Source of the DNA: Pseudomonas hormoni
Lineage (GTDB): Bacteria; Pseudomonadota; Gammaproteobacteria; Pseudomonadales; Pseudomonadaceae
Length of the DNA: 64,000 nt
Direction of reading: 5' to 3'
Assembly (NCBI RefSeq): GCF_018502625.1
Contig: NZ_CP075566.1
Coordinates: 3,582,001 to 3,646,000 of the forward strand
Shown: piece by piece, positions 1-64,000 of the stretch
How the letters are laid out: each line of letters opens with the position of its first letter
How positions within the stretch are numbered: the first letter of the stretch is position 1
Notes under the pieces: model-generated
What the model was told of the DNA's origin: nothing
The model's input: only the letters and a program-made list of their open reading frames with translations
Database searches by the model: none
Position numbers and translations under genes: made by a program

Positions 1-135
1 GACCCGACAGGTGAGGTTTATCGAAGAAAAACCGCCGAATGACGTTTTTTGCGCGTTATCTGCCGCTTTCTGCCTTGCCCTCAGCGCTTGCGTCTACGAT
101 TCTTCAAGAACAACGATAACACCCGAGAAGCCACC

Positions 136-576
136 ATGAAAACCGTCGCCCAACTGCTCAAGTTGAAAGATCAGAAAAATCAGGAAGTGCATCAGATCAA
201 GCCGGATCACATGGTGCTGGAAGCACTGATGAAGATGGCCGAGAAGAACGTCGGTGCCTTGCTGGTGGTAGAGAATGAAGAAGTGCTGGGCATCATCAGT
301 GAGCGTGATTACGCGCGCAAACTGGTGCTGCACGGCCGTTCTTCGGTGGGCACACCGGTGCGCGACATCATGGTGTCGCCGGTGATCACCGTGGACACCC
401 ATCAAACCGTCGATACGTGCCTGGGCATCATGTCCGACAGACGTCTGCGCCACTTGCCGGTGGTGGAGAACGGCAAGTTGATCGGGCTGCTGTCGATCGG
501 CGACCTGGTCAAGGAAGCCATTGCTGAACAGGCTGAATTGATTCGTCAGTTGGAGCAGTACATTCGCGGCGAGTAA
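136..576 (+). CDS. CBS domain-pair protein
   Basis: A 146-residue soluble protein made almost wholly of two CBS domains (about residues 15-70 and 80-137). Each has the usual layout of a hydrophobic strand, a G-I/L-(I/L)-S-x-x-D turn (GIISERDY, GLLSIGDL) and an amphipathic helix. Such stand-alone Bateman modules bind adenine nucleotides and act as energy sensors or modulators of partner proteins; no partner domain is fused here, so the target is unknown. The ATG at 136 is chosen over in-frame upstream codons because the CBS fold begins right after it and the upstream translation (rich in Arg, Phe and Cys) looks non-coding. A REPIN lies directly downstream. Family assignment is secure; the biological role is not. 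Confidence 0.9.
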   Translation: MKTVAQLLKLKDQKNQEVHQIKPDHMVLEALMKMAEKNVGALLVVENEEVLGIISERDYARKLVLHGRSSVGTPVRDIMVSPVITVDTHQTVDTCLGIMSDRRLRHLPVVENGKLIGLLSIGDLVKEAIAEQAELIRQLEQYIRGE

Positions 577-586
577 TGCGAGCCGT

Positions 587-670
587 TGTAGGAGCGAGCT
601 TGCTCGCGATGGTGTGTCAGTCGACACCCATGTAGCTGACCCACCATCGCGAGCAAGCTCGCTCCTACAG
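587..670. repeat. REPIN (GTAGGAGCGAGC type)
   Basis: Two inverted REP arms (TGTAGGAGCGAGCTTGCTCG and its complement) around a short loop lie between the convergent CBS and GST genes. The stem continues through CGATGGTG/CACCATCG. It is a non-autonomous element thought to be moved by RAYT transposases. Confidence 0.9.
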
Positions 671-683
671 GGAATTGAGGTGT

Positions 684-1307
684 TCAGGACGGCCAATGCC
701 GCGCAAAGACCGGGGCCAGTGTCGGGTGCCGGTCAATTCTCTCCAGCCAGGCGAAAAAACCGGGGCGGGCGCCGCGCAAATATTCCCGGCTGCCCGCCCA
801 ACGCGTAATCACCGCCGCCAGTACATCCAGCGCGCCGGGCGGCTCATCGCCCAGATACAACTCGCCGGAAAACTGATCGGCGAACACCTCCCAACTCCAG
901 TGCAGTCGTTCGCGAGCGCCGGCCATGAGGTTGTCCCGTGAGGGTTTATCCGCGACCTGCAACCACCGTTCCGGATAGTCGATGATGCCGATCGCCGCGT
1001 AACAATTGCTGACGATGTACACCAGGCCACGGATCGCCTGATCGCGCTCGGCGGCGTTATCCGGCAGCAGTTTCGACTTGGGAAACGTGAGCCCGAGATG
1101 GATCAGGATCGCCGCACTTTCGGTGAGAATGCTGCCATCGGGCAGCTGCAAGGTCGGAATCTGCTTGAGCGGATTGAGTTTCTCCAGCGCGTGGGCCGCC
1201 TCCGTGGAGACCTCGACGTCGATGAAGCGGTAAGGAATCTCGCAGAGCTCCAACGCGGCTTCGATGGCGGCGGCGCCGGAGTTCTGGTGTCCGTATAGCT
1301 GATACAT
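684..1307 (-). CDS. glutathione S-transferase family protein
   Basis: A 207-residue protein of normal GST length. The N-terminal thioredoxin-like domain (about 1-80) has the NPLKQIPTL segment with the conserved cis-proline and the LTESAAI segment, whose Glu-Ser pair normally binds the gamma-glutamyl part of glutathione. The all-helical C-terminal domain follows (about 88-205). The predicted role is glutathione conjugation or reduction of electrophiles in the cytosol; the substrate cannot be told. An AGGAG ribosome binding site lies 7 bases before the ATG. It is transcribed divergently from the DUF4349 lipoprotein gene. Confidence 0.88.
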   Translation of the reverse strand: MYQLYGHQNSGAAAIEAALELCEIPYRFIDVEVSTEAAHALEKLNPLKQIPTLQLPDGSILTESAAILIHLGLTFPKSKLLPDNAAERDQAIRGLVYIVSNCYAAIGIIDYPERWLQVADKPSRDNLMAGARERLHWSWEVFADQFSGELYLGDEPPGALDVLAAVITRWAGSREYLRGARPGFFAWLERIDRHPTLAPVFARHWPS

Positions 1308-1452
1308 ATCGCGCTCCTGGCGAGACGAACAGATGATCAGTAGACGAGTGGTGACAGGTCACGTTCCCTGCCATTTGGCGGATCGATGCAGGTAAGATGC
1401 GCGATCCCGGGGCTCTGTTTTAATCCCCCGCAGCACACTTCAAGGAAAGAAC

Positions 1453-2247
1453 ATGCGCCAACAGGATGGCCAACGCGCCTCACTTTCTCGTACCTTCGGG
1501 TTCATTCTGGCCTGCCTGGCGATAAGTGCCTGCTCGCCGAGCGACCATTCGTCATCGGCCAGTCTAGCCGGTGAACAAGGGCGTGGCGGGGCCATGCTCG
1601 CCTATGAACACGAACTGCAACTGTTGCTGCCCCAGGCAAAAATCGCCCCACGCTTGCAGGCCACACGTGAGGCGTGCGAAACCGCGCGTTTCGGCGCCTG
1701 CAACATCTTGCGCATCGAGCAAGGCGCAGGCCGTGCCGACATCACCGTGCGCATCGCACCGGCTGGCGTGGAACCGTTGGTGGCGATGGCCGCCGAAGGT
1801 GGCGAACTGGGTCAGCGGATCACCAGCGCCGAAGACCTGGCCGATGCCGTGGACGACACCCGCCGACGCCAGGAACGACTCAAGGCCCAACAGCAGCGCC
1901 TGGATGAACTGGCGACCCGCAAAGACATCAGCGTCACCGATCTGATCACCTTGAGCAAGGAGCAGGCCGGGATCGAAAACGATCTGCAAGCCCTGGCGCA
2001 GATTGCCGCCGGGCACCAGCGGCGTCTGGACACCAATCGGGTCACGCTGTCGTTCCTGCCAACCGGGGCCAGCAGTCGCTCTTCGCACCTGAGCCAGGCG
2101 TTCAGCAATCTGCTCGACAATCTGGCCGACGGCGCCGCCGATGCGCTGGAAAAAACCAGCTACGCGCTGCCCTTCCTGATCCTGGCGTTCCCGCTGTTCA
2201 TGCTGTGGGTCTGGTTGTGGCGCAAGTTTGTTCGGCGTCGGGGCTGA
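1453..2247 (+). CDS. DUF4349 lipoprotein
   Basis: A 264-residue envelope protein. The N-terminus is a lipoprotein signal with lipobox LAISAC (Cys about residue 27), followed by a Ser-rich linker. The middle is a helical stretch (about 115-180) rich in Glu, Gln and Arg that looks coiled-coil. The C-terminus has one membrane helix (about 239-257) ended by a WRKFVRRRG positive anchor. This signal, coiled coil and C-terminal helix layout is that of DUF4349 proteins, whose biochemical role is unknown. AAGGA lies 5 bases before the ATG. Having both a lipobox and a C-terminal helix raises the alternative that the N-terminus is simply a membrane signal anchor. Confidence 0.8.
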   Translation: MRQQDGQRASLSRTFGFILACLAISACSPSDHSSSASLAGEQGRGGAMLAYEHELQLLLPQAKIAPRLQATREACETARFGACNILRIEQGAGRADITVRIAPAGVEPLVAMAAEGGELGQRITSAEDLADAVDDTRRRQERLKAQQQRLDELATRKDISVTDLITLSKEQAGIENDLQALAQIAAGHQRRLDTNRVTLSFLPTGASSRSSHLSQAFSNLLDNLADGAADALEKTSYALPFLILAFPLFMLWVWLWRKFVRRRG

Positions 2248-2375
2248 GTTGGGCGTGCGCCACAGGTATTCAGTTATTTTTTTTGGCCACCGCATCCAAA
2301 TCGCTTTCCGCCGGGTAGTCCCTGTAGCAGCCCTTGTTGCTGCACAGCGGATGACTCATTAACGGAGAGAATTTC

Positions 2376-2897
2376 ATGAACGCCAGACAACTGATTTGCC
2401 TTGCCGCTTTGTTCGCCGCAGTGCCTGCGGCCTTTGCCCAGAACGGTCTGCCCGACACCATCAAGGTTCCGGACGGGCACAAGGTCGCCATGGAAACCAC
2501 CGGCGTTGGCGAAATCACCTACGAATGCCGTGACAAGGCCAACGCGGCCGGCCAGACCGAATGGGTGTTTGTCGGGCCCAAGGCTGTGCTCAATGATCGC
2601 GCTGGCAAACAAGTCGGCACTTACTACGGCCCCCCGGCGACCTGGCAAGCGAAGGATGGCTCGAAAGTCACCGGCACCCAGCTGGCAGTCGCACCGTCGA
2701 GCCCGGGCAATCTGCCCTATCAACTGGTCAAGGCCAATCCGGCCGAGGGCAAAGGTGCGATGAGCGGCGTCAGTTACATCCAGCGTGTTGCCCTCAAAGG
2801 GGGCGTCGCCCCGAGCGCCGAGTGCACGGCGGCTAACAAGGGCACGCAGGAAGTGGTGAAGTATCAGGCGGATTACATTTTCTGGGCCGCGAGTTAA
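2376..2897 (+). CDS. DUF3455 secreted protein
   Basis: A 173-residue protein with a clean Sec signal peptide (cleavage predicted after AFA near residue 21). The mature part matches the DUF3455 pattern: an early VPDGHKVAMETTGVG strand, a YECR segment, a PPATW(Q)AKDGSKVTG segment and a C-terminal YQADYIFW ending. Two cysteines in the mature part could pair in the periplasm. DUF3455 proteins are periplasmic or extracellular and of unknown function. A good GGAGA site precedes the ATG. The gene stands alone: the lipoprotein gene is 128 bases upstream and a REPIN follows. Confidence 0.85.
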   Translation: MNARQLICLAALFAAVPAAFAQNGLPDTIKVPDGHKVAMETTGVGEITYECRDKANAAGQTEWVFVGPKAVLNDRAGKQVGTYYGPPATWQAKDGSKVTGTQLAVAPSSPGNLPYQLVKANPAEGKGAMSGVSYIQRVALKGGVAPSAECTAANKGTQEVVKYQADYIFWAAS

Positions 2898-2918
2898 CCG
2901 TCAAGACCACCGAAACCT

Positions 2919-3011
2919 TGTAGGAGTGAGGCTTGCCCGCGAAGGCGTCTAAAAATCCAACAAGGATGTCGGATGACACAATGCCTTCGCGGGCAAGCCT
3001 CTCTCCTACAG
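2919..3011. repeat. REPIN (GAGGCTTGCCCGCGAA type)
   Basis: The arms TGTAGGAGTGAGGCTTGCCC and GGGCAAGCCTCTCTCCTACA are inverted around an approximately 40-base loop. The arms carry compensating oddities (AGTGAGG against CTCTCT), so the palindrome is imperfect. It separates the DUF3455 gene from the sigma factor gene. Confidence 0.9.
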
Positions 3012-3068
3012 GGATGTGGATTGTTTGCTAGATTGCATTCGGACTGCCCCACATAACGGCTGAGATCT

Positions 3069-3596
3069 GTGTCCTTGCCCGAACCCATTTTCGACTATGA
3101 AGCTCACCTCGCCGCCTGTGGCCGGGGCGAGCGTCAGGCCCTGCGCGATTTGTATGTGCAGGAGAGTCCGCGGCTGCTCGGCGTGGCCAGGCGCCTGGTG
3201 CGCGACACCGCGCTGGCCGAAGACATCGTCCACGATGCGTTCCTCAAGATCTGGGCCGGCGCTGCAGGTTTCGACCCGACGCGGGGGTCGGCACGGGGCT
3301 GGATGTTCAGCGTGACCCGGCATCTGGCGCTCAACTTCATCCGTGACAACAGCCGCGAAATCCAGGGCGATATCGACGTGCAGAACGACGCTGAAACCTT
3401 CGATGCCCAGGTGCACTCCTCACGCATTCATCTGTGCCTGGAGCAGTTGGATCCTGCGCGGCGCAGCTGCATCCTGCACGCCTACGTCGACGGTTATTCT
3501 CACGCACAAATTTCACGCAAACTCGGCACCCCGCTGGGCACCGTCAAAGCGTGGATCAAAAGGAGCCTGACAGCATTGCGGGAGTGCATGGGATGA
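3069..3596 (+). CDS. ECF-type RNA polymerase sigma factor
   Basis: A 175-residue group IV sigma factor. Region 2 (about 25-95) has the HDAFLKIW and RGWMFSVTRHLALNFIRD core-binding and -10 recognition segments; region 4 (about 120-172) has the YSHAQISRKLGTPLGTVKAW helix-turn-helix. It lacks regions 1 and 3, as ECF factors do. The start is a GTG at 3069; no strong Shine-Dalgarno is visible. Its stop overlaps the start of the anti-sigma gene (ATGA, 4 bases), so the two are translationally coupled. There is no TonB receptor beside it, so this is not a FecI-type iron factor. The target regulon is unknown; the 13-residue-repeat gene just downstream is a candidate. Confidence 0.92.
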   Translation: MSLPEPIFDYEAHLAACGRGERQALRDLYVQESPRLLGVARRLVRDTALAEDIVHDAFLKIWAGAAGFDPTRGSARGWMFSVTRHLALNFIRDNSREIQGDIDVQNDAETFDAQVHSSRIHLCLEQLDPARRSCILHAYVDGYSHAQISRKLGTPLGTVKAWIKRSLTALRECMG

Positions 3597-4303
3597 CGAT
3601 CAGACCTGCGGATGAGACCCCGGAGCAACTCGCCGAACTGGCCAGCGAGTATGTGTTGGGTACGCTCTCGGACGAACGACGCCGCGCGGTACAGCAACGC
3701 CTGCCCGACGATGCCGAACTGCGCACGGCGGTCGATACCTGGGAGCGTCGCTTGTTGGGCCTGACTGACTTTGCCCAACCCGAGACGCCCTCGCCCGCGC
3801 TGTGGCAACGCATCGAGCGCAGCGTCAACGCCCTGACCCGCCAGCCAACTCTCGAACCGTCATCCTGGTGGAATCGCTTAGCGCTGTGGCGCGGGCTCGC
3901 CGTTGCGGGGCTGGCGGCCACGTTGCTGCTCGGCACGCTGCTGCTCACGCAAACCACGGTCAAGCCGACCTATCTGGTGGTGCTGGTCGCGCCACAAGAC
4001 AAATCGCCGGGCTGGGTGATTTCGGCCAGCAATCCCAGGGAAATCCAGTTGATTCCGCTGGGGGTCGCCCAGGTTCCGGAAGACAAGGCACTGGAGTTCT
4101 GGACCAAGGCCGAAGGCTGGCAAGGGCCGGTGTCGCTGGGCTTGGTCAAACCGGGGCAAACGCTGTCGGTGCCTGTGGATAAACTGCCGCCGCTGCAACC
4201 CGACCAATTGTTCGAACTGACCCTTGAAAACCGCACCGGCTCGCCGATCGGCAAGCCTACCGGGCCGATTCAGTTCATCGGGCGGGCGGTGAAGGTGATC
4301 TGA
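3593..4303 (+). CDS. RskA-family anti-sigma factor
   Basis: A 236-residue membrane protein starting at the ATG that overlaps the sigma gene stop. The cytoplasmic N-terminal part (about 10-60) has the ELASEYVLGTLSDERR helix typical of anti-sigma domains but no zinc-binding His-Cys-Cys set. One transmembrane helix (about 101-119) follows, then a periplasmic RskA-type C-terminal domain. It should hold the ECF factor inactive at the inner membrane until a periplasmic signal arrives. Several in-frame upstream codons give a longer frame overlapping the sigma gene, but the coupled ATG fits operon structure better. Confidence 0.88.
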   Translation: MTIRPADETPEQLAELASEYVLGTLSDERRRAVQQRLPDDAELRTAVDTWERRLLGLTDFAQPETPSPALWQRIERSVNALTRQPTLEPSSWWNRLALWRGLAVAGLAATLLLGTLLLTQTTVKPTYLVVLVAPQDKSPGWVISASNPREIQLIPLGVAQVPEDKALEFWTKAEGWQGPVSLGLVKPGQTLSVPVDKLPPLQPDQLFELTLENRTGSPIGKPTGPIQFIGRAVKVI

Positions 4304-4497
4304 AAGTCACGCGCCAGCCACCCCCCGGTCAACTGCCCTCACCCAGCTGACGAATAAAACATCACGCTCACGCACGGGGAGTTGCCCGGTCCATCATTGC
4401 CGTCGATGTTCACCATCACGTCAATGAAGTTCTCATAAAAAATCCGCGGCGTAACATCAGCTCCATACCAAACAACTACACCCCGGAGCACACCATC

Positions 4498-4977
4498 ATG
4501 AAACGCCCACTCTTCCTCAGCATCGCTTTCTCGGTTTTTGCAGTTAACGCTTTTGCCGCTTCTTCCGCTCACCCGGTTGTCGCTGAAGGCGGCTCGGATC
4601 GTCTGATTGAAAGCCGTGTGGCTGAAGGTGGTTCGGATCGTCTGATCGAAAACCGCGTTGCCGAAGGTGGCTCGGATCGTCTGATCGAAAACCGCGTTGC
4701 CGAAGGTGGCTCCGACCGTCTGATCGAAAACCGCGTTGCCGAAGGTGGCTCTGATCGTCTGATCGAAAACCGCGTCGCTGAAGGTGGCTCGGATCGTCTG
4801 ATCGAAAACCGCGTTGCCGAAGGTGGCTCGGATCGTCTGATCGAAAACCGCGTAGCAGAAGGTGGTTCGGATCGTCTGATCGAAAACCGCGTAGCAGAAG
4901 GTGGCTCGGATCGTCTGATCGAAAACCGCGTAGCAGAAGGTGGTTCGGATCGTCTGATCGAAAGCCGTGCAGTGTGA
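4498..4977 (+). CDS. secreted 13-residue tandem-repeat protein
   Basis: A 159-residue protein: a Sec signal peptide (cleavage likely after AFA, residue 20), a short linker to residue 27, then exactly ten head-to-tail copies of VAEGGSDRLIENR (nt 4579-4968) and a two-residue tail. Copies 2-9 are identical as protein; copies 1 and 10 have Ser for Asn at position 12. At DNA level the 39-bp units differ at synonymous sites, except copies 3 and 7, which are identical. I recall similar VAEGGSDR-repeat proteins in pseudomonads carrying loose names such as phage infection protein, but I do not rely on that. The even copy ends (Arg) would let a trypsin-like protease release identical 13-mers; this is inference. 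The gene follows the sigma/anti-sigma pair and ends at a strong terminator. Confidence 0.85.
   Translation: MKRPLFLSIAFSVFAVNAFAASSAHPVVAEGGSDRLIESRVAEGGSDRLIENRVAEGGSDRLIENRVAEGGSDRLIENRVAEGGSDRLIENRVAEGGSDRLIENRVAEGGSDRLIENRVAEGGSDRLIENRVAEGGSDRLIENRVAEGGSDRLIESRAV
4579..4968 (+). repeat. ten 39-bp in-frame tandem repeats
   Basis: Ten units of 39 bp encode VAEGGSDRLIENR or its ESR variant. The variable codons are at Val1, Ala2, Gly4-5, Ser6 and Asp7; the block CGTCTGATCGAA is almost invariant. Units 8-10 share GTAGCAGAAGGTGG and units 3, 4, 5 and 7 share GTTGCCGAAGGTGGC, which points to local duplication by slippage or unequal exchange. Confidence 0.97.
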
Positions 4978-5004
4978 ATGAATGGCTTTACCGCAAGACT
5001 CGAC

Positions 5005-5037
5005 AAAAAACCCGGCCTCATCAGCCGGGTTTTTTTA
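5005..5037. terminator. bidirectional rho-independent terminator
   Basis: The stem CCCGGC/GCCGGG is flanked by A6 on the left and T7 on the right, so it works for the repeat-protein gene on + and for the DUF1615 gene on -. Confidence 0.93.
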
Positions 5038-5054
5038 CGCCTTTTTGAAACCGG

Positions 5055-6149
5055 TCACTTCCCCGCCCGCCCCATGCAGCGCTGATAACGTTCATCAACC
5101 CGCTTGGCAAACCACGCTGTGGTGAGTTTGCGGGTGATTTTCGGGCTCTGCAGGACGATCCCCGGCAACACCGCACGCGGCAATGAACGGCCTTCGGCTT
5201 GTTCGGCCAGCTCGAAAACCCGCTGATACAACCGGGTGTCCTCGAACTCGAGGCTGTTGCCCTTCTCCAGTTGATCCCTGATGGTCGGATTGCGCATGTC
5301 CAGGCGTTTGCCGAGGGTACGCACAGCCAGTTCCGTGGTGCCGGGCATGATCGAGTCGTAGCGCACCAGGTCGCCGTCCAGCGCCAGCGGGATGCCCGAG
5401 GCACGGCTCACAGCGTTCTGAAACGCGGCATTGCGGCTCGCGTACCAGCCGGCGTTGAAATCGGCGAAGCGGTACAGCGGCTGTTTGTAGCTCACCGGAT
5501 AACCGAGCAAGTGAGCGATGCCGAAATACATGCCGCCGCGACGACTGAACACCTCATGCCGAATCGTATCGTCCACCGGGTAGGGATAACTCCGTGCCTG
5601 TTGCTCGGCGAAGTCGATGCTGACCTGCATCGGGCCACCGGTGTGCACCGGATTGAAGCCGCCGAACAACGTGCGGCCCATGGGCACCATGCCGATGAAG
5701 TCATCGAAGATCGCGCTGAGCTCCTTTTCACTGCGCGCGGCATTCAAGCGGTCGCTGTAGCTTTTGCCGTTGCTTGAACTCACTTGCAACGCCCCGCTCA
5801 CCAGCAGGCCGGGGATGTGGGCCTTCGCGGCACGCCGGTCGATTTCATCCCGGGCGATTTTGCCCAGGCCCGGCACCGACGGATCAACCTGAAAGGTCGA
5901 TTCCTGTTCGGTGACGGCCAGCACGGAACACAGGTTTTGCGTGGAGGGATAAATGTCCTGCGCGGCAAAGGCCGCGTAAATGTCCGTGGCCCAGCCTTGG
6001 CGATCCACGGTTTTGGCCGGCAGCAGGCGCACGATCTCTGCCTTGACCTCGGCGGGTGGCCGGGCCGGGGCTTCCTGACTGCGCTGCGTCCCGCACCCGG
6101 CCAGCACCAACAGCGCCGCGGCGCTCGTGATCAATCGATTGGCTTGCAT
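5055..6149 (-). CDS. DUF1615 lipoprotein
   Basis: A 364-residue protein with a lipoprotein signal (lipobox LVLAGC, Cys19) that should be anchored in the periplasm. The body matches the DUF1615 family: the early WATDIYAAF and VTEQEST segments, an FGGFNPVHTGGPMQVS segment, YPVDDTIRHEVFSRRGGMYF, and FADFNAGWYASRNAAFQ. The ExSTFQ and GPMQVS segments resemble the catalytic Glu region of lysozyme-like lytic enzymes, so a cell-wall role is possible but unproven. GGAG lies 5 bases before the ATG. Gene is monocistronic, ending at the bidirectional terminator. Confidence 0.85.
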   Translation of the reverse strand: MQANRLITSAAALLVLAGCGTQRSQEAPARPPAEVKAEIVRLLPAKTVDRQGWATDIYAAFAAQDIYPSTQNLCSVLAVTEQESTFQVDPSVPGLGKIARDEIDRRAAKAHIPGLLVSGALQVSSSNGKSYSDRLNAARSEKELSAIFDDFIGMVPMGRTLFGGFNPVHTGGPMQVSIDFAEQQARSYPYPVDDTIRHEVFSRRGGMYFGIAHLLGYPVSYKQPLYRFADFNAGWYASRNAAFQNAVSRASGIPLALDGDLVRYDSIMPGTTELAVRTLGKRLDMRNPTIRDQLEKGNSLEFEDTRLYQRVFELAEQAEGRSLPRAVLPGIVLQSPKITRKLTTAWFAKRVDERYQRCMGRAGK

Positions 6150-6254
6150 GCTGCTCCATCAAATCCGTTGGGCCGGGGTAACCATACGATCAATCCCATG
6201 ATGCAGGCTATGACTGTGCCGGCGAGACACTGTTCCCTCCACAGACGCATAGAA

Positions 6255-6344
6255 CTGTGGGAGCCGGCTTGCTGGCGATGGGAGCACCGAGGTGCATCAA
6301 GATGACCGCGTTATCGTTCATCGCCAGCAAGCCGGCTCCTACAG
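6255..6344. repeat. REPIN (GCCGGCTTGCTGGCGA type)
   Basis: The arms GAGCCGGCTTGCTGGCGATG and CATCGCCAGCAAGCCGGCTC are inverted around a short loop. The left end is CTGTGGG while the right end is CCTACAG, so one terminal position differs. Confidence 0.88.
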
Positions 6345-6426
6345 GGCCTTTTTCCGTTGGGCAGTCTGTCTGACGGCCCTCCTCGCCTGAACCATACTTG
6401 AGCCAAACGCCAGGGAGGACAGGCGC

Positions 6427-7962
6427 ATGAACCGTAGCGACGTACTGATCATCGGTGCCGGCCCCACCGGGCTGGTGCTCGCACTGTGGCTCAGCAAACT
6501 GGGGATCCGCGTGCGGATTCTCGACAAGACATCGGCACCCGGAACCACTTCACGGGCGCTGGCGGTGCAGGCGCGGACGCTGGAGTTGTATCACCAGCTC
6601 GACCTCAGCGACGCCGTGATACAGAAGGGACATCGCGTGGCGGCGGCCAACTTCTGGGTCAAGGGCGAACCGGTGGCACGCTTGCCGTTGAGCCGGGTTG
6701 GCGAGGGATTGACGCCCTATGCGTTCCTCGAAATATTTCCTCAGGACGAGCACGAGCGGTTGCTGATCGAACGCCTGGAAGCCTTTGGCATCCGTGTGGA
6801 ACGCGACACCGAGCTGGAGAGTTTCGAGGAAACCGGCGACGGCATCACCGCACGTCTGCGCTTGCCCGACGGTCAGCAGGAAACCTGTCAGGCCTGTTAC
6901 CTCGCCGGATGCGACGGCGCCCGCTCGATCGTGCGCAAAACCCTCGACACCGGATTTCCCGGCGGCACCTACCAGCAGATTTTCTACGTGGCGGACGTGC
7001 AGGCCAGCGGGCCGGCACTCAATGGCGAGTTGCACCTGGATCTTGATGAGGCGGATTTTCTCGCGGTGTTTCCGTTGGCGGGCGAAGGTCGCGCCCGGCT
7101 GATCGGAACGGTGCGCGACGAACGCGCCGAGCACGCCGACACCCTGCAATTTGAAGACATCAGCACCCGCGCCATCGAGCATCTGAAGGTGCAGATCGAA
7201 CAGGTGAACTGGTTCTCGACCTACCGCGTGCATCATCGGGTGGCCGATCACTTTCGCAGCGGCCGTGCATTTCTATTGGGCGACGCGGCCCACGTCCACA
7301 GCCCCGCGGGCGGCCAGGGCATGAACACCGGGATTGGCGATGCCATCAACCTCGCGTGGAAACTCGCTGCCGTGTTGAGCGGCGGTGCCGCGCCGCATTT
7401 GCTCGACACCTATGAAACCGAACGCATCGCGTTTGCCCGCAAACTGGTCGCCACTACCGACCGGGTGTTCAGCTTCGTCACCGCCGAAGGGCGCGTCGCC
7501 GATCTGCTGCGCATGCGTCTGGCGCCATTCCTGCTGCCGAAAATGGCTTCGTTCGAGACCTCCCGCGAGTTCCTGTTCCGTACGGTGTCGCAGATCACCC
7601 TCAATTATCGCGGGATGCCATTGAGCACCGGCGTTGCCGGACACGTGCATGGCGGTGACCGACTGCCTTGGGCGCACGACGGTGAAGGGGATAATTTCAG
7701 GTCGCTGAAGTGCCCGAGCTGGCAGGTGCATGTGTACGGCGACACCAGCGATGAAATGATCGCCTGGTGCCACGAACATCACTTGCCGTTGCATGTGTTT
7801 GACTGGAGGCCGGCGTTTGAAGCGGCAGGCCTGGGGCGTAACGGGTTTTACCTGTTGCGGCCGGATACCTATGTGGCGATTGCCGAGACGTGCTCGGACC
7901 CGAAGGTGATCGAGCGGTATTTCCGCGATCGCGGGATACGGCCGTTTTTTGATGCTCACTGA
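6427..7962 (+). CDS. FAD-dependent aromatic hydroxylase (PheA/TfdB type)
   Basis: A 511-residue class A flavoprotein monooxygenase. The N-terminal dinucleotide fold has GAGPTG at about residues 10-15; the DG motif GCDGARSIVRK (about 160-170) and the FAD-ribityl motif LLGDAAHVHSP followed by GGQGMNTGIGDA (about 283-308) are intact. The C-terminal thioredoxin-like domain of phenol or 2,4-dichlorophenol hydroxylases is present but degenerate. Such enzymes hydroxylate an aromatic ring using NAD(P)H and O2. GGAGG lies 8 bases before the ATG. There is no dedicated catabolic operon around it, so the substrate is unknown. Confidence 0.88.
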   Translation: MNRSDVLIIGAGPTGLVLALWLSKLGIRVRILDKTSAPGTTSRALAVQARTLELYHQLDLSDAVIQKGHRVAAANFWVKGEPVARLPLSRVGEGLTPYAFLEIFPQDEHERLLIERLEAFGIRVERDTELESFEETGDGITARLRLPDGQQETCQACYLAGCDGARSIVRKTLDTGFPGGTYQQIFYVADVQASGPALNGELHLDLDEADFLAVFPLAGEGRARLIGTVRDERAEHADTLQFEDISTRAIEHLKVQIEQVNWFSTYRVHHRVADHFRSGRAFLLGDAAHVHSPAGGQGMNTGIGDAINLAWKLAAVLSGGAAPHLLDTYETERIAFARKLVATTDRVFSFVTAEGRVADLLRMRLAPFLLPKMASFETSREFLFRTVSQITLNYRGMPLSTGVAGHVHGGDRLPWAHDGEGDNFRSLKCPSWQVHVYGDTSDEMIAWCHEHHLPLHVFDWRPAFEAAGLGRNGFYLLRPDTYVAIAETCSDPKVIERYFRDRGIRPFFDAH

Positions 7963-7978
7963 TTCAACACAGTCCAAA

Positions 7979-8078
7979 TGTGGGAGCGAGACCGGCTTGC
8001 CGGCGATAGCGATGGCACATTCAAAATTGATGTGTCTGATACACCGCTATCGCCGGCAAGCCGGTCTCGCTCCCACAG
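7979..8078. repeat. REPIN (GACCGGCTTGCCGGCGATAG type)
   Basis: Perfectly matched arms GAGCGAGACCGGCTTGCCGG and CCGGCAAGCCGGTCTCGCTC lie in the convergent gap between the flavoprotein gene and hemB. Confidence 0.92.
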
Positions 8079-8094
8079 GGGTTTGTGTGTTTTT

Positions 8095-9069
8095 TCAGAT
8101 CCCGGCCAGCGCCAGGTCCATCGCGAAATACGTGAAGATCAAATCCGCCCCCGCCCGCTTGATCGCCCCAAGGCTCTCGCGTACCACGCGGTCCTCATCG
8201 ATCGCCCCGGCCTGTGCGCCGAACTTGATCATCGCGTACTCGCCGCTCACCTGATACGCCGACAGCGGCAGGCGCGAGACTTCGCGGATGTCGCGGATGA
8301 TGTCCAGGTACGCGCCGGCCGGTTTGACCATCAGCGCGTCGGCGCCTTCCTGCTCGTCCATCAGCGATTCACGCACTGCTTCGCGGCGGTTCATCGGGTT
8401 CATCTGATAGCTTTTGCGGTCGCCCTTCAGCGCGCTGCCGCCGGCTTCACGGAACGGGCCGTAGAGCGCCGAGGCGAATTTGGTCGAGTAGGCCATGATC
8501 GCGGTCTGGGTGAAACCGGCGTCATCCAGTGCCCGGCGAATCGCCTGGACCTGCCCGTCCATGGCCGCCGACGGCGCGATCACATCGGCACCGGCACGTG
8601 CCGCCGCGACGGCTTGCTTGCCGAGGTTGATCAGGGTCTGGTCGTTGTCGACTTCGTGGTTGTGCAGCACGCCGCAGTGACCGTGACTGGTGTATTCACA
8701 GAAACAGGTGTCGGACATCACGATCATTTCGGGCACTGCGTCCTTGGCGATGCGCGACATGCGCGAGACCAGGCCATTGTCGTTCCAGGTGTCGCTGCCG
8801 CTGCTGTCCAGGTGATGCGACACGCCGAAGGTCATCACCGACTTGATCCCGGCCCGGGCATAGCGCTCGATCTCGCCGGCCAGTTTCGACTCCGGAATAC
8901 GCATCACGCCGGGCATGCTCTTGATCGGCACGAAGTCGTCGATTTCTTCCTCGACGAAAATCGGCAGCACCAGGTCGTTCAGGGTGAACTCGGTTTCCTG
9001 GAACAGGCTGCGCAGGCTCGCATTGCGGCGCAGACGGCGTGGACGTGCTTCGGGGAACTGACTGGACAT
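8095..9069 (-). CDS. hemB: porphobilinogen synthase, zinc-type
   Basis: Condenses two 5-aminolevulinate molecules to porphobilinogen in heme and B12 synthesis. 324 residues. The active-site lysines sit in AYSTKFAS and [10 protein letters not shown]. The metal site [14 protein letters not shown] has three cysteines (C122, C124, C132), the zinc triad of the E. coli enzyme. The close overall match is to enterobacterial HemB. From general knowledge, P. aeruginosa HemB has Asp-type residues there and uses magnesium, so this is likely a second, zinc-dependent copy. The ATG at 9069 has AGGAA in front; an in-frame start 13 codons upstream is not favoured. The gene stands alone between two REPINs. Confidence 0.95.
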
Positions 9070-9198
9070 GGGGGTTCCTGAAATCGGAGGACGAGACGAA
9101 AGTCGCAAGGGGGCGAAAGCTTATGCCCTGTGCGCCGTCAGTTACAAACCTCAGCGGAGTAAAAACCCTTACCGCTTCGGCAACAATCACCCTGTTCC

Positions 9199-9293
9199 CT
9201 GTGGGGGCGAGACCGGCTTGCCGGCGATGGTGTATCAGCTACATTGACGGCGACTGACACTCCATCGCCGGCAAGCCGGTCTCGCTCCCACAG
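9199..9293. repeat. REPIN (GACCGGCTTGCCGGCGATGG type)
   Basis: Same family as the element at 7979-8078: the two flank hemB. The arms are GGGCGAGACCGGCTTGCCGG and CCGGCAAGCCGGTCTCGCTC. Confidence 0.92.
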
Positions 9294-9296
9294 GTT

Positions 9297-10139
9297 TTAC
9301 AGCGTCAGGGTTCCGGAGATACAGGTCACGACGGAACCGCCAATCCAGATCTCATCGTCGATTTTCTCGACCCGAATCCGCCCCGCGCGCCCCATCGTCA
9401 GGCCCTGACTGACCACGTAGGACGCCGGCGCCAGCCCCTCGCCGAGCAACCACTGAGCAATCCCGGCATTCAGGCTGCCGGTGGCGGGGTCTTCCGGCAT
9501 GCCGTCGCCGGAGATGAACGCGCGCACCTCGAACTGTGCATCATCGCCGTCGCGCTCCGGATGCCACGGCGCGATCACGCCGACCGCGAGGCCGAGCATG
9601 TGCGCGTGATCCGGTTGCAGGTCCAGCACCTGCTGGCGATCCTCGACCATCACCGCCAGCCAGCCCGCGCCGTTATCAACCCACTGCGCCCGCACAATGG
9701 CGCCCGGTTCCAGCCTGAGCCCGCGCCGGACGCGCTCCATCACATCAGCCTCAACCGGCCCGGTCTTGAGCAGTGGCGGTGCGAGAAAAGCCAGCTCCGC
9801 GCCTTGTCGACGCACCCGCACCAGGCCGACGCCGCATTCCTGAATGATCTCCTCGCCCTTGGGCACGCCACCGGCTTCGAGCCAGGCATGACAAGTGCCC
9901 AGCGTCGGGTGACCGGCGAACGGCAATTCGTTCAGGGTGGTGAAAATCCTGACCCGGTAATCGGCCCGGGGATCCTGCGGCTCAAGGATGAACGTGGTTT
10001 CACTGAGGTTGGTCCACGCGGCGAACGCCGCCATGCGCTCATCGCTGAGCTCGTCCGCGCCGAACACCACGGCCAGCGGATTGCCCTTGAGCGCGACGCG
10101 GCTGAAAACATCTACTTGCTTGAAATCGAATGAATGCAT
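9297..10139 (-). CDS. PhzF family isomerase/epimerase-like protein
   Basis: A 280-residue PhzF-fold protein made of two diaminopimelate-epimerase-like halves. The family signatures are the N-terminal QVDVFSRVALKGNPLAVV, the NLSETTF turn with the catalytic Glu, FAGHPTLGTCHAWLE, and the second-half DPATGSLNAGIAQWL. Unlike true DapF the fold does not use a cysteine pair. PhzF proteins act as isomerases; the substrate of this one is unknown, and without other phenazine genes it is not a phenazine enzyme. The gene lies 33 bases upstream of a REPIN boundary and follows the GST gene at 10172 in the same direction with a 32-base gap, so the two may be co-transcribed. Confidence 0.9.
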   Translation of the reverse strand: MHSFDFKQVDVFSRVALKGNPLAVVFGADELSDERMAAFAAWTNLSETTFILEPQDPRADYRVRIFTTLNELPFAGHPTLGTCHAWLEAGGVPKGEEIIQECGVGLVRVRRQGAELAFLAPPLLKTGPVEADVMERVRRGLRLEPGAIVRAQWVDNGAGWLAVMVEDRQQVLDLQPDHAHMLGLAVGVIAPWHPERDGDDAQFEVRAFISGDGMPEDPATGSLNAGIAQWLLGEGLAPASYVVSQGLTMGRAGRIRVEKIDDEIWIGGSVVTCISGTLTL

Positions 10140-10171
10140 GGCCTGCCCTGGTCCTGAGAAATCGAAACGTC

Positions 10172-10870
10172 CTACTTGGGTATTTCCAGCCCGCGCATCA
10201 CCGCCGGCCGTGCGAGGAAGCGCTCCAGCACCCGCGTTACGTTCGGGAAATTCTTGATGCCCACCAGATCGCCCGCTTCATAGAAACCGATCAGGTTGCG
10301 CACCCACGGGAACGTCGCGATGTCGGCGATGGTGTAGCGCTCGCCCATGATCCAGTCGCGCCCTTGCAGACGTCCATCAAGAACTTTTAACAAACGTTTA
10401 CTTTCCTCGACATAGCGATCCCGAGGACGTTTGTCTTCGTAGTCCTTGCCAGCGAATTTGTTGAAAAAACCGAGCTGGCCGAACATGGGTCCGATCCCAC
10501 CCATCTGGAACATCAGCCACTGGATCGTCTCGTAACGTGCCGCCGATTCCTGGGCCAGCAATTGCCCGCTCTTGTCAGCGAGGTAGATCAGAATCGCCCC
10601 GGATTCGAACAGCGGCAGCGGCTTGTCGTCCGGACCGTGGGGGTCGAGGATGGCCGGGATCTTGTTGTTGGGGTTCAGCGACAGAAACTCGGGAGACAGC
10701 TGGTCGTTGGTATCGAAGCCCACACGATGCGGTTCGTAGGGCAGCCCGATCTCTTCGAGCATGATCGACACCTTGACGCCGTTGGGGGTCGGCAAGGAGT
10801 AGAGCTGAATCCACTCGGGGTATTGGGCCGGCCATTTTTGGGTGATGGGGAACGCAGACAGATCGGTCAT
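10172..10870 (-). CDS. YghU/YfcG-like glutathione S-transferase
   Basis: A 232-residue nu-class-like GST. The N-terminal extension (SAFPITQKWPAQYPE) before the thioredoxin domain, the LPTPNGVKVSIMLEE strand-helix, NPNNKIPAI with cis-Pro, FESGAILIYLA, and the C-terminal GPMFGQLGFFNKF segment match the YghU group, which act as disulfide-bond oxidoreductases with bound GSH or GSSG. The start at 10870 (MTDLSA) is preferred; an ATG three codons upstream is in frame. It probably leads a short operon with the PhzF gene. Confidence 0.88.
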   Translation of the reverse strand: MTDLSAFPITQKWPAQYPEWIQLYSLPTPNGVKVSIMLEEIGLPYEPHRVGFDTNDQLSPEFLSLNPNNKIPAILDPHGPDDKPLPLFESGAILIYLADKSGQLLAQESAARYETIQWLMFQMGGIGPMFGQLGFFNKFAGKDYEDKRPRDRYVEESKRLLKVLDGRLQGRDWIMGERYTIADIATFPWVRNLIGFYEAGDLVGIKNFPNVTRVLERFLARPAVMRGLEIPK

Positions 10871-11237
10871 GGGAAGCATCCACGATGAGATTGAGAGAGA
10901 CGATCATAGTGTGAGCGGCCGAAGGGTGCGATGTCTGGCGTATCGATATTGATGATTAGCAAGATCAATGTATTGCAGCCTTCCCCGGGGCCGACCCGTG
11001 TACCGTGTCCATAAATCCGCAACATCCCGCCGGTAACCTTTGCTCCAACCCGTTCAAGGTTGTCGGTGGATTGCTGCCCACTCCGCCGGAATCGAACCAA
11101 ACGGGCTTCAGTGGACTCTGAGTGTTGCCCTTTCGGAAACGGACCGGCTTAACGACATGGAAAACACCCGACGCTGGGAGCGCGGGGTGTAAAGGTTTGT
11201 CAGCCTTAACCGAATGCGCTGAAGACTCCCTAATGCC
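10871..11237. other. gene-free gap with tRNA-like T-arm fragment
   Basis: This 367-base divergent gap has no convincing ORF. It holds a hairpin at 11163-11191 (ACACCC...GGGTGT with inner CGCT/AGCG) and, on the minus strand around 11083-11103, a GGTTCGATTCCGGC string resembling a tRNA T-arm. Only four of five T-stem pairs form (two are wobbles) and no acceptor or CCA end follows. Promoters for the flanking divergent genes must lie here. Confidence 0.5.
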
Positions 11238-11912
11238 ATGATGAACCTTCTGAAATTCGTCCAACGCTTCAAGCATCGCGCTTATGTCGTGCTGCCTACC
11301 TTGCTGGCAATCAGTGCGTTGTTCCTGTCGCTTGAAGTCCGTGAAAGCCGCGCCCAGCCGGCTGACGGCACCCAGACGCTGGTCTTCCTGCGCCACGCGG
11401 AAAAACCCGCCGGAGGCCTCGGCCAGCTCAATTGTCAGGGCCTGAACCGCGCCATCGATCTGGCGACCTTGCTCCCGGAAAAATTCGGCAAGGCCAATTA
11501 CGTGTTTGCGGCCAACCCGACGCGCAATGTCGAGGAAGGCGAACTGGACAATTCCTACAGTTACATTCGCCCCCTGATGACCATCAGCCCCAGCGCGATC
11601 AAGCTCGGTTTGCCGGTGAACATCAACTTCTCGGCCAATGACACCAGCGACCTGGCCGATGAACTGCTCCACGACAAGTATCACAACGCGGTGATCTACA
11701 CCGCATGGTCCCACGGCTACCTGCCCGAGTTGATCAACAAGGTCGCCGGCGAAGCCGTCGGCAAGAAACAGAAAATTACTGAAGACTGGGAGTCCAGCGA
11801 TTACGACTCGCTGTTTGTGCTCACGCTGACCTGGCACAACGGCAAGGCCAGTCTGCAGAGCCACAGTTACAAGCAAGGGCTGGATAACGGCCGGGAAACC
11901 TGTCCGACTTGA
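11238..11912 (+). CDS. histidine phosphatase family protein
   Basis: A 224-residue exported or membrane-anchored protein: an N-terminal hydrophobic segment (about 17-35) followed by a compact phosphoglycerate-mutase fold. The catalytic motif is LRHAEKP (RHG reads RHA here). The second histidine is plausibly in the AWSHGYLPEL segment. The fold is short compared with typical SixA or phytase members, and the substrate is unknown. Two consecutive ATGs start the frame; the first is taken. It is convergent with mnmH, with a REPIN between them. Confidence 0.78.
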   Translation: MMNLLKFVQRFKHRAYVVLPTLLAISALFLSLEVRESRAQPADGTQTLVFLRHAEKPAGGLGQLNCQGLNRAIDLATLLPEKFGKANYVFAANPTRNVEEGELDNSYSYIRPLMTISPSAIKLGLPVNINFSANDTSDLADELLHDKYHNAVIYTAWSHGYLPELINKVAGEAVGKKQKITEDWESSDYDSLFVLTLTWHNGKASLQSHSYKQGLDNGRETCPT

Positions 11913-11923
11913 GGGGTGATGGT

Positions 11924-13165
11924 TTAGATTTTGTAGCGTTTGTCAGGGCCTCTTCGCGGGCAAGCCTCGCTCCTACAGGTTTCGTGTCGTTCGCCCATTT
12001 TGTGAACGACGCAAAACCTGTAGGAGCGAGGCTTGCCCGCGAAGGGGCCGGCAAAAACACCATCACCCCCGCAGACTGCCCCGCTCCCGCAGATACTCGA
12101 TAACCGCCCCCGTTCCCCGGCAAACTCGATCCGCGCCCCTTTCTTCTCCCGCTGAAACGCATACATCGGGTCGTAATACTCGCGCAGCAACCCTTCGATC
12201 CAGCCCCGGTGCAATTCCACCGCCCCGCTGCACGCCTGTTCCGCCAGCGCATCTTCCATCAGGATCAACATCCGCCGATGGCGCTCGCCGCCCAGTCGCT
12301 TCTGAACGTTGTTCAGGCTCGCCAGCAAGCGCTCGGAAAACAGCCCGAAACCTTCATCGCCATGCACCTCGATGAACTCGGCACTCAAGTCCACTACGTA
12401 ATCGCGCAGGATCCGTTCGACCCGCCCTTCAACGCTGTCTTCGAGCCAGACCATCGGAAATTGCTGCATGCCCTGATACAGCGGCAACGGCAGCGCGCAA
12501 CTGCCGATCGCGCGGCTCTCGTCTTCCAGCACAAACTGCTCGATACCGCGACTGCGCTTCTTCAGCACGTCCACGGCCAGTCGGTTTTCAAAATCGATGT
12601 TGGACGGCTGGCCCGTGGCGCGCTTGCCGAAACTGGAGCCGCGATGGTTGGCGTGGCCTTCAAGGTCCAGGCCGTTGCGCAGTTGCGTGAGCACTTCGGT
12701 CTTGCCGGTGCCGGTCATGCCGCCCAGCAGGACGAAATCACATTGAGCCACCGCCTGATCCATCGTCCCCAACAGGAAGCCACGCATGGCCTTGTAGCCG
12801 CCACCGACCCGCGGATAATCGATACCGGCCTCGCTCTTGAGCCATTGCTGGACGATCTGCGAACGCAAGCCACCGCGAAAACAATACAAGTACCCATCAG
12901 GATGAGCCCGGGCAAAATCGGCCCAGGCTTGAATACGCCCAGTCTTGATCTCGCCAGACACCAACTGCTGCCCCAACGTAATGGCCGCCTGCTGCCCGTG
13001 TTGCTTGTAGCAGGTGCCGACCCGTTGCCGCTCGTTGTCGTTCATCAGCGGCAGATTGATCACACCGGGGAACGAACCCTTGATGAATTCAACCGGCGCG
13101 CGGGCATCCATCATCGGCCGGTCATTGAGGAAAATGTCGCGGTAATCGGTGAAGTCGCTGGACAT
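11924..13165 (-). CDS. mnmH: tRNA 2-selenouridine synthase, C-terminus frameshifted
   Basis: Replaces sulfur by selenium at wobble uridine 34 of tRNA Lys, Glu and Gln using selenophosphate. The N-terminal rhodanese domain has its catalytic Cys95 in YCFRGG; the P-loop [12 protein letters not shown] follows near residue 145. Reading stays canonical until IEFAGERG near residue 350, then departs: the frame runs through the neighbouring REPIN and stops at 11924, giving 413 residues against about 367 expected. Adding one C to the C5 run at 12107-12111 restores [14 protein letters not shown] and a stop at 12063-12065. Either a real -1 frameshift or a homopolymer sequencing error. The ATG at 13165 shares one base with the selD stop (TGATG). 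Confidence 0.9.
11948..12049. repeat. REPIN overlapping the frameshifted mnmH end
   Basis: The arms run heads-in: TTCGCGGGCAAGCCTCGCTC then GAGCGAGGCTTGCCCGCGAA. In the frame as given it is translated as the last part of MnmH. Beside it the histidine phosphatase gene ends at 11912. Confidence 0.92.
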
Positions 13166-14199
13166 CAAAACACCTCGACCGCGTTCGTCTGTCGCTCGAC
13201 CAGCTCACCGATCGGCGCAAGGGTCAGGCCCAGTTCGGCAGCGACGCTGAGGAATTGTTCGTTGCCTTCGGGGGTGACCGCCACCAGCAGACCACCACTG
13301 GTTTGCGGATCGCAGAGCACGCGTTTGTGCATCTCCTGCAGTCGCCCGAGTTTGCTGGCGTAGCTGTCGAAATTGCGTAGCGTCCCGCCCGGTACGCAAC
13401 CCTGGTCGAGGTAATACTCGACGCCCGGCAGACGCGGCACGCGATCGTATTCGATGCGCGCCGTCACGTGGCTGCCGTCGGCCATTTCCACCAGGTGCCC
13501 GAGCAGGCCGAAACCGGTGACATCGGTCATCGCGGTCACGCCGTCGAGCTTACCGAAACGGCTGCCGGGTTTGTTCAGGGTGCACATCCAGTCGCGGGCC
13601 AGGCCGATGTCGGCGTGGCGCAACTTGCCCTTCTTCTCGGCAGTGGTGAGGATGCCGATGCCCAGGGGTTTGGTGAGGTAGAGCAGGCAACCGGCGGTGG
13701 CCGTGTCGTTGCGCTTCATGTGGCGCTTTTCCACCAGCCCGGTGACGGCAAGGCCGAAGATCGGCTCCGGCGCATCGATGGAGTGCCCGCCCGCCAACGG
13801 GATCCCGGCTTCATCGCACACCGAACGCCCGCCGCGAATCACTTCCCGGGCAATCTCCGGCGCCAGCACATTCACCGGCCAGCCGAGGATCGCAATGGCC
13901 ATCAACGGATCGCCGCCCATGGCGTAGATGTCGCTGATGGCATTGGTGGCGGCAATGCGGCCGAAATCGAACGGGTCGTCGACGATCGGCATAAAGAAAT
14001 CGGTGGTCGAGACCACGCCGCGTTCTTCATCGATGGCATACACCGCCGCGTCATCGCGCGAGGCATTGCCGACCCAGAGTTTGGGGTCAAGGTTCTGCGC
14101 CCCGCTGCCGGCCAGAATCACTTCCAGCACCTGAGGGGAAATCTTGCAGCCACAACCTGCGCCGTGGCTGTACTGGGTCAGACGGATCGGCTCGCTCAT
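13165..14199 (-). CDS. selD: selenide, water dikinase (selenophosphate synthetase)
   Basis: Makes selenophosphate from selenide and ATP, the selenium donor for MnmH (and for selenocysteine where present). 344 residues, closely E. coli-like: the catalytic loop GAGCGCK has Cys16 (Cys rather than Sec) and Lys19; [21 protein letters not shown] contributes metal-binding Asp residues; [19 protein letters not shown] and [10 protein letters not shown] are intact. ATG at 14199 is chosen because GAGG lies 8 bases before it; a GTG three codons upstream is in frame. Couples directly into mnmH. No selA, selB or selC is visible, so within this window selenium use points to tRNA modification. Confidence 0.96.
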
Positions 14200-14278
14200 G
14201 GGGTGCACCTCGTGAAGTCGGTGCGGATGAGTCTACAGCAAGGTCATTTTGAGGGGCTTTAACGAACAACACAAAAAC

Positions 14279-14363
14279 CTGTGGGAGCTAGCCTGCGAGC
14301 GATGGTGTATCAGCTACATTGATGTCGACTGACACCCCATCGCTAGCAGGCTAGCTCCCACAG
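14279..14363. repeat. REPIN (TAGCCTGCTAGCGA type)
   Basis: The arms GTGGGAGCTAGCCTGCGAGC and GCTAGCAGGCTAGCTCCCAC are inverted with one mismatch in the tip (GCGAGC against GCTAGC). It lies between selD and the reductase gene. Confidence 0.9.
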
Positions 14364-14371
14364 AAACTGAG

Positions 14372-15328
14372 TCAGGGCAGCAAGATCACCTTGTCGCCAC
14401 TGCCCTGATTCACCTCGGCATAGCGCTCCAGCCCTTCGGCCAACGGCGATTCAAACAACCCTTGCGGCAACGGCAACAGGTCCTGATCGAAGAACCGGCC
14501 GAACTGATCGAGCATCGCCGCGCACGCCTGTACCCCGTACAGCAGCGAGTTGATCCCCACCACCGAACCGCCCTTGCGATACAACGCCAGGGCCGGCAAT
14601 TGCACCAGACCATCCACCGGCGCGGCGATGATCGCGATGCGGCCGAACGGTGCCAACGCGGCGACCGAGGCCGGCAGCCAGAACCCGGTGGTGTCGAAAA
14701 TCACGTCAGCGCCGCCGGCATAGACCGCGTTTACCTGCGCGCCCAGATCTTCGGGTTTATCCAGTTGCAGCGTCTGATAGCCCTGAGCCTGCAAGTCCTT
14801 CACCTGCTCCGGCCGCCGCGCCGCTGCCAGCACCTGAGCACCACGCACCTTGGCCAGCGCCAGCGCCGCACTGCCGACCGCTCCGCCGCCGATCACCAGC
14901 AATCGCGTCTGCGCCGTCACCAGGCTGCGTTCCAGTGCATCCCACGCCGTGGTGTAAGGCACGCCGAGGCTGGCGGCCTGCGCGAAGCTCAAGTGTGTCG
15001 GCTTGAGTGCCACGCCGTTGGCCGGCAATTTGACGAATTGCGCATGGGAGCCGTCGGCGAAAAAGCCCAGCTCCCGGCCGGTGCCCCAGACCTCCTGACC
15101 GATCAATGCCTGCGGGCCTTCAACCACGACGCCGGCGAAATCACGACCGGGAATCCGCGGCAACGTGGTGTAGGGAAAACGCCCCAGCACGTTCTTCACA
15201 TCGCTGGGGTTGAGGCCGGCGGCCTTGATCTGCACCAGCACTTCATCGGCGCCTGGAACGGGGGTCGGCACCTCGACATAGCGCAGGGCCGAGAGGTCGC
15301 CGGTTTTATCGAACTGCAATGCTTTCAT
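14372..15328 (-). CDS. zinc-independent MDR oxidoreductase (quinone reductase-like)
   Basis: A 318-residue medium-chain dehydrogenase/reductase. The GroES-like N-terminal half has MKALQFDKTG, AAGLNPSDVKNVLG and PRIPGRDFAGVV; the Rossmann half has the nucleotide-binding VIGGGAVGSAALALAK. The catalytic-zinc Cys/His set of alcohol dehydrogenases is missing, so it belongs with NADPH:quinone reductase or enoyl reductase-like members. The start at 15328 (MKALQF) is typical; an ATG four codons upstream (15340) is possible. It is downstream of the small XapX gene in the same direction, with a 31-base gap or less, and both follow the AraC-type regulator gene. Confidence 0.87.
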   Translation of the reverse strand: MKALQFDKTGDLSALRYVEVPTPVPGADEVLVQIKAAGLNPSDVKNVLGRFPYTTLPRIPGRDFAGVVVEGPQALIGQEVWGTGRELGFFADGSHAQFVKLPANGVALKPTHLSFAQAASLGVPYTTAWDALERSLVTAQTRLLVIGGGAVGSAALALAKVRGAQVLAAARRPEQVKDLQAQGYQTLQLDKPEDLGAQVNAVYAGGADVIFDTTGFWLPASVAALAPFGRIAIIAAPVDGLVQLPALALYRKGGSVVGINSLLYGVQACAAMLDQFGRFFDQDLLPLPQGLFESPLAEGLERYAEVNQGSGDKVILLP

Positions 15329-15359
15329 GGGAGTGTCCATCGAACAAAGGGGAGAAAAT

Positions 15360-15533
15360 TCAGGAGATCCAGCCTGTGACCAGTTGTCGGCCCATCGGCC
15401 ACAATTTTTCACCAGCGAGCATGCCCAGCAGGCCCACCAGCGCGATGGCCGGGGGTGCGGGGGAACGAAAATCCAGTGCGCCGTAGAGCAAACCGACGCC
15501 CAGACCGATGACCAGCGAGATGAGGTAGCTCAT
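15360..15533 (-). CDS. XapX domain small membrane protein
   Basis: 57 residues with two hydrophobic helices (about 2-19 and 27-43) separated by a DFRSPAPPAIALVG loop, the hallmark Arg-Ser-Pro-x-Pro-P turn of XapX domain proteins. Their function is unknown, though they often sit beside redox genes. GGAG lies 7 bases before the ATG. It heads a probable two-gene unit with the MDR reductase. Confidence 0.82.
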   Translation of the reverse strand: MSYLISLVIGLGVGLLYGALDFRSPAPPAIALVGLLGMLAGEKLWPMGRQLVTGWIS

Positions 15534-15636
15534 GGCAGACTCCGTGGGCAATTGAGGTATGCCCAAAGTCTAGAGGCCGGCAACGGCGAGCATCGGCCAA
15601 GTACTTCTGAATTTCGGCCAAATTACCTGAAGACCT

Positions 15637-15662
15637 TGTAGGAGCGAGCTTGTCTCCTACAG
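15637..15662. repeat. collapsed single REP remnant
   Basis: TGTAGGAGCGAGCTTG meets a bare CTCCTACAG end: the loop and most of the second arm are deleted. The AraC-type gene's stop codon (TAG on minus, 15657-15659) is built from this remnant. Confidence 0.8.
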
Positions 15663-16427
15663 GGTCGTGCAGAACTGCGACGGCGCGACACCCAGTTCCC
15701 GACGGAACATGTCGCTGAAGCTGCTCGGCGAATAGCCCAATTCCCGGGCAATCGTGCTGACGGCCACGCCCTGAATCAACTCGGCCGCCGCCGTCGCCAG
15801 TTGCACTTGCCGTCGCCACTCGGCGAAGCCCATGCCCAGGCCCTCCTTGAACAGCCGCGCCAGGGTGCGCACGCTGGCTCCGGCATTTTCGGCGTGTTGC
15901 TCGAAGGGAATGTCCAGCGATGGCGCGGCCATGACCGCCTGACACAGGTTCATCAGGCGCCGGTCGGAATCGTCCGGCAAGGGGATTTTCAGCAGCGAGC
16001 GCCGCGCACGTTTGAGTTCCAGCAGCGCCAGCCCCACCAGCGCTTCGTAATACTCCGGCGCGCCGTCGTCACCCTGCTCCACCAGGCCGATGATCAGCTC
16101 ACGCAGCAATCCGCCCACTTCGATCACTTGAACCGTAGCGTCCAGCGTCACTGCCAGCGAGGGTCGCAGGTAGATGTTGCGCATCTGCAGGTCCGAGACC
16201 ACGCGGATTCCGTGAGGCACGCCCGGCGGCAGCCACACCGCCCGTTGCGGCGGCACCACCAGCGCTTCATGGGGCGTTTCGACCCACATCACCCCGCTCA
16301 TCGCATACAGCAACTGGCCCCAGACATGCTCGTGAGGCTCGATGTATAACCCGCGCGGGTAGGTGCGCGCCAGCGGTTGCACGGGCACATCGGTGTCACT
16401 CAGGTCAGGGGGCGCGGCAAGGGCCAT
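15657..16427 (-). CDS. AraC family transcriptional regulator with cupin domain
   Basis: A 256-residue regulator: an N-terminal cupin-type sensor domain (about 20-110, with PHEHVWGQLLYAMSG and VPPQRAVWLPPGVPHGI) and a C-terminal AraC double helix-turn-helix (about 160-256, with ARLFKEGLGMGFAEWRRQ and ELGYSPSSFSDMFRRELG). ATG at 16427 is used; the longer frame begins with TTG. Probably controls the XapX-reductase unit downstream or a nearby efflux function. The last residues (CTTL) and stop codon are encoded inside a REP remnant, so the natural C-terminus may have been rewritten. Confidence 0.9.
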   Translation of the reverse strand: MALAAPPDLSDTDVPVQPLARTYPRGLYIEPHEHVWGQLLYAMSGVMWVETPHEALVVPPQRAVWLPPGVPHGIRVVSDLQMRNIYLRPSLAVTLDATVQVIEVGGLLRELIIGLVEQGDDGAPEYYEALVGLALLELKRARRSLLKIPLPDDSDRRLMNLCQAVMAAPSLDIPFEQHAENAGASVRTLARLFKEGLGMGFAEWRRQVQLATAAAELIQGVAVSTIARELGYSPSSFSDMFRRELGVAPSQFCTTL

Positions 16428-16573
16428 GGGCAGCAATCATTGGGGGTTTTCAGAGAATGCATGGTAACCAGCCGCACGCCTTGTCGCCACTGGCAGGCGC
16501 CGTCTGACAATCCGACTGAATTTTCCGCAGCCCCGACGATCCCTCTATTACCACAGGGAGGAATACGGGCTTT

Positions 16574-16801
16574 ATGAACAACGCAAAACTTTTCGTCATT
16601 GAATACACCCTTCATGGCGCCCCCAAGTCTTTCATTATCCGCCTGGACAAGATGGATAATGCGGAAGCCTGGCACTGGGCGAGTTGTGACGCGGGTGTGG
16701 GCCGGATCCCGCGTTTTGGCCGGGAAAAGGTGCAAAAGACCAGTAAACCGATGGCGGAGAAATTCGGTGTGGAAAACGTCACGTGGCGGCCAGCGAACTA
16801 A
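16574..16801 (+). CDS. small conserved protein, DUF6555-like
   Basis: 75 residues, no signal peptide or membrane helix. The sequence FVIEYTLHGAPKSFIIRLDKMDNAEAWHWASCDAGVG... reads like the small Pseudomonas family I know as DUF6555 (assignment from memory). It has a conserved single Cys and many aromatic residues. Function unknown. A GGAGG site lies rather far (about 12 bases) from the ATG. Its partner gene follows after 27 bases, and a terminator closes the pair. Confidence 0.75.
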   Translation: MNNAKLFVIEYTLHGAPKSFIIRLDKMDNAEAWHWASCDAGVGRIPRFGREKVQKTSKPMAEKFGVENVTWRPAN

Positions 16802-16828
16802 CCGAGGGGCGGGATCTGGAGGGATTGG

Positions 16829-17107
16829 ATGACAGCGACACAACTTACCAGCAAGGCACACATCGACTACGGCCTCGATACGCTGTTCGGTCGAGTCACC
16901 AAAAGCGCCGAGTGTCAGGTCGGCCTCGAACAGGTCGAACATGATCCGACCCGCTTCGCGCTACGCGTCCAGTCACCTTTGCCACCCGATCTGGAACAGG
17001 CGAAAACCATACTGGTGCGGGTGGAGGGACGACGACTCAATGGCATCATCCGCCATACCGAGCGGCTGGAAGATCAAAGTCTGAAACTGGAAGTGGAGCC
17101 CGAATAG
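16829..17107 (+). CDS. small conserved hypothetical protein
   Basis: A 92-residue soluble acidic protein with no family I recognise. It has mixed beta-strand/turn character (FALRVQSPLPPDLEQAKTILVRVEGRRLNGIIRH). GGAGG sits 7 bases upstream of the ATG, so translation looks real. Co-directional with the DUF6555-like gene; its last codons and stop form part of the terminator stem. It probably works with its neighbour, but nothing in the sequence tells how. Confidence 0.72.
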   Translation: MTATQLTSKAHIDYGLDTLFGRVTKSAECQVGLEQVEHDPTRFALRVQSPLPPDLEQAKTILVRVEGRRLNGIIRHTERLEDQSLKLEVEPE

Positions 17108-17120
17108 GCTCCACTTTTTT
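17091..17120 (+). terminator. rho-independent terminator overlapping the CDS end
   Basis: A ten-base stem AAGTGGAGCC/GGCTCCACTT (17091-17100 and 17107-17116) with a six-base loop and T6. The stop codon of the preceding gene lies at the loop-stem junction. Confidence 0.9.
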
Positions 17121-17134
17121 GCGCGCGGCTGATG

Positions 17135-17299
17135 TCAGCCATGGGCGCACTTGCACCCTTTGCTTGCGCATTCTTCACCGTGTTCGTGGTGCTTGGCGCA
17201 CGCTTCGCAACAGTAGTGTTTGCCATGGCGGGCGATTGGATGCTGGCCCAGTTTGCACGAGCATTTCGGGCAGTCGCATTTACTTTCACTGTCGATCAT
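17135..17299 (-). CDS. bacterial metallothionein
   Basis: A 54-residue cytosolic metal-binding protein. Ten cysteines: C8, C10, C13, C15, then C30, C31, C34, then C44, C49 and C51, plus several histidines. The CDCPKCSC start, the HGKHYCCEACAKHHEHGEEC core and the CKC tail are those of BmtA/SmtA-type metallothioneins of pseudomonads, which hold Zn or Cd in a four-metal cluster around a short zinc-finger-like core. Read from ATG at 17299 with GGAG 8 bases upstream to TGA at 17135. Transcribed alone on the minus strand, convergent with the hypothetical pair. Confidence 0.92.
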   Translation of the reverse strand: MIDSESKCDCPKCSCKLGQHPIARHGKHYCCEACAKHHEHGEECASKGCKCAHG

Positions 17300-17357
17300 A
17301 AGTCTGACTCCATGGGTGGTGGTTGTCGGGGTCCGTTGCTTCGACCCGTCTCACTAG

Positions 17358-17448
17358 TGTAGGAGCAAAGCTTGCTCGCGAATCAGACACCGCATGAGTT
17401 CAGGTGGACCGCGTTATCGTTCTTCGCGGGCAAGCCTCGCTCCTACAG
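17358..17448. repeat. chimeric REPIN with unlike arms
   Basis: The left arm is TGTAGGAGCAAAGCTTGCTC (CTTGCTCGCGAA tip) while the right arm is TTCGCGGGCAAGCCTCGCTC (GGCAAGCC tip). The arms belong to two REP sub-families and pair imperfectly. Confidence 0.85.
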
Positions 17449-17462
17449 GAAATCAAGGGCGG

Positions 17463-17918
17463 TCAGGCCTGCCGTGTACTGCTGCGGTACATGAACACCA
17501 ACGCCAACCCGAGCAACACCATCGCCAATATCCGGCTGCCGGACAACTCGATCGCCGGGTTGCCCAGCCAGCCGAAGTGATCGATCAACATCCCCATGCC
17601 CAGTTGCCCGACGATCACCGCTACCGTCGCGACCGCCGTGCCGACCCGCGGCACCGCCCCCACCATGACCATCATGTACACCACGCCGAACAACGCGCCG
17701 CTGAGTTGCCATTTCGGCACGTCCAGCAGGCTCACGGCATGGGCCGGTTCGAAAAACACGATCAGCAACCCGGTGCTCACCGCGCCCACCACGAACGTCA
17801 GCAAACTGCTGCGCAGCACACCGACCGTTTCGCCCAGACGTCCGTTGATCGCCGCCTGCACACTCAACACGGCACCAGCGGCCACGACTACCGCCAACAG
17901 AATAATCAGATTCATCAT
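17463..17918 (-). CDS. YdcZ-type (DUF606) DMT transporter, subunit B
   Basis: A 151-residue membrane protein with five hydrophobic helices, half the size of an EamA transporter. MMNLIILLAVVVAAGAVLSVQAAINGRLG and the VYMMVMVGAVPRVG and GQLGMGMLIDHFGWLG segments are the DUF606/YdcZ signature. The start codon at 17918 overlaps the upstream gene's stop (TGATG), so the two halves are translationally coupled and probably form a heteromeric carrier in the inner membrane. The substrate is unknown. Confidence 0.88.
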   Translation of the reverse strand: MMNLIILLAVVVAAGAVLSVQAAINGRLGETVGVLRSSLLTFVVGAVSTGLLIVFFEPAHAVSLLDVPKWQLSGALFGVVYMMVMVGAVPRVGTAVATVAVIVGQLGMGMLIDHFGWLGNPAIELSGSRILAMVLLGLALVFMYRSSTRQA

Positions 17919-18403
17919 CAACCCCGAGCAATCAGAACAAGTGCCGCGACAATCAGCAGCAAGGCCAGCCAACGTTCACCGTTGACCTTTTTGCGGGTGG
18001 CGCCGAACCAGCCGAAGTGGTCGATCAGCACGCTTTTGCCGACCTGCCCGGACAGGATCGCGATCATCGTCATCGCAATGCCGATGTGCGGAGTGGCCAG
18101 GGTCAGCACCACCACGTACATCGGCCCGAGGAAGCCGCCGATCAACTGCCAGCGCGGCAACGTGTTCAAGGCCGGCCCCTGTTGCGGGCCGCTGAACAAC
18201 AGCAGCAGGAACAGAATCGCCGAGCCAACGCCGAAGATGCTTAGCGTCGCCCACAAGTGCCCGACCTGGACGCCGAGAGGGCCGAGCAGACCGGCCTCTA
18301 CGGACAGACCCATGCCGGCGAGGATGACCAGCGGCAAGAGCAGCAGCCGCAGTCCAGGCTTGGTCGCCGGCGTTGCAGCGACGTCGATTGAAGAAGATTG
18401 CAT
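17918..18403 (-). CDS. YdcZ-type (DUF606) DMT transporter, subunit A
   Basis: A 161-residue partner of the preceding protein, again with about five helices and the same GQVGKSVLIDHFGWFG signature near the third helix, but with a longer N-terminal tail (MQSSSIDVAATPATKPG). The duplicated, diverged half-transporter pair is typical of YdcZ operons. It is the first gene of the operon and lies opposite a LysR-type gene across a REPIN-containing gap. Confidence 0.88.
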   Translation of the reverse strand: MQSSSIDVAATPATKPGLRLLLLPLVILAGMGLSVEAGLLGPLGVQVGHLWATLSIFGVGSAILFLLLLFSGPQQGPALNTLPRWQLIGGFLGPMYVVVLTLATPHIGIAMTMIAILSGQVGKSVLIDHFGWFGATRKKVNGERWLALLLIVAALVLIARG

Positions 18404-18438
18404 AAGGAAAACCTACCCATTATCAAATGAAAAACGCC

Positions 18439-18537
18439 CCCTGTAGGAGCGAAGCTTGCTCGCGAAGGCGTCGTGCCATTCGACATATTCGGCGTCTGAC
18501 ACGACGCCTTCGCGAGCAAGCTTCGCTCCTACAGGGG
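18439..18537. repeat. REPIN (GAAGCTTGCTCGCGAAGGCG type)
   Basis: Nearly perfect palindrome: CCCCTGTAGGAGCGAAGCTT on the left and its complement on the right, with the stem extending through CGCGAAGGCGTCGTG. It lies in the divergent DMT/LysR promoter region, between the two genes' regulatory sites. Confidence 0.92.
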
Positions 18538-18631
18538 ACGGTGGTGGCGCGCATTATCGGCTGGCGCCGCTTTGCGATAAATGGGAGCATCCTGACAACA
18601 CTTTTGCGCAACTCGCACAGCAGGAATCGTC

Positions 18632-19567
18632 ATGCACGGCCTCAACGAATTGGGATTCAAGGCGCTTCGGCTGTTTGTCGCGGTGCTCGATCACGGCAGC
18701 TTTTCCGAAGTTGCCCGCCGCGAGGGCCTGGCGCCCTCCTCGATTTCCCGCCAGATCCAGTTGATGGAACAGGCCCTGAGCCAGCAATTGCTCTACCGCC
18801 ACACCCGCGCCGTCTCGCCCACCGAAGCCGGACGCATGCTCGGCCACCATGCGCGATTGGTGCTGGTGCAACTGGAAGAAGCCGAACAAGCCTTGCAGGA
18901 ACAGCAAAGCGAACCCAGCGGGCTGGTGCGGATCAATGCCCCCGTGGTGTTCGGGCAACGGCACCTGACGCCGTGGCTCGGGCGGCTGTGCGAGCGTTAT
19001 CCGAAACTGCAACTGGATATCCAGCAGACCGACAGCTACATCGACCCGCTACAGGAAGGCGCCGACCTGTTGTTCCGCATCGGCTCGCTGCACGATTCGA
19101 GCATGCAGGCGCGCATTCTGGCGCCCCATCGTTTTCAGGTCGCGGCGAGCCCGGCCTACCTCGAACGCCATGGCACTCCGCAACGTCCCGAAGACCTGGC
19201 GGCGCATCAATGCCTGGCCTACAAAGGCGTGACCGGCCAGCAGCGCTGGTTTTTCCGCAAGGATCAGCAGGACTGGACGCCCTGGTCGGTGAAGGGACCG
19301 ATTACCGGCAACCACGCCGACACACTCACCCAGGCCGCCGAACAAGGCCTGGGGCTGGTGATGTTTCCGTCATGGCTGATTGGTGAAGCGGTGCGCAACG
19401 GCTCGCTGGTGCCGGTGCTGGGGGACTATCAGGTGTCCAACAGCCTTGAGCCGCAACAGATCGCCGTGCTCTGGCCCGGTAGCCGGCGGTTGTCGGTGAA
19501 GGTGCGGACGGTGATTGATTTCTATGTTGAATGCTTTGGGCCGGTGCCGTATTGGGACAGGCCGTAG
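18632..19567 (+). CDS. LysR-type transcriptional regulator
   Basis: A 311-residue regulator: winged helix-turn-helix at about residues 10-68 (LFVAVLDHGSFSEVARREG, SSISRQIQLMEQAL) and an effector-binding domain (about 95-300) containing HRFQVAASPAYL and AEQGLGLVMFPSWL. Belongs to the AaeR-like sub-group by feel. AGGAA precedes the ATG. Its position opposite the DMT operon makes that operon the likely target. Confidence 0.9.
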   Translation: MHGLNELGFKALRLFVAVLDHGSFSEVARREGLAPSSISRQIQLMEQALSQQLLYRHTRAVSPTEAGRMLGHHARLVLVQLEEAEQALQEQQSEPSGLVRINAPVVFGQRHLTPWLGRLCERYPKLQLDIQQTDSYIDPLQEGADLLFRIGSLHDSSMQARILAPHRFQVAASPAYLERHGTPQRPEDLAAHQCLAYKGVTGQQRWFFRKDQQDWTPWSVKGPITGNHADTLTQAAEQGLGLVMFPSWLIGEAVRNGSLVPVLGDYQVSNSLEPQQIAVLWPGSRRLSVKVRTVIDFYVECFGPVPYWDRP

Positions 19568-19590
19568 AACCTGAATCGAACACCCTGCTT

Positions 19591-19685
19591 CTGTGGCGAG
19601 GGAGCTTGCTCCCGCTTGAGTGCGCAGCGCTCACAAATTCTTGGGGCCGCTGCGCAGCCCAGCGCGAGCAAGCTCGCTCGCCACA
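19591..19685. repeat. REPIN (TGTGGCGAGGGAGC type)
   Basis: The left arm CTGTGGCGAGGGAGCTTGCT and the right arm AGCGCGAGCAAGCTCGCTCG are related but not identical; the right one carries GCTCGCTCG. Convergent LysR/chemoreceptor gap. Confidence 0.85.
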
Positions 19686-19698
19686 ATGGCATCATCAA

Positions 19699-21381
19699 TC
19701 AGATACGGAACTGTCCGACCAGACTGCCCAGTCGCTGACCCAGATCCGCCAGGCTGCGGGACGTCTGGGCGCCGAGCTGGGTTTCGTCGGCCACGTTGTC
19801 CACGGCCACCGCGATCTGATGCACGCTGCGGTTGATCTCTTCGGCCACGGCGGTCTGCTCTTCGGCGGCGCTGGCGATCTGCGCGTTCATCGAGTTGATG
19901 GTGCCGATCAGCTGGGCCATGGTGTCGAGGGACGCGCCCGCTTCGTTCGCCTGTGCGGACGTGCCGTCGCCGGCCTCGCTGGAACGGCGCATCGCTTCCA
20001 CCGCCGATTGAGTACCGGCCTGCAAGCGATCGATCATGCCCTGGATTTCCTGGGTGCTGATTTGCGTGCGGCTGGCTAGTGCGCGGACTTCGTCGGCCAC
20101 CACCGCAAAACCGCGCCCCGCTTCACCGGCGCGGGCCGCTTCGATCGCGGCGTTGAGCGCCAGCAGGTTGGTCTGCTCGGCAATCGAACGGATCACCCCG
20201 AGCACGCTGACAATCGACGACACGTCCTTTTGCAGGCTGTCGAGGGACACGCCGCTGCTGCGAATATCGTCCACCAACGCATGAATCTTCACGATGCTGC
20301 CGGCCACCACACGCTTGGCGGCCTGGCCTTCTTCGTCGGTCTGCTGCGCGGCAACGGCGGCGTTTTGCGCACTTTTGGCGACTTCCTGCGCGGCGGCCGA
20401 CATTTCGTTGATCGCCGTGGCGACCTGATCGGTCTCGTGACGCTGACGCTCCATCGCCTGATCCGAGCGCTGAGCCTGATCGGACACCTGATTCACCAGC
20501 CCGGTCAGCTGTGACGTCATTTCGGTGATCTGGCGCACCAGGCCGTGGATCTTGTCGACAAAACGGTTGAACGAACCGGCGAGCTGGCCGAGCTCGTCCT
20601 GGCTGGTGATGGTCAGGCGTCGGGTCAGGTCGCCCTCGCCCGCCGCGATGTCATCGAGGTTGGCTTTCATCAGGTTCAGAGGACGCAAAATTGTGTTCGC
20701 CAGCAGCATCCCGGCGGCGGCGATCACCAACAGCACCACCACGGCGATGCCGATGATGCTCAGTAACACGCCTTCCATGCGCTCCTGAACCTTGGCCTCG
20801 ACCACGGCCACCTGCGCTTCGATACCGTCGAGGTTGACCGAGGTGCCGACGGCCATGTCCCACTTCGGCAGGTATTCGGTGTAGCCGAGTTTCGGCACCA
20901 GTACCTTGGTATTGCCGGGCAGTGGCGAGCTGTATTGCAGGTAATGAGTGCCGTCCTTGGCGACTTTCACCAGGTCGCGGTTGACGTAGACGCCGTTCGG
21001 ATCACGGTTGTCCTTGAAGCTTTGGCCCACGCCTTCGGGGCTGTTGGCCTTGAACAGGCGCACGGTGTTGGAGTCGTAGCCGAAGAAGTAACCTTCCTTG
21101 CCGTAGCTGATGCTCGACAGCAATTTGATCACCTGGGCCCGCGCCGCGTCGTCACCCGGGGCTGCGGCGTCGTAGAGCGGTTTGATCGTAGTCATCGCCA
21201 CGGCCACGTAACTTTGCAGGGTGGCCTTGGCATCGCTGAGCAGGCGCTGGCGAGTCTCCTCGACTTCCTTGCGGGCCTGTTCCTGCAGAACGAACAACGT
21301 GGTCAGGCTGATGACCAGCGCAAAGAGCAACACCGGGAGGACGGCAAGGGACAGGACTTTAGCCTTCAGGCTCATGCGCAT
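19699..21381 (-). CDS. methyl-accepting chemotaxis protein, single Cache
   Basis: A 560-residue transmembrane chemoreceptor. TM1 at about 10-32; periplasmic single Cache domain (about 45-190) with the [20 protein letters not shown] and [16 protein letters not shown] segments typical of sCache_2; TM2 at about 203-226; HAMP from [22 protein letters not shown]; then a MCP signalling helix pair with the hairpin tip [19 protein letters not shown]-like [21 protein letters not shown] pair at 21381 and 21375; first used. Small organic acids are usual sCache_2 ligands, but the ligand here is unknown. Convergent with a REPIN, and on the same strand as the antiporter gene upstream. Confidence 0.93.
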
Positions 21382-21460
21382 GACGGTTCACTCATTTTGA
21401 TTTTTATTGGCGTGGTTAAAGGCTTTAACGGCACGCCGGATCAAAAGTTGAGTGCGGTCC

Positions 21461-21585
21461 CTGTGGGAGCGGGTTTGTGTGGCGAGCGAGCTTGCTCGCG
21501 CTGGGCTGCGTAGCGGCCCCTTTTGTGAGTGCTGCGCACTCAAGCGGGAGCAAGCTCCCTCGCCACAAAAGCTCGCTCCCACAGG
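21461..21585. repeat. nested REPIN (family II inside family I)
   Basis: The outer arms GTGGGAGCGGGTTTG and GCTCGCTCCCAC enclose an inner TGTGGCGAG...CTCGCCACA element at 21478-21567. The inner element is itself asymmetric: left arm GCGAGCGAGCTTGCTCGCGC, right arm GCGGGAGCAAGCTCCCTCGC. Confidence 0.88.
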
Positions 21586-21596
21586 TTTTGAGGGGT

Positions 21597-22916
21597 TTAC
21601 AGAACCATTGCGGCCACCCAGCCGAACGCCAGCAGCGGCAGGTTGTAATGCAGGAAGGTCGGCACCACGGTGTCCCAGATGTGGTGATGCTGGCCGTCGA
21701 TGTTCAGGCCGGAGGTCGGGCCCAGCGTCGAGTCCGACGCCGGCGAACCGGCATCGCCCAACGCACCGGCGGTGCCGACGATGCACACGATGGCGATCGG
21801 GCTGAAACCCAGTTGCACGCACAGCGGCACAAAAATCGCCGCCAGAATCGGTACCGTGGAAAACGACGAACCGATGCCCATGGTCACCAGCAGGCCGACC
21901 AGCAACATCAACAGCGCGCCGATGCCCTTGCTGTGACCGATCCACGACGCCGACGCTTCAACCAGCGTCTGCACCTGGCCGGTGGCCTTCATCACTTCGG
22001 CAAACCCCGAGGCGGCGATCATGATGAAGCCGATCATCGCCATCATCTTCATGCCTTCGGTGAACAGGTCGTCGGTATCCCGCCACTTGACGATGCCCGA
22101 CACCGAAAAGATCAGGAAGCCTGCCAGTGCACCGATAATCATCGAATCCAGCAACAGCTGAATGATAAACGCCGCCGAAATGGCCACACCCGCGACCATC
22201 AGGCTCAACGGGTTGTACTGCACCGCGACCTGCTCGACCTGCTCGATCTTTTCCAGGTCGTAGACACGTTTCTTGCGATAGCTGATAAACGCTGCCGCCA
22301 GCCCCACGACCATGCCCAGCGCCGGAATCCCCATGGCACGGGTAACGTTGATGCCGCTGATGTCCACGCCGCTGCGGGCCACGTTGGCCAGCAGGATTTC
22401 ATTCAGGAAGATGTTGCCGAAACCCACCGGCAGGAACATGTACGGCGTGATCAGGCCGAAGGTCATGACGCAGGCGATCAACCGGCGATCCAGTTGAAGT
22501 TTGGTCAGCACATACAACAGCGGCGGCACCAGCAACGGAATAAACGCGATATGTATCGGCAGAATATTCTGTGAAGCGATGGCCACCACCCACAGCAAAC
22601 CGATCAGCAGCCACTTGACCGAACCGCCACCGTTGGCGTGCTGGCGGTCAACCATGGCCAGGGCCTTGTCCGCCAGCGCATGGGCCAGGCCGGACTTGGC
22701 AATCGCCACCGCGAAGGCGCCGAGCAAGGCATAGGACAACGCCACCGTGGCCCCGCCGCCGAGGCCGCTGTTGAACGCTTTCAGGGTGGCGTCGATGCCC
22801 AGGCCACCGGTCAGGCCGCCCACCAGCGCGCCGATAATCAGCGCGATCACAACGTGCACGCGGGACAGGCTGAGCACCAGCATGACGCCGACCGCGGCAA
22901 TTACAGCATTAATCAT
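21597..22916 (-). CDS. Na+/H+ antiporter family membrane carrier (YuiF-like)
   Basis: A 439-residue inner-membrane protein with about eleven to twelve helices. The family pattern of NhaC-like PF13726 proteins is clear: [34 protein letters not shown], then [18 protein letters not shown], the [21 protein letters not shown] segment, and [19 protein letters not shown] with [19 protein letters not shown] near the end. Homologues have been called Na+/H+ antiporters or amino acid permeases; substrate uncertain. ATG at 22916 with GAGG 5 bases before it; the long upstream extension is non-coding and contains a REPIN translation. Confidence 0.9.
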
Positions 22917-23076
22917 CGTTACCTCAAGGCAAGCGAAATGAGCCCGGCCGGCAGTCTGCACAGAGACGCCAGCGGGATAAGGAATGGGTTTTATTAGAGG
23001 GCGCGCACTGTGCCGCAGAGTGGGGCCGGTGTCAAAGCGACTGGCCAGTAAATGATGGGCAACTGCCGGTGCCCCC

Positions 23077-23199
23077 CTGTGGCGAGGGAGCTTGCTCCCG
23101 CTGGGTTGCGAAGCGACCCCGGCATTTATCCAGGCAAACCGCATTGGCAGGATTCACGACTGCTTCGCAGCCGAGCGGGAGCAAGCTCCCTCGCCACAG
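23077..23199. repeat. REPIN (TGTGGCGAGGGAGC type)
   Basis: The arms CTGTGGCGAGGGAGCTTGCT and AGCAAGCTCCCTCGCCACAG are perfect, with the stem continuing imperfectly inward (GCGAAGC/GCTTCGC). It is the only structure in the 386-base divergent gap 22917-23302, which otherwise holds the promoters of the antiporter and chemoreceptor genes. Confidence 0.92.
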
Positions 23200-23302
23200 G
23201 TAAACACTCACACCACAAAAGCTTTGGTGGCTGCATAAAGAAAGCCGAATCGCAGCCGTTACAGTGCAAAGTCTCAGATATTTATCGAATAAGGACGTCT
23301 CC

Positions 23303-25450
23303 ATGTCGCTCAGACAACTTTCCATTCAATGGAAAATCACCCTGCTGGCCGGGCTTTGCCTGGCGGGTATCGTGACCTTGCTGGTAGGTCTTTCGCTGTA
23401 TCGCATGGAGCACAGCTCCGAGCTGGTGAAAGCCTCGAGCATGGAGATGCTCACGGAAGCCGCCCAGGCCCGAATCGAGTCCCAGGGCGAAAACCAGGCG
23501 CTGGGGATTCGCCAGCAGTTCATGGACGCCTATCAATATGGCCACGGCTTTTCACGTCAGGTGCTGTTCCTGCGTGATCAGGCCGAAAAGCGCTTTCTCG
23601 ATGCCTTCGATCTGCGCGAAGACCTGACCCGCCAGGTCAAGTCGGCGCTGCAAGCCAACCCGGAGTTGCTCGGTTTGTCCCTGGTGTTCGAGCCCAATGG
23701 GCTGGACGGCAAGGACGAACTGTTCGCCGGCCAGGCGGAACTGGGCAGTAACGACAAGGGCCGTTTCGCGCTGTACTGGTCGCAACCGACGCCGGGCAAG
23801 GTGACGTCGATGGCACTGCCGGAAACCGACATGGCCGACACCAGCACCGGCCCCAGCGGCGAACCGGCCAACGCCTGGTTCACCTGCCCGCGCACTTCGC
23901 TCAAACCTTGCGTGATCGAACCTTACTTCTATGTGATCGACGGCCAGAACGTGCTGATGACCAGCATCGTGTTCCCGCTGATGGTCAACGGCAAAGTCAT
24001 CGCTTCGCTGTCGGTGGACATTAACCTCAACAGCCTGCAAGCGGTCAGTCAGGGCGCGAGCAAAAAGCTCTATGACGGCCAGACCAACGTCAGCATCATC
24101 AGCCCGGCCGGTTTGCTCGCCGGCTACAGCCCGGACGCCAGCAAACTCAGCCAGCGCCTGGATGCGGTAGACAAAACCAGCGGCGCCGAGCTGATCCGCA
24201 TGCTCGCCACCAGCAGCAAAACCACAAGCCTGCACAGCAACCAGCAGTTGAAAGTGCTGTCGCCGTTCCAGCCGATCCCCGGTGGCAAGTCGTGGGGCGT
24301 GCTGCTCGACGTGCCGGAAAAAGTCCTGATCGGTCCGGCCGAAGCGCTGAAGAAACAACTCGATGACAGCAACACCGCCGGCACTTTGGTTGAACTCGGC
24401 CTCGGTGTGCTGGCAGCGTTGATCGGCCTGTTGCTGGTGTGGCTGATGGCACGCAGCGTGACCAGACCGATCCTTGGCGTGGCACACATGCTCGAAGACA
24501 TCGCCAGCGGTGAAGGCGACCTGACCCGGCGTCTGGCTTACGACAAAAAGGATGAGCTGGGCCAGTTGGCTGGCTGGTTCAACCGTTTCCTCGACAAGCT
24601 GCAACCGATCATCGCCGAAGTGAAACGCTCGGTGCAGGACGCCCGCAGCACGGCGGACCAGTCCTCCGCCATCGCCACGCAAACCAGCGCCGGCATGGAG
24701 CAGCAATATCGCCAGGTCGATCAGGTGGCCACCGCCTCCCACGAAATGAGCGCCACCGCCCAGGACGTCGCCCGCAGCGCTGCGCAAGCGGCACAGGCTG
24801 CAAGGGACGCGGATCAGGCCACTCGCCGCGGACTGACGGTGATCGACCAGACCACCCACAGCATCGACAACCTCGCCGCCGACATGAGCGCGGCCATGGT
24901 GCAGGTCGAAGGGTTGGCAGCAAACAGCGAGAAGATCGGCTCGGTGCTGGAAGTGATTCGCGCCATCGCCGAACAGACCAACCTGCTGGCCCTCAACGCC
25001 GCCATCGAAGCCGCCCGTGCCGGTGAAGCCGGCCGTGGTTTTGCTGTGGTGGCCGACGAGGTGCGCAACCTCGCGCGGCGTACGCAGGAGTCGGTTGAAG
25101 AAACCCGTCTGGTGATCGAGCAATTGCAGAGCGGCACCCAGGATGTGGTGGGGTCGATGAACAACAGCCATCGTCAGGCTCAGGGCAGCGTCGAGCAGGT
25201 CAGTCAGGCGGTCACGGCGTTGCGGCAGATTGGCGATGCGGTGACGGTGATCAGCGACATGAACCTGCAGATTGCCAGCGCGGCGGAAGAACAAAGCGCC
25301 GTGGCGGAAGAGATCAACAACAACGTGGCGACGATTCGGGACGTGACGGAGTCGTTGTCGGGGCAGGCGAATGAGTCGGCGCGGGTGAGTCAGTCGCTCA
25401 ATAGCCTGGCGAATCAGCAGCAGAGTTTGATGGATCAGTTCCGCGTTTGA
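23303..25450 (+). CDS. methyl-accepting chemotaxis protein, double Cache
   Basis: A 715-residue chemoreceptor. TM1 at about 10-33, a large periplasmic double Cache region (about 40-350), TM2 near 360-385, HAMP ([20 protein letters not shown]) and the MCP signalling domain with tip [20 protein letters not shown]. The Tyr-x4-Arg-Trp-Tyr signature of amino-acid-binding dCache is not seen: the equivalent place reads [12 protein letters not shown], and two Cys ([11 protein letters not shown]) could form a loop disulfide. Ligand unknown. ATG at 23303 with AAGGA 11 bases before it is preferred over an in-frame start 13 codons upstream. Confidence 0.93.
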
Positions 25451-25460
25451 CGCCAATCCA

Positions 25461-25589
25461 ATGTGGGAGCGAGCCGGTGTGGCGAGGGAGCTTGCTCCCG
25501 CTCGGCTGCGAAGCAGTCGCAAAACTTTTAGGGCCGCTTCGCGACCCAGCGGGAGCAAGCTCCCTCGCCACACAAGCCCAATCCCACAG
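25461..25589. repeat. nested REPIN, left flank of the TCS operon
   Basis: The outer arms GTGGGAGCGAGCCG and CAAGCCCAATCCCACA enclose an inner 95-base TGTGGCGAGG element (25478-25572). The inner element is identical to 28336-28430 at 94 of 95 positions and lies in the same orientation. Confidence 0.92.
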
Positions 25590-25606
25590 GATTACTCGGT
25601 TGCGTG

Positions 25607-26920
25607 TCAGTGTTTGGGGAGTTCGATGACAACGCTCAACCCGCCCCACTCACTCTCCTGCAACCGCAACACCCCACCCCACGTGTCGACGATGTCGCGC
25701 ACAATTCCCAGCCCCAACCCATGCCCATCCGTTTGTTCATCCAGCCGCGCCCCCCGGCTGAACACCTGATCGCGCTGGTCCTCGGGAATCCCCGGCCCAT
25801 CATCTTCAACCCTCAACTGAAATCCTTCAGCCGTCTCGACCACGCCCAACCGCACCTCGGCATCCGCCCATTTGCAGGCGTTGTCGAGCAGGTTGCCCAG
25901 CAGTTCCAGCAAGTCTTCGCGATCCCACGGCAACTGCAAACCGGCCGGTGCGCGATAGCTCAGTTCAAGGTGTTCGCCGTGGATCATGTTCAACGTGGCG
26001 AGCAATCCCGGCAGTTCCGCATCGCAATCAAACAGCGCCCCCGGCAGCGCATCGCCGGACAGTCGTGCGCGATTGAGTTCGCGGTTGAGTCGCTGCTGAA
26101 CCTGTTCCAGTTGTGCCTTCAGGATCTTGCGCAGCTCGGGATGGGCATCGAGTTTTTCGCTGGACGCCAGGCTCAATAACACCGCCAGCGGGGTTTTCAA
26201 GGCGTGCCCGAGGTTGCCCAGCGCATTGCGCGAACGCTTGAGGCTGTCTTCGGTGTGCGCCAGCAAATGGTTGATCTGCGCCACCAGCGGTTCAAGCTCC
26301 ACCGGCACCTGATCATCCAGTTGCGAACGCTGGCCCTGCTGTAACTGGGCAATCTGCTCGCGGGCCCTTTCCAGTGGGCGCAAGGCGCGGCGCACGGTGA
26401 TCCGCTGCAACAGCAGAATCAGCAACAGCCCCGCCAACCCCAGACCCAGCCCCACTTGCTGCATGCGCTTGAAACTGTCGCGCACCGGGGTGTAGTCCTG
26501 GGCGACGCTGATGGAAATCGACTGGCCCAAACGGCGATAGTCCGAACGCAAGATCAGCAATTGCTGACCTTCCGGCCCCAGTTGCAGGTTGCTGTGCAGG
26601 CCGGGATGGTCGAGGCGCGGCAATTCCTGATCCCACAACGAACGCGAGCGCCAATGGCTGTCGGCAAAATCGATGCGGAAGTAATGTCCGGAAAACGGTC
26701 GTTGATAGGCCGGCGACAGGTGCCGCTCATCCAGCTGCAAGCCCTGCGGCCCACGCACCAACGCCACCAGCAAACTTTCGCTGTCGTTGCGCAAGCCCGC
26801 TTCGAGGTAGCGCTGCAAACCCATTTCGAACAGCCACAGGCTGGTTTGTGCCAGCACCAGGCCGACGATCACCATTACGCTGATCAGCCCCAGGCTCAAG
26901 CGGCGCTGGATCGACCTCAC
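25607..26920 (-). CDS. two-component sensor histidine kinase
   Basis: A 437-residue inner-membrane kinase. TM1 (about 10-30), a periplasmic sensor of about 125 residues, TM2 (about 155-175), HAMP, the dimerisation and phosphoacceptor helix with [14 protein letters not shown] (His near 240), and the ATPase domain with N box [14 protein letters not shown]1 VEDDGPGIP and G2 GHGLGLGIV. Organisation is that of PhoQ/QseC-like EnvZ-class kinases. Starts inside the response regulator stop (4-base overlap). Forms an operon with the regulator and two PepSY proteins, so the signal may be metals, cationic peptides or envelope stress; this is inferred from context. Confidence 0.93.
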
Positions 26921-27585
26921 TGCGCTTGACCGCCAAACAGATAACCCTGGCCGCGACGGGTTTCGATCACGCTGCGCCCGAGTTTGCGGCGCAGGTGATT
27001 GACGTGGACTTCCAGCACGTTGGAATCACGCTCGGTTTCACCGTCGTAGAGATGTTCGGCCAGGTGGCTTTTGGAGAGGATCTGCTCGGGGTGCAACATG
27101 AAATAACGCAGCAGGCGGAATTCCGCGGCGGTGAGCTGAATGTCGGCGCCGTCGCGGGTCACGCATTGGCGACCTTCGTCCAGGTGCAAGCCCGCCGACT
27201 GCAGCGTCGGCTGATTGACCTTGCCGTGGGAGCGGCGCAACAGCGCCTGGATGCGCAAGTGCAGTTCTTCAGGATGGAAGGGTTTGGTCAGGTAATCATC
27301 GGCACCCGCCTTGAGGCCTTCGATCCGTTCGGCCCAGGAGCCGCGCGCCGTCAGGATCAGCACCGGCGTGGCGAGCCCGCCCGCGCGCCATTGCGCCAAC
27401 ACGTCGAGCCCCGGCAAACCCGGCAGCCCCAGGTCGAGGATGATCAGGTCATAGGGTTCGCTGCTGCCCTGATACACCGCGTCACGGCCATCGGCCAGCC
27501 AGTCCACGGCGTAACCCTGGCGGTTGAGGCCGGCGATCAGTTCGTCGGCCAGGGGTACGTGGTCTTCCACCAGCAGCAATCGCAT
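26917..27585 (-). CDS. OmpR-family response regulator
   Basis: A 222-residue regulator: receiver domain (1-118) with acidic pocket E7-D8, phosphoacceptor D51 in [12 protein letters not shown] in LTARGS and K in DYLTKPF; winged-helix DNA-binding domain (about 128-220) with [22 protein letters not shown] and [14 protein letters not shown]. Close to the PmrA/QseB group. Three bases separate its start from the upstream PepSY gene and its end overlaps the kinase start by four. Confidence 0.94.
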
Positions 27586-27588
27586 CGG

Positions 27589-27894
27589 TCAATCTTCCTT
27601 GTCTTTCAGTAACTGGCCAGTGGTGGCGTCGACGTCCAGCTCACGGACCACGCCTTCGGTGGTCAGCAATTCGACTTCATAAATGTAGACGTCGTGTTTC
27701 TCTTCGAGCTCGGCTTCCAGCAGTTTCGACCCGGGATAGCGGTCCATTGCCTGCTTCAACAACTGCTCGAGCGGCAGGATCACGCCTTGCTGGCGCAGGC
27801 GCAGGGCTTCGTCCTGATCCAGGTCGCGGGCCATGACCACCGAGCAAAACGCCAGAAGCACCAGCGCCATGCGTGAAAATGAACACACCTTCAT
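27589..27894 (-). CDS. PepSY domain periplasmic protein (second copy)
   Basis: A 101-residue exported protein: signal peptide to about residue 23 (MALVLLAFCSVVMA), then one PepSY domain: ARDLDQDEALRLRQQGVILPLEQLL, then the GSKLLEAELEEK...YEVELLTTEG...ELDVDATTGQLLKDK strand pattern. PepSY modules are thought to inhibit proteases or to sense ligands at the membrane. Its ATG shares one base with the stop of the first PepSY gene (TAATG), so translation is coupled. Probably tunes the kinase encoded downstream. Confidence 0.9.
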   Translation of the reverse strand: MKVCSFSRMALVLLAFCSVVMARDLDQDEALRLRQQGVILPLEQLLKQAMDRYPGSKLLEAELEEKHDVYIYEVELLTTEGVVRELDVDATTGQLLKDKED

Positions 27895-28202
27895 TACGTA
27901 TCCTGATGATCCTTGAGAACCTGCCCGCTGACAGCGTCTAATTCCAGGTCCCACTCAATGCCTTGTGGGTCGCGCAGCTCCACCTGATAGATGTACTTGC
28001 CGTACTCTTCTTCCAGCTCGGTTACGGTGACTGTCGAGCCCGGGTGTTTGGCCAGTGCCGTGGCGTTGAGCTTCTCGAAAGACACAATGGTACCAGCGTC
28101 GCGCAGCCGCAGGGCTTCGTCGGGGCCCAGGTCACGGGCGTGGGCGAGGCTGGCAGTCATGGCGATGAGGGAGGCGGTGAACAGGGCAGTCAGGGTTTTC
28201 AT
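27894..28202 (-). CDS. PepSY domain periplasmic protein (first copy)
   Basis: 102 residues with a signal peptide (about 1-22, LAHA cleavage) and one PepSY domain, a diverged duplicate of the next gene: ARDLGPDEALRLRDAGTIVSFEKL aligns to ARDLDQDEALRLRQQGVILPLEQL. First gene of the PepSY-PepSY-regulator-kinase operon; GGAGA lies 8 bases before the ATG. The tandem duplication with about half of positions kept suggests either two different partners or a heterodimer. Confidence 0.9.
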   Translation of the reverse strand: MKTLTALFTASLIAMTASLAHARDLGPDEALRLRDAGTIVSFEKLNATALAKHPGSTVTVTELEEEYGKYIYQVELRDPQGIEWDLELDAVSGQVLKDHQDT

Positions 28203-28318
28203 GGGGTGTCTCCGTATTTTTTATGTGTTGCGTACGGCGGTCACCTTAGCGATTCGAACTTAATTGAAACTGAATTGCCATCATTGGTCATGACAACGCG
28301 CCATCAGCACCCGGCACA

Positions 28319-28447
28319 ATGTGGGATCGGGCTTGTGTGGCGAGGGAGCTTGCTCCCGCTCGGCTGCGAAGCAGTCGCAAAACTTTCAGGGCCGCTTCGC
28401 GACCCAGCGGGAGCAAGCTCCCTCGCCACACAAGCCCACTCCCACAG
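28319..28447. repeat. nested REPIN, right flank of the TCS operon
   Basis: The outer arms GTGGGATCGGGCTTG and CAAGCCCACTCCCACA enclose an inner 95-base element (28336-28430). This accounts for most of the 305-base gap 28203-28508. It is the direct-repeat twin of 25461-25589. Confidence 0.92.
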
Positions 28448-28508
28448 TAGATTTGTGGCGTTGCCTGACCTGTCTATAATCCCCCGCTTGCCCGACATCG
28501 AGACCGGT

Positions 28509-29588
28509 ATGACCGCCATCCACATCAAATTCCCTTCCCTGACCCTCAAGGCCGGCCCTCGTGCCTTCGCGCGCATCCGCGAACACGGTTTGAACGCCGC
28601 CGATGTCGGCACGCTACCGGGCGCCGCTGGCGGGCCCAAGGCGTTGGGAATTCAAGGTCTGGACCTGGCGCTGTTCGGTGAATGGCTGCCTGCCGCGCCA
28701 CGCGAGCGTTCACTGATCGGCGCATCGGTCGGCTCCTGGCGCTTTGCCAGTGCTTGTCTGCCGGATGCCGCCGAAGGCATCCGCCGCCTGGGCCATCTCT
28801 ACACCGAGCAAAATTTCGCCAAGGGCGTGACCATGGCGCAGATCAGCCAGAGCTCGCAGCGCATGCTCAATGACCTGCTCGACGGCCGTGACGCCTCGAT
28901 TCTGGACAACGCCCATTACCGACTGAACATCATGGTGGTCAAAAGCCACGGCCTGCTCGCGGACGATCATCGCGGTCGCCTCGGGTTGGGCCTGTCGTCG
29001 GTGATTGCCGATAACCTGCGCGGTCGCGCGCGGCTGTCGCGGCATTTCGAGCGGCTGATCATCCACGACCCGCGCCTGGCGCCACCGGTGCATGCGCTGA
29101 ACGACTTCCCGTCACGCTTCGTCGCGCTGAATGCCGGCAACCTGCGTCAGGCCTTGCTGGCGTCGGGTTCGATCCCGATGGTGATGGAAGGCGTGCGCGA
29201 CCTTCCGGGCGCCGGCGCCGGAACGTTCCGCGACGGTGGTCTGCTGGACTATCACCTCGACCTGCCCTACAGCGGCAACGACATCGTGCTGTATCCACAC
29301 TTCACCGACCGGGTCATCCCCGGCTGGTTCGACAAAACCCTGCCGTGGCGCCGCGCCTGCACCACGCGCTTGCAGGATGTTCTGCTGCTGGCGCCGTCGA
29401 AGGACTACCTGGCGCGCCTGCCCTACGGCAAACTGCCAGACCGTAACGACTTCAAGCGCTTCATGGGCGATGCGCCGAGCCGGCAGAAATACTGGCGTGC
29501 GACGATGGATGAGAGTCGCAGGCTGGGCGATGAATTCCTTGAACTGGCCGCCAACGGTCGCCTTGGCGAACGCTTGCTGACCCTTTAG
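28509..29588 (+). CDS. patatin-like phospholipase
   Basis: A 359-residue protein with the patatin Ser-Asp dyad: a glycine-rich oxyanion loop GAAGGPKALG (about 38-47), the nucleophile elbow GASVGS (Ser at about 72-74), and the dyad Asp in FRDGGLLDYH (about 233-238). No signal peptide or membrane helix, so a cytosolic lipid acyl hydrolase is expected. The ATG at 28509 follows a nested REPIN region; an in-frame extension upstream is REPIN translation and discarded. Downstream queD is 74 bases away, possibly in the same transcript. Confidence 0.9.
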   Translation: MTAIHIKFPSLTLKAGPRAFARIREHGLNAADVGTLPGAAGGPKALGIQGLDLALFGEWLPAAPRERSLIGASVGSWRFASACLPDAAEGIRRLGHLYTEQNFAKGVTMAQISQSSQRMLNDLLDGRDASILDNAHYRLNIMVVKSHGLLADDHRGRLGLGLSSVIADNLRGRARLSRHFERLIIHDPRLAPPVHALNDFPSRFVALNAGNLRQALLASGSIPMVMEGVRDLPGAGAGTFRDGGLLDYHLDLPYSGNDIVLYPHFTDRVIPGWFDKTLPWRRACTTRLQDVLLLAPSKDYLARLPYGKLPDRNDFKRFMGDAPSRQKYWRATMDESRRLGDEFLELAANGRLGERLLTL

Positions 29589-29662
29589 TCAGGACAAACT
29601 GTTAAACTCGCCGCCTGCCCACATCGCTGCGGCGATCGCCACCTGACAGAGCTTAAAAAACT

Positions 29663-30019
29663 GTGGAAATCTTCAAAGAATTTACCTTCGAATCCGCCCA
29701 CCGCCTGCCCCACGTCCCGGACGGCCACAAGTGCGGCCGCCTGCACGGTCACTCGTTCAAAGTGGCAATTCACTTGAGTGGCGATCTTGATCCGCATACC
29801 GGCTGGATTCGTGACTTTTCGGAGATCAAGGCGATTTTCAAGCCGCTGTATGAGCGGTTGGATCACAACTATTTGAATGACATTCCGGGGTTGGAGAATC
29901 CGACCAGTGAAGTACTGGCCAAATTCATCTGGGCCGAACTCAAGCCATTGCTGCCGGAGCTTAGTGCGATTCGGATTCATGAGACGTGCACCAGCGGTTG
30001 CATCTATCGCGGGGAATAA
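29663..30019 (+). CDS. queD: 6-carboxytetrahydropterin synthase
   Basis: Converts dihydroneopterin triphosphate to 6-carboxytetrahydropterin, the first committed step toward queuosine and other 7-deazaguanines. 118 residues. Zinc histidines lie in SAHRLPHV (H13-like) and GRLHGHSF (two His); the catalytic Cys is in [26 protein letters not shown] and the C-terminal IHETCTSGC are family hallmarks. Starts with GTG at 29663. It lies apart from other que genes, which is common in Pseudomonas. A terminator follows after a REPIN. Confidence 0.95.
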
Positions 30020-30046
30020 CCAGATCAAAAGGACACTGCAAAACCA

Positions 30047-30137
30047 CTGTGGGAGCGAGCTTGCTCGCGATGGCGGTGTATCAGTCGGCATTTTCATCGA
30101 CTGAATAGCCGCTATCGCGAGCAAGCTCGCTCCCACA
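30047..30137. repeat. REPIN (GAGCGAGCTTGCTCGCGATG type)
   Basis: The arms TGTGGGAGCGAGCTTGCTCG and CGAGCAAGCTCGCTCCCACA are perfect. It sits between queD and its terminator, so it is probably transcribed in the queD 3' UTR. Confidence 0.92.
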
Positions 30138-30164
30138 AGGGCAACTGCGTTTCGTCAGTGATGT

Positions 30165-30193
30165 GAAAAACAGCCTTCATTGGCTGTTTTTTT
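30165..30193 (+). terminator. rho-independent terminator after queD
   Basis: The stem AAAACAGCC/GGCTGTTTT with loop TTCATT is followed by a T-run (30186-30193). Confidence 0.9.
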
Positions 30194-30236
30194 ATGCCTA
30201 TGCTTTTTGGCTGGTACCCGCCAAGAGGACGCACCC

Positions 30237-31061
30237 ATGACTGACTGGCCGCTGGCTCAGACCTATCGCTTCAACGGGCACTCCGTTCGCTACGCCGTTC
30301 GGGGCGATGGCCCGCCGCTGGTGTTTGTGCATGGCACACCCTTCTCTTCTTATGTGTGGCACCGGATTGCGCCGCACTTCATCACGTCGCACCGGGTGCA
30401 CTACTTCGATTTGTTGGGTTATGGACTGTCGGAGAAGATCGAGGGTGATGTATCCCTTGGCGTGCAGAACGAGCTGTTGGCGCAACTGCTGGAACATTGG
30501 GGCCTGGACTGTCCGGACGTGGTGGCCCACGATTTCGGCGGCGCCACGGTGCTGCGCGCGCATCTGTTGAACGGTAAGAATTACCGCAGCCTGACACTGA
30601 TCGACCCGGTGGCGCTGACGCCTTGGGGTTCGCCGTTTGTGCAGCATGTGCGCCAGCATGAGACGGCCTTCAGCGGGCTGCCTGATTACATTCAGCAAGC
30701 GATCGTGCCGGCCTATATTCGCGGGGCGATCAAGCGGGAAATCCCCGACGAGGAACTCGCCCCTTACGTCCATCCGTGGCTGGGCGATCCGGGGCAAGCG
30801 GGGTTTTACCGGCAGATCGCGCAAATGGATGAGCGCTATACCCGCGAGGTTGAAGGGTTGTACCCGACGGTTCGTTGCCCGGTGCAGATTCTGTGGGGTG
30901 AGGATGACCAATGGATTCCCATCGAGCGTGGCCGCGCACTGCAGCAGATGATTCCGGGGGCGCAGTTTCACCCAATCCCCAATGCCGGGCATCTGGTTCA
31001 GGAAGATGCACCGGAGGCCATCGTTGCGGCGCTGCTTCGGTTCCTGCCTGAATCCCCCTGA
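30237..31061 (+). CDS. alpha/beta hydrolase with Asp nucleophile (dehalogenase/epoxide hydrolase-like)
   Basis: A 274-residue alpha/beta hydrolase. The oxyanion loop HGTPFSSYVW, the nucleophile elbow AHDFGGATV (Asp, not Ser), the acid in WGEDDQWIP and the base in NAGHLVQED make a full triad. An Asp nucleophile with HDFGG is the mark of haloalkane dehalogenases and epoxide hydrolases rather than esterases. The halide- or epoxide-binding residues of the cap (about 130-205) cannot be assigned by eye. No signal peptide. Start at 30237 with GAGG 9 bases before; the upstream in-frame stretch overlaps the queD terminator and is rejected. Confidence 0.88.
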   Translation: MTDWPLAQTYRFNGHSVRYAVRGDGPPLVFVHGTPFSSYVWHRIAPHFITSHRVHYFDLLGYGLSEKIEGDVSLGVQNELLAQLLEHWGLDCPDVVAHDFGGATVLRAHLLNGKNYRSLTLIDPVALTPWGSPFVQHVRQHETAFSGLPDYIQQAIVPAYIRGAIKREIPDEELAPYVHPWLGDPGQAGFYRQIAQMDERYTREVEGLYPTVRCPVQILWGEDDQWIPIERGRALQQMIPGAQFHPIPNAGHLVQEDAPEAIVAALLRFLPESP

Positions 31062-31077
31062 AAACACTCGATTCCTT

Positions 31078-31194
31078 GTCGGAGCCGGCTTGCTGCGGGC
31101 GGCGTTCCGACGATAGCGGTGTGTCATTCGGCACAGATGTTGCCTGTCATAACGCTATCGCGAGCAATCGAGCGTCGACCGGCTGCTCCCACAG
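31078..31194. repeat. decayed REPIN
   Basis: GAGCCGGCTTGCTGCGGGCG and ATCGAGCGTCGACCGGCTGC can still be recognised as arms but are broken by insertions and substitutions. It lies in the 318-base gap 31062-31379; the rest of that gap holds a candidate terminator and the codA leader. Confidence 0.7.
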
Positions 31195-31215
31195 GAGAAC
31201 AGTGTTCCTTCAGCC

Positions 31216-31248
31216 GCTCCGCCGATCAATGGCGGGCTTTTTCTTTCG
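31216..31248 (+). terminator. candidate terminator after the hydrolase
   Basis: The stem CCGCC/GGCGG (31219-31223, 31231-31235) with loop GATCAAT is followed by GCTTTTTCTTT. The stem is short, so support is moderate. Confidence 0.55.
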
Positions 31249-31379
31249 CTGCCGTGGTCAATATTCACGTCCGGCCGATGCTCGATCGCCGCTACCGCGC
31301 TAACTTAAATAACTGACGGGCGTATTCGACACGCAAAGCGCCAACGCACCCTTACAAGATCTCTAAAAGGATTCACCTG

Positions 31380-32627
31380 ATGCACATCATCAACGCCCGC
31401 CTGCGCAACCAAGAAGGCCTGCATGAGTTGCACCTGGAAAACGGCCTGATCAGCAACATTGCCCGTCAGACCGAAGCGCCGACCCTGGGCCCCGATGATT
31501 TGGACGCTGGCGGTAACCTGGTGGTGCCGCCCTTCGTCGAGCCACACATCCACCTCGACGCCACGCTGACCGCTGGCGAACCACGCTGGAACATGAGCGG
31601 CACGCTGTTCGAAGGCATCGAGTGCTGGGGCGAGCGCAAGGTGACGATCACCGAAGAGGACACCAAGACTCGGGCAAAGAAAACCATCCAGACCCTGGCC
31701 GCCCACGGCATCCAGCATGTGCGCACTCACGTCGACGTGACCGACCCGCAGCTCACCGCGCTGAAGGCGATGCTCGAAGTGCGCGAGGAAAGCCGACACT
31801 TGATCGACATGCAAATCGTCGCGTTCCCGCAGGAAGGCATCGAGTCGTACCGTAACGGTCGCGAGTTGATGGAAGAGGCGATCCGCATGGGCGCGGACGT
31901 GGTCGGCGGGATTCCGCATTTCGAATACACCCGCGATCAGGGCGTGAGCTCGGTGAAATTCCTCATGGACCTGGCCGAACGCACCGGCTGCCTGGTGGAC
32001 GTGCATTGCGATGAAACCGACGACCCCCATTCGCGCTTTCTCGAAGTGCTGGCAGAGGAAGCCCGCAGCCGCGACATGGGTTCGCGGGTCACGGCCAGTC
32101 ACACCACGGCCATGGGTTCTTACGACAACGCTTACTGCGCCAAACTGTTTCGCCTGCTCGGGCATTCGGGGATCAGTTTTGTCTCCTGCCCGACCGAAAG
32201 CATTCACCTGCAAGGGCGCTTCGACAACTTTCCGAAACGCCGTGGCGTGACCCGGGTGAATGAGTTGCTCGAAGCGGGGATGAACGTTTGTTTCGGCCAG
32301 GATTCGATCGTCGACCCGTGGTATCCGCTGGGCAACGGCAACATCCTTCGGGTGCTCGAAGCGGGTCTGCACATCTGTCACATGCTGGGGTATCGCAACC
32401 TGCAAAGTGCGCTGGACCTGGTGACCGACAATAGTGCCAAGGCGATGAACCTCGGGGATCGTTACGGACTGGAGCGCGGGCGGCCGGCGAATTTGCTGAT
32501 TCTTTCGGCGGACAGCGATTATGAGGTGATTCGCAGTCAGGGGTTACCGCTGTATTCGGTGCGCGGCGGGAAGGTGTTGATGAAGCGGCAGATGCCGGTG
32601 GTGGAGTTTTTTGGCGAGCAGGGCTGA
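31380..32627 (+). CDS. codA: cytosine deaminase
   Basis: Hydrolyses cytosine to uracil and ammonia. 415 residues, amidohydrolase superfamily, E. coli CodA-like. Metal ligands are in PHIHLD (His pair), VDVHCDETDD (His, with Glu217-type proton shuttle as DE), the ASHTTAMGS His and the FGQDSIVDPW Asp. LQGRFDNFPKRRG, the substrate loop, is also conserved. AAGGA lies 7 bases before the ATG. There is no codB permease beside it, unlike the E. coli codBA operon. Confidence 0.95.
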   Translation: MHIINARLRNQEGLHELHLENGLISNIARQTEAPTLGPDDLDAGGNLVVPPFVEPHIHLDATLTAGEPRWNMSGTLFEGIECWGERKVTITEEDTKTRAKKTIQTLAAHGIQHVRTHVDVTDPQLTALKAMLEVREESRHLIDMQIVAFPQEGIESYRNGRELMEEAIRMGADVVGGIPHFEYTRDQGVSSVKFLMDLAERTGCLVDVHCDETDDPHSRFLEVLAEEARSRDMGSRVTASHTTAMGSYDNAYCAKLFRLLGHSGISFVSCPTESIHLQGRFDNFPKRRGVTRVNELLEAGMNVCFGQDSIVDPWYPLGNGNILRVLEAGLHICHMLGYRNLQSALDLVTDNSAKAMNLGDRYGLERGRPANLLILSADSDYEVIRSQGLPLYSVRGGKVLMKRQMPVVEFFGEQG

Positions 32628-32645
32628 CTCTGTTGACTGGACTAA

Positions 32646-32743
32646 CGCTATCGCGGGCAAGCCCGCTCCCACAGGTTTGTCTGGTGTGCACAGGATTTGT
32701 GTACGACATACAACCTTGTGGGAGCGGGCTTGCCCGCGATGGC
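32646..32743. repeat. REPIN (GGGCTTGCCCGCGATGG type)
   Basis: Heads-in arms: ATCGCGGGCAAGCCCGCTCC and GGAGCGGGCTTGCCCGCGAT. It lies between the convergent codA and DapF-like genes. Confidence 0.92.
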
Positions 32744-32753
32744 GATATTGAAT

Positions 32754-33746
32754 TCACTGCATCAACCGCGCCGTACCAAACAGGCTGACCCGACTCAATT
32801 CACCGCCCATTTCCTCCAGCAAAATCGGCGCCGTACCACCCGGCATCACCACCTTCACCTCACCCGCCGCCACCCAACCCACTCGCCAGGCGGCACACGC
32901 CACCGCGCTGGCACTGGTGCCGGACGACGCGGTCGGGCCTTCCCCGCGTTCAAACACTCGCGCCGCAATCCGCCCTTCTGACTCCCGCATCGCCCATTGC
33001 AGATTGATACCCGCCGGACACGGCCGCCCTGCCCCGGTCGGCATGGCGTAGGCAATTTGCGTCAAGCCTTCGGACAACCTCGCTTCGCGCATCTGCTCAT
33101 TGGCCGGCAATGCCTGCGCATCCTCCACAAGCGTCACGCAGTGCGGATTGCCGACCCGTACGAACTGGCTGCGGGACCAGGCCGGATCCAGTGCCGACAG
33201 CGGTTGTACGTGGCTGAGTTCGCGACCGTTCATTGTCACCCCTTCAACCCCGTGAGCACTGACCGCCTCCGGCCCGAACGCCGGTTTGCCCAGATCCAGC
33301 CAGAAACCCTGCACGCCTTCGACCTGCGCAGCGCTCACCGACGTTTCGCCCGGTGAAGGCGTATCGGCCTTGTCGTGATGAACCCTGAGCACACAAGCTT
33401 CGCCTTCCGGAAAAAGCCCCTGATCACTGAGCGCCTGGGAAAAAATCGTCAGCCCGTTGCCACTGCGCTCAGCCAACGTGCCGTCGGTGTTGACGATCAA
33501 CAGATCGAACGGCGGCGCTGACTGAAACGGCCCCACCAGCAGTCCATCGCTGCGATGGTCCTTGCTGCCGGGCGGTTGCATGCCCGGCGCCCAGGCGCAG
33601 AACGCCTCGATGGCCGACATCGCCCATGCCGCGCGGGTTTGCGCCGCCAGACCGGCCTGTTGCGGTAAATCGATCCCTTCGCGACGCACCACGTCAGGCG
33701 CCACTACCGCATAGATATTGCCTCGAGCATCGTAGAACGGCGTCAT
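32754..33746 (-). CDS. diaminopimelate epimerase-like protein lacking catalytic Cys
   Basis: A 330-residue protein built like DapF in two mirror halves. The N-terminal FYDARGNIYAVV corresponds to the FxKMHGLGNDF start, then LAERSGNGLTIF aligns with the first catalytic site (DapF has ECGNG) and VFERGEGPTASSGTSASA with the second (DapF has GAGxTxxCGSG). In both the cysteine is Ser (Ser95 and about Ser287). So it is unlikely to be a classic two-base racemase; an isomerase using another mechanism or a binding protein is possible. GGGAGG precedes the ATG at 33746. Divergent from an MFS carrier. DAP synthesis needs a true dapF elsewhere. Confidence 0.85.
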   Translation of the reverse strand: MTPFYDARGNIYAVVAPDVVRREGIDLPQQAGLAAQTRAAWAMSAIEAFCAWAPGMQPPGSKDHRSDGLLVGPFQSAPPFDLLIVNTDGTLAERSGNGLTIFSQALSDQGLFPEGEACVLRVHHDKADTPSPGETSVSAAQVEGVQGFWLDLGKPAFGPEAVSAHGVEGVTMNGRELSHVQPLSALDPAWSRSQFVRVGNPHCVTLVEDAQALPANEQMREARLSEGLTQIAYAMPTGAGRPCPAGINLQWAMRESEGRIAARVFERGEGPTASSGTSASAVACAAWRVGWVAAGEVKVVMPGGTAPILLEEMGGELSRVSLFGTARLMQ

Positions 33747-33911
33747 GGCGCCTCCCGTATAACCTTCGCAGGCGTGCAACATATCGCGAAACCGCGACTG
33801 GCTGTGCAAGGATGTCACCCTGCCTGAACGCGAAACCGTCCGGACGCTGATCGAACCTCACCGGTGAGTCACTGTCCCTTGGGGACGCGACGTTTTTTGC
33901 CAAGGATCGAT

Positions 33912-35063
33912 ATGACCAACCTCAACACCCAGACCACCTTCGTGCCCGGACGCCTCGAGCAGATGTCCACGCGCGTGGCTTTTTTCATCGCCGGGTTCGG
34001 GATTGCCGCGTGGGCGCCGCTGGTGCCTTACGCCAAGGCGCGGGCCGGGCTGGATGAAGGGACCCTCGGTTTGCTGTTGTTGTGCCTGGGGGTGGGCTCG
34101 ATTCTGGCGATGCCCATGGCCGGGATTCTGGCCACGCGTTTCGGTTGCCGGCGGGTGGCGGTCGGCGGGACCCTGTTGATCTGTGCGGCGCTGCCGCTGT
34201 TGGCGACGGTGTCGTCGATTCCGGCGCTGATCGCCGCGCTGTTCATGTTCGGCGCGGGCCTGGGCACGGTGGATTCGACGGTGAACCTGCAAGCGGTGAT
34301 CGTCGAACGGGCCAGCGGCAAGACCATGATGTCGGGTTTCCACGGGCTGTTCAGCCTGGGCGGGATTGTCGGCGCGGCGGGCGTCAGTGCCTTGCTCGGC
34401 TTTGGGGTTTCGCCGCTGGGGGCGATGCTGGTGGTGGTCGTGCTGCTGCTGATCGCGCTGTGCAAAGCCGCGCCGCACCTGTTGCCGTATGGCAGTGAAA
34501 GTTCGGGGCCGGCGTTTGCCGTTCCCCACGGCATCGTGCTGTTCATTGGCGGAATGTGCTTCATCGTGTTCCTCGCCGAAGGCGCGGCGCTCGACTGGAG
34601 TGCGGTATTCCTGGCACAGGAGCGCGGGATCGACACGGCGTATGCAGGTTTGGGCTATGCCGCGTTTGCCTTGACCATGACCGTGGGCCGGTTGACCGGA
34701 GACGCGATTGTCCACCGCCTCGGCGCAACACGGGTGGTCGTGTTCGGTGGGCTGACGGCCGCCGGGGGGCTGTTTCTGGCGACATTCGCCCCAAGCTGGG
34801 AGCTGGCGCTGGTGGGTTATGCGTTGCTGGGGGCTGGCTGTTCAAACATCGTGCCGGTGCTGTATACCGCCGTGGGCAAACAGACGGTGATGCCGGAAAG
34901 CGTTGCCGTGCCGGCGATTACGACGCTGGGTTATGCGGGGATTCTGGCGGGGCCTGCGGTAATCGGGTTTATCGCCCACGGCAGCAGTTTGAGTTTTGCG
35001 TTTGGATTGATGGCGGTGTTGCTGGTGGCGGTGGCCATTGGCGGGAAAGTGTTGAAAGTCTGA
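33912..35063 (+). CDS. MFS transporter (YbjJ-like)
   Basis: A 383-residue membrane carrier with about twelve helices. Helix 1-2 loop LVPYAKARAGLDEGTLGLLLLCLGVG and helix 5 region GTVDSTVNLQAVIVER match the YbjJ-like MFS group whose substrates are unknown (AraJ/NepI-like sugar or amine efflux are relatives). ATG at 33912 with AAGG 7 bases before it. Divergent from the DapF-like gene; the two may share a regulatory gap and could handle the same metabolite. Confidence 0.88.
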   Translation: MTNLNTQTTFVPGRLEQMSTRVAFFIAGFGIAAWAPLVPYAKARAGLDEGTLGLLLLCLGVGSILAMPMAGILATRFGCRRVAVGGTLLICAALPLLATVSSIPALIAALFMFGAGLGTVDSTVNLQAVIVERASGKTMMSGFHGLFSLGGIVGAAGVSALLGFGVSPLGAMLVVVVLLLIALCKAAPHLLPYGSESSGPAFAVPHGIVLFIGGMCFIVFLAEGAALDWSAVFLAQERGIDTAYAGLGYAAFALTMTVGRLTGDAIVHRLGATRVVVFGGLTAAGGLFLATFAPSWELALVGYALLGAGCSNIVPVLYTAVGKQTVMPESVAVPAITTLGYAGILAGPAVIGFIAHGSSLSFAFGLMAVLLVAVAIGGKVLKV

Positions 35064-35080
35064 AAAGCACTGCGATTAAT

Positions 35081-35187
35081 TGTGGCGAGGGAGCTTGCTC
35101 CCGCTGGGGTGCGAAGCGGCCCCCCTCTCTATCTGAAAAGAAAGGGACTGCTGCGCAGTCCGGCGGGAGCAAGCTCCCTCGCCACAG
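35081..35187. repeat. REPIN (TGTGGCGAGGGAGC type)
   Basis: The arms TGTGGCGAGGGAGCTTGCTC and GAGCAAGCTCCCTCGCCACA are perfect; the inner loop of about 60 bases contains a second imperfect repeat (GCGGCC/TGCGCAG). Confidence 0.92.
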
Positions 35188-35212
35188 GTTAATCATCGCT
35201 CGTTCTATTTCG

Positions 35213-37651
35213 TTAGAACCCAACGCTGGCCTGCACAAAGAACGTGCGTGGTGCGCCGACGTACATGCCCGCGTTGTTATCGCTGGAGCGGGTGAAGTAC
35301 TGCTTGTCGAAGATGTTTTTCACCCCGGCACCGACTTTCAGGTTCGACAGCTGCGCGCCAAAGTCATAACCGCCCCGCACGTTCCAGGTGACGTAACCCG
35401 GAATGTCGCCGTACTGGCCGTCGGCGGTGCCTTCGGTGATGTAGTTGTTGGAGAAGCTGCCATTGGCATTCACCGCAACGCCCGGCGAGCGCTGTTTGGA
35501 CTGGGCAAACGCATCGAGGTTGTAAGTCCAGCGATCGATGTCATAACGCAGGCCGGCGGTCGCCACCTGACGCGAGTAGAACGGCAGGTCGCGGCCCTTG
35601 AAAGCAGGAATCTCGCCTTCATAAACAGCGCGCGTGTAGGTGACCCCGGCGTTGGCGGTCAGGCCGTCGAGCCGTGGGTCCAGTGCCGCCATGTCGTAGT
35701 GAACCGAAGCCTCGATGCCCTGGTGCGTGGTCGCGCCGAGGTTGGTCCAGCCCGCGTCGTTGCTGATGTACTGCAACTCTTTATCGAAGTCGATGTAGAA
35801 CAGCGTCACTTCGCCGCCCCACACATCATCGTTGTAGCGCGTGCCGACCTCGTAGGTCTTGGCCTTCTCCGGTTCCAGGCCGTTGGCGGTGTTGTCACCC
35901 GTGCCACCCTGGCCGAGCTGGAAATACTGCAGGCTGCCGAACGAGGTTTCGTAGTTGGCGAACAGCTTCCAGGCATCGGAGATGTGATACATCACGCTCA
36001 AGGCCGGCAGTGGCTCGTTGCTTTCGATGCTGCGGTTCTTTTCCGGCACGCGCTTGCCGGCGGTGTCGAGCACGGGGCGATCGTGCCAGTCGGTGCTGAT
36101 GTGTTCGAAACGGATACCGGGCGTGATGGTCCAGTTGCCGACGTCGATTTTGTTATCGATGTACGCCGAGTTGGCTTCAGTGCCGCCGGTGCGGTCCTGA
36201 TAGACATGGCCATCCGAAGATTTGGTCGCGACCGGCACGTTGTTGACCAGCTCCAGACGGCTGGCCTCTTCGTGCATGGCTTCCTTGAGGTAGCGATAAC
36301 CGACGCTGACTTCCTGGGTGGTCGGGCCGACGTCGAACACATGGGACACCCGCGGTTCGATGCCGAGGGTGTAGTAAGTGCGCGGGAACGAGCCGAGGGT
36401 CTTCTGATCGCGGGCGGCGATGTTGCTGCCACGGAAGCTGTCGGAGTAATAGGTCAGCACTTCGGCCTGGGTGCGGTCATCGATCTGCCGCGCCCACTTG
36501 AACGAGATGTCCTTGCGGCGTCCGCTGAAGTTGTCGTTGTTGCGGTCGGACTGAAACGGGTTGGCGTCGTATTGCGCCTGGGTCAGGCCGCCGGGCATGT
36601 CGGCGCTGGCGTCGTAGTAATGCAGGTTGAGGCTGAAATCATCGACATCGGTCGGTGCCCAATGGGTCTTGAGAATCACGTCGTCGATGTCGTTGCCATT
36701 GTTGCGCTCACGGTAACCGTTGCCGTTCACGCCCGAGTACAACAGCGCCACGCCGATGCCGTTGTCCGCGGTGCCGCCAGCGAACGCCGTGTCGATATGC
36801 TTCCAGCCACCGTGCTGGGAGGTTTCCAGGGTGGTGCCGATTTCAGCGGAGGCTTTTTCCGGGATGGCGCGGGTCACGAAGTTGATCACACCGCCGACGT
36901 TTTGCGGCCCGTAACGCACGGAACCGGCACCGCGAACCACGTCAATGCTCTCAAGGTTGCCCGAGGAGATCGGTGCCATGGACAGCTGTGGCTGACCGTA
37001 AGGGGCAAACGCTGCCGGCACGCCGTCGATCAGCACGGTGGAGCGCGGCGACAGGCGTGAAGTCAGGCCGCGCACGCCGACGTTCAGGGAAATGTCGCTG
37101 CCGCCGGTGCCGTTGGCTTCCTGCACTTGCACACCGGGTACACGCTTCAACACGTCACCGACGTTCATCGCACCCTGCTCGACCATGGCTTCACGGCGAA
37201 TCACCGTACGCGCGCCAGGGTGGTTTTGCACCACGGCGGCATCGGCGTCACCAAGCCAGTCGCCGACCACTTTGATGTCGGTCACGCCCAATTCCAAAGG
37301 GCCGTTTGCAGCCGAAACCGGTGCAGGCATCAACGTGACCGAACCTTCGTCGATCTGGTATTGCAGACCGCTGCCTTGCAGCAGTTGGCGCAGCGCGTCT
37401 TCTGGCGAGAGGTTGCCGTCCACCGCCGGGGCTTGCTTGCCGGCCACCAGCTCAGGGCTGAAAAACACCTGAAGCGAGGTTTGCTGACCCAGTTCACTCA
37501 GGGCCTGACCCAGGAGTTGCGCCGGGATGTGGATCGCGTCGGCAGCAAAGGCCTGAGGCAGCGCAACGTTGACCGCCAGCGCTAGGGCCAGCGGCAACCA
37601 AGGACGCTTGTTGTTTTTAGTGGCGTTGTTTTTAGCGGTGGATTTTTTCAC
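35213..37651 (-). CDS. TonB-dependent receptor with STN domain (FecA-like)
   Basis: An 812-residue outer-membrane receptor: a signal peptide (about 1-36), a periplasmic STN signalling domain (about 40-100, LLGQALSELGQQTSLQVFFSPEL and GNLSPEDALRQLLQGSGL), a plug (about 128-245, with TVIRREAMVEQGAMNVGDVLKRVPG) and a 22-strand barrel ending in ASVGF. No stop or frame change is seen. With the FecR and FecI genes upstream it forms a transducing siderophore uptake locus of the FecIRA type, importing a ferric chelate (possibly citrate or a related chelator) while signalling to FecR. Exact ligand unknown. Minus-strand operon order is sigma, anti-sigma, receptor. Confidence 0.93.
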   Translation of the reverse strand: MKKSTAKNNATKNNKRPWLPLALALAVNVALPQAFAADAIHIPAQLLGQALSELGQQTSLQVFFSPELVAGKQAPAVDGNLSPEDALRQLLQGSGLQYQIDEGSVTLMPAPVSAANGPLELGVTDIKVVGDWLGDADAAVVQNHPGARTVIRREAMVEQGAMNVGDVLKRVPGVQVQEANGTGGSDISLNVGVRGLTSRLSPRSTVLIDGVPAAFAPYGQPQLSMAPISSGNLESIDVVRGAGSVRYGPQNVGGVINFVTRAIPEKASAEIGTTLETSQHGGWKHIDTAFAGGTADNGIGVALLYSGVNGNGYRERNNGNDIDDVILKTHWAPTDVDDFSLNLHYYDASADMPGGLTQAQYDANPFQSDRNNDNFSGRRKDISFKWARQIDDRTQAEVLTYYSDSFRGSNIAARDQKTLGSFPRTYYTLGIEPRVSHVFDVGPTTQEVSVGYRYLKEAMHEEASRLELVNNVPVATKSSDGHVYQDRTGGTEANSAYIDNKIDVGNWTITPGIRFEHISTDWHDRPVLDTAGKRVPEKNRSIESNEPLPALSVMYHISDAWKLFANYETSFGSLQYFQLGQGGTGDNTANGLEPEKAKTYEVGTRYNDDVWGGEVTLFYIDFDKELQYISNDAGWTNLGATTHQGIEASVHYDMAALDPRLDGLTANAGVTYTRAVYEGEIPAFKGRDLPFYSRQVATAGLRYDIDRWTYNLDAFAQSKQRSPGVAVNANGSFSNNYITEGTADGQYGDIPGYVTWNVRGGYDFGAQLSNLKVGAGVKNIFDKQYFTRSSDNNAGMYVGAPRTFFVQASVGF

Positions 37652-37748
37652 GTCGAACGTAGTCCTGTGGATCGCAAGAGTGTGCGCTTGTTAATGCAAA
37701 CCAGTTGCAGTTGGACAGGAAGACGATCAACTCGAAAAAAACCTGAAT

Positions 37749-38732
37749 CTATTTTGAAATTATTTCCTGACTGCCGTCATCGAGGGTGCGCACGGCCACC
37801 GGCAGGATGTTCGGCAAGGCCTTGAGCAGTGCGTCGGTGTTGTCGGATTTGAACACGCTGGTCAGGCGTAGATTGCCGACTTTGTCGTTGCCGACGGTGA
37901 GGGGTTTCTCCCGATAGCGCGACACTTCCTCGGCCACTTCGGCGAGGCTGGCGTTGTTGAACACCAGTTTGCCGCTGCGCCAGGCGGTCAGTTCCGCTGG
38001 GTTGACGGCATACGCCGCCGCAACTGTGCCTTGGGCATCGACACGTGTACCGAGGCCGGCGGTGAGGCTGATGAATTCGTTGTCGGGCGCACCGCGCCCC
38101 TGGACCTTGACCGTGCCCTGCTCCACCACGACCCGGGTGTCGCCGACGCCGCGTCGCACATCGAAGCGGGTGCCGGTGACCGTAACCTTGCCGCTGCCTG
38201 CCTCGACCACGAACGGCCGATCACTGTCGTGCGCGACGCTGAACATGGCCTCGCCTTCCGTCAGCTCGATGCGTCGATGGCCTTTTTCATAGCGCACCTG
38301 AAGGCGGCTGCGGCTGTTCAGATCGATCACCGAACCGTCCGGCAACGCCACCTGGCGACGTTCGCCCAGCGCCGTCGAAAACTCGGCGGTGTAAGGCGTG
38401 GGTTGATTCAAACCGCTGAACAGCCCCAGGCCGAGCGCCACGGCCACCGCACTGGCCGCCACCGCATAACGCAGCAACGGACGGCGTTTGCTGCGGGTCG
38501 GCGGGGTTTCACACAAGGCTTGCAGACGTGCGGCGGGCACCAGGTCTGCTGCTGTCCACAGGCCCTGAAGCAATTGAAATTCGTCGCGATGCTGAGGATG
38601 CTCGTTCAGCCACAGCTCAAAACGTCGGCGCTCTTCAACGTCGACGACCGGTTCCTGCAAACGCACAAACCACTGCGCCGCCTCATCGCGAACCGTTGTT
38701 TGCCCGCACGCGCAATCACGAGTATCCATCAT
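37749..38732 (-). CDS. FecR-family sigma regulator
   Basis: A 327-residue inner-membrane anti-sigma/pro-sigma regulator. The cytoplasmic N-terminal domain (about 8-75, DEAAQWFVRLQEP...RRRFELWLNEHPQHRDEFQ) binds FecI; a TM helix at about 88-108; the periplasmic part (about 120-327) with LPDGSVIDLNSRSRLQVRY and GEAMFSVAHDSDRPFVVEAG and a C-terminal STN-contacting tail. AGGAA precedes a double ATG. It relays receptor occupancy to the sigma factor. Lies 40 bases after the sigma gene and 97 bases before the receptor gene. Confidence 0.92.
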   Translation of the reverse strand: MMDTRDCACGQTTVRDEAAQWFVRLQEPVVDVEERRRFELWLNEHPQHRDEFQLLQGLWTAADLVPAARLQALCETPPTRSKRRPLLRYAVAASAVAVALGLGLFSGLNQPTPYTAEFSTALGERRQVALPDGSVIDLNSRSRLQVRYEKGHRRIELTEGEAMFSVAHDSDRPFVVEAGSGKVTVTGTRFDVRRGVGDTRVVVEQGTVKVQGRGAPDNEFISLTAGLGTRVDAQGTVAAAYAVNPAELTAWRSGKLVFNNASLAEVAEEVSRYREKPLTVGNDKVGNLRLTSVFKSDNTDALLKALPNILPVAVRTLDDGSQEIISK

Positions 38733-38772
38733 GGAAGTTCCTGTTTGGCTGGGGGTGAGAAGGCGCGGCCGC

Positions 38773-39273
38773 TCATGATTGCAGTCCGTCGAGGCGGTCG
38801 CGCAGATGCCGCAGGGTGCGGATCATATACTTTTCCACCATGTTCTTGGACAGTCCCAGGCGTTCGGCGATTTCGGCCTGGGTCAGGCCTTCGATCTTCT
38901 GCCAGACAAACACCTTGCGACAATTGACCGGCAGCTCGGTGAGCGCCCGTTCGATGGAATCAGCCAACTGGATCGCCTGCATGAAATGCTCCGGGTCGCC
39001 GGACGACGACACACTGTGATCGATCGCCTCCGACTCCATGGCGCCCCGCCGATCCTCACGCCGATAACCATCCACCGCGATGTTGCGCGCGGTCTGGTGC
39101 AAATACGCCCGGGGTTGCGCCACCGCCTCCGAATCGGACTCAAGCACCCGCACGAAGGTGTCGTGGGCCAGATCCTCGGCCTGCTGACGATTTCTCAGGC
39201 GACGGGTCCAGGTGCCAACCAACTCTTCGTAATGCTCGAAAAAGCCGTGTCTGCGGGGCAGCTTGGGGGTCAT
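38773..39273 (-). CDS. FecI-like ECF sigma factor
   Basis: A 166-residue iron-starvation sigma factor: region 2 (about 10-80) with YEELVGTWTRRLRNRQQAEDLAHDTFVRVLE and AVDGYRRE, region 4 (about 105-162) with EGLTQAEIAERLGLSKNMVEKYM. Start at 39273 chosen because the longer frame's first 33 residues lack a good signal and run through the promoter. First gene of the FecI-FecR-receptor cluster; a Fur-like palindrome lies 28-46 bases upstream. Confidence 0.92.
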   Translation of the reverse strand: MTPKLPRRHGFFEHYEELVGTWTRRLRNRQQAEDLAHDTFVRVLESDSEAVAQPRAYLHQTARNIAVDGYRREDRRGAMESEAIDHSVSSSGDPEHFMQAIQLADSIERALTELPVNCRKVFVWQKIEGLTQAEIAERLGLSKNMVEKYMIRTLRHLRDRLDGLQS

Positions 39274-39300
39274 TGCGGTGTGCTGTGAAGACGGGGCGTG

Positions 39301-39319
39301 AATAGTAATGCTTCCTATT
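39301..39319 (-). promoter_or_regulatory. candidate Fur box upstream of the FecI-like gene
   Basis: AATAGTAATGCTTCCTATT is a 19-bp imperfect palindrome with 7 of 9 complementary pairs and 10 of 19 matches to the GATAATGATAATCATTATC consensus. Position just upstream of an iron sigma gene supports it. Confidence 0.5.
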
Positions 39320-39408
39320 AACTGGAAGCAATGGATTCCAGACCGGCCCTCACCGCCATTCGTCAGCGGCAACAGTTGATCACAGATGGTGTGGTCAACC
39401 TGAATCTC

Positions 39409-39509
39409 CTGTGGGAGCTAGCCTGCTAGCGATGGACGCTCAGACACCGCGTTCATTCAGACAGCACGCGTTATCGTTGGCGTTCATCGCTAGCAGGCTA
39501 GCTCCCACA
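39409..39509. repeat. REPIN (TAGCCTGCTAGCGATG type)
   Basis: The arms GTGGGAGCTAGCCTGCTAGC and GCTAGCAGGCTAGCTCCCAC are perfect. Same sub-family as the element at 14279. Divides the iron locus from the polyamine operon. Confidence 0.92.
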
Positions 39510-39538
39510 AGGTTCCGGGGTTGGCAGAAAATCCCGGA

Positions 39539-40390
39539 TCAATGCTTGCGCAACCACTCGATAAACAACGCAAACAACTCCGACTGCGAACAGACGCTCA
39601 GCTTCAAATACAAATTCTTGCGGTGCATGCGCACCGTTTCCGGTGAGATACCCAACTGACTGGCCGTGGATTTCACCGAGTGCCCCCGCAATACCATGTG
39701 CGCCACTTCCCGCTCGCGCTCGGTCAGCAAGTCGCTGCCGAAGTTTTCGAACGCCGACTGCACCCTTTGCTTGAGATCGTCACGCCTGCCCGCGTCGTGA
39801 TCACTTTGGAGTACGACACGATGCTGCAAGCCACGCTGGCCGAATTCGGCGATGAATTCGCGCACCAATGGCTCGACGGCCCGCAACAGGTTCAATTGCT
39901 CGACCCGCAGGCTTTCACCGCCAAAACCTTGAAAGAGGCTCACGGAAATCTGCGTGTCATGACCGGTATCAACCAGGTAAAAGCTGTCCTCCGAACTGCC
40001 CGCCTTCAAGTAGTAAGTCTTGTAGTACTCACTGTCGAAAAAGTTGTCCGGGGCAATTTCTTCCAGGTGATAAAACCCTTTCGCCAACCCTTGTTCAACG
40101 GCCAGGCAGAACGGATCGAGCAGATACCCCCCGGAAAAATAACGTTCGAGCAGCGAGACCCGATACTGCTCCGCAATGCCCCGCTGATACAGCAACTGCG
40201 GCGGACGGTCCTTGTGTTCCAGACTGATCATCACCGACTCGATGGACACCAGATGCCCGAACGCCGACGCCAGATAGCGCAGCGCGTCGGGCTCATCGAT
40301 ATGCGCGAAGGCCTCGCGCAGGTCGCCATGCCATTTGTGCAATGCCCCGAAGGGCAAGGCGATCAAGGTGTCGTCGTTTGGTTTGCTCAT
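39539..40390 (-). CDS. LuxR-type transcriptional regulator
   Basis: A 283-residue regulator with an N-terminal sensory region (about 1-205) and a C-terminal LuxR helix-turn-helix (about 215-275: LTEREREVAHMVLRGHSVKSTASQLGISPETVRMHRKNLYLKL). The sensor has no autoinducer-binding signature that I can assign. Start at 40390 (MSKPNDD) is taken; the ORF extends upstream into the preceding gene's gap. Last gene of a co-directional unit after the aminotransferase, so probably its regulator. Confidence 0.88.
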   Translation of the reverse strand: MSKPNDDTLIALPFGALHKWHGDLREAFAHIDEPDALRYLASAFGHLVSIESVMISLEHKDRPPQLLYQRGIAEQYRVSLLERYFSGGYLLDPFCLAVEQGLAKGFYHLEEIAPDNFFDSEYYKTYYLKAGSSEDSFYLVDTGHDTQISVSLFQGFGGESLRVEQLNLLRAVEPLVREFIAEFGQRGLQHRVVLQSDHDAGRRDDLKQRVQSAFENFGSDLLTEREREVAHMVLRGHSVKSTASQLGISPETVRMHRKNLYLKLSVCSQSELFALFIEWLRKH

Positions 40391-40443
40391 GCCCCGCAGT
40401 CTAGCGGGTGAACCGATTCCTCGTAACCGCGGGTTCATCGAAC

Positions 40444-41862
40444 TCATTGGCCGAAATACTGACCGCTCTGCTCAAGCTCGGCCGCCACTTCAACAATGCA
40501 CACCCGCAGGGTTTCGACGATTTCATCCACCTGGGCGCACGTCAGAATCAGCGGTGGCGACATCACGTTAAGGTGCATGATCGGCCGCACCAGCAAGCCT
40601 CGGGCCTGGGCGCGGGAATGAATCCTCTCGCCAATGTTGATCTCGTCGGCAAACAGCGCCTTGGTGCGTTTGTCCGCGACGAACTCCACGCACGCCATGA
40701 ACTTCTGGCAGCGCACATCGCCCACCAGCGGCAAATCCCTGAGTGTCGCCAGGCGTTCTTCCAGATAGGCGCCGACCACATCGACATGTTCCAGCAGGTT
40801 TTCCCGTTCGATGATTTCGATGTTCTTCAACGCCGCCGTGCAGCACACCGGATGGCCGCTGTAGGTGAAGCCGTGGGTAAAGCAGCGGCCCTTGCCCGGC
40901 TCGGCAATCACTTTCCAGATACGGTCGGAAAAGATGCACGCGCCCAGCGGCAAATAAGCGGACGTCAGCCCTTTGGCCGTGGTGATGATGTCGGGCTGCA
41001 CATCGAACACATCATAGGAAGCGAAGAACTTGCCCAGCCGGCCGAAGGACGTCACCACCTCATCGGCGACAAACAGAATGTCGTAGCGCTGGCACACTTC
41101 CCACATGCGTTTCAGATAACCCTTGGGCGGAATGATCACGCCCCCGGAGCCCATGACCGGCTCGGCAAAAAAGCCCGCGACCTTGTCGGCGCCGATGGAC
41201 AGAATCTTGTCCTCGAACTCTTGCACCAAAAACTCGAGGAACTGCGCTTCGTCCATGCCATCCGGCGCACGGTAAGGGTTCGGGTTGGACACGTGATGAA
41301 TCTTGTCGTTGGCGTAATCGAATTCCGGTACACGGTCGGCAGCCTTGTTGCCGATCGACATCGTCAGCGCGGTCGAGCCGTGATAGGCGTTGAAGCGAGC
41401 GATGACGTGCTTCTTGTCCGGTTTGCCGCGGCAGTTCTGGTAGTACTGAATGAGGCGGTACGCGGTGTCGACGGCGGTGGAGCCACCGGTGGTCAGGAAC
41501 ACATGATCGAGATCCCCCGGCGCCAGGCTGGCGAGCTTCTCGCATAGCTGGATCGCGACGTTGTTGGACATGTCGGAGAACGGGTTCGAATAGGCCAGTT
41601 GCCGCACCTGGTCGGCAATCGCCAGGGCCATTTCTTCACGGCCCAGACCGATGTTGGTACACCACATGCCACCGACGGCATCGAGAAAGCGGTTGCCCTG
41701 AGTGTCGTAAATATAGGCGCCATCACCGGCCACAATGTTCAACGAACCCTGTTCGGCGTGTTCGTCGAACATGTGATAGCCGTGCATGTAGTGAGCTTTA
41801 TCGGCTTTGACCAAGTGCGACTCATCGATGGCGGACAATACTTTTCTGGTAGGCGTAGCCAT
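40444..41862 (-). CDS. class III aminotransferase (polyamine or omega-amino acid)
   Basis: A 472-residue PLP enzyme of the omega-amino acid:pyruvate aminotransferase fold. PLP Lys in TTAKGLTSAYLPLGA; cofactor ribbon LTTGGSTAVDTAYRL; ARFNAYHGSTALTMS; FVADEVVTSFGR with the Asp that binds the PLP nitrogen. The substrate is probably a polyamine (putrescine, spermidine) or beta-alanine-like amine, inferred from the adjacent polyamine-type binding protein. GAGG lies 8 bases before the ATG and 30 bases follow the upstream gene. Confidence 0.93.
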   Translation of the reverse strand: MATPTRKVLSAIDESHLVKADKAHYMHGYHMFDEHAEQGSLNIVAGDGAYIYDTQGNRFLDAVGGMWCTNIGLGREEMALAIADQVRQLAYSNPFSDMSNNVAIQLCEKLASLAPGDLDHVFLTTGGSTAVDTAYRLIQYYQNCRGKPDKKHVIARFNAYHGSTALTMSIGNKAADRVPEFDYANDKIHHVSNPNPYRAPDGMDEAQFLEFLVQEFEDKILSIGADKVAGFFAEPVMGSGGVIIPPKGYLKRMWEVCQRYDILFVADEVVTSFGRLGKFFASYDVFDVQPDIITTAKGLTSAYLPLGACIFSDRIWKVIAEPGKGRCFTHGFTYSGHPVCCTAALKNIEIIERENLLEHVDVVGAYLEERLATLRDLPLVGDVRCQKFMACVEFVADKRTKALFADEINIGERIHSRAQARGLLVRPIMHLNVMSPPLILTCAQVDEIVETLRVCIVEVAAELEQSGQYFGQ

Positions 41863-41892
41863 ATATAAACCTCAAACCGAATAGTTGGACGA

Positions 41893-42996
41893 TTAGATGC
41901 CGCTTTTCACCGTGCTCCAGACACGGGTCATGGCGCGCATGTCTTTCGCGTCCTGGGTCTTTTGCGGAAACAGGCGCTGACGGGTTTCTTCATCGGGATA
42001 GATGGCGGGGTTGTTGCGCACATCGGCCTTCAGCAACGGCGTCGCTGCGGCATTACTGTTGGCGTAATGGATGTAATCCGTGACGTCGGCCATTACCTGG
42101 GGCTGCATCAGGTAGTCGAGAAACTTGTGGGCATTGGCGACGTGAGGGGCATCGGCTGGAATGTACATATTGTCAAACCAGATCAACGAGCCTTCCGAAG
42201 GAATGAAATAGGACAACTTGATGTTCAGCTTGGCTTCTTCGGCACGAGCCATGGCCGTCGCATAATCCCCGGACCAGGTCATGGCCATGCAAACATCGCC
42301 ATTGGGCAGGCTGGTCAGGTAGTTGACCGAATCGAATTTACGGATGTACGGCCGTACGGACAACAGCAACTCTTGCGCGGCTTTCAGGTCTGCCGGCGCG
42401 GCACTTCTCGGGTCGCGGCCCAGGTACTTCAGCGCCAGCGGAATGACTTCGGTGGGTGCGTCGACCAAGGTGACGCCGCAGTCGGCGAAGCGCGAAACGA
42501 TCTTGGGATCGAAGATCATCGCCAGTGAACCGATCGGCGCATCCGGCATGCGCTCCCTGATCTTGTCGACGTTGTAAGTGATGCCGTTACTGCCCCAGGT
42601 GTAGGGTGCGGAGTAGACCGTGCCGGCATCGAACCCTTGCATGTCCTGCAGAACTTTCGGATCGAGGTTGGTCCAGCCCGGCAGCAACTTTTTATTCAGC
42701 GGCTGGAATACGTTGGCTTTGATCAGTGGCGGCGCGAGGGATGCGTTCAGCACCACCAGGTCATAACCGGAGTGGCCGGTGAGCAACTTCGCCTGGACCG
42801 TTTCATAGGCGTCGAAGGTGTCGTAGATCACCTTGATGCCGGTGGTTTTCTGGAACTCGGCGAGGGTGTTTTCGCCGATGTAGTCCGCCCAGTTGTAAAG
42901 CCTGAGGGTGTTGCTGTCGTTCACTTCGGCGGCTTGGACGTGGGTCATCAGAGGTATGAGAAACAGGCTGGAAATCACCGTGAGGGCCTTGCGCAT
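41893..42996 (-). CDS. polyamine ABC transporter substrate-binding protein (PotF/SpuD-like)
   Basis: A 367-residue periplasmic binding protein with signal peptide to about residue 22 (HVQA|AEV). TLRLYNWADYIGENTLAEFQKTTGIKV is the PotD/PotF/SpuD hallmark; YNW and YDTF-like aromatic ligand residues, PYTWGSNGITYN and FDNMYIPADAPHVANAHKFLDYLM follow the family pattern. Binds putrescine or spermidine. No permease or ATPase genes lie nearby, so it may pair with a transporter encoded elsewhere. First gene of the unit with the aminotransferase and LuxR regulator. Confidence 0.92.
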   Translation of the reverse strand: MRKALTVISSLFLIPLMTHVQAAEVNDSNTLRLYNWADYIGENTLAEFQKTTGIKVIYDTFDAYETVQAKLLTGHSGYDLVVLNASLAPPLIKANVFQPLNKKLLPGWTNLDPKVLQDMQGFDAGTVYSAPYTWGSNGITYNVDKIRERMPDAPIGSLAMIFDPKIVSRFADCGVTLVDAPTEVIPLALKYLGRDPRSAAPADLKAAQELLLSVRPYIRKFDSVNYLTSLPNGDVCMAMTWSGDYATAMARAEEAKLNIKLSYFIPSEGSLIWFDNMYIPADAPHVANAHKFLDYLMQPQVMADVTDYIHYANSNAAATPLLKADVRNNPAIYPDEETRQRLFPQKTQDAKDMRAMTRVWSTVKSGI

Positions 42997-43070
42997 AGCA
43001 AATTCACCTTATCAAGCGAGTTCGGCTCTGGATGAGCGGATGACCTTACTATTCGGTGATTCGGTGATCG

Positions 43071-43099
43071 GCGCCATACCCCGAATGGGGGTGTGGCGC
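43071..43099. promoter_or_regulatory. strong hairpin upstream of the polyamine operon
   Basis: GCGCCATACCCC and GGGGTGTGGCGC form 12 pairs (one G-U) around GAATG. A T-run is missing on either strand, so it is more likely an operator or attenuator than a terminator. A direct repeat ATTCGGTG occurs just before it. Confidence 0.55.
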
Positions 43100-43111
43100 A
43101 TGTCTGGTATT

Positions 43112-43144
43112 AAGTGCCTGCCCTTTCGAAGGTAGGCACTTTTG
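43112..43144. terminator. stem-loop terminator for the 43163 gene
   Basis: AAGTGCCTGCC/GGTAGGCACTT with loop CTTTCGAA is an 11-bp stem at the 3' end of the minus-strand hypothetical gene. The T-run is better on + than on -, so direction is uncertain. Confidence 0.6.
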
Positions 43145-43162
43145 ACACCCGGACAATCCTTA

Positions 43163-44023
43163 TCACAATGCTCTGAGCATATGCTGGATCGCCTTGTGAC
43201 CGGACTTTGGAGCATCGGTAAAAAAGTCCGCGATACGTGCTGCAAATTTTTGAGTATTTTGGAAGGATTCATTGATTGTCAAAGCGCTGTCGTTGATGGA
43301 CACCATGACAAAAGCACTTTGCTCGCTGCCTACAAATCCGATAGATGCACGATCAGCACCATGATTCAAAATGATTAAAAATGAATTTTCGGTAATCGGG
43401 CACTTTTGAACCTCCCATTCTGGAGGTTCGTTCTCATGAAAAACCTGCGCAAGCCTGGATAAAAAAGAAGTCCGACGAGTAGCTTCCCCCTGCAATCGCT
43501 GCTCCGCCAGGACCAATACTCGACTCCAGGCGTCAACGTCAAAGGAAGCATAATGGGTGCATTCGAAGCACTCACTGACTGGCCCCTTGAGCACATATTG
43601 CGTCTCGGGGGACATGCAAGTGCCATAGGAAAGAGAGGCAACCATTTCCTCTCTATACTTGCTCAAGAATTTTTCCACAGTTGCTCCGGCAGACCCTGCG
43701 CTCAAACGAGTGTCTTCGGTTCCTGTCGGCAAATCATAATAGAGGTCATCCGAAACCGGTGACGCTGAAGTCCTGTCGACGGGTAAACCGTCGTTTACCC
43801 AGCCGGTTGCTGAATGCTCAGGATGTTCCTCTTCAAACTGCTCCAGTAAAGCAACGAGTCGGTCTCGTTGAATCGGGTCAGCCATGATTTCAGCGAGCAG
43901 CACGGCTGACGCGTCGTAACCACTTTGAGTATCCAGATCAGCACTGAACCCCTTCAATTCACGAAGCGCGTGGGCAAGTTCAGCCTTTGAGAGTTGAGGT
44001 ATGGTGTTTGGCATAAAATTCAC
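43163..44023 (-). CDS. hypothetical protein in AT-rich islet
   Basis: 286 residues if read from the GTG at 44023, which has AAGG five bases before it; 283 from ATG at 44014. No signal peptide or membrane helix. Acidic, with a helical N-terminal part (about 10-70), an Asp/Ser/Thr-rich middle, a CMSPETQYVLKGPVSECFECTHYASFD segment with two closely spaced Cys, and a C-terminal helical DUF-like region. I do not recognise the family. Base composition is clearly lower in GC than the neighbours and the next gene is a pseudogene, so this is recent accessory DNA. Function unknown. Confidence 0.6.
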   Translation of the reverse strand: MNFMPNTIPQLSKAELAHALRELKGFSADLDTQSGYDASAVLLAEIMADPIQRDRLVALLEQFEEEHPEHSATGWVNDGLPVDRTSASPVSDDLYYDLPTGTEDTRLSAGSAGATVEKFLSKYREEMVASLSYGTCMSPETQYVLKGPVSECFECTHYASFDVDAWSRVLVLAEQRLQGEATRRTSFLSRLAQVFHENEPPEWEVQKCPITENSFLIILNHGADRASIGFVGSEQSAFVMVSINDSALTINESFQNTQKFAARIADFFTDAPKSGHKAIQHMLRAL

Positions 44024-44067
44024 TCTACCTTTCGGCCTTCAGTAGCGCAAAGCGTACCCATGGCTGC

Positions 44068-44780
44068 CTATCGCCGAGCATCATACAGAGCAGAAAACGC
44101 CTGTGCGTCCGCCCCGTTGAAATGGAAATATTCTTCAGGCCGTCCGCGGCGCCCTACTGCCGTGATGCAGCCATTGGTGGGTGATAGACGTCTCATCCTG
44201 CAGCTGGCTCCGTAGAACTCAATGAGTTTTCTGCCACCCTTGGGATCTGCATGCAGCAACGATTCCCCGTCTTCGCCTTCGTCCAGAGCAGCCTGAATCG
44301 TGCAATCGATTAACGCCTTGGCAACACCTCGAACGACTGGCTGATTCAAAAACTGCTCATAAGCCTCCGACGGTGCATCAGAAAGGTACCAGGTGAACGC
44401 TCGCTGCCGTTCAACACCTCAACATTGCAATAGAGCTTCGGAACAATGGAAAGCATCCCTATCGGAAATTTTTGCTCGCCCTTGGAAACGACAACGCACA
44501 TTGCTTTTCCTTTTTCGGAGGCATTTCCCGGCATCCGGGTAAGGTAATTATGGATAGCCACGAACTTAAGGTAAGTTGGCCAGCGCCATCCAACATCTGC
44601 CCTTACTTTCTTGCTCGTCGTACCGTCATGCGCGTAATGGCTATTGACGAGCGGTTGGACTTTCTCGTGCCATTGCATTGCCAACGCCTTGGTCATAGGT
44701 ACAACGGACACTTTCACTTGAAAAGTGTTACCGAAGGAGTCGCTGGCTGGTAATGACGAAATGGGCCGCTGTAACGGCAT
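44068..44780 (-). pseudogene. frameshifted GNAT-like acetyltransferase
   Basis: Two abutting frames that read as one protein if a single base is restored at about 44392-44400: the first (from ATG 44780, AAGGA before it) ends ...VEVLNGSERSPGTFLMHRR and stops at 44346; the second continues ...TWYLSDAPSEAYEQFLNQPVVRGVAKALID to 44068. With the extra base the junction becomes SERFTWYLSD. Joined product about 237 residues. PIGMLSIVPKLYC then GVAKALIDCTIQAALDEG and GGRKLIEFYGASCRM resemble GNAT strands 4-5 and the acetyl-CoA loop, but the match is weak. Low GC like the 43163 gene. It may also be a coding -1/+1 frameshift; a sequencing error cannot be excluded. Confidence 0.65.
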
Positions 44781-45023
44781 AACTGGGCGTCCTTGCTCGT
44801 GAAAATGTCGAGTTTTTATAGGCTTTAGCCGTGGATACCCAAAGCCACTATCCATGCGCTTCAAAGTTGCTAATCAAGCTAGCACAGGGTTTGTAACTTC
44901 GCGTCCAGCGGCATTTTTCCGAATATTTCTGAAACTTCAGGAAAGAAGTTCAGGATAGAAATTGTCCAAATACGACCCACACCTTCGGTTTTTTCCTACG
45001 TTGCTTTGCATGGTTGCCTACGA

Positions 45024-46160
45024 TCAAACAGCAATGGATCTGCTTTTTACCGACGTCAGCAGCAACGCCAGCGCACCGCACACCATCAGGGTTGCCCCCA
45101 ATGCCTGGGCCCAGGCCACCAGCATCAGCCCTCCACCAATCAGCAGGTAATACAACAAACCGAACAGCGCACCCGCCGTGCCCAGCCGATCCCCGTAGCC
45201 GGCCAGTGCCGAGCCGAGAACGTTCGGGATTGCCATACCGAACGCCAGTACCACCAGCAGCATCGCCAGCACAAACAGACCGCTGCCCTGCATCAGCCAG
45301 ACGCCAACGCCGCCCGCCAAGGCCAACAGCGCCGCCAGCCGAATCAGCTGTGAACCGTTGAGCCCGCGATGTAGCAGGCGTTTGTTGAGCCAGGCACCAA
45401 GGCCGGAGCCCAAGGCCAGGATCACCCCGCTATAGCCGAACATCTGCATGCTCAAACCCAATCGCTGAAACGCGAAAGGGCCGAGGCTGTAGTAGCTGAA
45501 CAGCGCAACGTTGAAAAGCGCCACCAGCAGCGCCGAACGCCAGATATCGCGGTCGCCGAGCATTTGCCGCAGCGTCTCGAACAGGGCTGGCGTTACTACA
45601 GGCTGCGGTCGTGTCTCGGGCAAGACGCGCAGGCACCACAGCCATAACACCGAGGACAGCAGCAACAGGCACCCCACCACACCTCGATAACCGAAACCTT
45701 CCACCAGACTCGCCCCGGTGAACAATCCAATCGCCGGACTCGCCGCCAGCGCGATGCCCATTACCGAAAATACTTGCGCCAGTTCCGCGCCCTTGAAGCG
45801 GTCACGCAGGACGGTTTGCGTCACCACCGAGCCCACCGCCGCACCAAACGCGGCCAGCGCTTGCGCCATCAACAACGCATCGAATGTGCGGACGTTCAGC
45901 GCCAGCATGGATGCACCGGCGTACACCGCCAGGCCAGCGAGCATCGACGGTCGACGTCCGATGCGGTCGCACATCCGGCCCCAGACCACCACGCCGAACG
46001 CGAAGGCCAGGAAAAACACCGACAGGGTTTGAGCCGCCTCTTTGGGCCCAACGGCAAACACCTGGCCAATGTCCGCCAACGCCGGGCTGTAAAGGGTTTG
46101 GGCGATCTGCGGAAACATCAGCAAGGCGATTGCCAACACCAGCAGGCTTCTGGAATTCAT
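45024..46160 (-). CDS. MFS transporter (Bcr/CflA-like)
   Basis: A 378-residue carrier with twelve predicted helices. The loop 2-3 motif VWGRMCDRIGRRPSMLAG is the classical MFS motif A; helix 4-5 ALAAFGAAVGSVVTQTVLRDRFKGAELAQVFSV resembles the Bcr/CflA drug-efflux group. ATG at 46160; a GTG one codon upstream is in frame. Divergent from the AraC-type gene at 46261, which is the likely regulator. Substrate unknown. Confidence 0.9.
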   Translation of the reverse strand: MNSRSLLVLAIALLMFPQIAQTLYSPALADIGQVFAVGPKEAAQTLSVFFLAFAFGVVVWGRMCDRIGRRPSMLAGLAVYAGASMLALNVRTFDALLMAQALAAFGAAVGSVVTQTVLRDRFKGAELAQVFSVMGIALAASPAIGLFTGASLVEGFGYRGVVGCLLLLSSVLWLWCLRVLPETRPQPVVTPALFETLRQMLGDRDIWRSALLVALFNVALFSYYSLGPFAFQRLGLSMQMFGYSGVILALGSGLGAWLNKRLLHRGLNGSQLIRLAALLALAGGVGVWLMQGSGLFVLAMLLVVLAFGMAIPNVLGSALAGYGDRLGTAGALFGLLYYLLIGGGLMLVAWAQALGATLMVCGALALLLTSVKSRSIAV

Positions 46161-46260
46161 CACGACTTCACTCTTCAGGAAAAACTGGCGAGCAGCTTAA
46201 GAAGCCGTGACTGACGTACTATCAAAACCCTGACAACTAATCGATGAAATCGGACAAACC

Positions 46261-47025
46261 ATGGCTTGGCTCGATGCCCGTGCACGATTCGACCCCGACA
46301 GTTACCCGGCACCCGTCATCGGTATCGCCGCGACCCTTGGCGATCACGATTCGGGTGTGCATCAGCATCAACGCGGCCAGCTGTTGTTCACCCGAAAAGG
46401 CTGCACCCGAATTACCCTTGCGCAGCAGTTGTGCCTGCTGCCGCCCTCCCGCGCGGCCTGGATTCCGTCCGGGGTGGCGCACCGCGCGGTGATGCTGCAG
46501 AGCGTCGACTACCGCTCGATTTACCTGACACCCGCGTTGTGCGCCGAGCTGCCGCAACAGGTCTGTGTGATTGAGGTCAGCCCGTTACTGCGCGCGGTGC
46601 TGGAGCCAATCGCCCTCGCCGACTTCGACACCGATTGGCAGCAGGGCAAATTCGTTCCCTTGCTGAGCCTGTGCCTCAGCGAAATCCGCGACGCCGCGCA
46701 ACAACCGATGTTGTTGCCTTTGCCTTGGGACAAACGCCTGGCGCCGCTGCTCGCAACGCTCGATCAGTTGCCACCCGAACTTCAGGTCCTGGAAGCACAG
46801 ATCGGTGCCAGCGGCCGCACCATCGGCCGAATCTTCCAGCGTGAAACCGGCATGAGCTATCAGCAATGGCGCCAACAGTGGCGGTTGATGCGCGCCATCG
46901 AATTGCTCGCCACCGGGCGCAACATCGGTTACAGCGCGTTCGAACTGGGGTTTGCCAGCGACAGCGCATTCATCGCTTTCTTCAAGGACATGACGGGCAT
47001 CACCCCCGGCGCCTGGCTGAAATAA
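46261..47025 (+). CDS. AraC family transcriptional regulator
   Basis: A 254-residue regulator with an N-terminal cupin (about 25-110: HQHQRGQLLFTRKGC, LLPPSRAAWIPSGVAH) and a C-terminal AraC domain (about 155-254: IGASGRTIGRIFQRETGMSYQQWRQQWRLMRAIELL and GYSAFELGFASDSAFIAFFKDMTG). Intergenic distance to the divergent MFS gene is 100 bases, so it plausibly autoregulates and controls that carrier. The ATG is directly preceded by GACAAACC; no strong ribosome binding site. Confidence 0.92.
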   Translation: MAWLDARARFDPDSYPAPVIGIAATLGDHDSGVHQHQRGQLLFTRKGCTRITLAQQLCLLPPSRAAWIPSGVAHRAVMLQSVDYRSIYLTPALCAELPQQVCVIEVSPLLRAVLEPIALADFDTDWQQGKFVPLLSLCLSEIRDAAQQPMLLPLPWDKRLAPLLATLDQLPPELQVLEAQIGASGRTIGRIFQRETGMSYQQWRQQWRLMRAIELLATGRNIGYSAFELGFASDSAFIAFFKDMTGITPGAWLK

Positions 47026-47062
47026 GCACCTGACGACCGGCAACAAAAATAAATTGCCACTA

Positions 47063-47093
47063 AATATGACATGCGTCATATTACGTACGTAAT
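47063..47093. promoter_or_regulatory. two overlapping palindromes before the EmrAB-type operon
   Basis: AATATGAC-atgc-GTCATATT (47063-47082) and ATTACGTACGTAAT (47080-47093) overlap by three bases and lie 30-60 bases before the pump's ATG. Both are operator-like; MarR- or TetR-type repressors are the usual controllers of such pumps. Confidence 0.7.
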
Positions 47094-47122
47094 TAAATGC
47101 CGTTTCCTACAGGTAACCCTCC

Positions 47123-48244
47123 ATGACCAGCATGCCCCACGTTGAGCCCGACCTGGCTGTCCCGGTGACCACTCCAAAGCCTCCCCTGCTCAAACGCCTG
47201 ATCTTGCTGACCCTGGCCATCGCCGCCCTGGTGTTCGCGGGCATCTATGCGGCCCATTGGTGGACCGCCGGCCGTTTCATCGAAGAAACCGACGATGCCT
47301 ACATCGGTGGCGATGTGACGGTTATCGGGCCGAAGGTCGCGGGTTACATCGAAGAAGTGCTGGTCACCGACAACCAGAAAGTGAAGGCCGGCGATGTGCT
47401 GATCCGCCTCGACTCCCGCGACTATCGCGCCAACCTGGCCAAAGCCGAAGGCGCGGTGGCGGCTGAAGAAGCCCTGCTCGCCAACCTCGACGCCACCGAA
47501 CAACTGCAACAGGCGGTGATCGGTCAGGCCCGCGCCGGGATCGATGCCGCCGGCGCCGAAACCGCCCGGTCGCGGGATGACAACGCACGCTACAAAAAAC
47601 TGGTGAGCAGCAATGCCGTCTCGGTAGAAAGCGCCCAGCGCGCGGACGCCACCTTCAAGACGGCTCAAGCGCTCAGCTCGAAAGCCCAGGCCGAACTGCT
47701 GGCCGCGCAACGTCAGTTGAACGTGATCGCCACGCAGAAACAACAAGCCCGCGCCGCGCTGATGCAGGCCCGCGCCGAGCGTGATCTGGCGCAACTGAAC
47801 GTCGGTTACACCGAGTTGCGCGCGCCGATGGATGGCGTGATCGGCAATCGCCGGGCGCGGGTCGGCGCGTATGCGCAGGCCGGTTCGCAACAGTTGTCGG
47901 TGGTGCCGGCGAGTGGGCTGTGGGTCGATGCCAACTTCAAGGAAGACCAACTGGCGCACATGACCCCCGGCCAACGTGTGGTGATCCGTGCCGACGTGCT
48001 TTCGGGGCAGGTTTTCCACGGTCATCTGGACAGCCTCGCGCCGGCCAGTGGTTCGCAGTTCAGCGTGTTGCCACCGGAAAACGCCACCGGCAACTTCACC
48101 AAGATCGTGCAACGGGTGCCGGTGCGGATCGTGCTCGATCCGGCCGATGGCGTGCTCGGCCATCTGCGCCCGGGCCTGTCAGTGACCGCTGAAGTGGATA
48201 CGCGCAAGGCGCCTGAAACCCCAGCCGTGGCCAGCGCACCATGA
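47123..48244 (+). CDS. EmrA-like membrane fusion protein
   Basis: A 373-residue HlyD-family adaptor: one N-terminal TM helix (about 28-47), then the biotinyl-lipoyl-like half-motif DDAYIGGDVTVIGPKVAGYIEEVLVTDNQKVKAGDVLIRLD, a long alpha-hairpin (about 95-210), the second lipoyl half TELRAPMDGVIGNRRARVGAYAQAG and a beta barrel. Links the inner-membrane pump to an outer-membrane channel, which is not in the window. Four-base overlap with the emrB-like gene (ATGA). Confidence 0.93.
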   Translation: MTSMPHVEPDLAVPVTTPKPPLLKRLILLTLAIAALVFAGIYAAHWWTAGRFIEETDDAYIGGDVTVIGPKVAGYIEEVLVTDNQKVKAGDVLIRLDSRDYRANLAKAEGAVAAEEALLANLDATEQLQQAVIGQARAGIDAAGAETARSRDDNARYKKLVSSNAVSVESAQRADATFKTAQALSSKAQAELLAAQRQLNVIATQKQQARAALMQARAERDLAQLNVGYTELRAPMDGVIGNRRARVGAYAQAGSQQLSVVPASGLWVDANFKEDQLAHMTPGQRVVIRADVLSGQVFHGHLDSLAPASGSQFSVLPPENATGNFTKIVQRVPVRIVLDPADGVLGHLRPGLSVTAEVDTRKAPETPAVASAP

Positions 48245-49833
48245 GCCGCGCCCTCGCCGTCCCTGCGCAACCGTTCAATGCCGCCAGCATGGCGACGGCG
48301 ACCAAGGTGTTTGCCTTCGCCACCATGTGCATCGGCATGTTCATTGCGCTGCTGGACATCCAGATCGTCTCCGCGTCATTGCGCGATATCGGCGGCGGAC
48401 TCTCGGCGGGCACTGACGAAACCGCGTGGGTGCAAACCAGCTACCTGATCGCCGAAATCATCGTGATTCCGCTGTCCGGCTGGCTCTCGCGAGTGTTCTC
48501 GACACGCTGGCTGTTCTGCGCTTCCGCGGTGGGTTTCACCCTGGCCAGCCTGCTTTGCGGCGCGGCCTGGAACATCCAGAGCATGATCGCCTTCCGCGCA
48601 CTGCAAGGGTTTCTCGGCGGCTCGATGATCCCGCTGGTGTTCACCACCGCGTTCTTTTTCTTCACCGGTAAACAACGGGTGATCGCCGCCGCGACCATCG
48701 GTGCGGTGGCGTCATTGGCGCCGACACTGGGACCGGTGATTGGTGGCTGGATCACCGACGTTTCCTCCTGGCACTGGCTGTTCTACATCAACCTGGTGCC
48801 GGGGATTTTCGTTGCGGTGGCGGTGCCGATGCTGGTGAAAATCGATCAGCCGGAACTGTCGCTGCTTAAGGGCGCCGACTACCTGAGCATGGTGTTCCTG
48901 GCGCTGTTTCTCGGCTGCCTGGAATACACCCTCGAAGAAGGCCCGCGCTGGAACTGGTTCAGTGACCGCACGATCCTGACCACCGCCTGGATCAGTGCTC
49001 TGGCGGGCCTGGCGTTCATCGGCCGAACCTTGCACGTGGCCAACCCGATTGTCGATTTGCGCGCCCTGAAAGACCGCAACTTCGCCCTCGGCTGCTTCTT
49101 CTCGTTCGTCACCGGGATCGGCCTGTTCGCCACCATTTACCTGACGCCGCTGTTTCTCGGCCGGGTGCGTGGCTACGGCGCGCTGGACATTGGTCTGGCG
49201 GTTTTCTCCACCGGGGTGTTCCAGATCATGGCGATTCCGCTGTACGCCTTTCTGGCCAACCGCATCGATCTGCGCTGGATCATGATGACCGGCCTTGGCT
49301 TGTTCGCGTTGTCGATGTGGGATTTCAGCCCGATCACCCATGACTGGGGGGCCAAGGAATTGATGTTGCCGCAAGCCCTGCGCGGGATTGCCCAGCAACT
49401 GGCGGTGCCGCCAGCGGTCACCCTGACCCTCGGCGGACTGGCGCCCGCCCGGCTCAAACATGCTTCGGGTCTGTTCAATCTGATGCGCAACCTCGGCGGC
49501 GCCATTGGCATCGCCGCCTGCGCGACCATCCTCAATGACCGGACCAACCTGCACTTCACCCGCTTGGCGGAAAACCTCAACAGCACCAACGAGGCGCTGA
49601 ATCAGTGGCTGTCCCAGGTCGGCAACAACTTTGCCGCCCTCGGCCAGAGCGGTGACGCGGGTGTCACCGCCAGCCTGCATCAGTTATGGTTGCTGACCTT
49701 CCGCGAAGCACAGACGCAAACCTACGGCGACGCGTTTTTAATGATCGGAGTCTGCTTCGTCATTGCCACGGCGATGGTGCCCTTGATGCGCAAGGTGCAA
49801 CCACCGGCGGCGCCGTCAGCAGATGCTCACTGA
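48241..49833 (+). CDS. EmrB-like DHA2 multidrug MFS pump
   Basis: A 530-residue inner-membrane drug exporter with fourteen predicted helices. The 14-TM DHA2 signatures are the LLDIQIVSASLRDIGGGLSAGTDETAWVQTSYLIAE start, the motif-A-equivalent loop SGWLSRVFSTRWLF, and RALQGFLGGSMIPLVFTTAFFFF. Works with the EmrA-like partner to export lipophilic drugs or aromatics in proton antiport. It directly abuts a convergent gene's stop (49834). Confidence 0.94.
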   Translation: MSRALAVPAQPFNAASMATATKVFAFATMCIGMFIALLDIQIVSASLRDIGGGLSAGTDETAWVQTSYLIAEIIVIPLSGWLSRVFSTRWLFCASAVGFTLASLLCGAAWNIQSMIAFRALQGFLGGSMIPLVFTTAFFFFTGKQRVIAAATIGAVASLAPTLGPVIGGWITDVSSWHWLFYINLVPGIFVAVAVPMLVKIDQPELSLLKGADYLSMVFLALFLGCLEYTLEEGPRWNWFSDRTILTTAWISALAGLAFIGRTLHVANPIVDLRALKDRNFALGCFFSFVTGIGLFATIYLTPLFLGRVRGYGALDIGLAVFSTGVFQIMAIPLYAFLANRIDLRWIMMTGLGLFALSMWDFSPITHDWGAKELMLPQALRGIAQQLAVPPAVTLTLGGLAPARLKHASGLFNLMRNLGGAIGIAACATILNDRTNLHFTRLAENLNSTNEALNQWLSQVGNNFAALGQSGDAGVTASLHQLWLLTFREAQTQTYGDAFLMIGVCFVIATAMVPLMRKVQPPAAPSADAH

Positions 49834-50274
49834 TCAGGCCTGAGGTGTTTTGCGGAAACCCACAGCCAGACGATTCCAGCTGTTGATGGTGGAAATCGCC
49901 ACGGTCAGGTCGACCATTTCCCTTGGCGTGAACTGCGCGCTGACCACTTCGTAGTCTTCGTCCGGAGCGTGGGTGAGGCTCAGTTGGGTCAGGGATTCGG
50001 TCCAGAGCAGCGCAGCACGTTCGCGATCGCTGAAGAATGGTGCCTCGCGCCAGGCTGTCACGGCGAACAGGCGACGCGGGGTTTCCCCGCCCTTGATGGC
50101 ATCGGCGGTGTGCATGTCGATGCAGAAGGCGCAGCCGTTGATTTGCGACGCACGCAGCTTGACCAGTTCAATCAGGTTCTTTTCCAGCGGCAGCTTCGAA
50201 ACGGCGGTTTCCAGGGCGATCATGGCTTTCAGTGCATCAGGGGAAGCGGTGTAGAAATCGGTACGAGCTTTCAT
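49834..50274 (-). CDS. carboxymuconolactone decarboxylase/AhpD-like protein
   Basis: A 146-residue helical protein with the redox motif C-A-F-C in KLRASQINGCAFCIDMHTADA and the downstream ERAALLWTESLTQLS segment, typical of AhpD-like alkyl hydroperoxidase accessory proteins. Probably a cytosolic hydroperoxide reductase. GGAG lies 7 bases before the ATG at 50274; the longer frame with MLLESA is not preferred. Its stop codon directly abuts the emrB-like gene's end. Confidence 0.93.
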   Translation of the reverse strand: MKARTDFYTASPDALKAMIALETAVSKLPLEKNLIELVKLRASQINGCAFCIDMHTADAIKGGETPRRLFAVTAWREAPFFSDRERAALLWTESLTQLSLTHAPDEDYEVVSAQFTPREMVDLTVAISTINSWNRLAVGFRKTPQA

Positions 50275-50376
50275 GGCGGACTCCAGTAGCAAGTGGGGGT
50301 GGAGCTAAGTTAATCCCGTAGGCCCACAGCTCAAATAGCCAATATTCCAGAAGTCGAGGAGGCCACCCCACAAGCC

Positions 50377-50477
50377 CTGTAGGAGCGAGCCTGCTCGCGA
50401 TGAACTCAAGGGCGGCGCGTTTATTCAGACAGAACGCGTCATCGTTAACGTCCATCGCGAGCAAGCTCGCTCCTACA
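50377..50477. repeat. REPIN (GAGCCTGCTCGCGATG type)
   Basis: The arms TGTAGGAGCGAGCCTGCTCG and CGAGCAAGCTCGCTCCTACA differ at one tip base (CCTG against CAAG). Lies in the 319-base gap 50275-50593, which also contains the promoter and candidate Fur site of the second iron locus. Confidence 0.9.
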
Positions 50478-50538
50478 AGGGTGCGAAAAATAGTCTGTCA
50501 GGCTGATTGCCAGCACTCGGTCCACGCCACTAGAATGC

Positions 50539-50559
50539 GATCAATTCTTAATTGCAATC
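50539..50559 (+). promoter_or_regulatory. candidate Fur-like site before the ECF gene
   Basis: GATCAATTCTTAATTGCAATC contains a perfect CAATTcttAATTG inverted repeat. The site is 35 bases upstream of the sigma gene's ATG. Support is weak without a known Pseudomonas Fur alignment. Confidence 0.4.
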
Positions 50560-50593
50560 AGGCCAGGATGCCCGAAACGAGTATCTGTCCCCC

Positions 50594-51100
50594 ATGTCGT
50601 CAGCCGACCAGCCTTCGAACCAGCACATCCACACCCTCTACAGCGAACACCACGGTTGGCTTCAGGGATGGCTGCATCGAAAACTCGGTAACCGCTGCGA
50701 CGCGGCCGACCTGGCCCACGATACGTTCCTGCGCCTGTTGACCCGGCAAGTCGTCAAACCCTTTGGCAGCGAGCCCCGCGCCTTGCTGACGCACATCGCC
50801 AAGGGCCTGGTGATCGACCGCTGGCGACGTCAGGACATCGAACGCGCCTATCTGGAAACCATCGCTCAACTGCCGGTCGCCGAAGTCCCGTCGCCGGAAA
50901 CCCGCCTGCTGATTCTCGAAACCCTGATGCGCATCGAAGCGCTGTTGCGCGAATTGCCGACAGTCACTCGCGACACCTTCATGCTGTCGCAGATCGAGGG
51001 GCTGACCTACGCGCAGATCGCTACACGCCTGGGTGTGTCGTTGATCACCGTCAAACGGCACATGCGCGCCGCGTTCATTGCCTGCCTGAGTGTTGCCTGA
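50594..51100 (+). CDS. FecI-like ECF sigma factor
   Basis: A 168-residue sigma factor: region 2 (about 12-80) with LHRKLGNRCDAADLAHDTFLRLL and VIDRWRRQDIE, region 4 (about 105-160) with EGLTYAQIATRLGVSLITVKRHM. Iron-type (FecI) as judged by sequence and by the coupled FecR gene and TonB receptor. Start at 50594 chosen; no strong ribosome binding site. Its stop shares one base with the FecR start (TGATG). Confidence 0.93.
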   Translation: MSSADQPSNQHIHTLYSEHHGWLQGWLHRKLGNRCDAADLAHDTFLRLLTRQVVKPFGSEPRALLTHIAKGLVIDRWRRQDIERAYLETIAQLPVAEVPSPETRLLILETLMRIEALLRELPTVTRDTFMLSQIEGLTYAQIATRLGVSLITVKRHMRAAFIACLSVA

Positions 51101-52059
51101 TGAATTCGTCGATGATCAACCCGCAGATTCTCGGCGAAGCCGCCGACTGGCTGGTGCAGCTGCATTCTGGCACCGCAACGCCGTCCGACCATCAGGCCAT
51201 TGCCCATTGGCGCAACCGCAGTGCCGAGCATGCCCAGGCCTGGCTGCGGGCCGAAGCGCTGCTCGGCGAGGTTCGCAGCGTTCCGGCCAACCTCGCCATC
51301 CAGACCCTGCAGCGCGCTGCGCGCAAAGAAGGCCTCAGCCGTCGCCAGACCCTCACACGTGTGGGTTTGTTTTTAATGGCCGGCCCTTTGGGCTTCGCCT
51401 CGCAACATATGCCTTGGCAACAATGGACCGCCGATCAGCGTACCGCCGTGGGCGAACAGAAACGCCTGCAATTGCCCGACGGTAGCGAGCTGCTGCTCAA
51501 CACGGAAAGTGCAGTCAACATTGCCTTCAACGGGCATGAGCGGCGCGTCATGTTGCTGGATGGCGAAGCGTTGATCAGCGCCGCGAGGGATCCCGGAGCT
51601 CGGCCGTTTATCGTTGAAACCCCGCAATGCATTACCCGTGCGACGAGTGCCCGGTTTTGCGTGCGGATCCATGGCTCGCGAAGTCAGGTGTCCGTGCTCG
51701 AAGGGCTCGTGGACGTCACGCCGCTGTTGCTTTCACAGAGCGCCACCCTCAAGGCCGGTGAACGCCAGAGCTTCAAGCCCGACCGGTCCGACCCGGTGGA
51801 ACGTTTCGACACCAGCGCCCTGGCCTGGGACAAGGGCATGTTGCTGGCCAACAATATGCGCCTGGATGAATTGCTCGGCGAATTGAGCCGCTACCGTCCC
51901 GGCGTGTTGCGCTGTCATGCCGATGTCGCGGGTTTGCGGGTGTCGGGGGCCTTTTCCCTGCGCGATACCGACGCCAGCCTGCGCCTGCTCAGCGATACGC
52001 TGCCGCTTAAAATCAGCAGCCTGACCCGATACTGGATGTCGGTCGAACCGCAGGTGTGA
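51100..52059 (+). CDS. FecR-family regulator
   Basis: A 319-residue anti-sigma/pro-sigma protein with N-terminal cytoplasmic domain (about 8-75: EAADWLVQLHSGTATPSDHQAIAHWRNRSAEHAQAW), a TM helix around 88-104 (LFLMAGPLGFASQ), and the periplasmic FecR domain with LPDGSELLLNTESAVNIAF and LLDGEALISAARDPGARPFIV. Follows the sigma gene by one-base overlap. Its partner receptor is broken, so its signal may now be absent. Confidence 0.92.
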   Translation: MNSSMINPQILGEAADWLVQLHSGTATPSDHQAIAHWRNRSAEHAQAWLRAEALLGEVRSVPANLAIQTLQRAARKEGLSRRQTLTRVGLFLMAGPLGFASQHMPWQQWTADQRTAVGEQKRLQLPDGSELLLNTESAVNIAFNGHERRVMLLDGEALISAARDPGARPFIVETPQCITRATSARFCVRIHGSRSQVSVLEGLVDVTPLLLSQSATLKAGERQSFKPDRSDPVERFDTSALAWDKGMLLANNMRLDELLGELSRYRPGVLRCHADVAGLRVSGAFSLRDTDASLRLLSDTLPLKISSLTRYWMSVEPQV

Positions 52060-52158
52060 CCGCGCCGCATTTTTTTTCACTCCCCCTGATACCTTTCTGC
52101 GTTTCGTTCGGTGTGTGGATAGACCTTTTCAATTCCACGCGCTCGACAGGAACGCCGA

Positions 52159-54588
52159 ATGACTTCAACGCCACTGCACCGCCCCGCCGATTTCCCGCTC
52201 AAGGCCCTGAGCCTGAGCATTGCCCTGGCCTTTACCGCGTTGCTGCCCGTCACCAGTCAGGCCGCCGACAGTGTCAACGAAAGCGCCAGCCGCAACGTCA
52301 ACATCGGGCCAGGGTTGCTCAGCCAGACGCTGGCGCAATTTGCCGTGGCAGTCGGGGTGCCGCTGTCGTTCGATCCGACACAATTGGGCAATCGCCAAAG
52401 TCCAGGATTGCAGGGCAACTACAGCGTGCAATCGGGCTTCGCGCAATTGCTTGAGGGCAGTGGTTTCGAGCTGATCAGTACGGGCGGAAACGGTTAAACC
52501 GTGGCGCCGCGAATCGCCGCCGACGGCGCGCTGGAACTGGGCGCCACCAACGTCAGCGCCCTGCGCGACGACAACGCTGACACCTACGGCGGTGGCCAGG
52601 TGGCCAAAGTGGCGCAGGTCGGCATGCTCGGCAATCAGGCGTTGAAAGACCTGCCGTTCAGCGTCACCAGCTACACCGCCAAAACCATCGCCGACCAACA
52701 GGCCCAAACCGTCGGCGATGTGTTGCTCAACGATGCCTCGGTGCGTCAGTCCTCCGGTTTCGGCAACTTCTCCCAAGTGTTCATGATTCGCGGTTTGCCG
52801 CTGGCGTCCGACGACATTTCCTATAACGGCCTGTACGGCGTTTTGCCGCGGCAGATCATCGCCACCGAAGCGTTGGAACGGGTGGAGCTGTTCAAGGGGC
52901 CGAACGCTTTCGTCAACGGGGTCACGCCCAGCGGCAGCGGGATTGGCGGCGGCGTCAACCTGCAACCCAAACGCGCCAATGATGTGCCAACCCGCAGCGT
53001 CACCCTCGATTACAGCGCCGATGGCCGGGTCGGCGGGCATCTCGACCTGGGCCAGCGCTTTGGCGAAGACAACCGTTTCGGCGCGCGGATCAACCTGATG
53101 CAACGCGAAGGCGACACCGCGGTCGATGATGAAGACCAGCGCTCGTCGCTGATCAGCCTCGGCCTCGACTATCGCGGTGATCGCCTGCGCGTGTCGACGG
53201 ACCTGGGCTACCAGAAACAAGTGATCAATCAGGGCCGTTCGGTGGTGTACGTCGACTCGTCCTTGCAGAAAGCGCCCAAGGTACCGGACGCCAATGCCGG
53301 CTATGCGCAGAGCTGGAGCTACTCGCAACTGGAAGACACCTTCGGCATGGCCCGCGCCGAATACGACCTCAGCGACAGCTGGACCGCCTACGTGTCCGGC
53401 GGCGCCAAACACACCCGGGAAAACGGCGTGTACTCGTCGCTGACCGTCACCAACCTCAACGGCAATGCCCGTGGCGGCATGCTCTACCCGCCGCACGACG
53501 AGGATAACCAAAGCCTGATGGCCGGCCTCAATGGGCATTTGAATACCGGCCCGATCAGCCACCAGCTCAACCTCGGTCTGGCAGGCATCTGGGGTCAGCA
53601 GCGCTCGGCGTTCGAAACGATTGCCACCGCCGGGCGCTACAGCACCAACCTCTACGACGTCACCGATAAACCGCGTCCACGGGCCACTTCATTCGGCAGC
53701 GACATTCATGATCCGCGCATCGTCGGCAAGAACACCCTGCGCAGCGCGGCGGTGTCCGACACCCTGGGCTTCATCGATGATCGCGTGTTGCTGACCCTCG
53801 GCGTACGCCGCCAGACGCTGAACGTCGACGGCTGGAACACCACCACCGGCGCGCGCACCTCAAGCTATGAAGAGTCGATCACCACCCCGGTCTATGGCCT
53901 GGTGATCAAGCCGTGGGAACACGTTTCGTTCTACGCCAACCGCATCGAAGGCCTGGCCAAGGGCCCGACGCCGCCGACCAGCGCGATTAACCGCGACGAA
54001 ACCTTCGCCCCGGTGCGCAGCAAGCAAATCGAAGCCGGCGTGCGTCTGGACATGGACACTTATGGCGCGAGCCTGGGCGTGTACCGCATCGAACAGCCGT
54101 CGAGCTATACGCAGAACGGGATCTTTCGGGTCGATGGCCAGCAGCAGAACAAAGGCGTGGAGTTGAACATCTACGGCGAACCCCTCGATGGCCTGCGCCT
54201 GCTGACCGGTGCGACACTGATGAAGACCGAGATCGAAGGCAGCACCAACGGCGTCAACGACGGCAACCGCGCCGTCGGCGTGCCACGCTTTCAACTCAAT
54301 ATGGGTGCCGATTGGGACGTGCCAGGAATTGAAGGCGCAGCGCTCAGTGCGCGGATGCTGCGCACGGGTGGGCAATATTTGAATGCCGCCAACACTCAGA
54401 GCATTCCGGCGTGGAACCGTTTTGATGTGGGGTCGCGGTATGCGTTCAGGCTTGATGAGAAGGAAATCACCCTGCGGGCCAATCTGGAGAACGTGGCGAA
54501 CAAGGCGTATTGGGCGTCGGCGAATGGCGGGTATCTGACGCAGGGGACGCCCCGGACGTTGAAGGTGTCGGCGACTTTGGATTTCTGA
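52159..54588 (+). pseudogene. TonB-dependent siderophore receptor with in-frame TAA
   Basis: An 809-codon frame starting at ATG 52159 (AGGAA before it) with signal peptide (about 1-36) and STN domain (about 50-108: LLSQTLAQFAVAVGVPLSF, LQGNYSVQSGFAQLLEGSG). At codon 113 (52495-52497) TAA cuts it after ISTGGNG; the same frame goes on at once with TVAPRIAADGALELGATNV, the usual STN-to-plug linker, plug and barrel, ending ATLDF at 54588. Tyr fits the lost position (GNGYTV). The 695-codon rest is otherwise intact, so the change looks recent. A GTG just after the stop could begin a product but without a signal peptide it would not reach the outer membrane. Confidence 0.9.
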
Positions 54589-54647
54589 TTTTTTGCAGTG
54601 AGGCGGATATTGCCCGCGATCCGCGCAGCGGCCATTCAACACACCCC

Positions 54648-56090
54648 TTAGGCCCGACTCCGCAGCCACTGCAAAAATCCCTTCTTCGCCACCACCTTCG
54701 GCGCTTCCTGGGTCAACGTCTGCGCCTTGTGCAAGCGGAAATCCAGCAGCGCCTTCATCGCTTCACCGATGTCATGCCGCGCATCCAGGCACGGTTTGAG
54801 GTAGTCCTTCTCGATCCGGTACAAGCTGCAGGCCGTCTTGGCGGTGAAGTCCGCCGGCAGCGCGGTGTCCGACAGGATCCCACCCTCGCCGATCACCTCA
54901 CCCGGCCCCATGCGGCCGGATTCGAACTTGACCCCGGCGCGGCTCAGCGCCACCGACACCACGCCGGATTCGATGATGAACAAATGATCGCTGACCTCCC
55001 CCGCCGGCAGGATCACTTCCCCGGGACGGAAGGTTTGCAGGGTCATGTGCTGGCTGAAGGTTTCTTTCTCTTCCTGGCGCAGGGTCGAGAAAATCGCCGA
55101 GCTTTCCAGCAACGCCCGCGGACGTGACAGACCCGCCGGAGCATTCGATTCGACGCTGGACAACAGGCTCACGCCCGACGCCTGCAAGTGCCGGAACGCG
55201 AGGTCGAACAGCAGATTGCGCACCATGCGTTTCTGATCCATCGAGACCACGAAGCCACTGATTTCGTATTCCACGCCGGTGGCACTTGAACCTTTCAGTG
55301 AAACGCTCGGCGCCGGTTTGCCGAGCAGATAACGGCAACCTTCCATCGCCCGTTCCAGCGCATCGATCACCGTCTGCGGCCGTGCGTGCGGGCTGAGTTG
55401 AAGGCTGATCGACACGCCGAACATGTCGCTCGGTCGGCTGAAGTTGACGATCTTGGCTTTCGCCGCCAGCGAGTTGGGAATCACCGCCATGCTGCCCTGG
55501 GCGGTTTGCAGGCGCGTGGCGCGCCAATCGATATCGGTGACCCGGCCTTCGGTGCCGTCGATGGAGATCCAGTCATCCAGTTGGTAGGGTTTGGTGGTGT
55601 TGAGGACGATCCCGGAGAACACATCGCTGAGGGTGCTTTGCAACGCCAGGCCGACGATGATCGCCAACGCACCGGAGGTGGCCAGCACGCCTTTGACCGG
55701 CAGATCGAGCACGTAGGCCAGCGCTGCGATGATCGCGATCAGGAAAATCACCGCGCCGAGCAAATCCTGGAGCAAGCGCCCGGTATGCCCGACCCGCTGC
55801 ATCATCACCGCGCCGATCAGCACCGTCAGGGTTCGTGCACCGAACAGCCACCAGCCAATCTGCAAACCGGTCGCCGCCAGGTGCAGCGGCACATTGTCGG
55901 CCCAGGGCGCGGGCTCCAGCGGATTCAAGCCCTCGTTGAACAGCAGCATGCTGAACAGCGCGAAAATCACCAGCCGCACCACCAGTTTCCAGTTGCTGCC
56001 ACCGGCGCTGATCAGGCGCCACAATCCCAGGTCGATCAGGATCAGGATCAGCGCGCAGATCAACGGGTGATTGGTGAGCAGTGACAGCAT
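54648..56090 (-). CDS. MscS-like channel with cyclic nucleotide-binding domain
   Basis: A 480-residue channel: four to five N-terminal TM helices, the MscS pore and beta-domain region (GVLATSGALAIIVGLALQSTLSDVFSGIVLNTTKPYQLDDWISIDGTEGRV), an alpha/beta cytoplasmic part, and a C-terminal cyclic nucleotide-binding domain (about 345-460: FRPGEVILPAGEVSDHLFIIESGVVSV and GPGEVIGEGGILSD). Membrane tension or cyclic nucleotide gated ion release. Start at 56090 (MLSLLTN) is used; the upstream extension covers a REP-like region. Confidence 0.9.
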   Translation of the reverse strand: MLSLLTNHPLICALILILIDLGLWRLISAGGSNWKLVVRLVIFALFSMLLFNEGLNPLEPAPWADNVPLHLAATGLQIGWWLFGARTLTVLIGAVMMQRVGHTGRLLQDLLGAVIFLIAIIAALAYVLDLPVKGVLATSGALAIIVGLALQSTLSDVFSGIVLNTTKPYQLDDWISIDGTEGRVTDIDWRATRLQTAQGSMAVIPNSLAAKAKIVNFSRPSDMFGVSISLQLSPHARPQTVIDALERAMEGCRYLLGKPAPSVSLKGSSATGVEYEISGFVVSMDQKRMVRNLLFDLAFRHLQASGVSLLSSVESNAPAGLSRPRALLESSAIFSTLRQEEKETFSQHMTLQTFRPGEVILPAGEVSDHLFIIESGVVSVALSRAGVKFESGRMGPGEVIGEGGILSDTALPADFTAKTACSLYRIEKDYLKPCLDARHDIGEAMKALLDFRLHKAQTLTQEAPKVVAKKGFLQWLRSRA

Positions 56091-56160
56091 CGAGCGACTC
56101 CAGCCATGTACGGATGGGCACAGTGTAGGAGCAAACGCGGGCCTGAGAACAACACAAAAC

Positions 56161-56251
56161 ATGTGGGAGCGAGCCTGCTCGCGATAGCGGTCTGACAGTC
56201 ACTGCAAAGTTGACTGTCGTACCGTCATCGCGAGCAGGCTCGCTCCCACAG
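56161..56251. repeat. REPIN (GAGCCTGCTCGCGATAG type)
   Basis: The arms ATGTGGGAGCGAGCCTGCTC and GAGCAGGCTCGCTCCCACAG are perfect. Between the channel gene and the YcaC-like gene. Confidence 0.92.
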
Positions 56252-56260
56252 GAGATCGGG

Positions 56261-56887
56261 TTATTTGCTGTTGGTCAGCGTGTTGTAGCTGGTCATCAAA
56301 TTGCGGTAGTCCGGGATGTGGTTGGAGAACAGGGTCGCCAGGCCTTCCACGTCGTTGCGCCAGTCGCGATGCAGCTCACAGGCCAGGCCGAACCAGGTCA
56401 TCAGTTGCGCGCCGGACGACGACATGCGGTCCCAGGCCGATTGGCGGGTCAACTCGTTGAACGTACCGGAAGCGTCGGTCACCACGAACACCTCAAAGCC
56501 TTCAGCCAGGGCCGACAGCGCCGGGAATGCCACGCACACCTCGGTCACCACCCCGGCGATGATCAGTTGTTTCTTGCCGGTGGCCTTGATCGCCTTGACG
56601 AAATCTTCGTTGTCCCAGGCATTGATCTGGCCAGGGCGAGCAATGTAAGGCGCGTCCGGGAACAGCGCTTTTAGTTCAGGCACCAGCGGACCGTTGGGGC
56701 CGGTTTCGAAACTGGTGGTGAGGATGGTCGGCAACTTGAAGTACTTGGCCAGGTCAGCCAGGGCCAGCACGTTGTTCTTGAAACGGTCCGGATCGATGTC
56801 CCGCACCAGAGACAGCAGGCCCGCCTGATGATCCACCAACAGAACGGCGGCGTTATCCTTGTCGAGACGTTTGTAAGAAGTAGTCAT
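56261..56887 (-). CDS. ycaC: YcaC-like isochorismatase-fold hydrolase
   Basis: A 208-residue cysteine hydrolase fold. Catalytic set: Asp19 in LLVDHQAG, Lys about 84 region, and Cys in GVVTEVCVAFPAL. Residues match E. coli YcaC rather than nicotinamidase; the natural substrate is unknown. GAGG lies 9 bases before the ATG. Same direction as pirin upstream but 126 bases away. Confidence 0.9.
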   Translation of the reverse strand: MTTSYKRLDKDNAAVLLVDHQAGLLSLVRDIDPDRFKNNVLALADLAKYFKLPTILTTSFETGPNGPLVPELKALFPDAPYIARPGQINAWDNEDFVKAIKATGKKQLIIAGVVTEVCVAFPALSALAEGFEVFVVTDASGTFNELTRQSAWDRMSSSGAQLMTWFGLACELHRDWRNDVEGLATLFSNHIPDYRNLMTSYNTLTNSK

Positions 56888-57013
56888 GGGGTCATCCTCG
56901 CTTTTAGTCGATGCCGAACAGTTCGGCGAACAGGTGTTTTGATTGATCGTTCAAACGCGGCCAGACAAGCGTAGTCAGTCATGCCTGGCGCGGTGTAACC
57001 GTATATCCGTGTT

Positions 57014-57880
57014 TCAACCGTGCATCTGGCCAAACCGGCCGGACTGGAAGTCAGCAAAAGCCTGGTGAATTTCCTGCTCGCTGTTCATCACGAACGGGCC
57101 ATGGCCGACGATCGGTTCGTCGATCGGCTCGCCGCTGAGCAGCAACACCACTGCGTCGTTATTGGCTTCCAGATTGATCTGGTTACCATTGCGTTCGAAC
57201 AACGCCAACTGCCCTTCGCGCACCAGCTCCAGGCCGTTGACCTGAACCGTGCCGCGCAGCACGACCAACGCGGTGTTGCGACCTTCATGCAGATCGAGGG
57301 TCAGCAACTTGCCGCCGTTGAGGCGCAGGTCCCAGACGTCGACCGGGGTGAATGTCCGCGCAGGACCGGTGTGGCCGTCGAACTCGCCGGCGATCAGGCG
57401 CAGGCTGCCGGCCTTGTCCTTGAGCGGGATGCTTGGGATGTCGCCGTCGAGAATCGTCTGGTAACCGGCATCGGCCATTTTGTCCCTGGCTGGCAGGTTG
57501 ACCCACAGCTGCACCATTTCGAGGGTGCCGCCGGTTTTGGCGAAGCCTTCGGAGTGGAATTCTTCGTGGAGAATTCCCGAGGCGGCGGTCATCCATTGCA
57601 CATCGCCCGGGCCGATCTTGCCGCCGCTGCCGGTGGAGTCGCGGTGCTCCAGTTCGCCCTTGTAAACGATAGTCACGGTTTCAAAACCGCGGTGCGGATG
57701 CTGACCAACGCCACGACGCTCGGTGGTCGGCGTGAATTCAGCGGGACCGGCGTGATCGAGCAGCAAAAACGGGCTGATGTGTTTGCCCAGGTTGTCGTAG
57801 GAAAACAGCGTACGAACCGGAAAACCGTCGCCAACCCAATGGGTCCGTGGGCTGGTGTAGATGCCGATGATGTTTTTCAT
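57014..57880 (-). CDS. pirin family protein
   Basis: A 288-residue bicupin. Metal ligands HPHRGFETVT (two His) and HEEFHSE (His and Glu) are present. Pirins are iron-binding proteins, some with quercetin 2,3-dioxygenase activity. GGAGG 4-5 bases before the ATG at 57880. Divergent from a LysR-type gene, which probably regulates it. Confidence 0.92.
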   Translation of the reverse strand: MKNIIGIYTSPRTHWVGDGFPVRTLFSYDNLGKHISPFLLLDHAGPAEFTPTTERRGVGQHPHRGFETVTIVYKGELEHRDSTGSGGKIGPGDVQWMTAASGILHEEFHSEGFAKTGGTLEMVQLWVNLPARDKMADAGYQTILDGDIPSIPLKDKAGSLRLIAGEFDGHTGPARTFTPVDVWDLRLNGGKLLTLDLHEGRNTALVVLRGTVQVNGLELVREGQLALFERNGNQINLEANNDAVVLLLSGEPIDEPIVGHGPFVMNSEQEIHQAFADFQSGRFGQMHG

Positions 57881-57984
57881 GCTGCCTCCAAATCTGTGGT
57901 TTGACGCGATGAACAAAGCTTAAAACCGAACCCTTTGGTGCGCTAGACTGCAAAAATCAGCCTTAGCGTTCTATATGGAGAACG

Positions 57985-58893
57985 ATGGTGGAAGACCTCA
58001 ACACCCTCTACTACTTCACCCAAGTGGTGGAACATCAGGGTTTCGCCGCGGCCGGGCGGGCACTGGACATGCCCAAATCGAAGCTCAGCCGGCGCATCGC
58101 CGAACTCGAAGAGCGCCTCGGTGTGCGTTTGCTGCATCGCACCAGTCGGCATTGTTCGCTGACGGAAATTGGCCAGGCCTATTACCAGCGCTGCCTGGCC
58201 ATGCGCGTCGAGGCGGAAAGCGCCGCCGAACTGATCGAACGCAACCGCTCCGAGCCCCAGGGCCTGGTGCGCATCAGTTGCCCCACCGCACTGCTCAATT
58301 CCTGGGTCGGCCCGATGCTGACCCGCTACATGCTCAAGTACCCGCTGGTGGAGTTATTCATCGAGAGCACCAACCGCCGGGTCGACCTGATTCACGAAGG
58401 TTTCGACATTGCCCTGCGCGTTCGCTTTCCGCCGCTGGAAAACACCGACATGGTGATGAAGGTGCTGGGCAACAGCACCCAATGCCTGGTGGGCAGCCCG
58501 GCGTTCGCCGAACGACTGTCGTCACCCGCCTCTCCGGCCGACCTCAGCGGTTTGCCGAGCGTGCACTGGGGCGCGGCGCAGCGTGAATATCAGTGGGAGT
58601 TGTTCGGCGCGGACGGCGCCAGTGCGCTGATTCGGCACGCGCCGCGCATGGTCACCGATGACCTGCTGGCCTTGCGTCACGCAGTACTCGCGGGTATCGG
58701 CGTCGCGCACCTGCCCAGCGTGGTGGTGCGCGATGACATCGCCGCCGGACGCCTGGTGGAACTGGTGCCGGGGTGGGCGCCCAAGTGCGGGATCGTCCAC
58801 GCGATCTTCCCGTCGCGTCGTGGACTACTGCCGTCAGTGCGGGCGTTGATCGACTTTCTGGGGGAGGAATTCAGTCACAGCGATATTGCGTGA
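57985..58893 (+). CDS. LysR-type regulator, pirin-linked
   Basis: A 302-residue LTTR: HTH at about 5-65 (LYYFTQVVEHQGFAAAGRALDMPKSKLSRRIAELEERLG) and effector domain with LIHEGFDIALRVRFPPLENTD. Close to the AaeR/YhaJ-like cluster. GGAG lies 5 bases before the ATG. The divergent arrangement with pirin and a 104-base gap is typical of LTTR-target pairs. Confidence 0.92.
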   Translation: MVEDLNTLYYFTQVVEHQGFAAAGRALDMPKSKLSRRIAELEERLGVRLLHRTSRHCSLTEIGQAYYQRCLAMRVEAESAAELIERNRSEPQGLVRISCPTALLNSWVGPMLTRYMLKYPLVELFIESTNRRVDLIHEGFDIALRVRFPPLENTDMVMKVLGNSTQCLVGSPAFAERLSSPASPADLSGLPSVHWGAAQREYQWELFGADGASALIRHAPRMVTDDLLALRHAVLAGIGVAHLPSVVVRDDIAAGRLVELVPGWAPKCGIVHAIFPSRRGLLPSVRALIDFLGEEFSHSDIA

Positions 58894-58933
58894 AGGACTG
58901 GACATGCGGGGCTGGCGGAGTTTTTATTTCGGA

Positions 58934-58967
58934 CATAATATCAACGCAGATTACAACCATAATATCC
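58934..58967 (+). promoter_or_regulatory. CATAATATC direct repeats before the thioesterase gene
   Basis: CATAATATC occurs at 58934-58942 and 58959-58967, spaced 25 bases, close to the -10/-35 region of the thioesterase gene. Binding protein unknown. Confidence 0.4.
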
Positions 58968-58989
58968 GCGCCCGCTCGAGGACATGATC

Positions 58990-59529
58990 ATGCAAAGCCC
59001 CAACCGAGAAGCCACCCTCGCTCAATGGATTGCCCAGGAAGACGCCATGCGCGCACGGCTGGCCGGCCCGGGCAGTCTGTCGATGGCCGAGGTCAGCGCG
59101 CTGTCGCCCAGCGAATTCTTCGACGGCATCGGTAACGGTGAACTGCCCTCGCCGCCCATTGGCACGCTGATGGATTTCATCCCCATCGAATGGTCGGCCG
59201 GGCTGTTCGTCTTTCAGGGCACACCGGATTCGCGGCATTACAACCCGCTGGGCAGTGTGCATGGCGGCTATGCGGCGACCTTGCTGGATTCGTGCATGGG
59301 GTGCGCCATTCACACGCAGCTGAAAAAAGGCCAGGGGTATACGACGCTGGATCTGCGCATCAGTTATGTTCGTGCGTTGACCGGCGCCAGTGGACCGGTG
59401 CGGGCCGAGGGCAAGATTGTCCATCTGGGACGCTCGACGGCGCTGGCCGAGGGGCGGATTTATGATGTGGATGGCCGGTTGTATGCGACGGGGTCGACGA
59501 CTTGCATGATTCTTGAGGCGCGGGGGTAA
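58990..59529 (+). CDS. PaaI-like hotdog thioesterase
   Basis: 179 residues of the single-hotdog fold with the PaaI signature: HYNPLGSVHGGYAATLLDSCMGCAIHTQL (catalytic Asp and HGG motif) and VRALTGASGPVRAEGKIVHLGR. Hydrolyses acyl-CoA, typically aromatic or branched short chains. ATG at 58990 chosen because GAGG lies eight bases before it (the ATG at 58984 is too close). Two CATAATATC repeats lie upstream. Follows the LysR gene by 97 bases in the same direction. Confidence 0.9.
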   Translation: MQSPNREATLAQWIAQEDAMRARLAGPGSLSMAEVSALSPSEFFDGIGNGELPSPPIGTLMDFIPIEWSAGLFVFQGTPDSRHYNPLGSVHGGYAATLLDSCMGCAIHTQLKKGQGYTTLDLRISYVRALTGASGPVRAEGKIVHLGRSTALAEGRIYDVDGRLYATGSTTCMILEARG

Positions 59530-59551
59530 GTCGTTAAACCGAGTTGCAGCT

Positions 59552-59619
59552 TTCGCGGGCAAGCCTCGCTCCTACAAAAGGCACATTGTTCCTGTAGGAG
59601 CGAGGCTTGCCCGCGAAGG
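59552..59619. repeat. REPIN (GAGGCTTGCCCGCGAA type)
   Basis: Heads-in arms TTCGCGGGCAAGCCTCGCTC and GAGCGAGGCTTGCCCGCGAA with a very short loop; total 68 bases, the smallest complete copy here. Confidence 0.92.
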
Positions 59620-59760
59620 CGTCCGCTGCAACACCGCTAATCCTCCTCCCTTACGATTCATGACTTACCGTAAACATTGCTTTGCCCCACCAGCGGTTTT
59701 TCTCAAGGATGCGGACGCGGATACTCGTGCCCATTCCCACTGCAAACCCTGGAGTCATTG

Positions 59761-60564
59761 ATGTCTATTCCCGCATTCGGTCTTGGTACGTTTCGCTTGC
59801 AAGGCCAGGTGGTCATCGATTCGGTGAGCACCGGCCTGGAGCTGGGCTATCGAGTCATCGATACCGCACAGATCTACGAGAACGAAGCCGAGGTCGGCGA
59901 GGCCATCGCAGCCAGCGGCATCGCCCGTGACGCGCTGTTCATCACCAGCAAGATCTGGGTCGCCAACTTCGCCAAAGACCGCTTGATCGACAGCCTCAAG
60001 GAAAGCCTGAGCAAACTGCAAACCGACTACCTGGACCTGACCCTGATCCACTGGCCATCGCCGGAAGACCAGGTGCCAGTCGAAGAATTCATGGGCGCCC
60101 TGCTCGAAGCCAAACAGCTCGGTCTGACCCGCCAGATCGGCGTTTCCAACTTCACCGTCGACTTGATGAAACAGGCGATTGCCGCCGTCGGTGCCGAGCA
60201 CATCGCTACCAATCAGATCGAACTGCACCCGTACCTGCAAAACCGCAAGGTCGTCGAGTTCGCGCAGAGCCAGGGCATCCAGATCACGTCCTACATGACC
60301 CTGGCTTACGGCGAAGTGCTGAAAGACCCGGTCATCCAGCAGATCGCCGATCGCCTGCAAGCAACGCCTGCGCAAGTGACGCTGGCCTGGGCGATGCAAC
60401 TCGGTTACGCGGTAATTCCTTCATCCACCAAACGCGCCAACCTGCAAAGCAATCTGAAAGCCTGCGCCCTGACCCTGAGCGACGCCGACATGGCGCTGAT
60501 CGCCGGTCTTGATCGCGGCCAGCGCCTGACCAGCCCCAAAGGCATCGCGCCGAACTGGGATTGA
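59761..60564 (+). CDS. dkgB: aldo/keto reductase (2,5-diketo-D-gluconate reductase B-like)
   Basis: A 267-residue AKR barrel. The tetrad Asp45-like ([15 protein letters not shown]), Tyr, Lys ([10 protein letters not shown]) and His (LIHWPS) are present; NADPH region [20 protein letters not shown] and [16 protein letters not shown] follow the family. DkgB reduces methylglyoxal-like keto compounds and 2,5-diketogluconate. GGAG lies 7 bases before the ATG. Stop only 3 bases before the end of the convergent kinase gene. Confidence 0.92.
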
Positions 60565-60567
60565 ACG

Positions 60568-63500
60568 TCAACCCTGCGCCAGGCTCTGGTCCAGCCGCGT
60601 CATGGCCTGCTGCAACTGTTCAACCGCGGCGTCGATCTGCGCCGCATGACCCTCACTGCAGGCACGCTCCAGGACCTCGCAACACTCGATCAGGCTGACC
60701 GCCCGAACCATCAACGCCCCGCCCTTGATACGGTGTGCGAGCGTGCGAAGCACCTGCTGCTCGCCGCTCGCATGCGCCTCGAGCAGCTCATCCCGATCAG
60801 TGCGATTGGTCTTGACCACATCGCGTAGCAATTGCGTGATCAATTCATGGTCGTCACCGACGTATTGCAGCAGGCCACTCAGATCGATCTCGGGGGTTTC
60901 AGATGCTTCGATAACCGGCACGGGTTCACCTGCAAACCTGGAGGCCAACCAGGCACTCAGATCCGGCAGGCCGATCGGTTTGAACAGGCAGTCGTCCATG
61001 CCCGCCTCCAGGCAACGGGCCTTCTCATCGGGTTGCGCATTGGCGGTCAACCCCAGAATCAGCGTTGGCGGCAATCCCTGCGCACGCTCTTCATCGCGTA
61101 TCGCACCCGTCAATTCATACCCGTTGAGCACCGGCATGTTGCAATCGGTCATGACCGCATCGAATTCGTATGCACGCCAGCTTTCGAATCCTTGCCGCCC
61201 CTCCTCGGCGACCATCACGCTGTGCCCCAGATAGCCTAACTGCCGGGACATCAACAGACGGTTGGCCGGGTAATCGTCGACCACCAGAATCTTCAGCTGA
61301 CGCGTCTGCGGCAGCCCTTCTTCTTCGGGCGCATCGCAGGAGGGCAGCGCAGGCAACACGGGCAGTTCAAGGCAGACATCGATCCGCGTACCACGTCCAA
61401 GTGTGCTTTCGAGGAGCAACCGGCCGCCCATCATTTCGCACAAAGTCCGGCTGATCACCAACCCCAGCCCGGAACCTTGCCGGCCTGAATGCGGATTGTT
61501 ACCGGCCTGCACGAACGAACTGAACAGTCGCTGCTGATCGAGTGCGCTGATGCCAATGCCAGTGTCTGCAATGCGTATGCTCACCACCAGATGCCCCGCC
61601 ACGCCAGGTTCGACCCGCAGTGACAGGCTCACTTCGCCTTCACGGGTAAACTTGATTGCGTTACTCAGAAGATTGGACAGCACCTGCTTGAATCGAGTGG
61701 GGTCGATCAGCACGTCGCAGTCGCTGCGCTTATCCAGATCCACGCGCCATTCCAGATTCTTCTGCCGCGCCAGGCCTTCGAACACCCGGCACAACGATTC
61801 GACCAGCGTACGCAAATTGGCCCGTTCCGGTGTCAGGGACAAATGCCCCGATTCAATACGGGCGATGTCCAGAATGTCGCCAATCAACGCCAGCAATTGT
61901 TGGCCGGCACTGGACGCCACTTCGATGGCCGGACGGTCGATAACGCCTTCATCCGCCCGCTTCAGCGCCAACTCGAGCATGCCAAGAAGCGCATTCATCG
62001 GCGTGCGGATTTCATGGCTCATCGTGGCCAGAAACGTGGTTTTCGCACGATTGGCATCGTCCGCGGCGTCCTTGGCCTCCTGCAACTGACTGAGCAACTG
62101 TTGACGCAGACGAATCTGCCGGCGCTGCCAGGCAATCCACGCCAGTGCCAGCAACAATAAGGCGCCGGCGGCGGCAAAGGCCTGGAAAATATCCTGACGG
62201 TGACCCAGCCAGAAGCTTGGCTCGACCATCAGGTCATTGCTCCAGTTGCTAGTCATTGCATCGATTTCTTCGAGTGGAATGCTGAGCAGCGCCTTGTCCA
62301 GAATCGAATGCAGCACCACCGCCTCGCGACCGGTCGCCAGGGTGCTGCGGGCCGGGTCGGTGCCGACGGTGCTGGTCACTTGCAGCCGGTCCCGATACTG
62401 CCGGGAAATCATGACCCTGGCGCCGATCAGCGAGTTGATGCCGCCGTCCGCCTTGCCTTGGGCCACCATTTCCATCGCTTGCGCCGTCAATGGCGCATTG
62501 ACCAGTTCAATCCGCGGAAAGTGCTGACGAATGAATTCACCGGCACTGTTGCCCTGGGTGATGGCCAGCGTTTTTCCCGCCATGTCATCCAGTGTTCGGG
62601 GATTGCCCGGCGCGATACGCGTCACCAGCACATTAGGGCTGGTCAAAAACGGTCGGGTGAAGCGCAGTTCGATTTCACGTTCGATGCTGGGGCTGATCCC
62701 GGCGACCAGATCGACCTGCCCGGTCCTGATCCATTCCAGTATTTCAGCCACTGACCGGGTGGGTTGAATGTCAAACTTCAAGCCGGTGCGCAGGCTGATT
62801 TTCGCCAGCACATCAATGCTGATGCCCCGGTACTTGCCCTCACTGTCGATGAATGAAATCGGCATGAGGTTTTCGTTGATCGCTACTCGTACGCGCGGAT
62901 GATCGTCGAGCCAGCGTTGCTCGATGACGCTGAAGAGCGGGGCCTGAGTGCCTGCGATGGAGGTCCCGCTGCCGCCCCATCGGCGCAGGATGTTCATCCG
63001 TTCATTGGTCGGAATCGCCGCCAGCGCCCGGTTGACGATGCGTTGCAGCTGATGACTGTCGCTGCTCATCGCGAACGCGAAACGCCCGGACTCCAGAAGC
63101 GCAAAATCGGCCAGTTGAACATTGTTGAGGTAGTTTTTGCTGATCAGGTAGTGGGCGCTGATGGCATCGCTGAGGACAGCGTCCGCCTGACGGAACGCCA
63201 CGGCCCCCACCGCCTCAAGCGTCGAGGGATACAGCTCGACATTCGCCTTGGGATAAAACGCCCGCACTTGCTGCTCGGGCAAATAGTGGTACAGCATCGC
63301 CAGCCGTTTATTGGCCAGATCGGGGTCAAGCGGCGCAGTCGAATCCGTGCGGGTCAGCACGACGGGTTGATCGTCCGCATAGGCAGCGGACATCCGCAAC
63401 TGTGGGTCCTCGACCTCGTAACGATTGGCTGTTCCCAGCAAATCAGCCTTGCCTTCCTTGATCGCCCGCACCGCATCGTCCCGCGTCGCATAGCGGTGAA

Positions 63501-63804
63501 CGTCGATCTCCACGTGCAACAGCTGTTTGAGCAACCCTGCAACGTCAGCCGTCAACCCTTCATAGTCCGTGCCGGTGGTGGTGATGTCGAAGGGCGGGTA
63601 ATCCGGCGCCGAGATGGCCAACACCAACCGGCCCTTTTGCCGCAGCAGGCGCGAATCGGCATCTGACAGTTTGACGTCGTAGTCGTCGACGCTGGAGCGT
63701 CCCAGTAATTTCAGGGTTTGCGGCTTTGCGTAGACGCTGGATATCCATAGACAGCCCAGCAGTGCGAGGAGTAGCAGGCTACGCGAACGTCGGAAGGTCT
63801 TCAT
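60568..63804 (-). CDS. BvgS/EvgS-like hybrid sensor kinase
   Basis: A 1078-residue unorthodox kinase: signal/anchor (1-26), two tandem periplasmic substrate-binding-like (PBPb) domains (about 45-270 and 285-530), TM (about 541-560), HisKA with phosphoacceptor His in MSHEIRTPMNALLGM (about 600), HATPase (GSGLGLVISRTLCEMMGG), receiver domain with phosphoacceptor Asp in VMTDCNMPVLNG (about 890), and HPt with His in LAHRIKGGALM (about 1040). No PAS domain is seen between TM and HisKA, unlike BvgS and EvgS. Its response regulator gene follows with zero gap. Confidence 0.92.
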   Translation of the reverse strand: MKTFRRSRSLLLLALLGCLWISSVYAKPQTLKLLGRSSVDDYDVKLSDADSRLLRQKGRLVLAISAPDYPPFDITTTGTDYEGLTADVAGLLKQLLHVEIDVHRYATRDDAVRAIKEGKADLLGTANRYEVEDPQLRMSAAYADDQPVVLTRTDSTAPLDPDLANKRLAMLYHYLPEQQVRAFYPKANVELYPSTLEAVGAVAFRQADAVLSDAISAHYLISKNYLNNVQLADFALLESGRFAFAMSSDSHQLQRIVNRALAAIPTNERMNILRRWGGSGTSIAGTQAPLFSVIEQRWLDDHPRVRVAINENLMPISFIDSEGKYRGISIDVLAKISLRTGLKFDIQPTRSVAEILEWIRTGQVDLVAGISPSIEREIELRFTRPFLTSPNVLVTRIAPGNPRTLDDMAGKTLAITQGNSAGEFIRQHFPRIELVNAPLTAQAMEMVAQGKADGGINSLIGARVMISRQYRDRLQVTSTVGTDPARSTLATGREAVVLHSILDKALLSIPLEEIDAMTSNWSNDLMVEPSFWLGHRQDIFQAFAAAGALLLLALAWIAWQRRQIRLRQQLLSQLQEAKDAADDANRAKTTFLATMSHEIRTPMNALLGMLELALKRADEGVIDRPAIEVASSAGQQLLALIGDILDIARIESGHLSLTPERANLRTLVESLCRVFEGLARQKNLEWRVDLDKRSDCDVLIDPTRFKQVLSNLLSNAIKFTREGEVSLSLRVEPGVAGHLVVSIRIADTGIGISALDQQRLFSSFVQAGNNPHSGRQGSGLGLVISRTLCEMMGGRLLLESTLGRGTRIDVCLELPVLPALPSCDAPEEEGLPQTRQLKILVVDDYPANRLLMSRQLGYLGHSVMVAEEGRQGFESWRAYEFDAVMTDCNMPVLNGYELTGAIRDEERAQGLPPTLILGLTANAQPDEKARCLEAGMDDCLFKPIGLPDLSAWLASRFAGEPVPVIEASETPEIDLSGLLQYVGDDHELITQLLRDVVKTNRTDRDELLEAHASGEQQVLRTLAHRIKGGALMVRAVSLIECCEVLERACSEGHAAQIDAAVEQLQQAMTRLDQSLAQG

Positions 63805-64000
63805 TCAGATCAGATGATTGCGTTTGGCGAGTTCACTCAGGTGTACATTGGATTCAACGTTGAGTTTTTCTAACAGCCGGGTCTTGTAGGTGCTGGTGGT
63901 CTTGGGGCTCAGGTTCATGAGGTCGGCGATTTCCTTGTTGCCCAACCCCTTGGCCAGGTACAGAAAGATGGTCAGTTCTCGGTCGGAGAGCTTGTCGATC
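63805..64000 (-). CDS. LuxR/NarL-type response regulator, C-terminus only
   Basis: The C-terminal 64 residues of a regulator running off the window end: a LuxR HTH with SDRELTIFLYLAKGLGNKEIADLMNLSPKT and ending KRNHLI at TGA 63805-63807. The kinase ATG (63804) follows with no gap (TGAATG). By context the BvgA/EvgA partner; receiver domain lies outside the window. Confidence 0.9.
   Translation of the reverse strand, partial: IDKLSDRELTIFLYLAKGLGNKEIADLMNLSPKTTSTYKTRLLEKLNVESNVHLSELAKRNHLI

Follow-up and report, generated by a model that had tools for sequence, protein, structure and literature searches.

A family of exported tandem-repeat proteins in Pseudomonadaceae with a putative MexT-type promoter box

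Judged by sequence comparison, the gene at positions 4498..4977 (plus strand) of the window, by which we mean the whole 64,000-nucleotide stretch of Pseudomonas hormoni DNA that was analysed, belongs to a family of exported tandem-repeat proteins that occurs in the Pseudomonadaceae. We consider it very probable both that this family has been correctly recognised and that the gene is under the control of a MexT-type LysR regulator. Our overall best explanation, to which we assign a probability of roughly 0.6, is that the product is a disordered, stress-induced, multivalent envelope protein that is exported under MexT-type control.

The repeat gene and its product

The open reading frame starts with ATG and encodes 159 amino acids, and both the translation and the units were read directly from it. 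A preliminary description of this DNA had proposed a signal peptide followed by ten repeated units, which the translation of the open reading frame bears out. Residues 1-20 (MKRPLFLSIAFSVFAVNAFA, 4498..4557, plus strand) have, by eye, the basic-hydrophobic-AXA pattern of a Sec signal, here ending in AFA, and the relatives are similar in this respect. Ten 13-residue units of the form VAEGGSDRLIE[S/N]R, each of 39 bp, occupy 4579..4968 (plus strand; Tandem Repeats Finder and translation), and the protein consists of little but units after its signal peptide. At the default score of Tandem Repeats Finder, this array is the only one in the window, with 9.8 copies and 93% matches. Units 2-9 are all VAEGGSDRLIENR, and units 1 and 10 end in ESR. 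Every unit contains two arginines, R8 and R13, and is free of Cys, His and Met. The mature chain, calculated with a cut one residue past the AFA site, has a mass of about 14.7 kDa and a pI of 4.7; it has no Cys or Met, and its single His lies outside the units.

It had also been claimed that copies 2-9 are identical as protein while differing in their codons. This is the case: the codons for V1, A2, G5, S6 and D7 vary across these units. The identity of the protein units is therefore not simply a consequence of recent copying of DNA.

Several candidate signals flank the gene on the plus strand. A putative MexT-type LysR box, ATCATTGCCGTCGATGTTCACCAT, lies at 4393..4416, 105 bp before the ATG. 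A probable -10 element, TAACAT (4452..4457), was recognised by eye and is also found in many upstream sequences of the family; a sigma-70 scan gave no promoter at this element. The ribosome binding site GGAG (4485..4488) likewise recurs, by eye, in many upstream sequences of the family. A probable terminator, CCCGGC-CTCATCA-GCCGGG with flanking A/T runs (5004..5036), can be aligned in four paralogues of the same genome; it was read from the sequence and is missing from the list produced by a scan. On the minus strand, a candidate frame of 150 amino acids (4569-5021) is open across the array.

Distribution of the family

In a sample of the genus, 142 of 149 genomes have a match at an E-value of 1e-5 or better, with up to 10 matches per genome, some of which may overlap inside a single gene. 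At the level of the family, matches at E 0.001 occur in 47 of 119 sampled genomes and in 8 of 19 sampled genera. We fetched loci containing 87 genes for the analysis of promoters; one of these (L170) starts one codon early, and the other 86 were used for unit counts. The preliminary description had asked whether the number of repeats varies among homologues, and it does, from 4 to 13 units per gene among these 86. The modal period is 13 residues in 69 of them and 14-22 residues in the other 17. The P. nitroreducens group, represented by five genomes, has two adjacent repeat genes with units of 18-22 residues.

The genome of P. hormoni itself has three close paralogues of the gene (L002, L003 and L004) at distant sites, with 9, 7 and 7 units, and three looser relatives (L005, L006 and L007). 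The four close copies are alignable from about 105 bp before the ATG to about 60 bp past the stop codon, terminator included, and beyond these flanks no clear likeness is seen by eye. This arrangement suggests that whole transcription units may have been copied within the genome. As a separate observation, the looser relative in L005, a protein with mixed units (1432-1818), and a small protein encoded nearby (2787-3071) have a common C-terminal tail, VAENR[AP]EFGSKYQRY.

We also considered a phage origin of the repeat gene. A search of phage sequences gave no match to the protein, and the only plasmid record is a hypothetical protein of P. asturiensis pCC1524 with 51.5% identity (L203, 3911-4297); on these grounds a phage origin was rejected.

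The promoter box and candidate regulators

Most genes of the family have, about 105 bp before the ATG, a box of the form ATCA-N5-GTCGAT-N4-ACYAT, which we take to be a longer form of the MexT site. In the window this long form has one match, at 4393-4416, with 0.04 expected. A looser version of it was found in 44 of the 87 family genes and in none of the shuffled sequences. A shorter form, ATYA-N7-YGAT, which is how the MexT nod box is printed in the available text of one source (PMC11432991), is present 85-125 bp upstream in 52 of the 87 genes, compared to a mean of 0.28 and a maximum of 2 in 100 shuffles. It is important to consider that the promoters of the family are homologous, so these counts are not independent of one another. 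Among the 35 genes that are missing the strict short box, 24 retain the second half of the long box as [CT][GA]AT-N4-ACYAT and 11 have neither; the latter include L005, L007 and, from each of the five P. nitroreducens pairs, the second gene. The first gene of these pairs has the box in all five genomes.

We then considered where else such sites occur. With at most one mismatch, the long pattern has 40 sites in 9 genomes, and a reversed control has none. Both perfect matches to ATCAN5GTCGATN4ACYAT in the P. hormoni genome precede repeat genes. Allowing two mismatches gives 51 sites in this genome (control: 1), many of which are apparently unrelated, and 16 of the 30 that we inspected fall within probable coding regions. 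When 30 loci with box sites were checked, a repeat gene was found just downstream in 18 and none was found in 12. In two genomes a box without mismatch precedes an ArsR-MFS gene pair (the protein families were checked in one of them), and ArsR-MFS is the gene order of the MexT-controlled pyeRM-xenB, as described in the available part of PMC7950407. Box-like sites away from repeat genes were also seen by eye in L105, L087, L125, L133, L134 and others. In L105, L137 and L138 (about 1200-1811), such a site lies near a conserved small ORF of about 76-84 amino acids that resembles a membrane protein, which is possibly a further member of the regulon. Four genomes (L087, L125, L133 and L135, about position 1501) have a box-like site close to a group of short ORFs.

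The P. hormoni genome has a MexT-like regulator. A LysR gene (G000:C1:2318331-2319215) lies near genes for a MexE equivalog, which scores 755 bits against a cut-off of 714, and for an RND permease; a single small ORF separates it from mexE, and it is divergent from a zinc-dehydrogenase gene. Given this position, we presume that this gene is mexT; none of the NCBIfam LysR models scored over its cut-off for it. Two ATYA-N7-YGAT sites precede mexE in this genome, one of them within ATCATTCCGAATGATAGTTACCTT, of which 15 of 24 bases are identical to the box in the window; this promoter has the short nod box only, and neither site matches the long form. A total of six MexT-like LysR genes are present, with 52-86% identity to the query from L134 (those named are L205, L208 and L212), and therefore the regulator of the repeat gene may not be MexT itself. 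We infer that MexT or a close paralogue would bind the predicted box at 4393-4416.

Conservation of the unit and the question of peptide release

The preliminary description attributed the uniformity of the peptide to selection or recurrent homogenisation, and both of these appear to be active. Between the units of the gene in the window, pN/pS is 0.025 (pN 0.0078, pS 0.309). In a first count, restricted to genes that have five or more units of 13 residues, within-gene pN/pS was below 1 in all 52 genes, with a median of 0.137; the pattern used to find units in the first counts loosely prescribes the core residues and is therefore biased towards conservation of the core. A recount therefore took fixed 13-residue steps without selecting for the core, skipping 9 genes that were out of register, and pN/pS was again below 1 in all 47 genes that it covered (median 0.135, largest 0.497). 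The unit of the repeat protein is under purifying selection. The same recount gave 106 distinct in-register 13-mers from 60 genes, in which G5 is present in 106, A2, D7 and R8 in 99 each, E3 in 94 and R13 in 86, and positions 10-12 are freer than the core. Units differ between species, with the core retained.

Concerted evolution was assessed at 17 loci linked to DUF1615, with the first and last units removed and L062 excluded due to masked bases. The five-residue tail of the unit is equal in 68% (0.682) of pairs of units within a gene, versus 19% (0.187) of pairs between orthologous loci, a contrast that was reached in 0 of 500 permutations. Synonymous codon difference is also lower within genes (0.234 versus 0.368; 0 of 200 permutations). 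Units thus evolve in concert within a gene. It appears that exchange of DNA homogenises the units and that selection then preserves the peptide while codons drift. The combination of strong selection on the protein, species-specific concerted change and diverse codons makes this family a clean natural case for studying the uniformity of repeats.

It might seem that such a gene encodes a precursor of many peptide copies, and the preliminary description had indeed argued that an Arg-specific protease would cut the protein into near-identical 13-mers. In that form the argument does not hold, since besides the arginine at its end each unit contains an internal one that is better conserved: cutting in silico at arginine gives VAEGGSDR and LIENR, and no 13-mer. 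Moreover, 65 of 86 modal units end in arginine and 21 do not, the latter including genes built mostly of VAADGSDRLQGNT or LAEGGADRLQERG. Identical peptide copies do follow the signal peptide, and a conserved processing site between them was not found.

A broader version of the proposal is that the chain is cut at R8, R13 or both, and that VAEGGSDR, LIENR or the 13-mer is a species-specific signal released when a MexT-type switch is on. The unit-level purifying selection (52 of 52 genes, and 47 of 47 in the recount), the homogenised species-specific tails, the frequency of both arginines among the distinct in-register 13-mers and the scarcity of anything but units past the signal peptide would all be expected of such a precursor, and 8 of 53 loci have a TonB-dependent receptor gene in the vicinity. 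Against it are the 21 modal units without a terminal arginine, the fact that cutting at both arginines would yield no uniform 13-mer, the failure to notice any protease among the 22 largest clusters of neighbouring genes at the 53 loci, the finding that no neighbour is common to all sites, and a literature search in which the motif AEGGSDR was found in no paper. We regard a multi-copy peptide precursor as unlikely. A specific form of it is a species-specific broadcast of peptides by Gram-negative bacteria in response to a redox trigger, in which a MexT-type switch and proteolysis at both arginines would yield a stress or kin signal; this is a speculative idea with a small chance of being correct. 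Equally speculative is the corresponding division of the unit into a half that would be common to the group (VAEGGSDR) and a variable, species-specific half (LIENR), with the copies kept identical by homogenisation and purifying selection.

Structure and possible function

The explanation that we favour, that of a disordered multivalent envelope protein, can be set out as a series of steps. A MexT-type regulator would bind the predicted promoter box, and thiol, electrophile or other redox stress would cause it to switch the repeat gene on, as with mexEF. The protein would then pass via Sec to the periplasm or the outside, where it would be an unstructured chain. Its near-identical units would each present the conserved A-x-x-G-x-D-R core. 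In the weakest step, the chain may act as a multivalent binder or a sacrificial protectant in the envelope, with a capacity that might depend on how many units and gene copies there are. A role as envelope protectant or binder, rather than as a donor of peptides, is a tentative proposal that has somewhat less than an even chance of being correct. A consideration against a binder is that a simple one would have no obvious need for units that are mutually identical.

The product might instead be a structural or surface protein, i.e., a solenoid or a component of a matrix, whose identical units stack or self-associate. The modal period of 13 in 69 of 86 genes fits this idea, as does the AlphaFold2 model, in which seven of the ten units have a short strand at RLI. 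However, AlphaFold2 predicts no confident fold (mean pLDDT 36.8, pTM 0.16), a PDB sequence search at E 0.01 found no relative, no Pfam domain was matched at E up to 1, and the modal period is 14-22 in 17 genes. We consider a structural role improbable.

Another candidate is a periplasmic metal-tolerance protein resembling PtrA, whose units would bind copper or zinc. The NCBIfam model NF041599 (PtrA N-terminal domain) matches the whole protein at 89.9 bits, the signal peptide with two units at 32.1 bits and the signal peptide with one unit at 22.6 bits (E 7.6e-5), where the cut-off is 31. Since the score with a single unit is below the cut-off, the score of the whole protein has been raised by repetition, and for this reason the protein was not filed under PtrA; without repetition it does not exceed the cut-off. 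A class-wide search with the model gave 3 weak matches, with 0 of 185 over the cut-off; it carries no information, since even the copies in the P. hormoni genome escaped it. In the available portions of the literature, PtrA is described as a periplasmic protein of copper tolerance or copper storage (PMC11195947, PMC8872213), although its function is itself disputed, with binding of ExsA set against periplasmic copper tolerance (PMC7744410). The units have no Cys, His or Met, and the box that is common to genes of the family is of the MexT type. A metal-binding protein of this kind is, in our opinion, a rather poor prospect.

Genomic neighbourhood and the adjacent ECF sigma factor

Genes for an ECF sigma factor and an RskA-type anti-sigma factor lie directly upstream of the repeat gene, as the preliminary description had reported, adding that the pair has no other known target. 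We compared the neighbours in the window with the fetched flanks of 40 loci (L038-L077). DUF1615 is a neighbour in 17 of these; the ECF pair is present in 8 of the 17 and was not found in 9. DUF3455 is present in all 8 loci with the ECF pair and in none of the other 32, so DUF3455, the ECF sigma factor and the anti-sigma factor (window 2376-4303) look like one dispensable block. The paralogues L002-L004 have a promoter region in common with the gene in the window; their 1.5-kb flanks gave no match to an ECF or anti-sigma factor. Despite adjacency in the window and at 8 orthologous loci, it is therefore very improbable that the repeat gene is a dedicated target of the ECF sigma factor; we rejected this form of control, the pair looks incidental, and the element common to most genes of the family is instead the MexT-like LysR-type box.

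Other neighbours were clustered at 53 loci, using three neighbours per side and a home-made gene caller, and the 22 largest clusters were considered. The recurrent sites are that of DUF1615, to which this clustering assigns 16 loci, and that of an AsmA-like gene with ferritin and TetR genes. ABC ATPases occur in 6 of the loci and MATE proteins in 5, and seven of the 8 loci with a TonB-dependent receptor are at the DUF1615 site. By eye, the TonB receptor, MATE and ABC genes track particular chromosomal sites, and no single cluster spans all of the sites. Examples of TonB-dependent receptor genes are L046 3252-5453 and L043 4811-6964, the latter directly upstream of the repeat gene at another site.

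Comparison with known systems

In the multi-copy pheromone precursors of fungi, a signal peptide is followed by a short peptide that is repeated identically many times. The repeat protein shares with them this arrangement of a signal peptide and many identical short units. It differs in that the arginine at the end of the unit is not kept across the family, and in that no protease was noticed beside the repeat genes in the 22 largest neighbour clusters.

PtrA (PA2808) is, like the repeat protein, a small exported protein of Pseudomonas, and the signal peptide and first unit align with positions 6-30 of NF041599. In contrast, ptrA is controlled by CopR and CzcR and linked to copper and zinc, according to the available text of the three sources (PMC11195947, PMC8872213, PMC7744410), whereas the gene in the window has a MexT-type box. 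The phrases "PtrA N-terminal domain-containing" and "co-regulatory protein PtrA" were absent from the literature searched.

The closest comparison is with PA4881 of Pseudomonas aeruginosa. According to the accessible part of PMC3557286, the product of PA4881 is a tandem repeat protein controlled by MexT, and PA2206, another LysR protein, also binds the PA4881 promoter; within the literature searched, as far as the texts were available, this was the only description of the product. The same part of the paper reports that a PA4881 mutant did not have increased sensitivity to hydrogen peroxide on disks, which argues against a simple peroxide protectant. Among the rows listed in the available part of PMC12607905, deletion of mexT lowers PA4881 by a log2 value of -6.5, the largest fall, and PA4882 by -2.0; besides mexEF-oprN, the strongest falls among these rows are those of unnamed genes, including PA4881, PA3229, PA1942 and PA4623. 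The portion of PMC3848899 that was available also lists a strong decrease of PA4881 in mutants of parS and parR.

By analogy, we infer that the gene in the window is akin to PA4881, on the basis of gene neighbourhood, box and the printed phrase rather than of sequence comparison. In the P. nitroreducens group, the genes with units of the VAENG- or VADNG- type carry the box (the first gene of each pair), and a ferritin-like gene lies beside the repeat gene in one locus of this group (L174). We take PA4880 to be a bacterioferritin, which would tie the P. nitroreducens loci to PA4881. A published primer, used as a probe for P. aeruginosa, gave no match in 25 genomes of the genus of P. nitroreducens. 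The likeness is that of a tandem-repeat protein with MexT control there and of repeats that are exported, as judged by eye from the signal peptide, with a predicted MexT-type box here. The differences are that units in the P. nitroreducens group have 18-22 residues and the unit in the window has 13, and that the gene in the window lies elsewhere, next to DUF1615, and is one of several close copies. Several paralogues are present in this genome, and the proposed kinship with PA4881 raises the question of what is exported in bulk when MexT is on. If the analogy holds, then PA4881, which is the top unnamed gene among those listed for the mexT deletion in the available text, would be linked to a widespread group of exported repeat proteins whose genes mostly have the same box.
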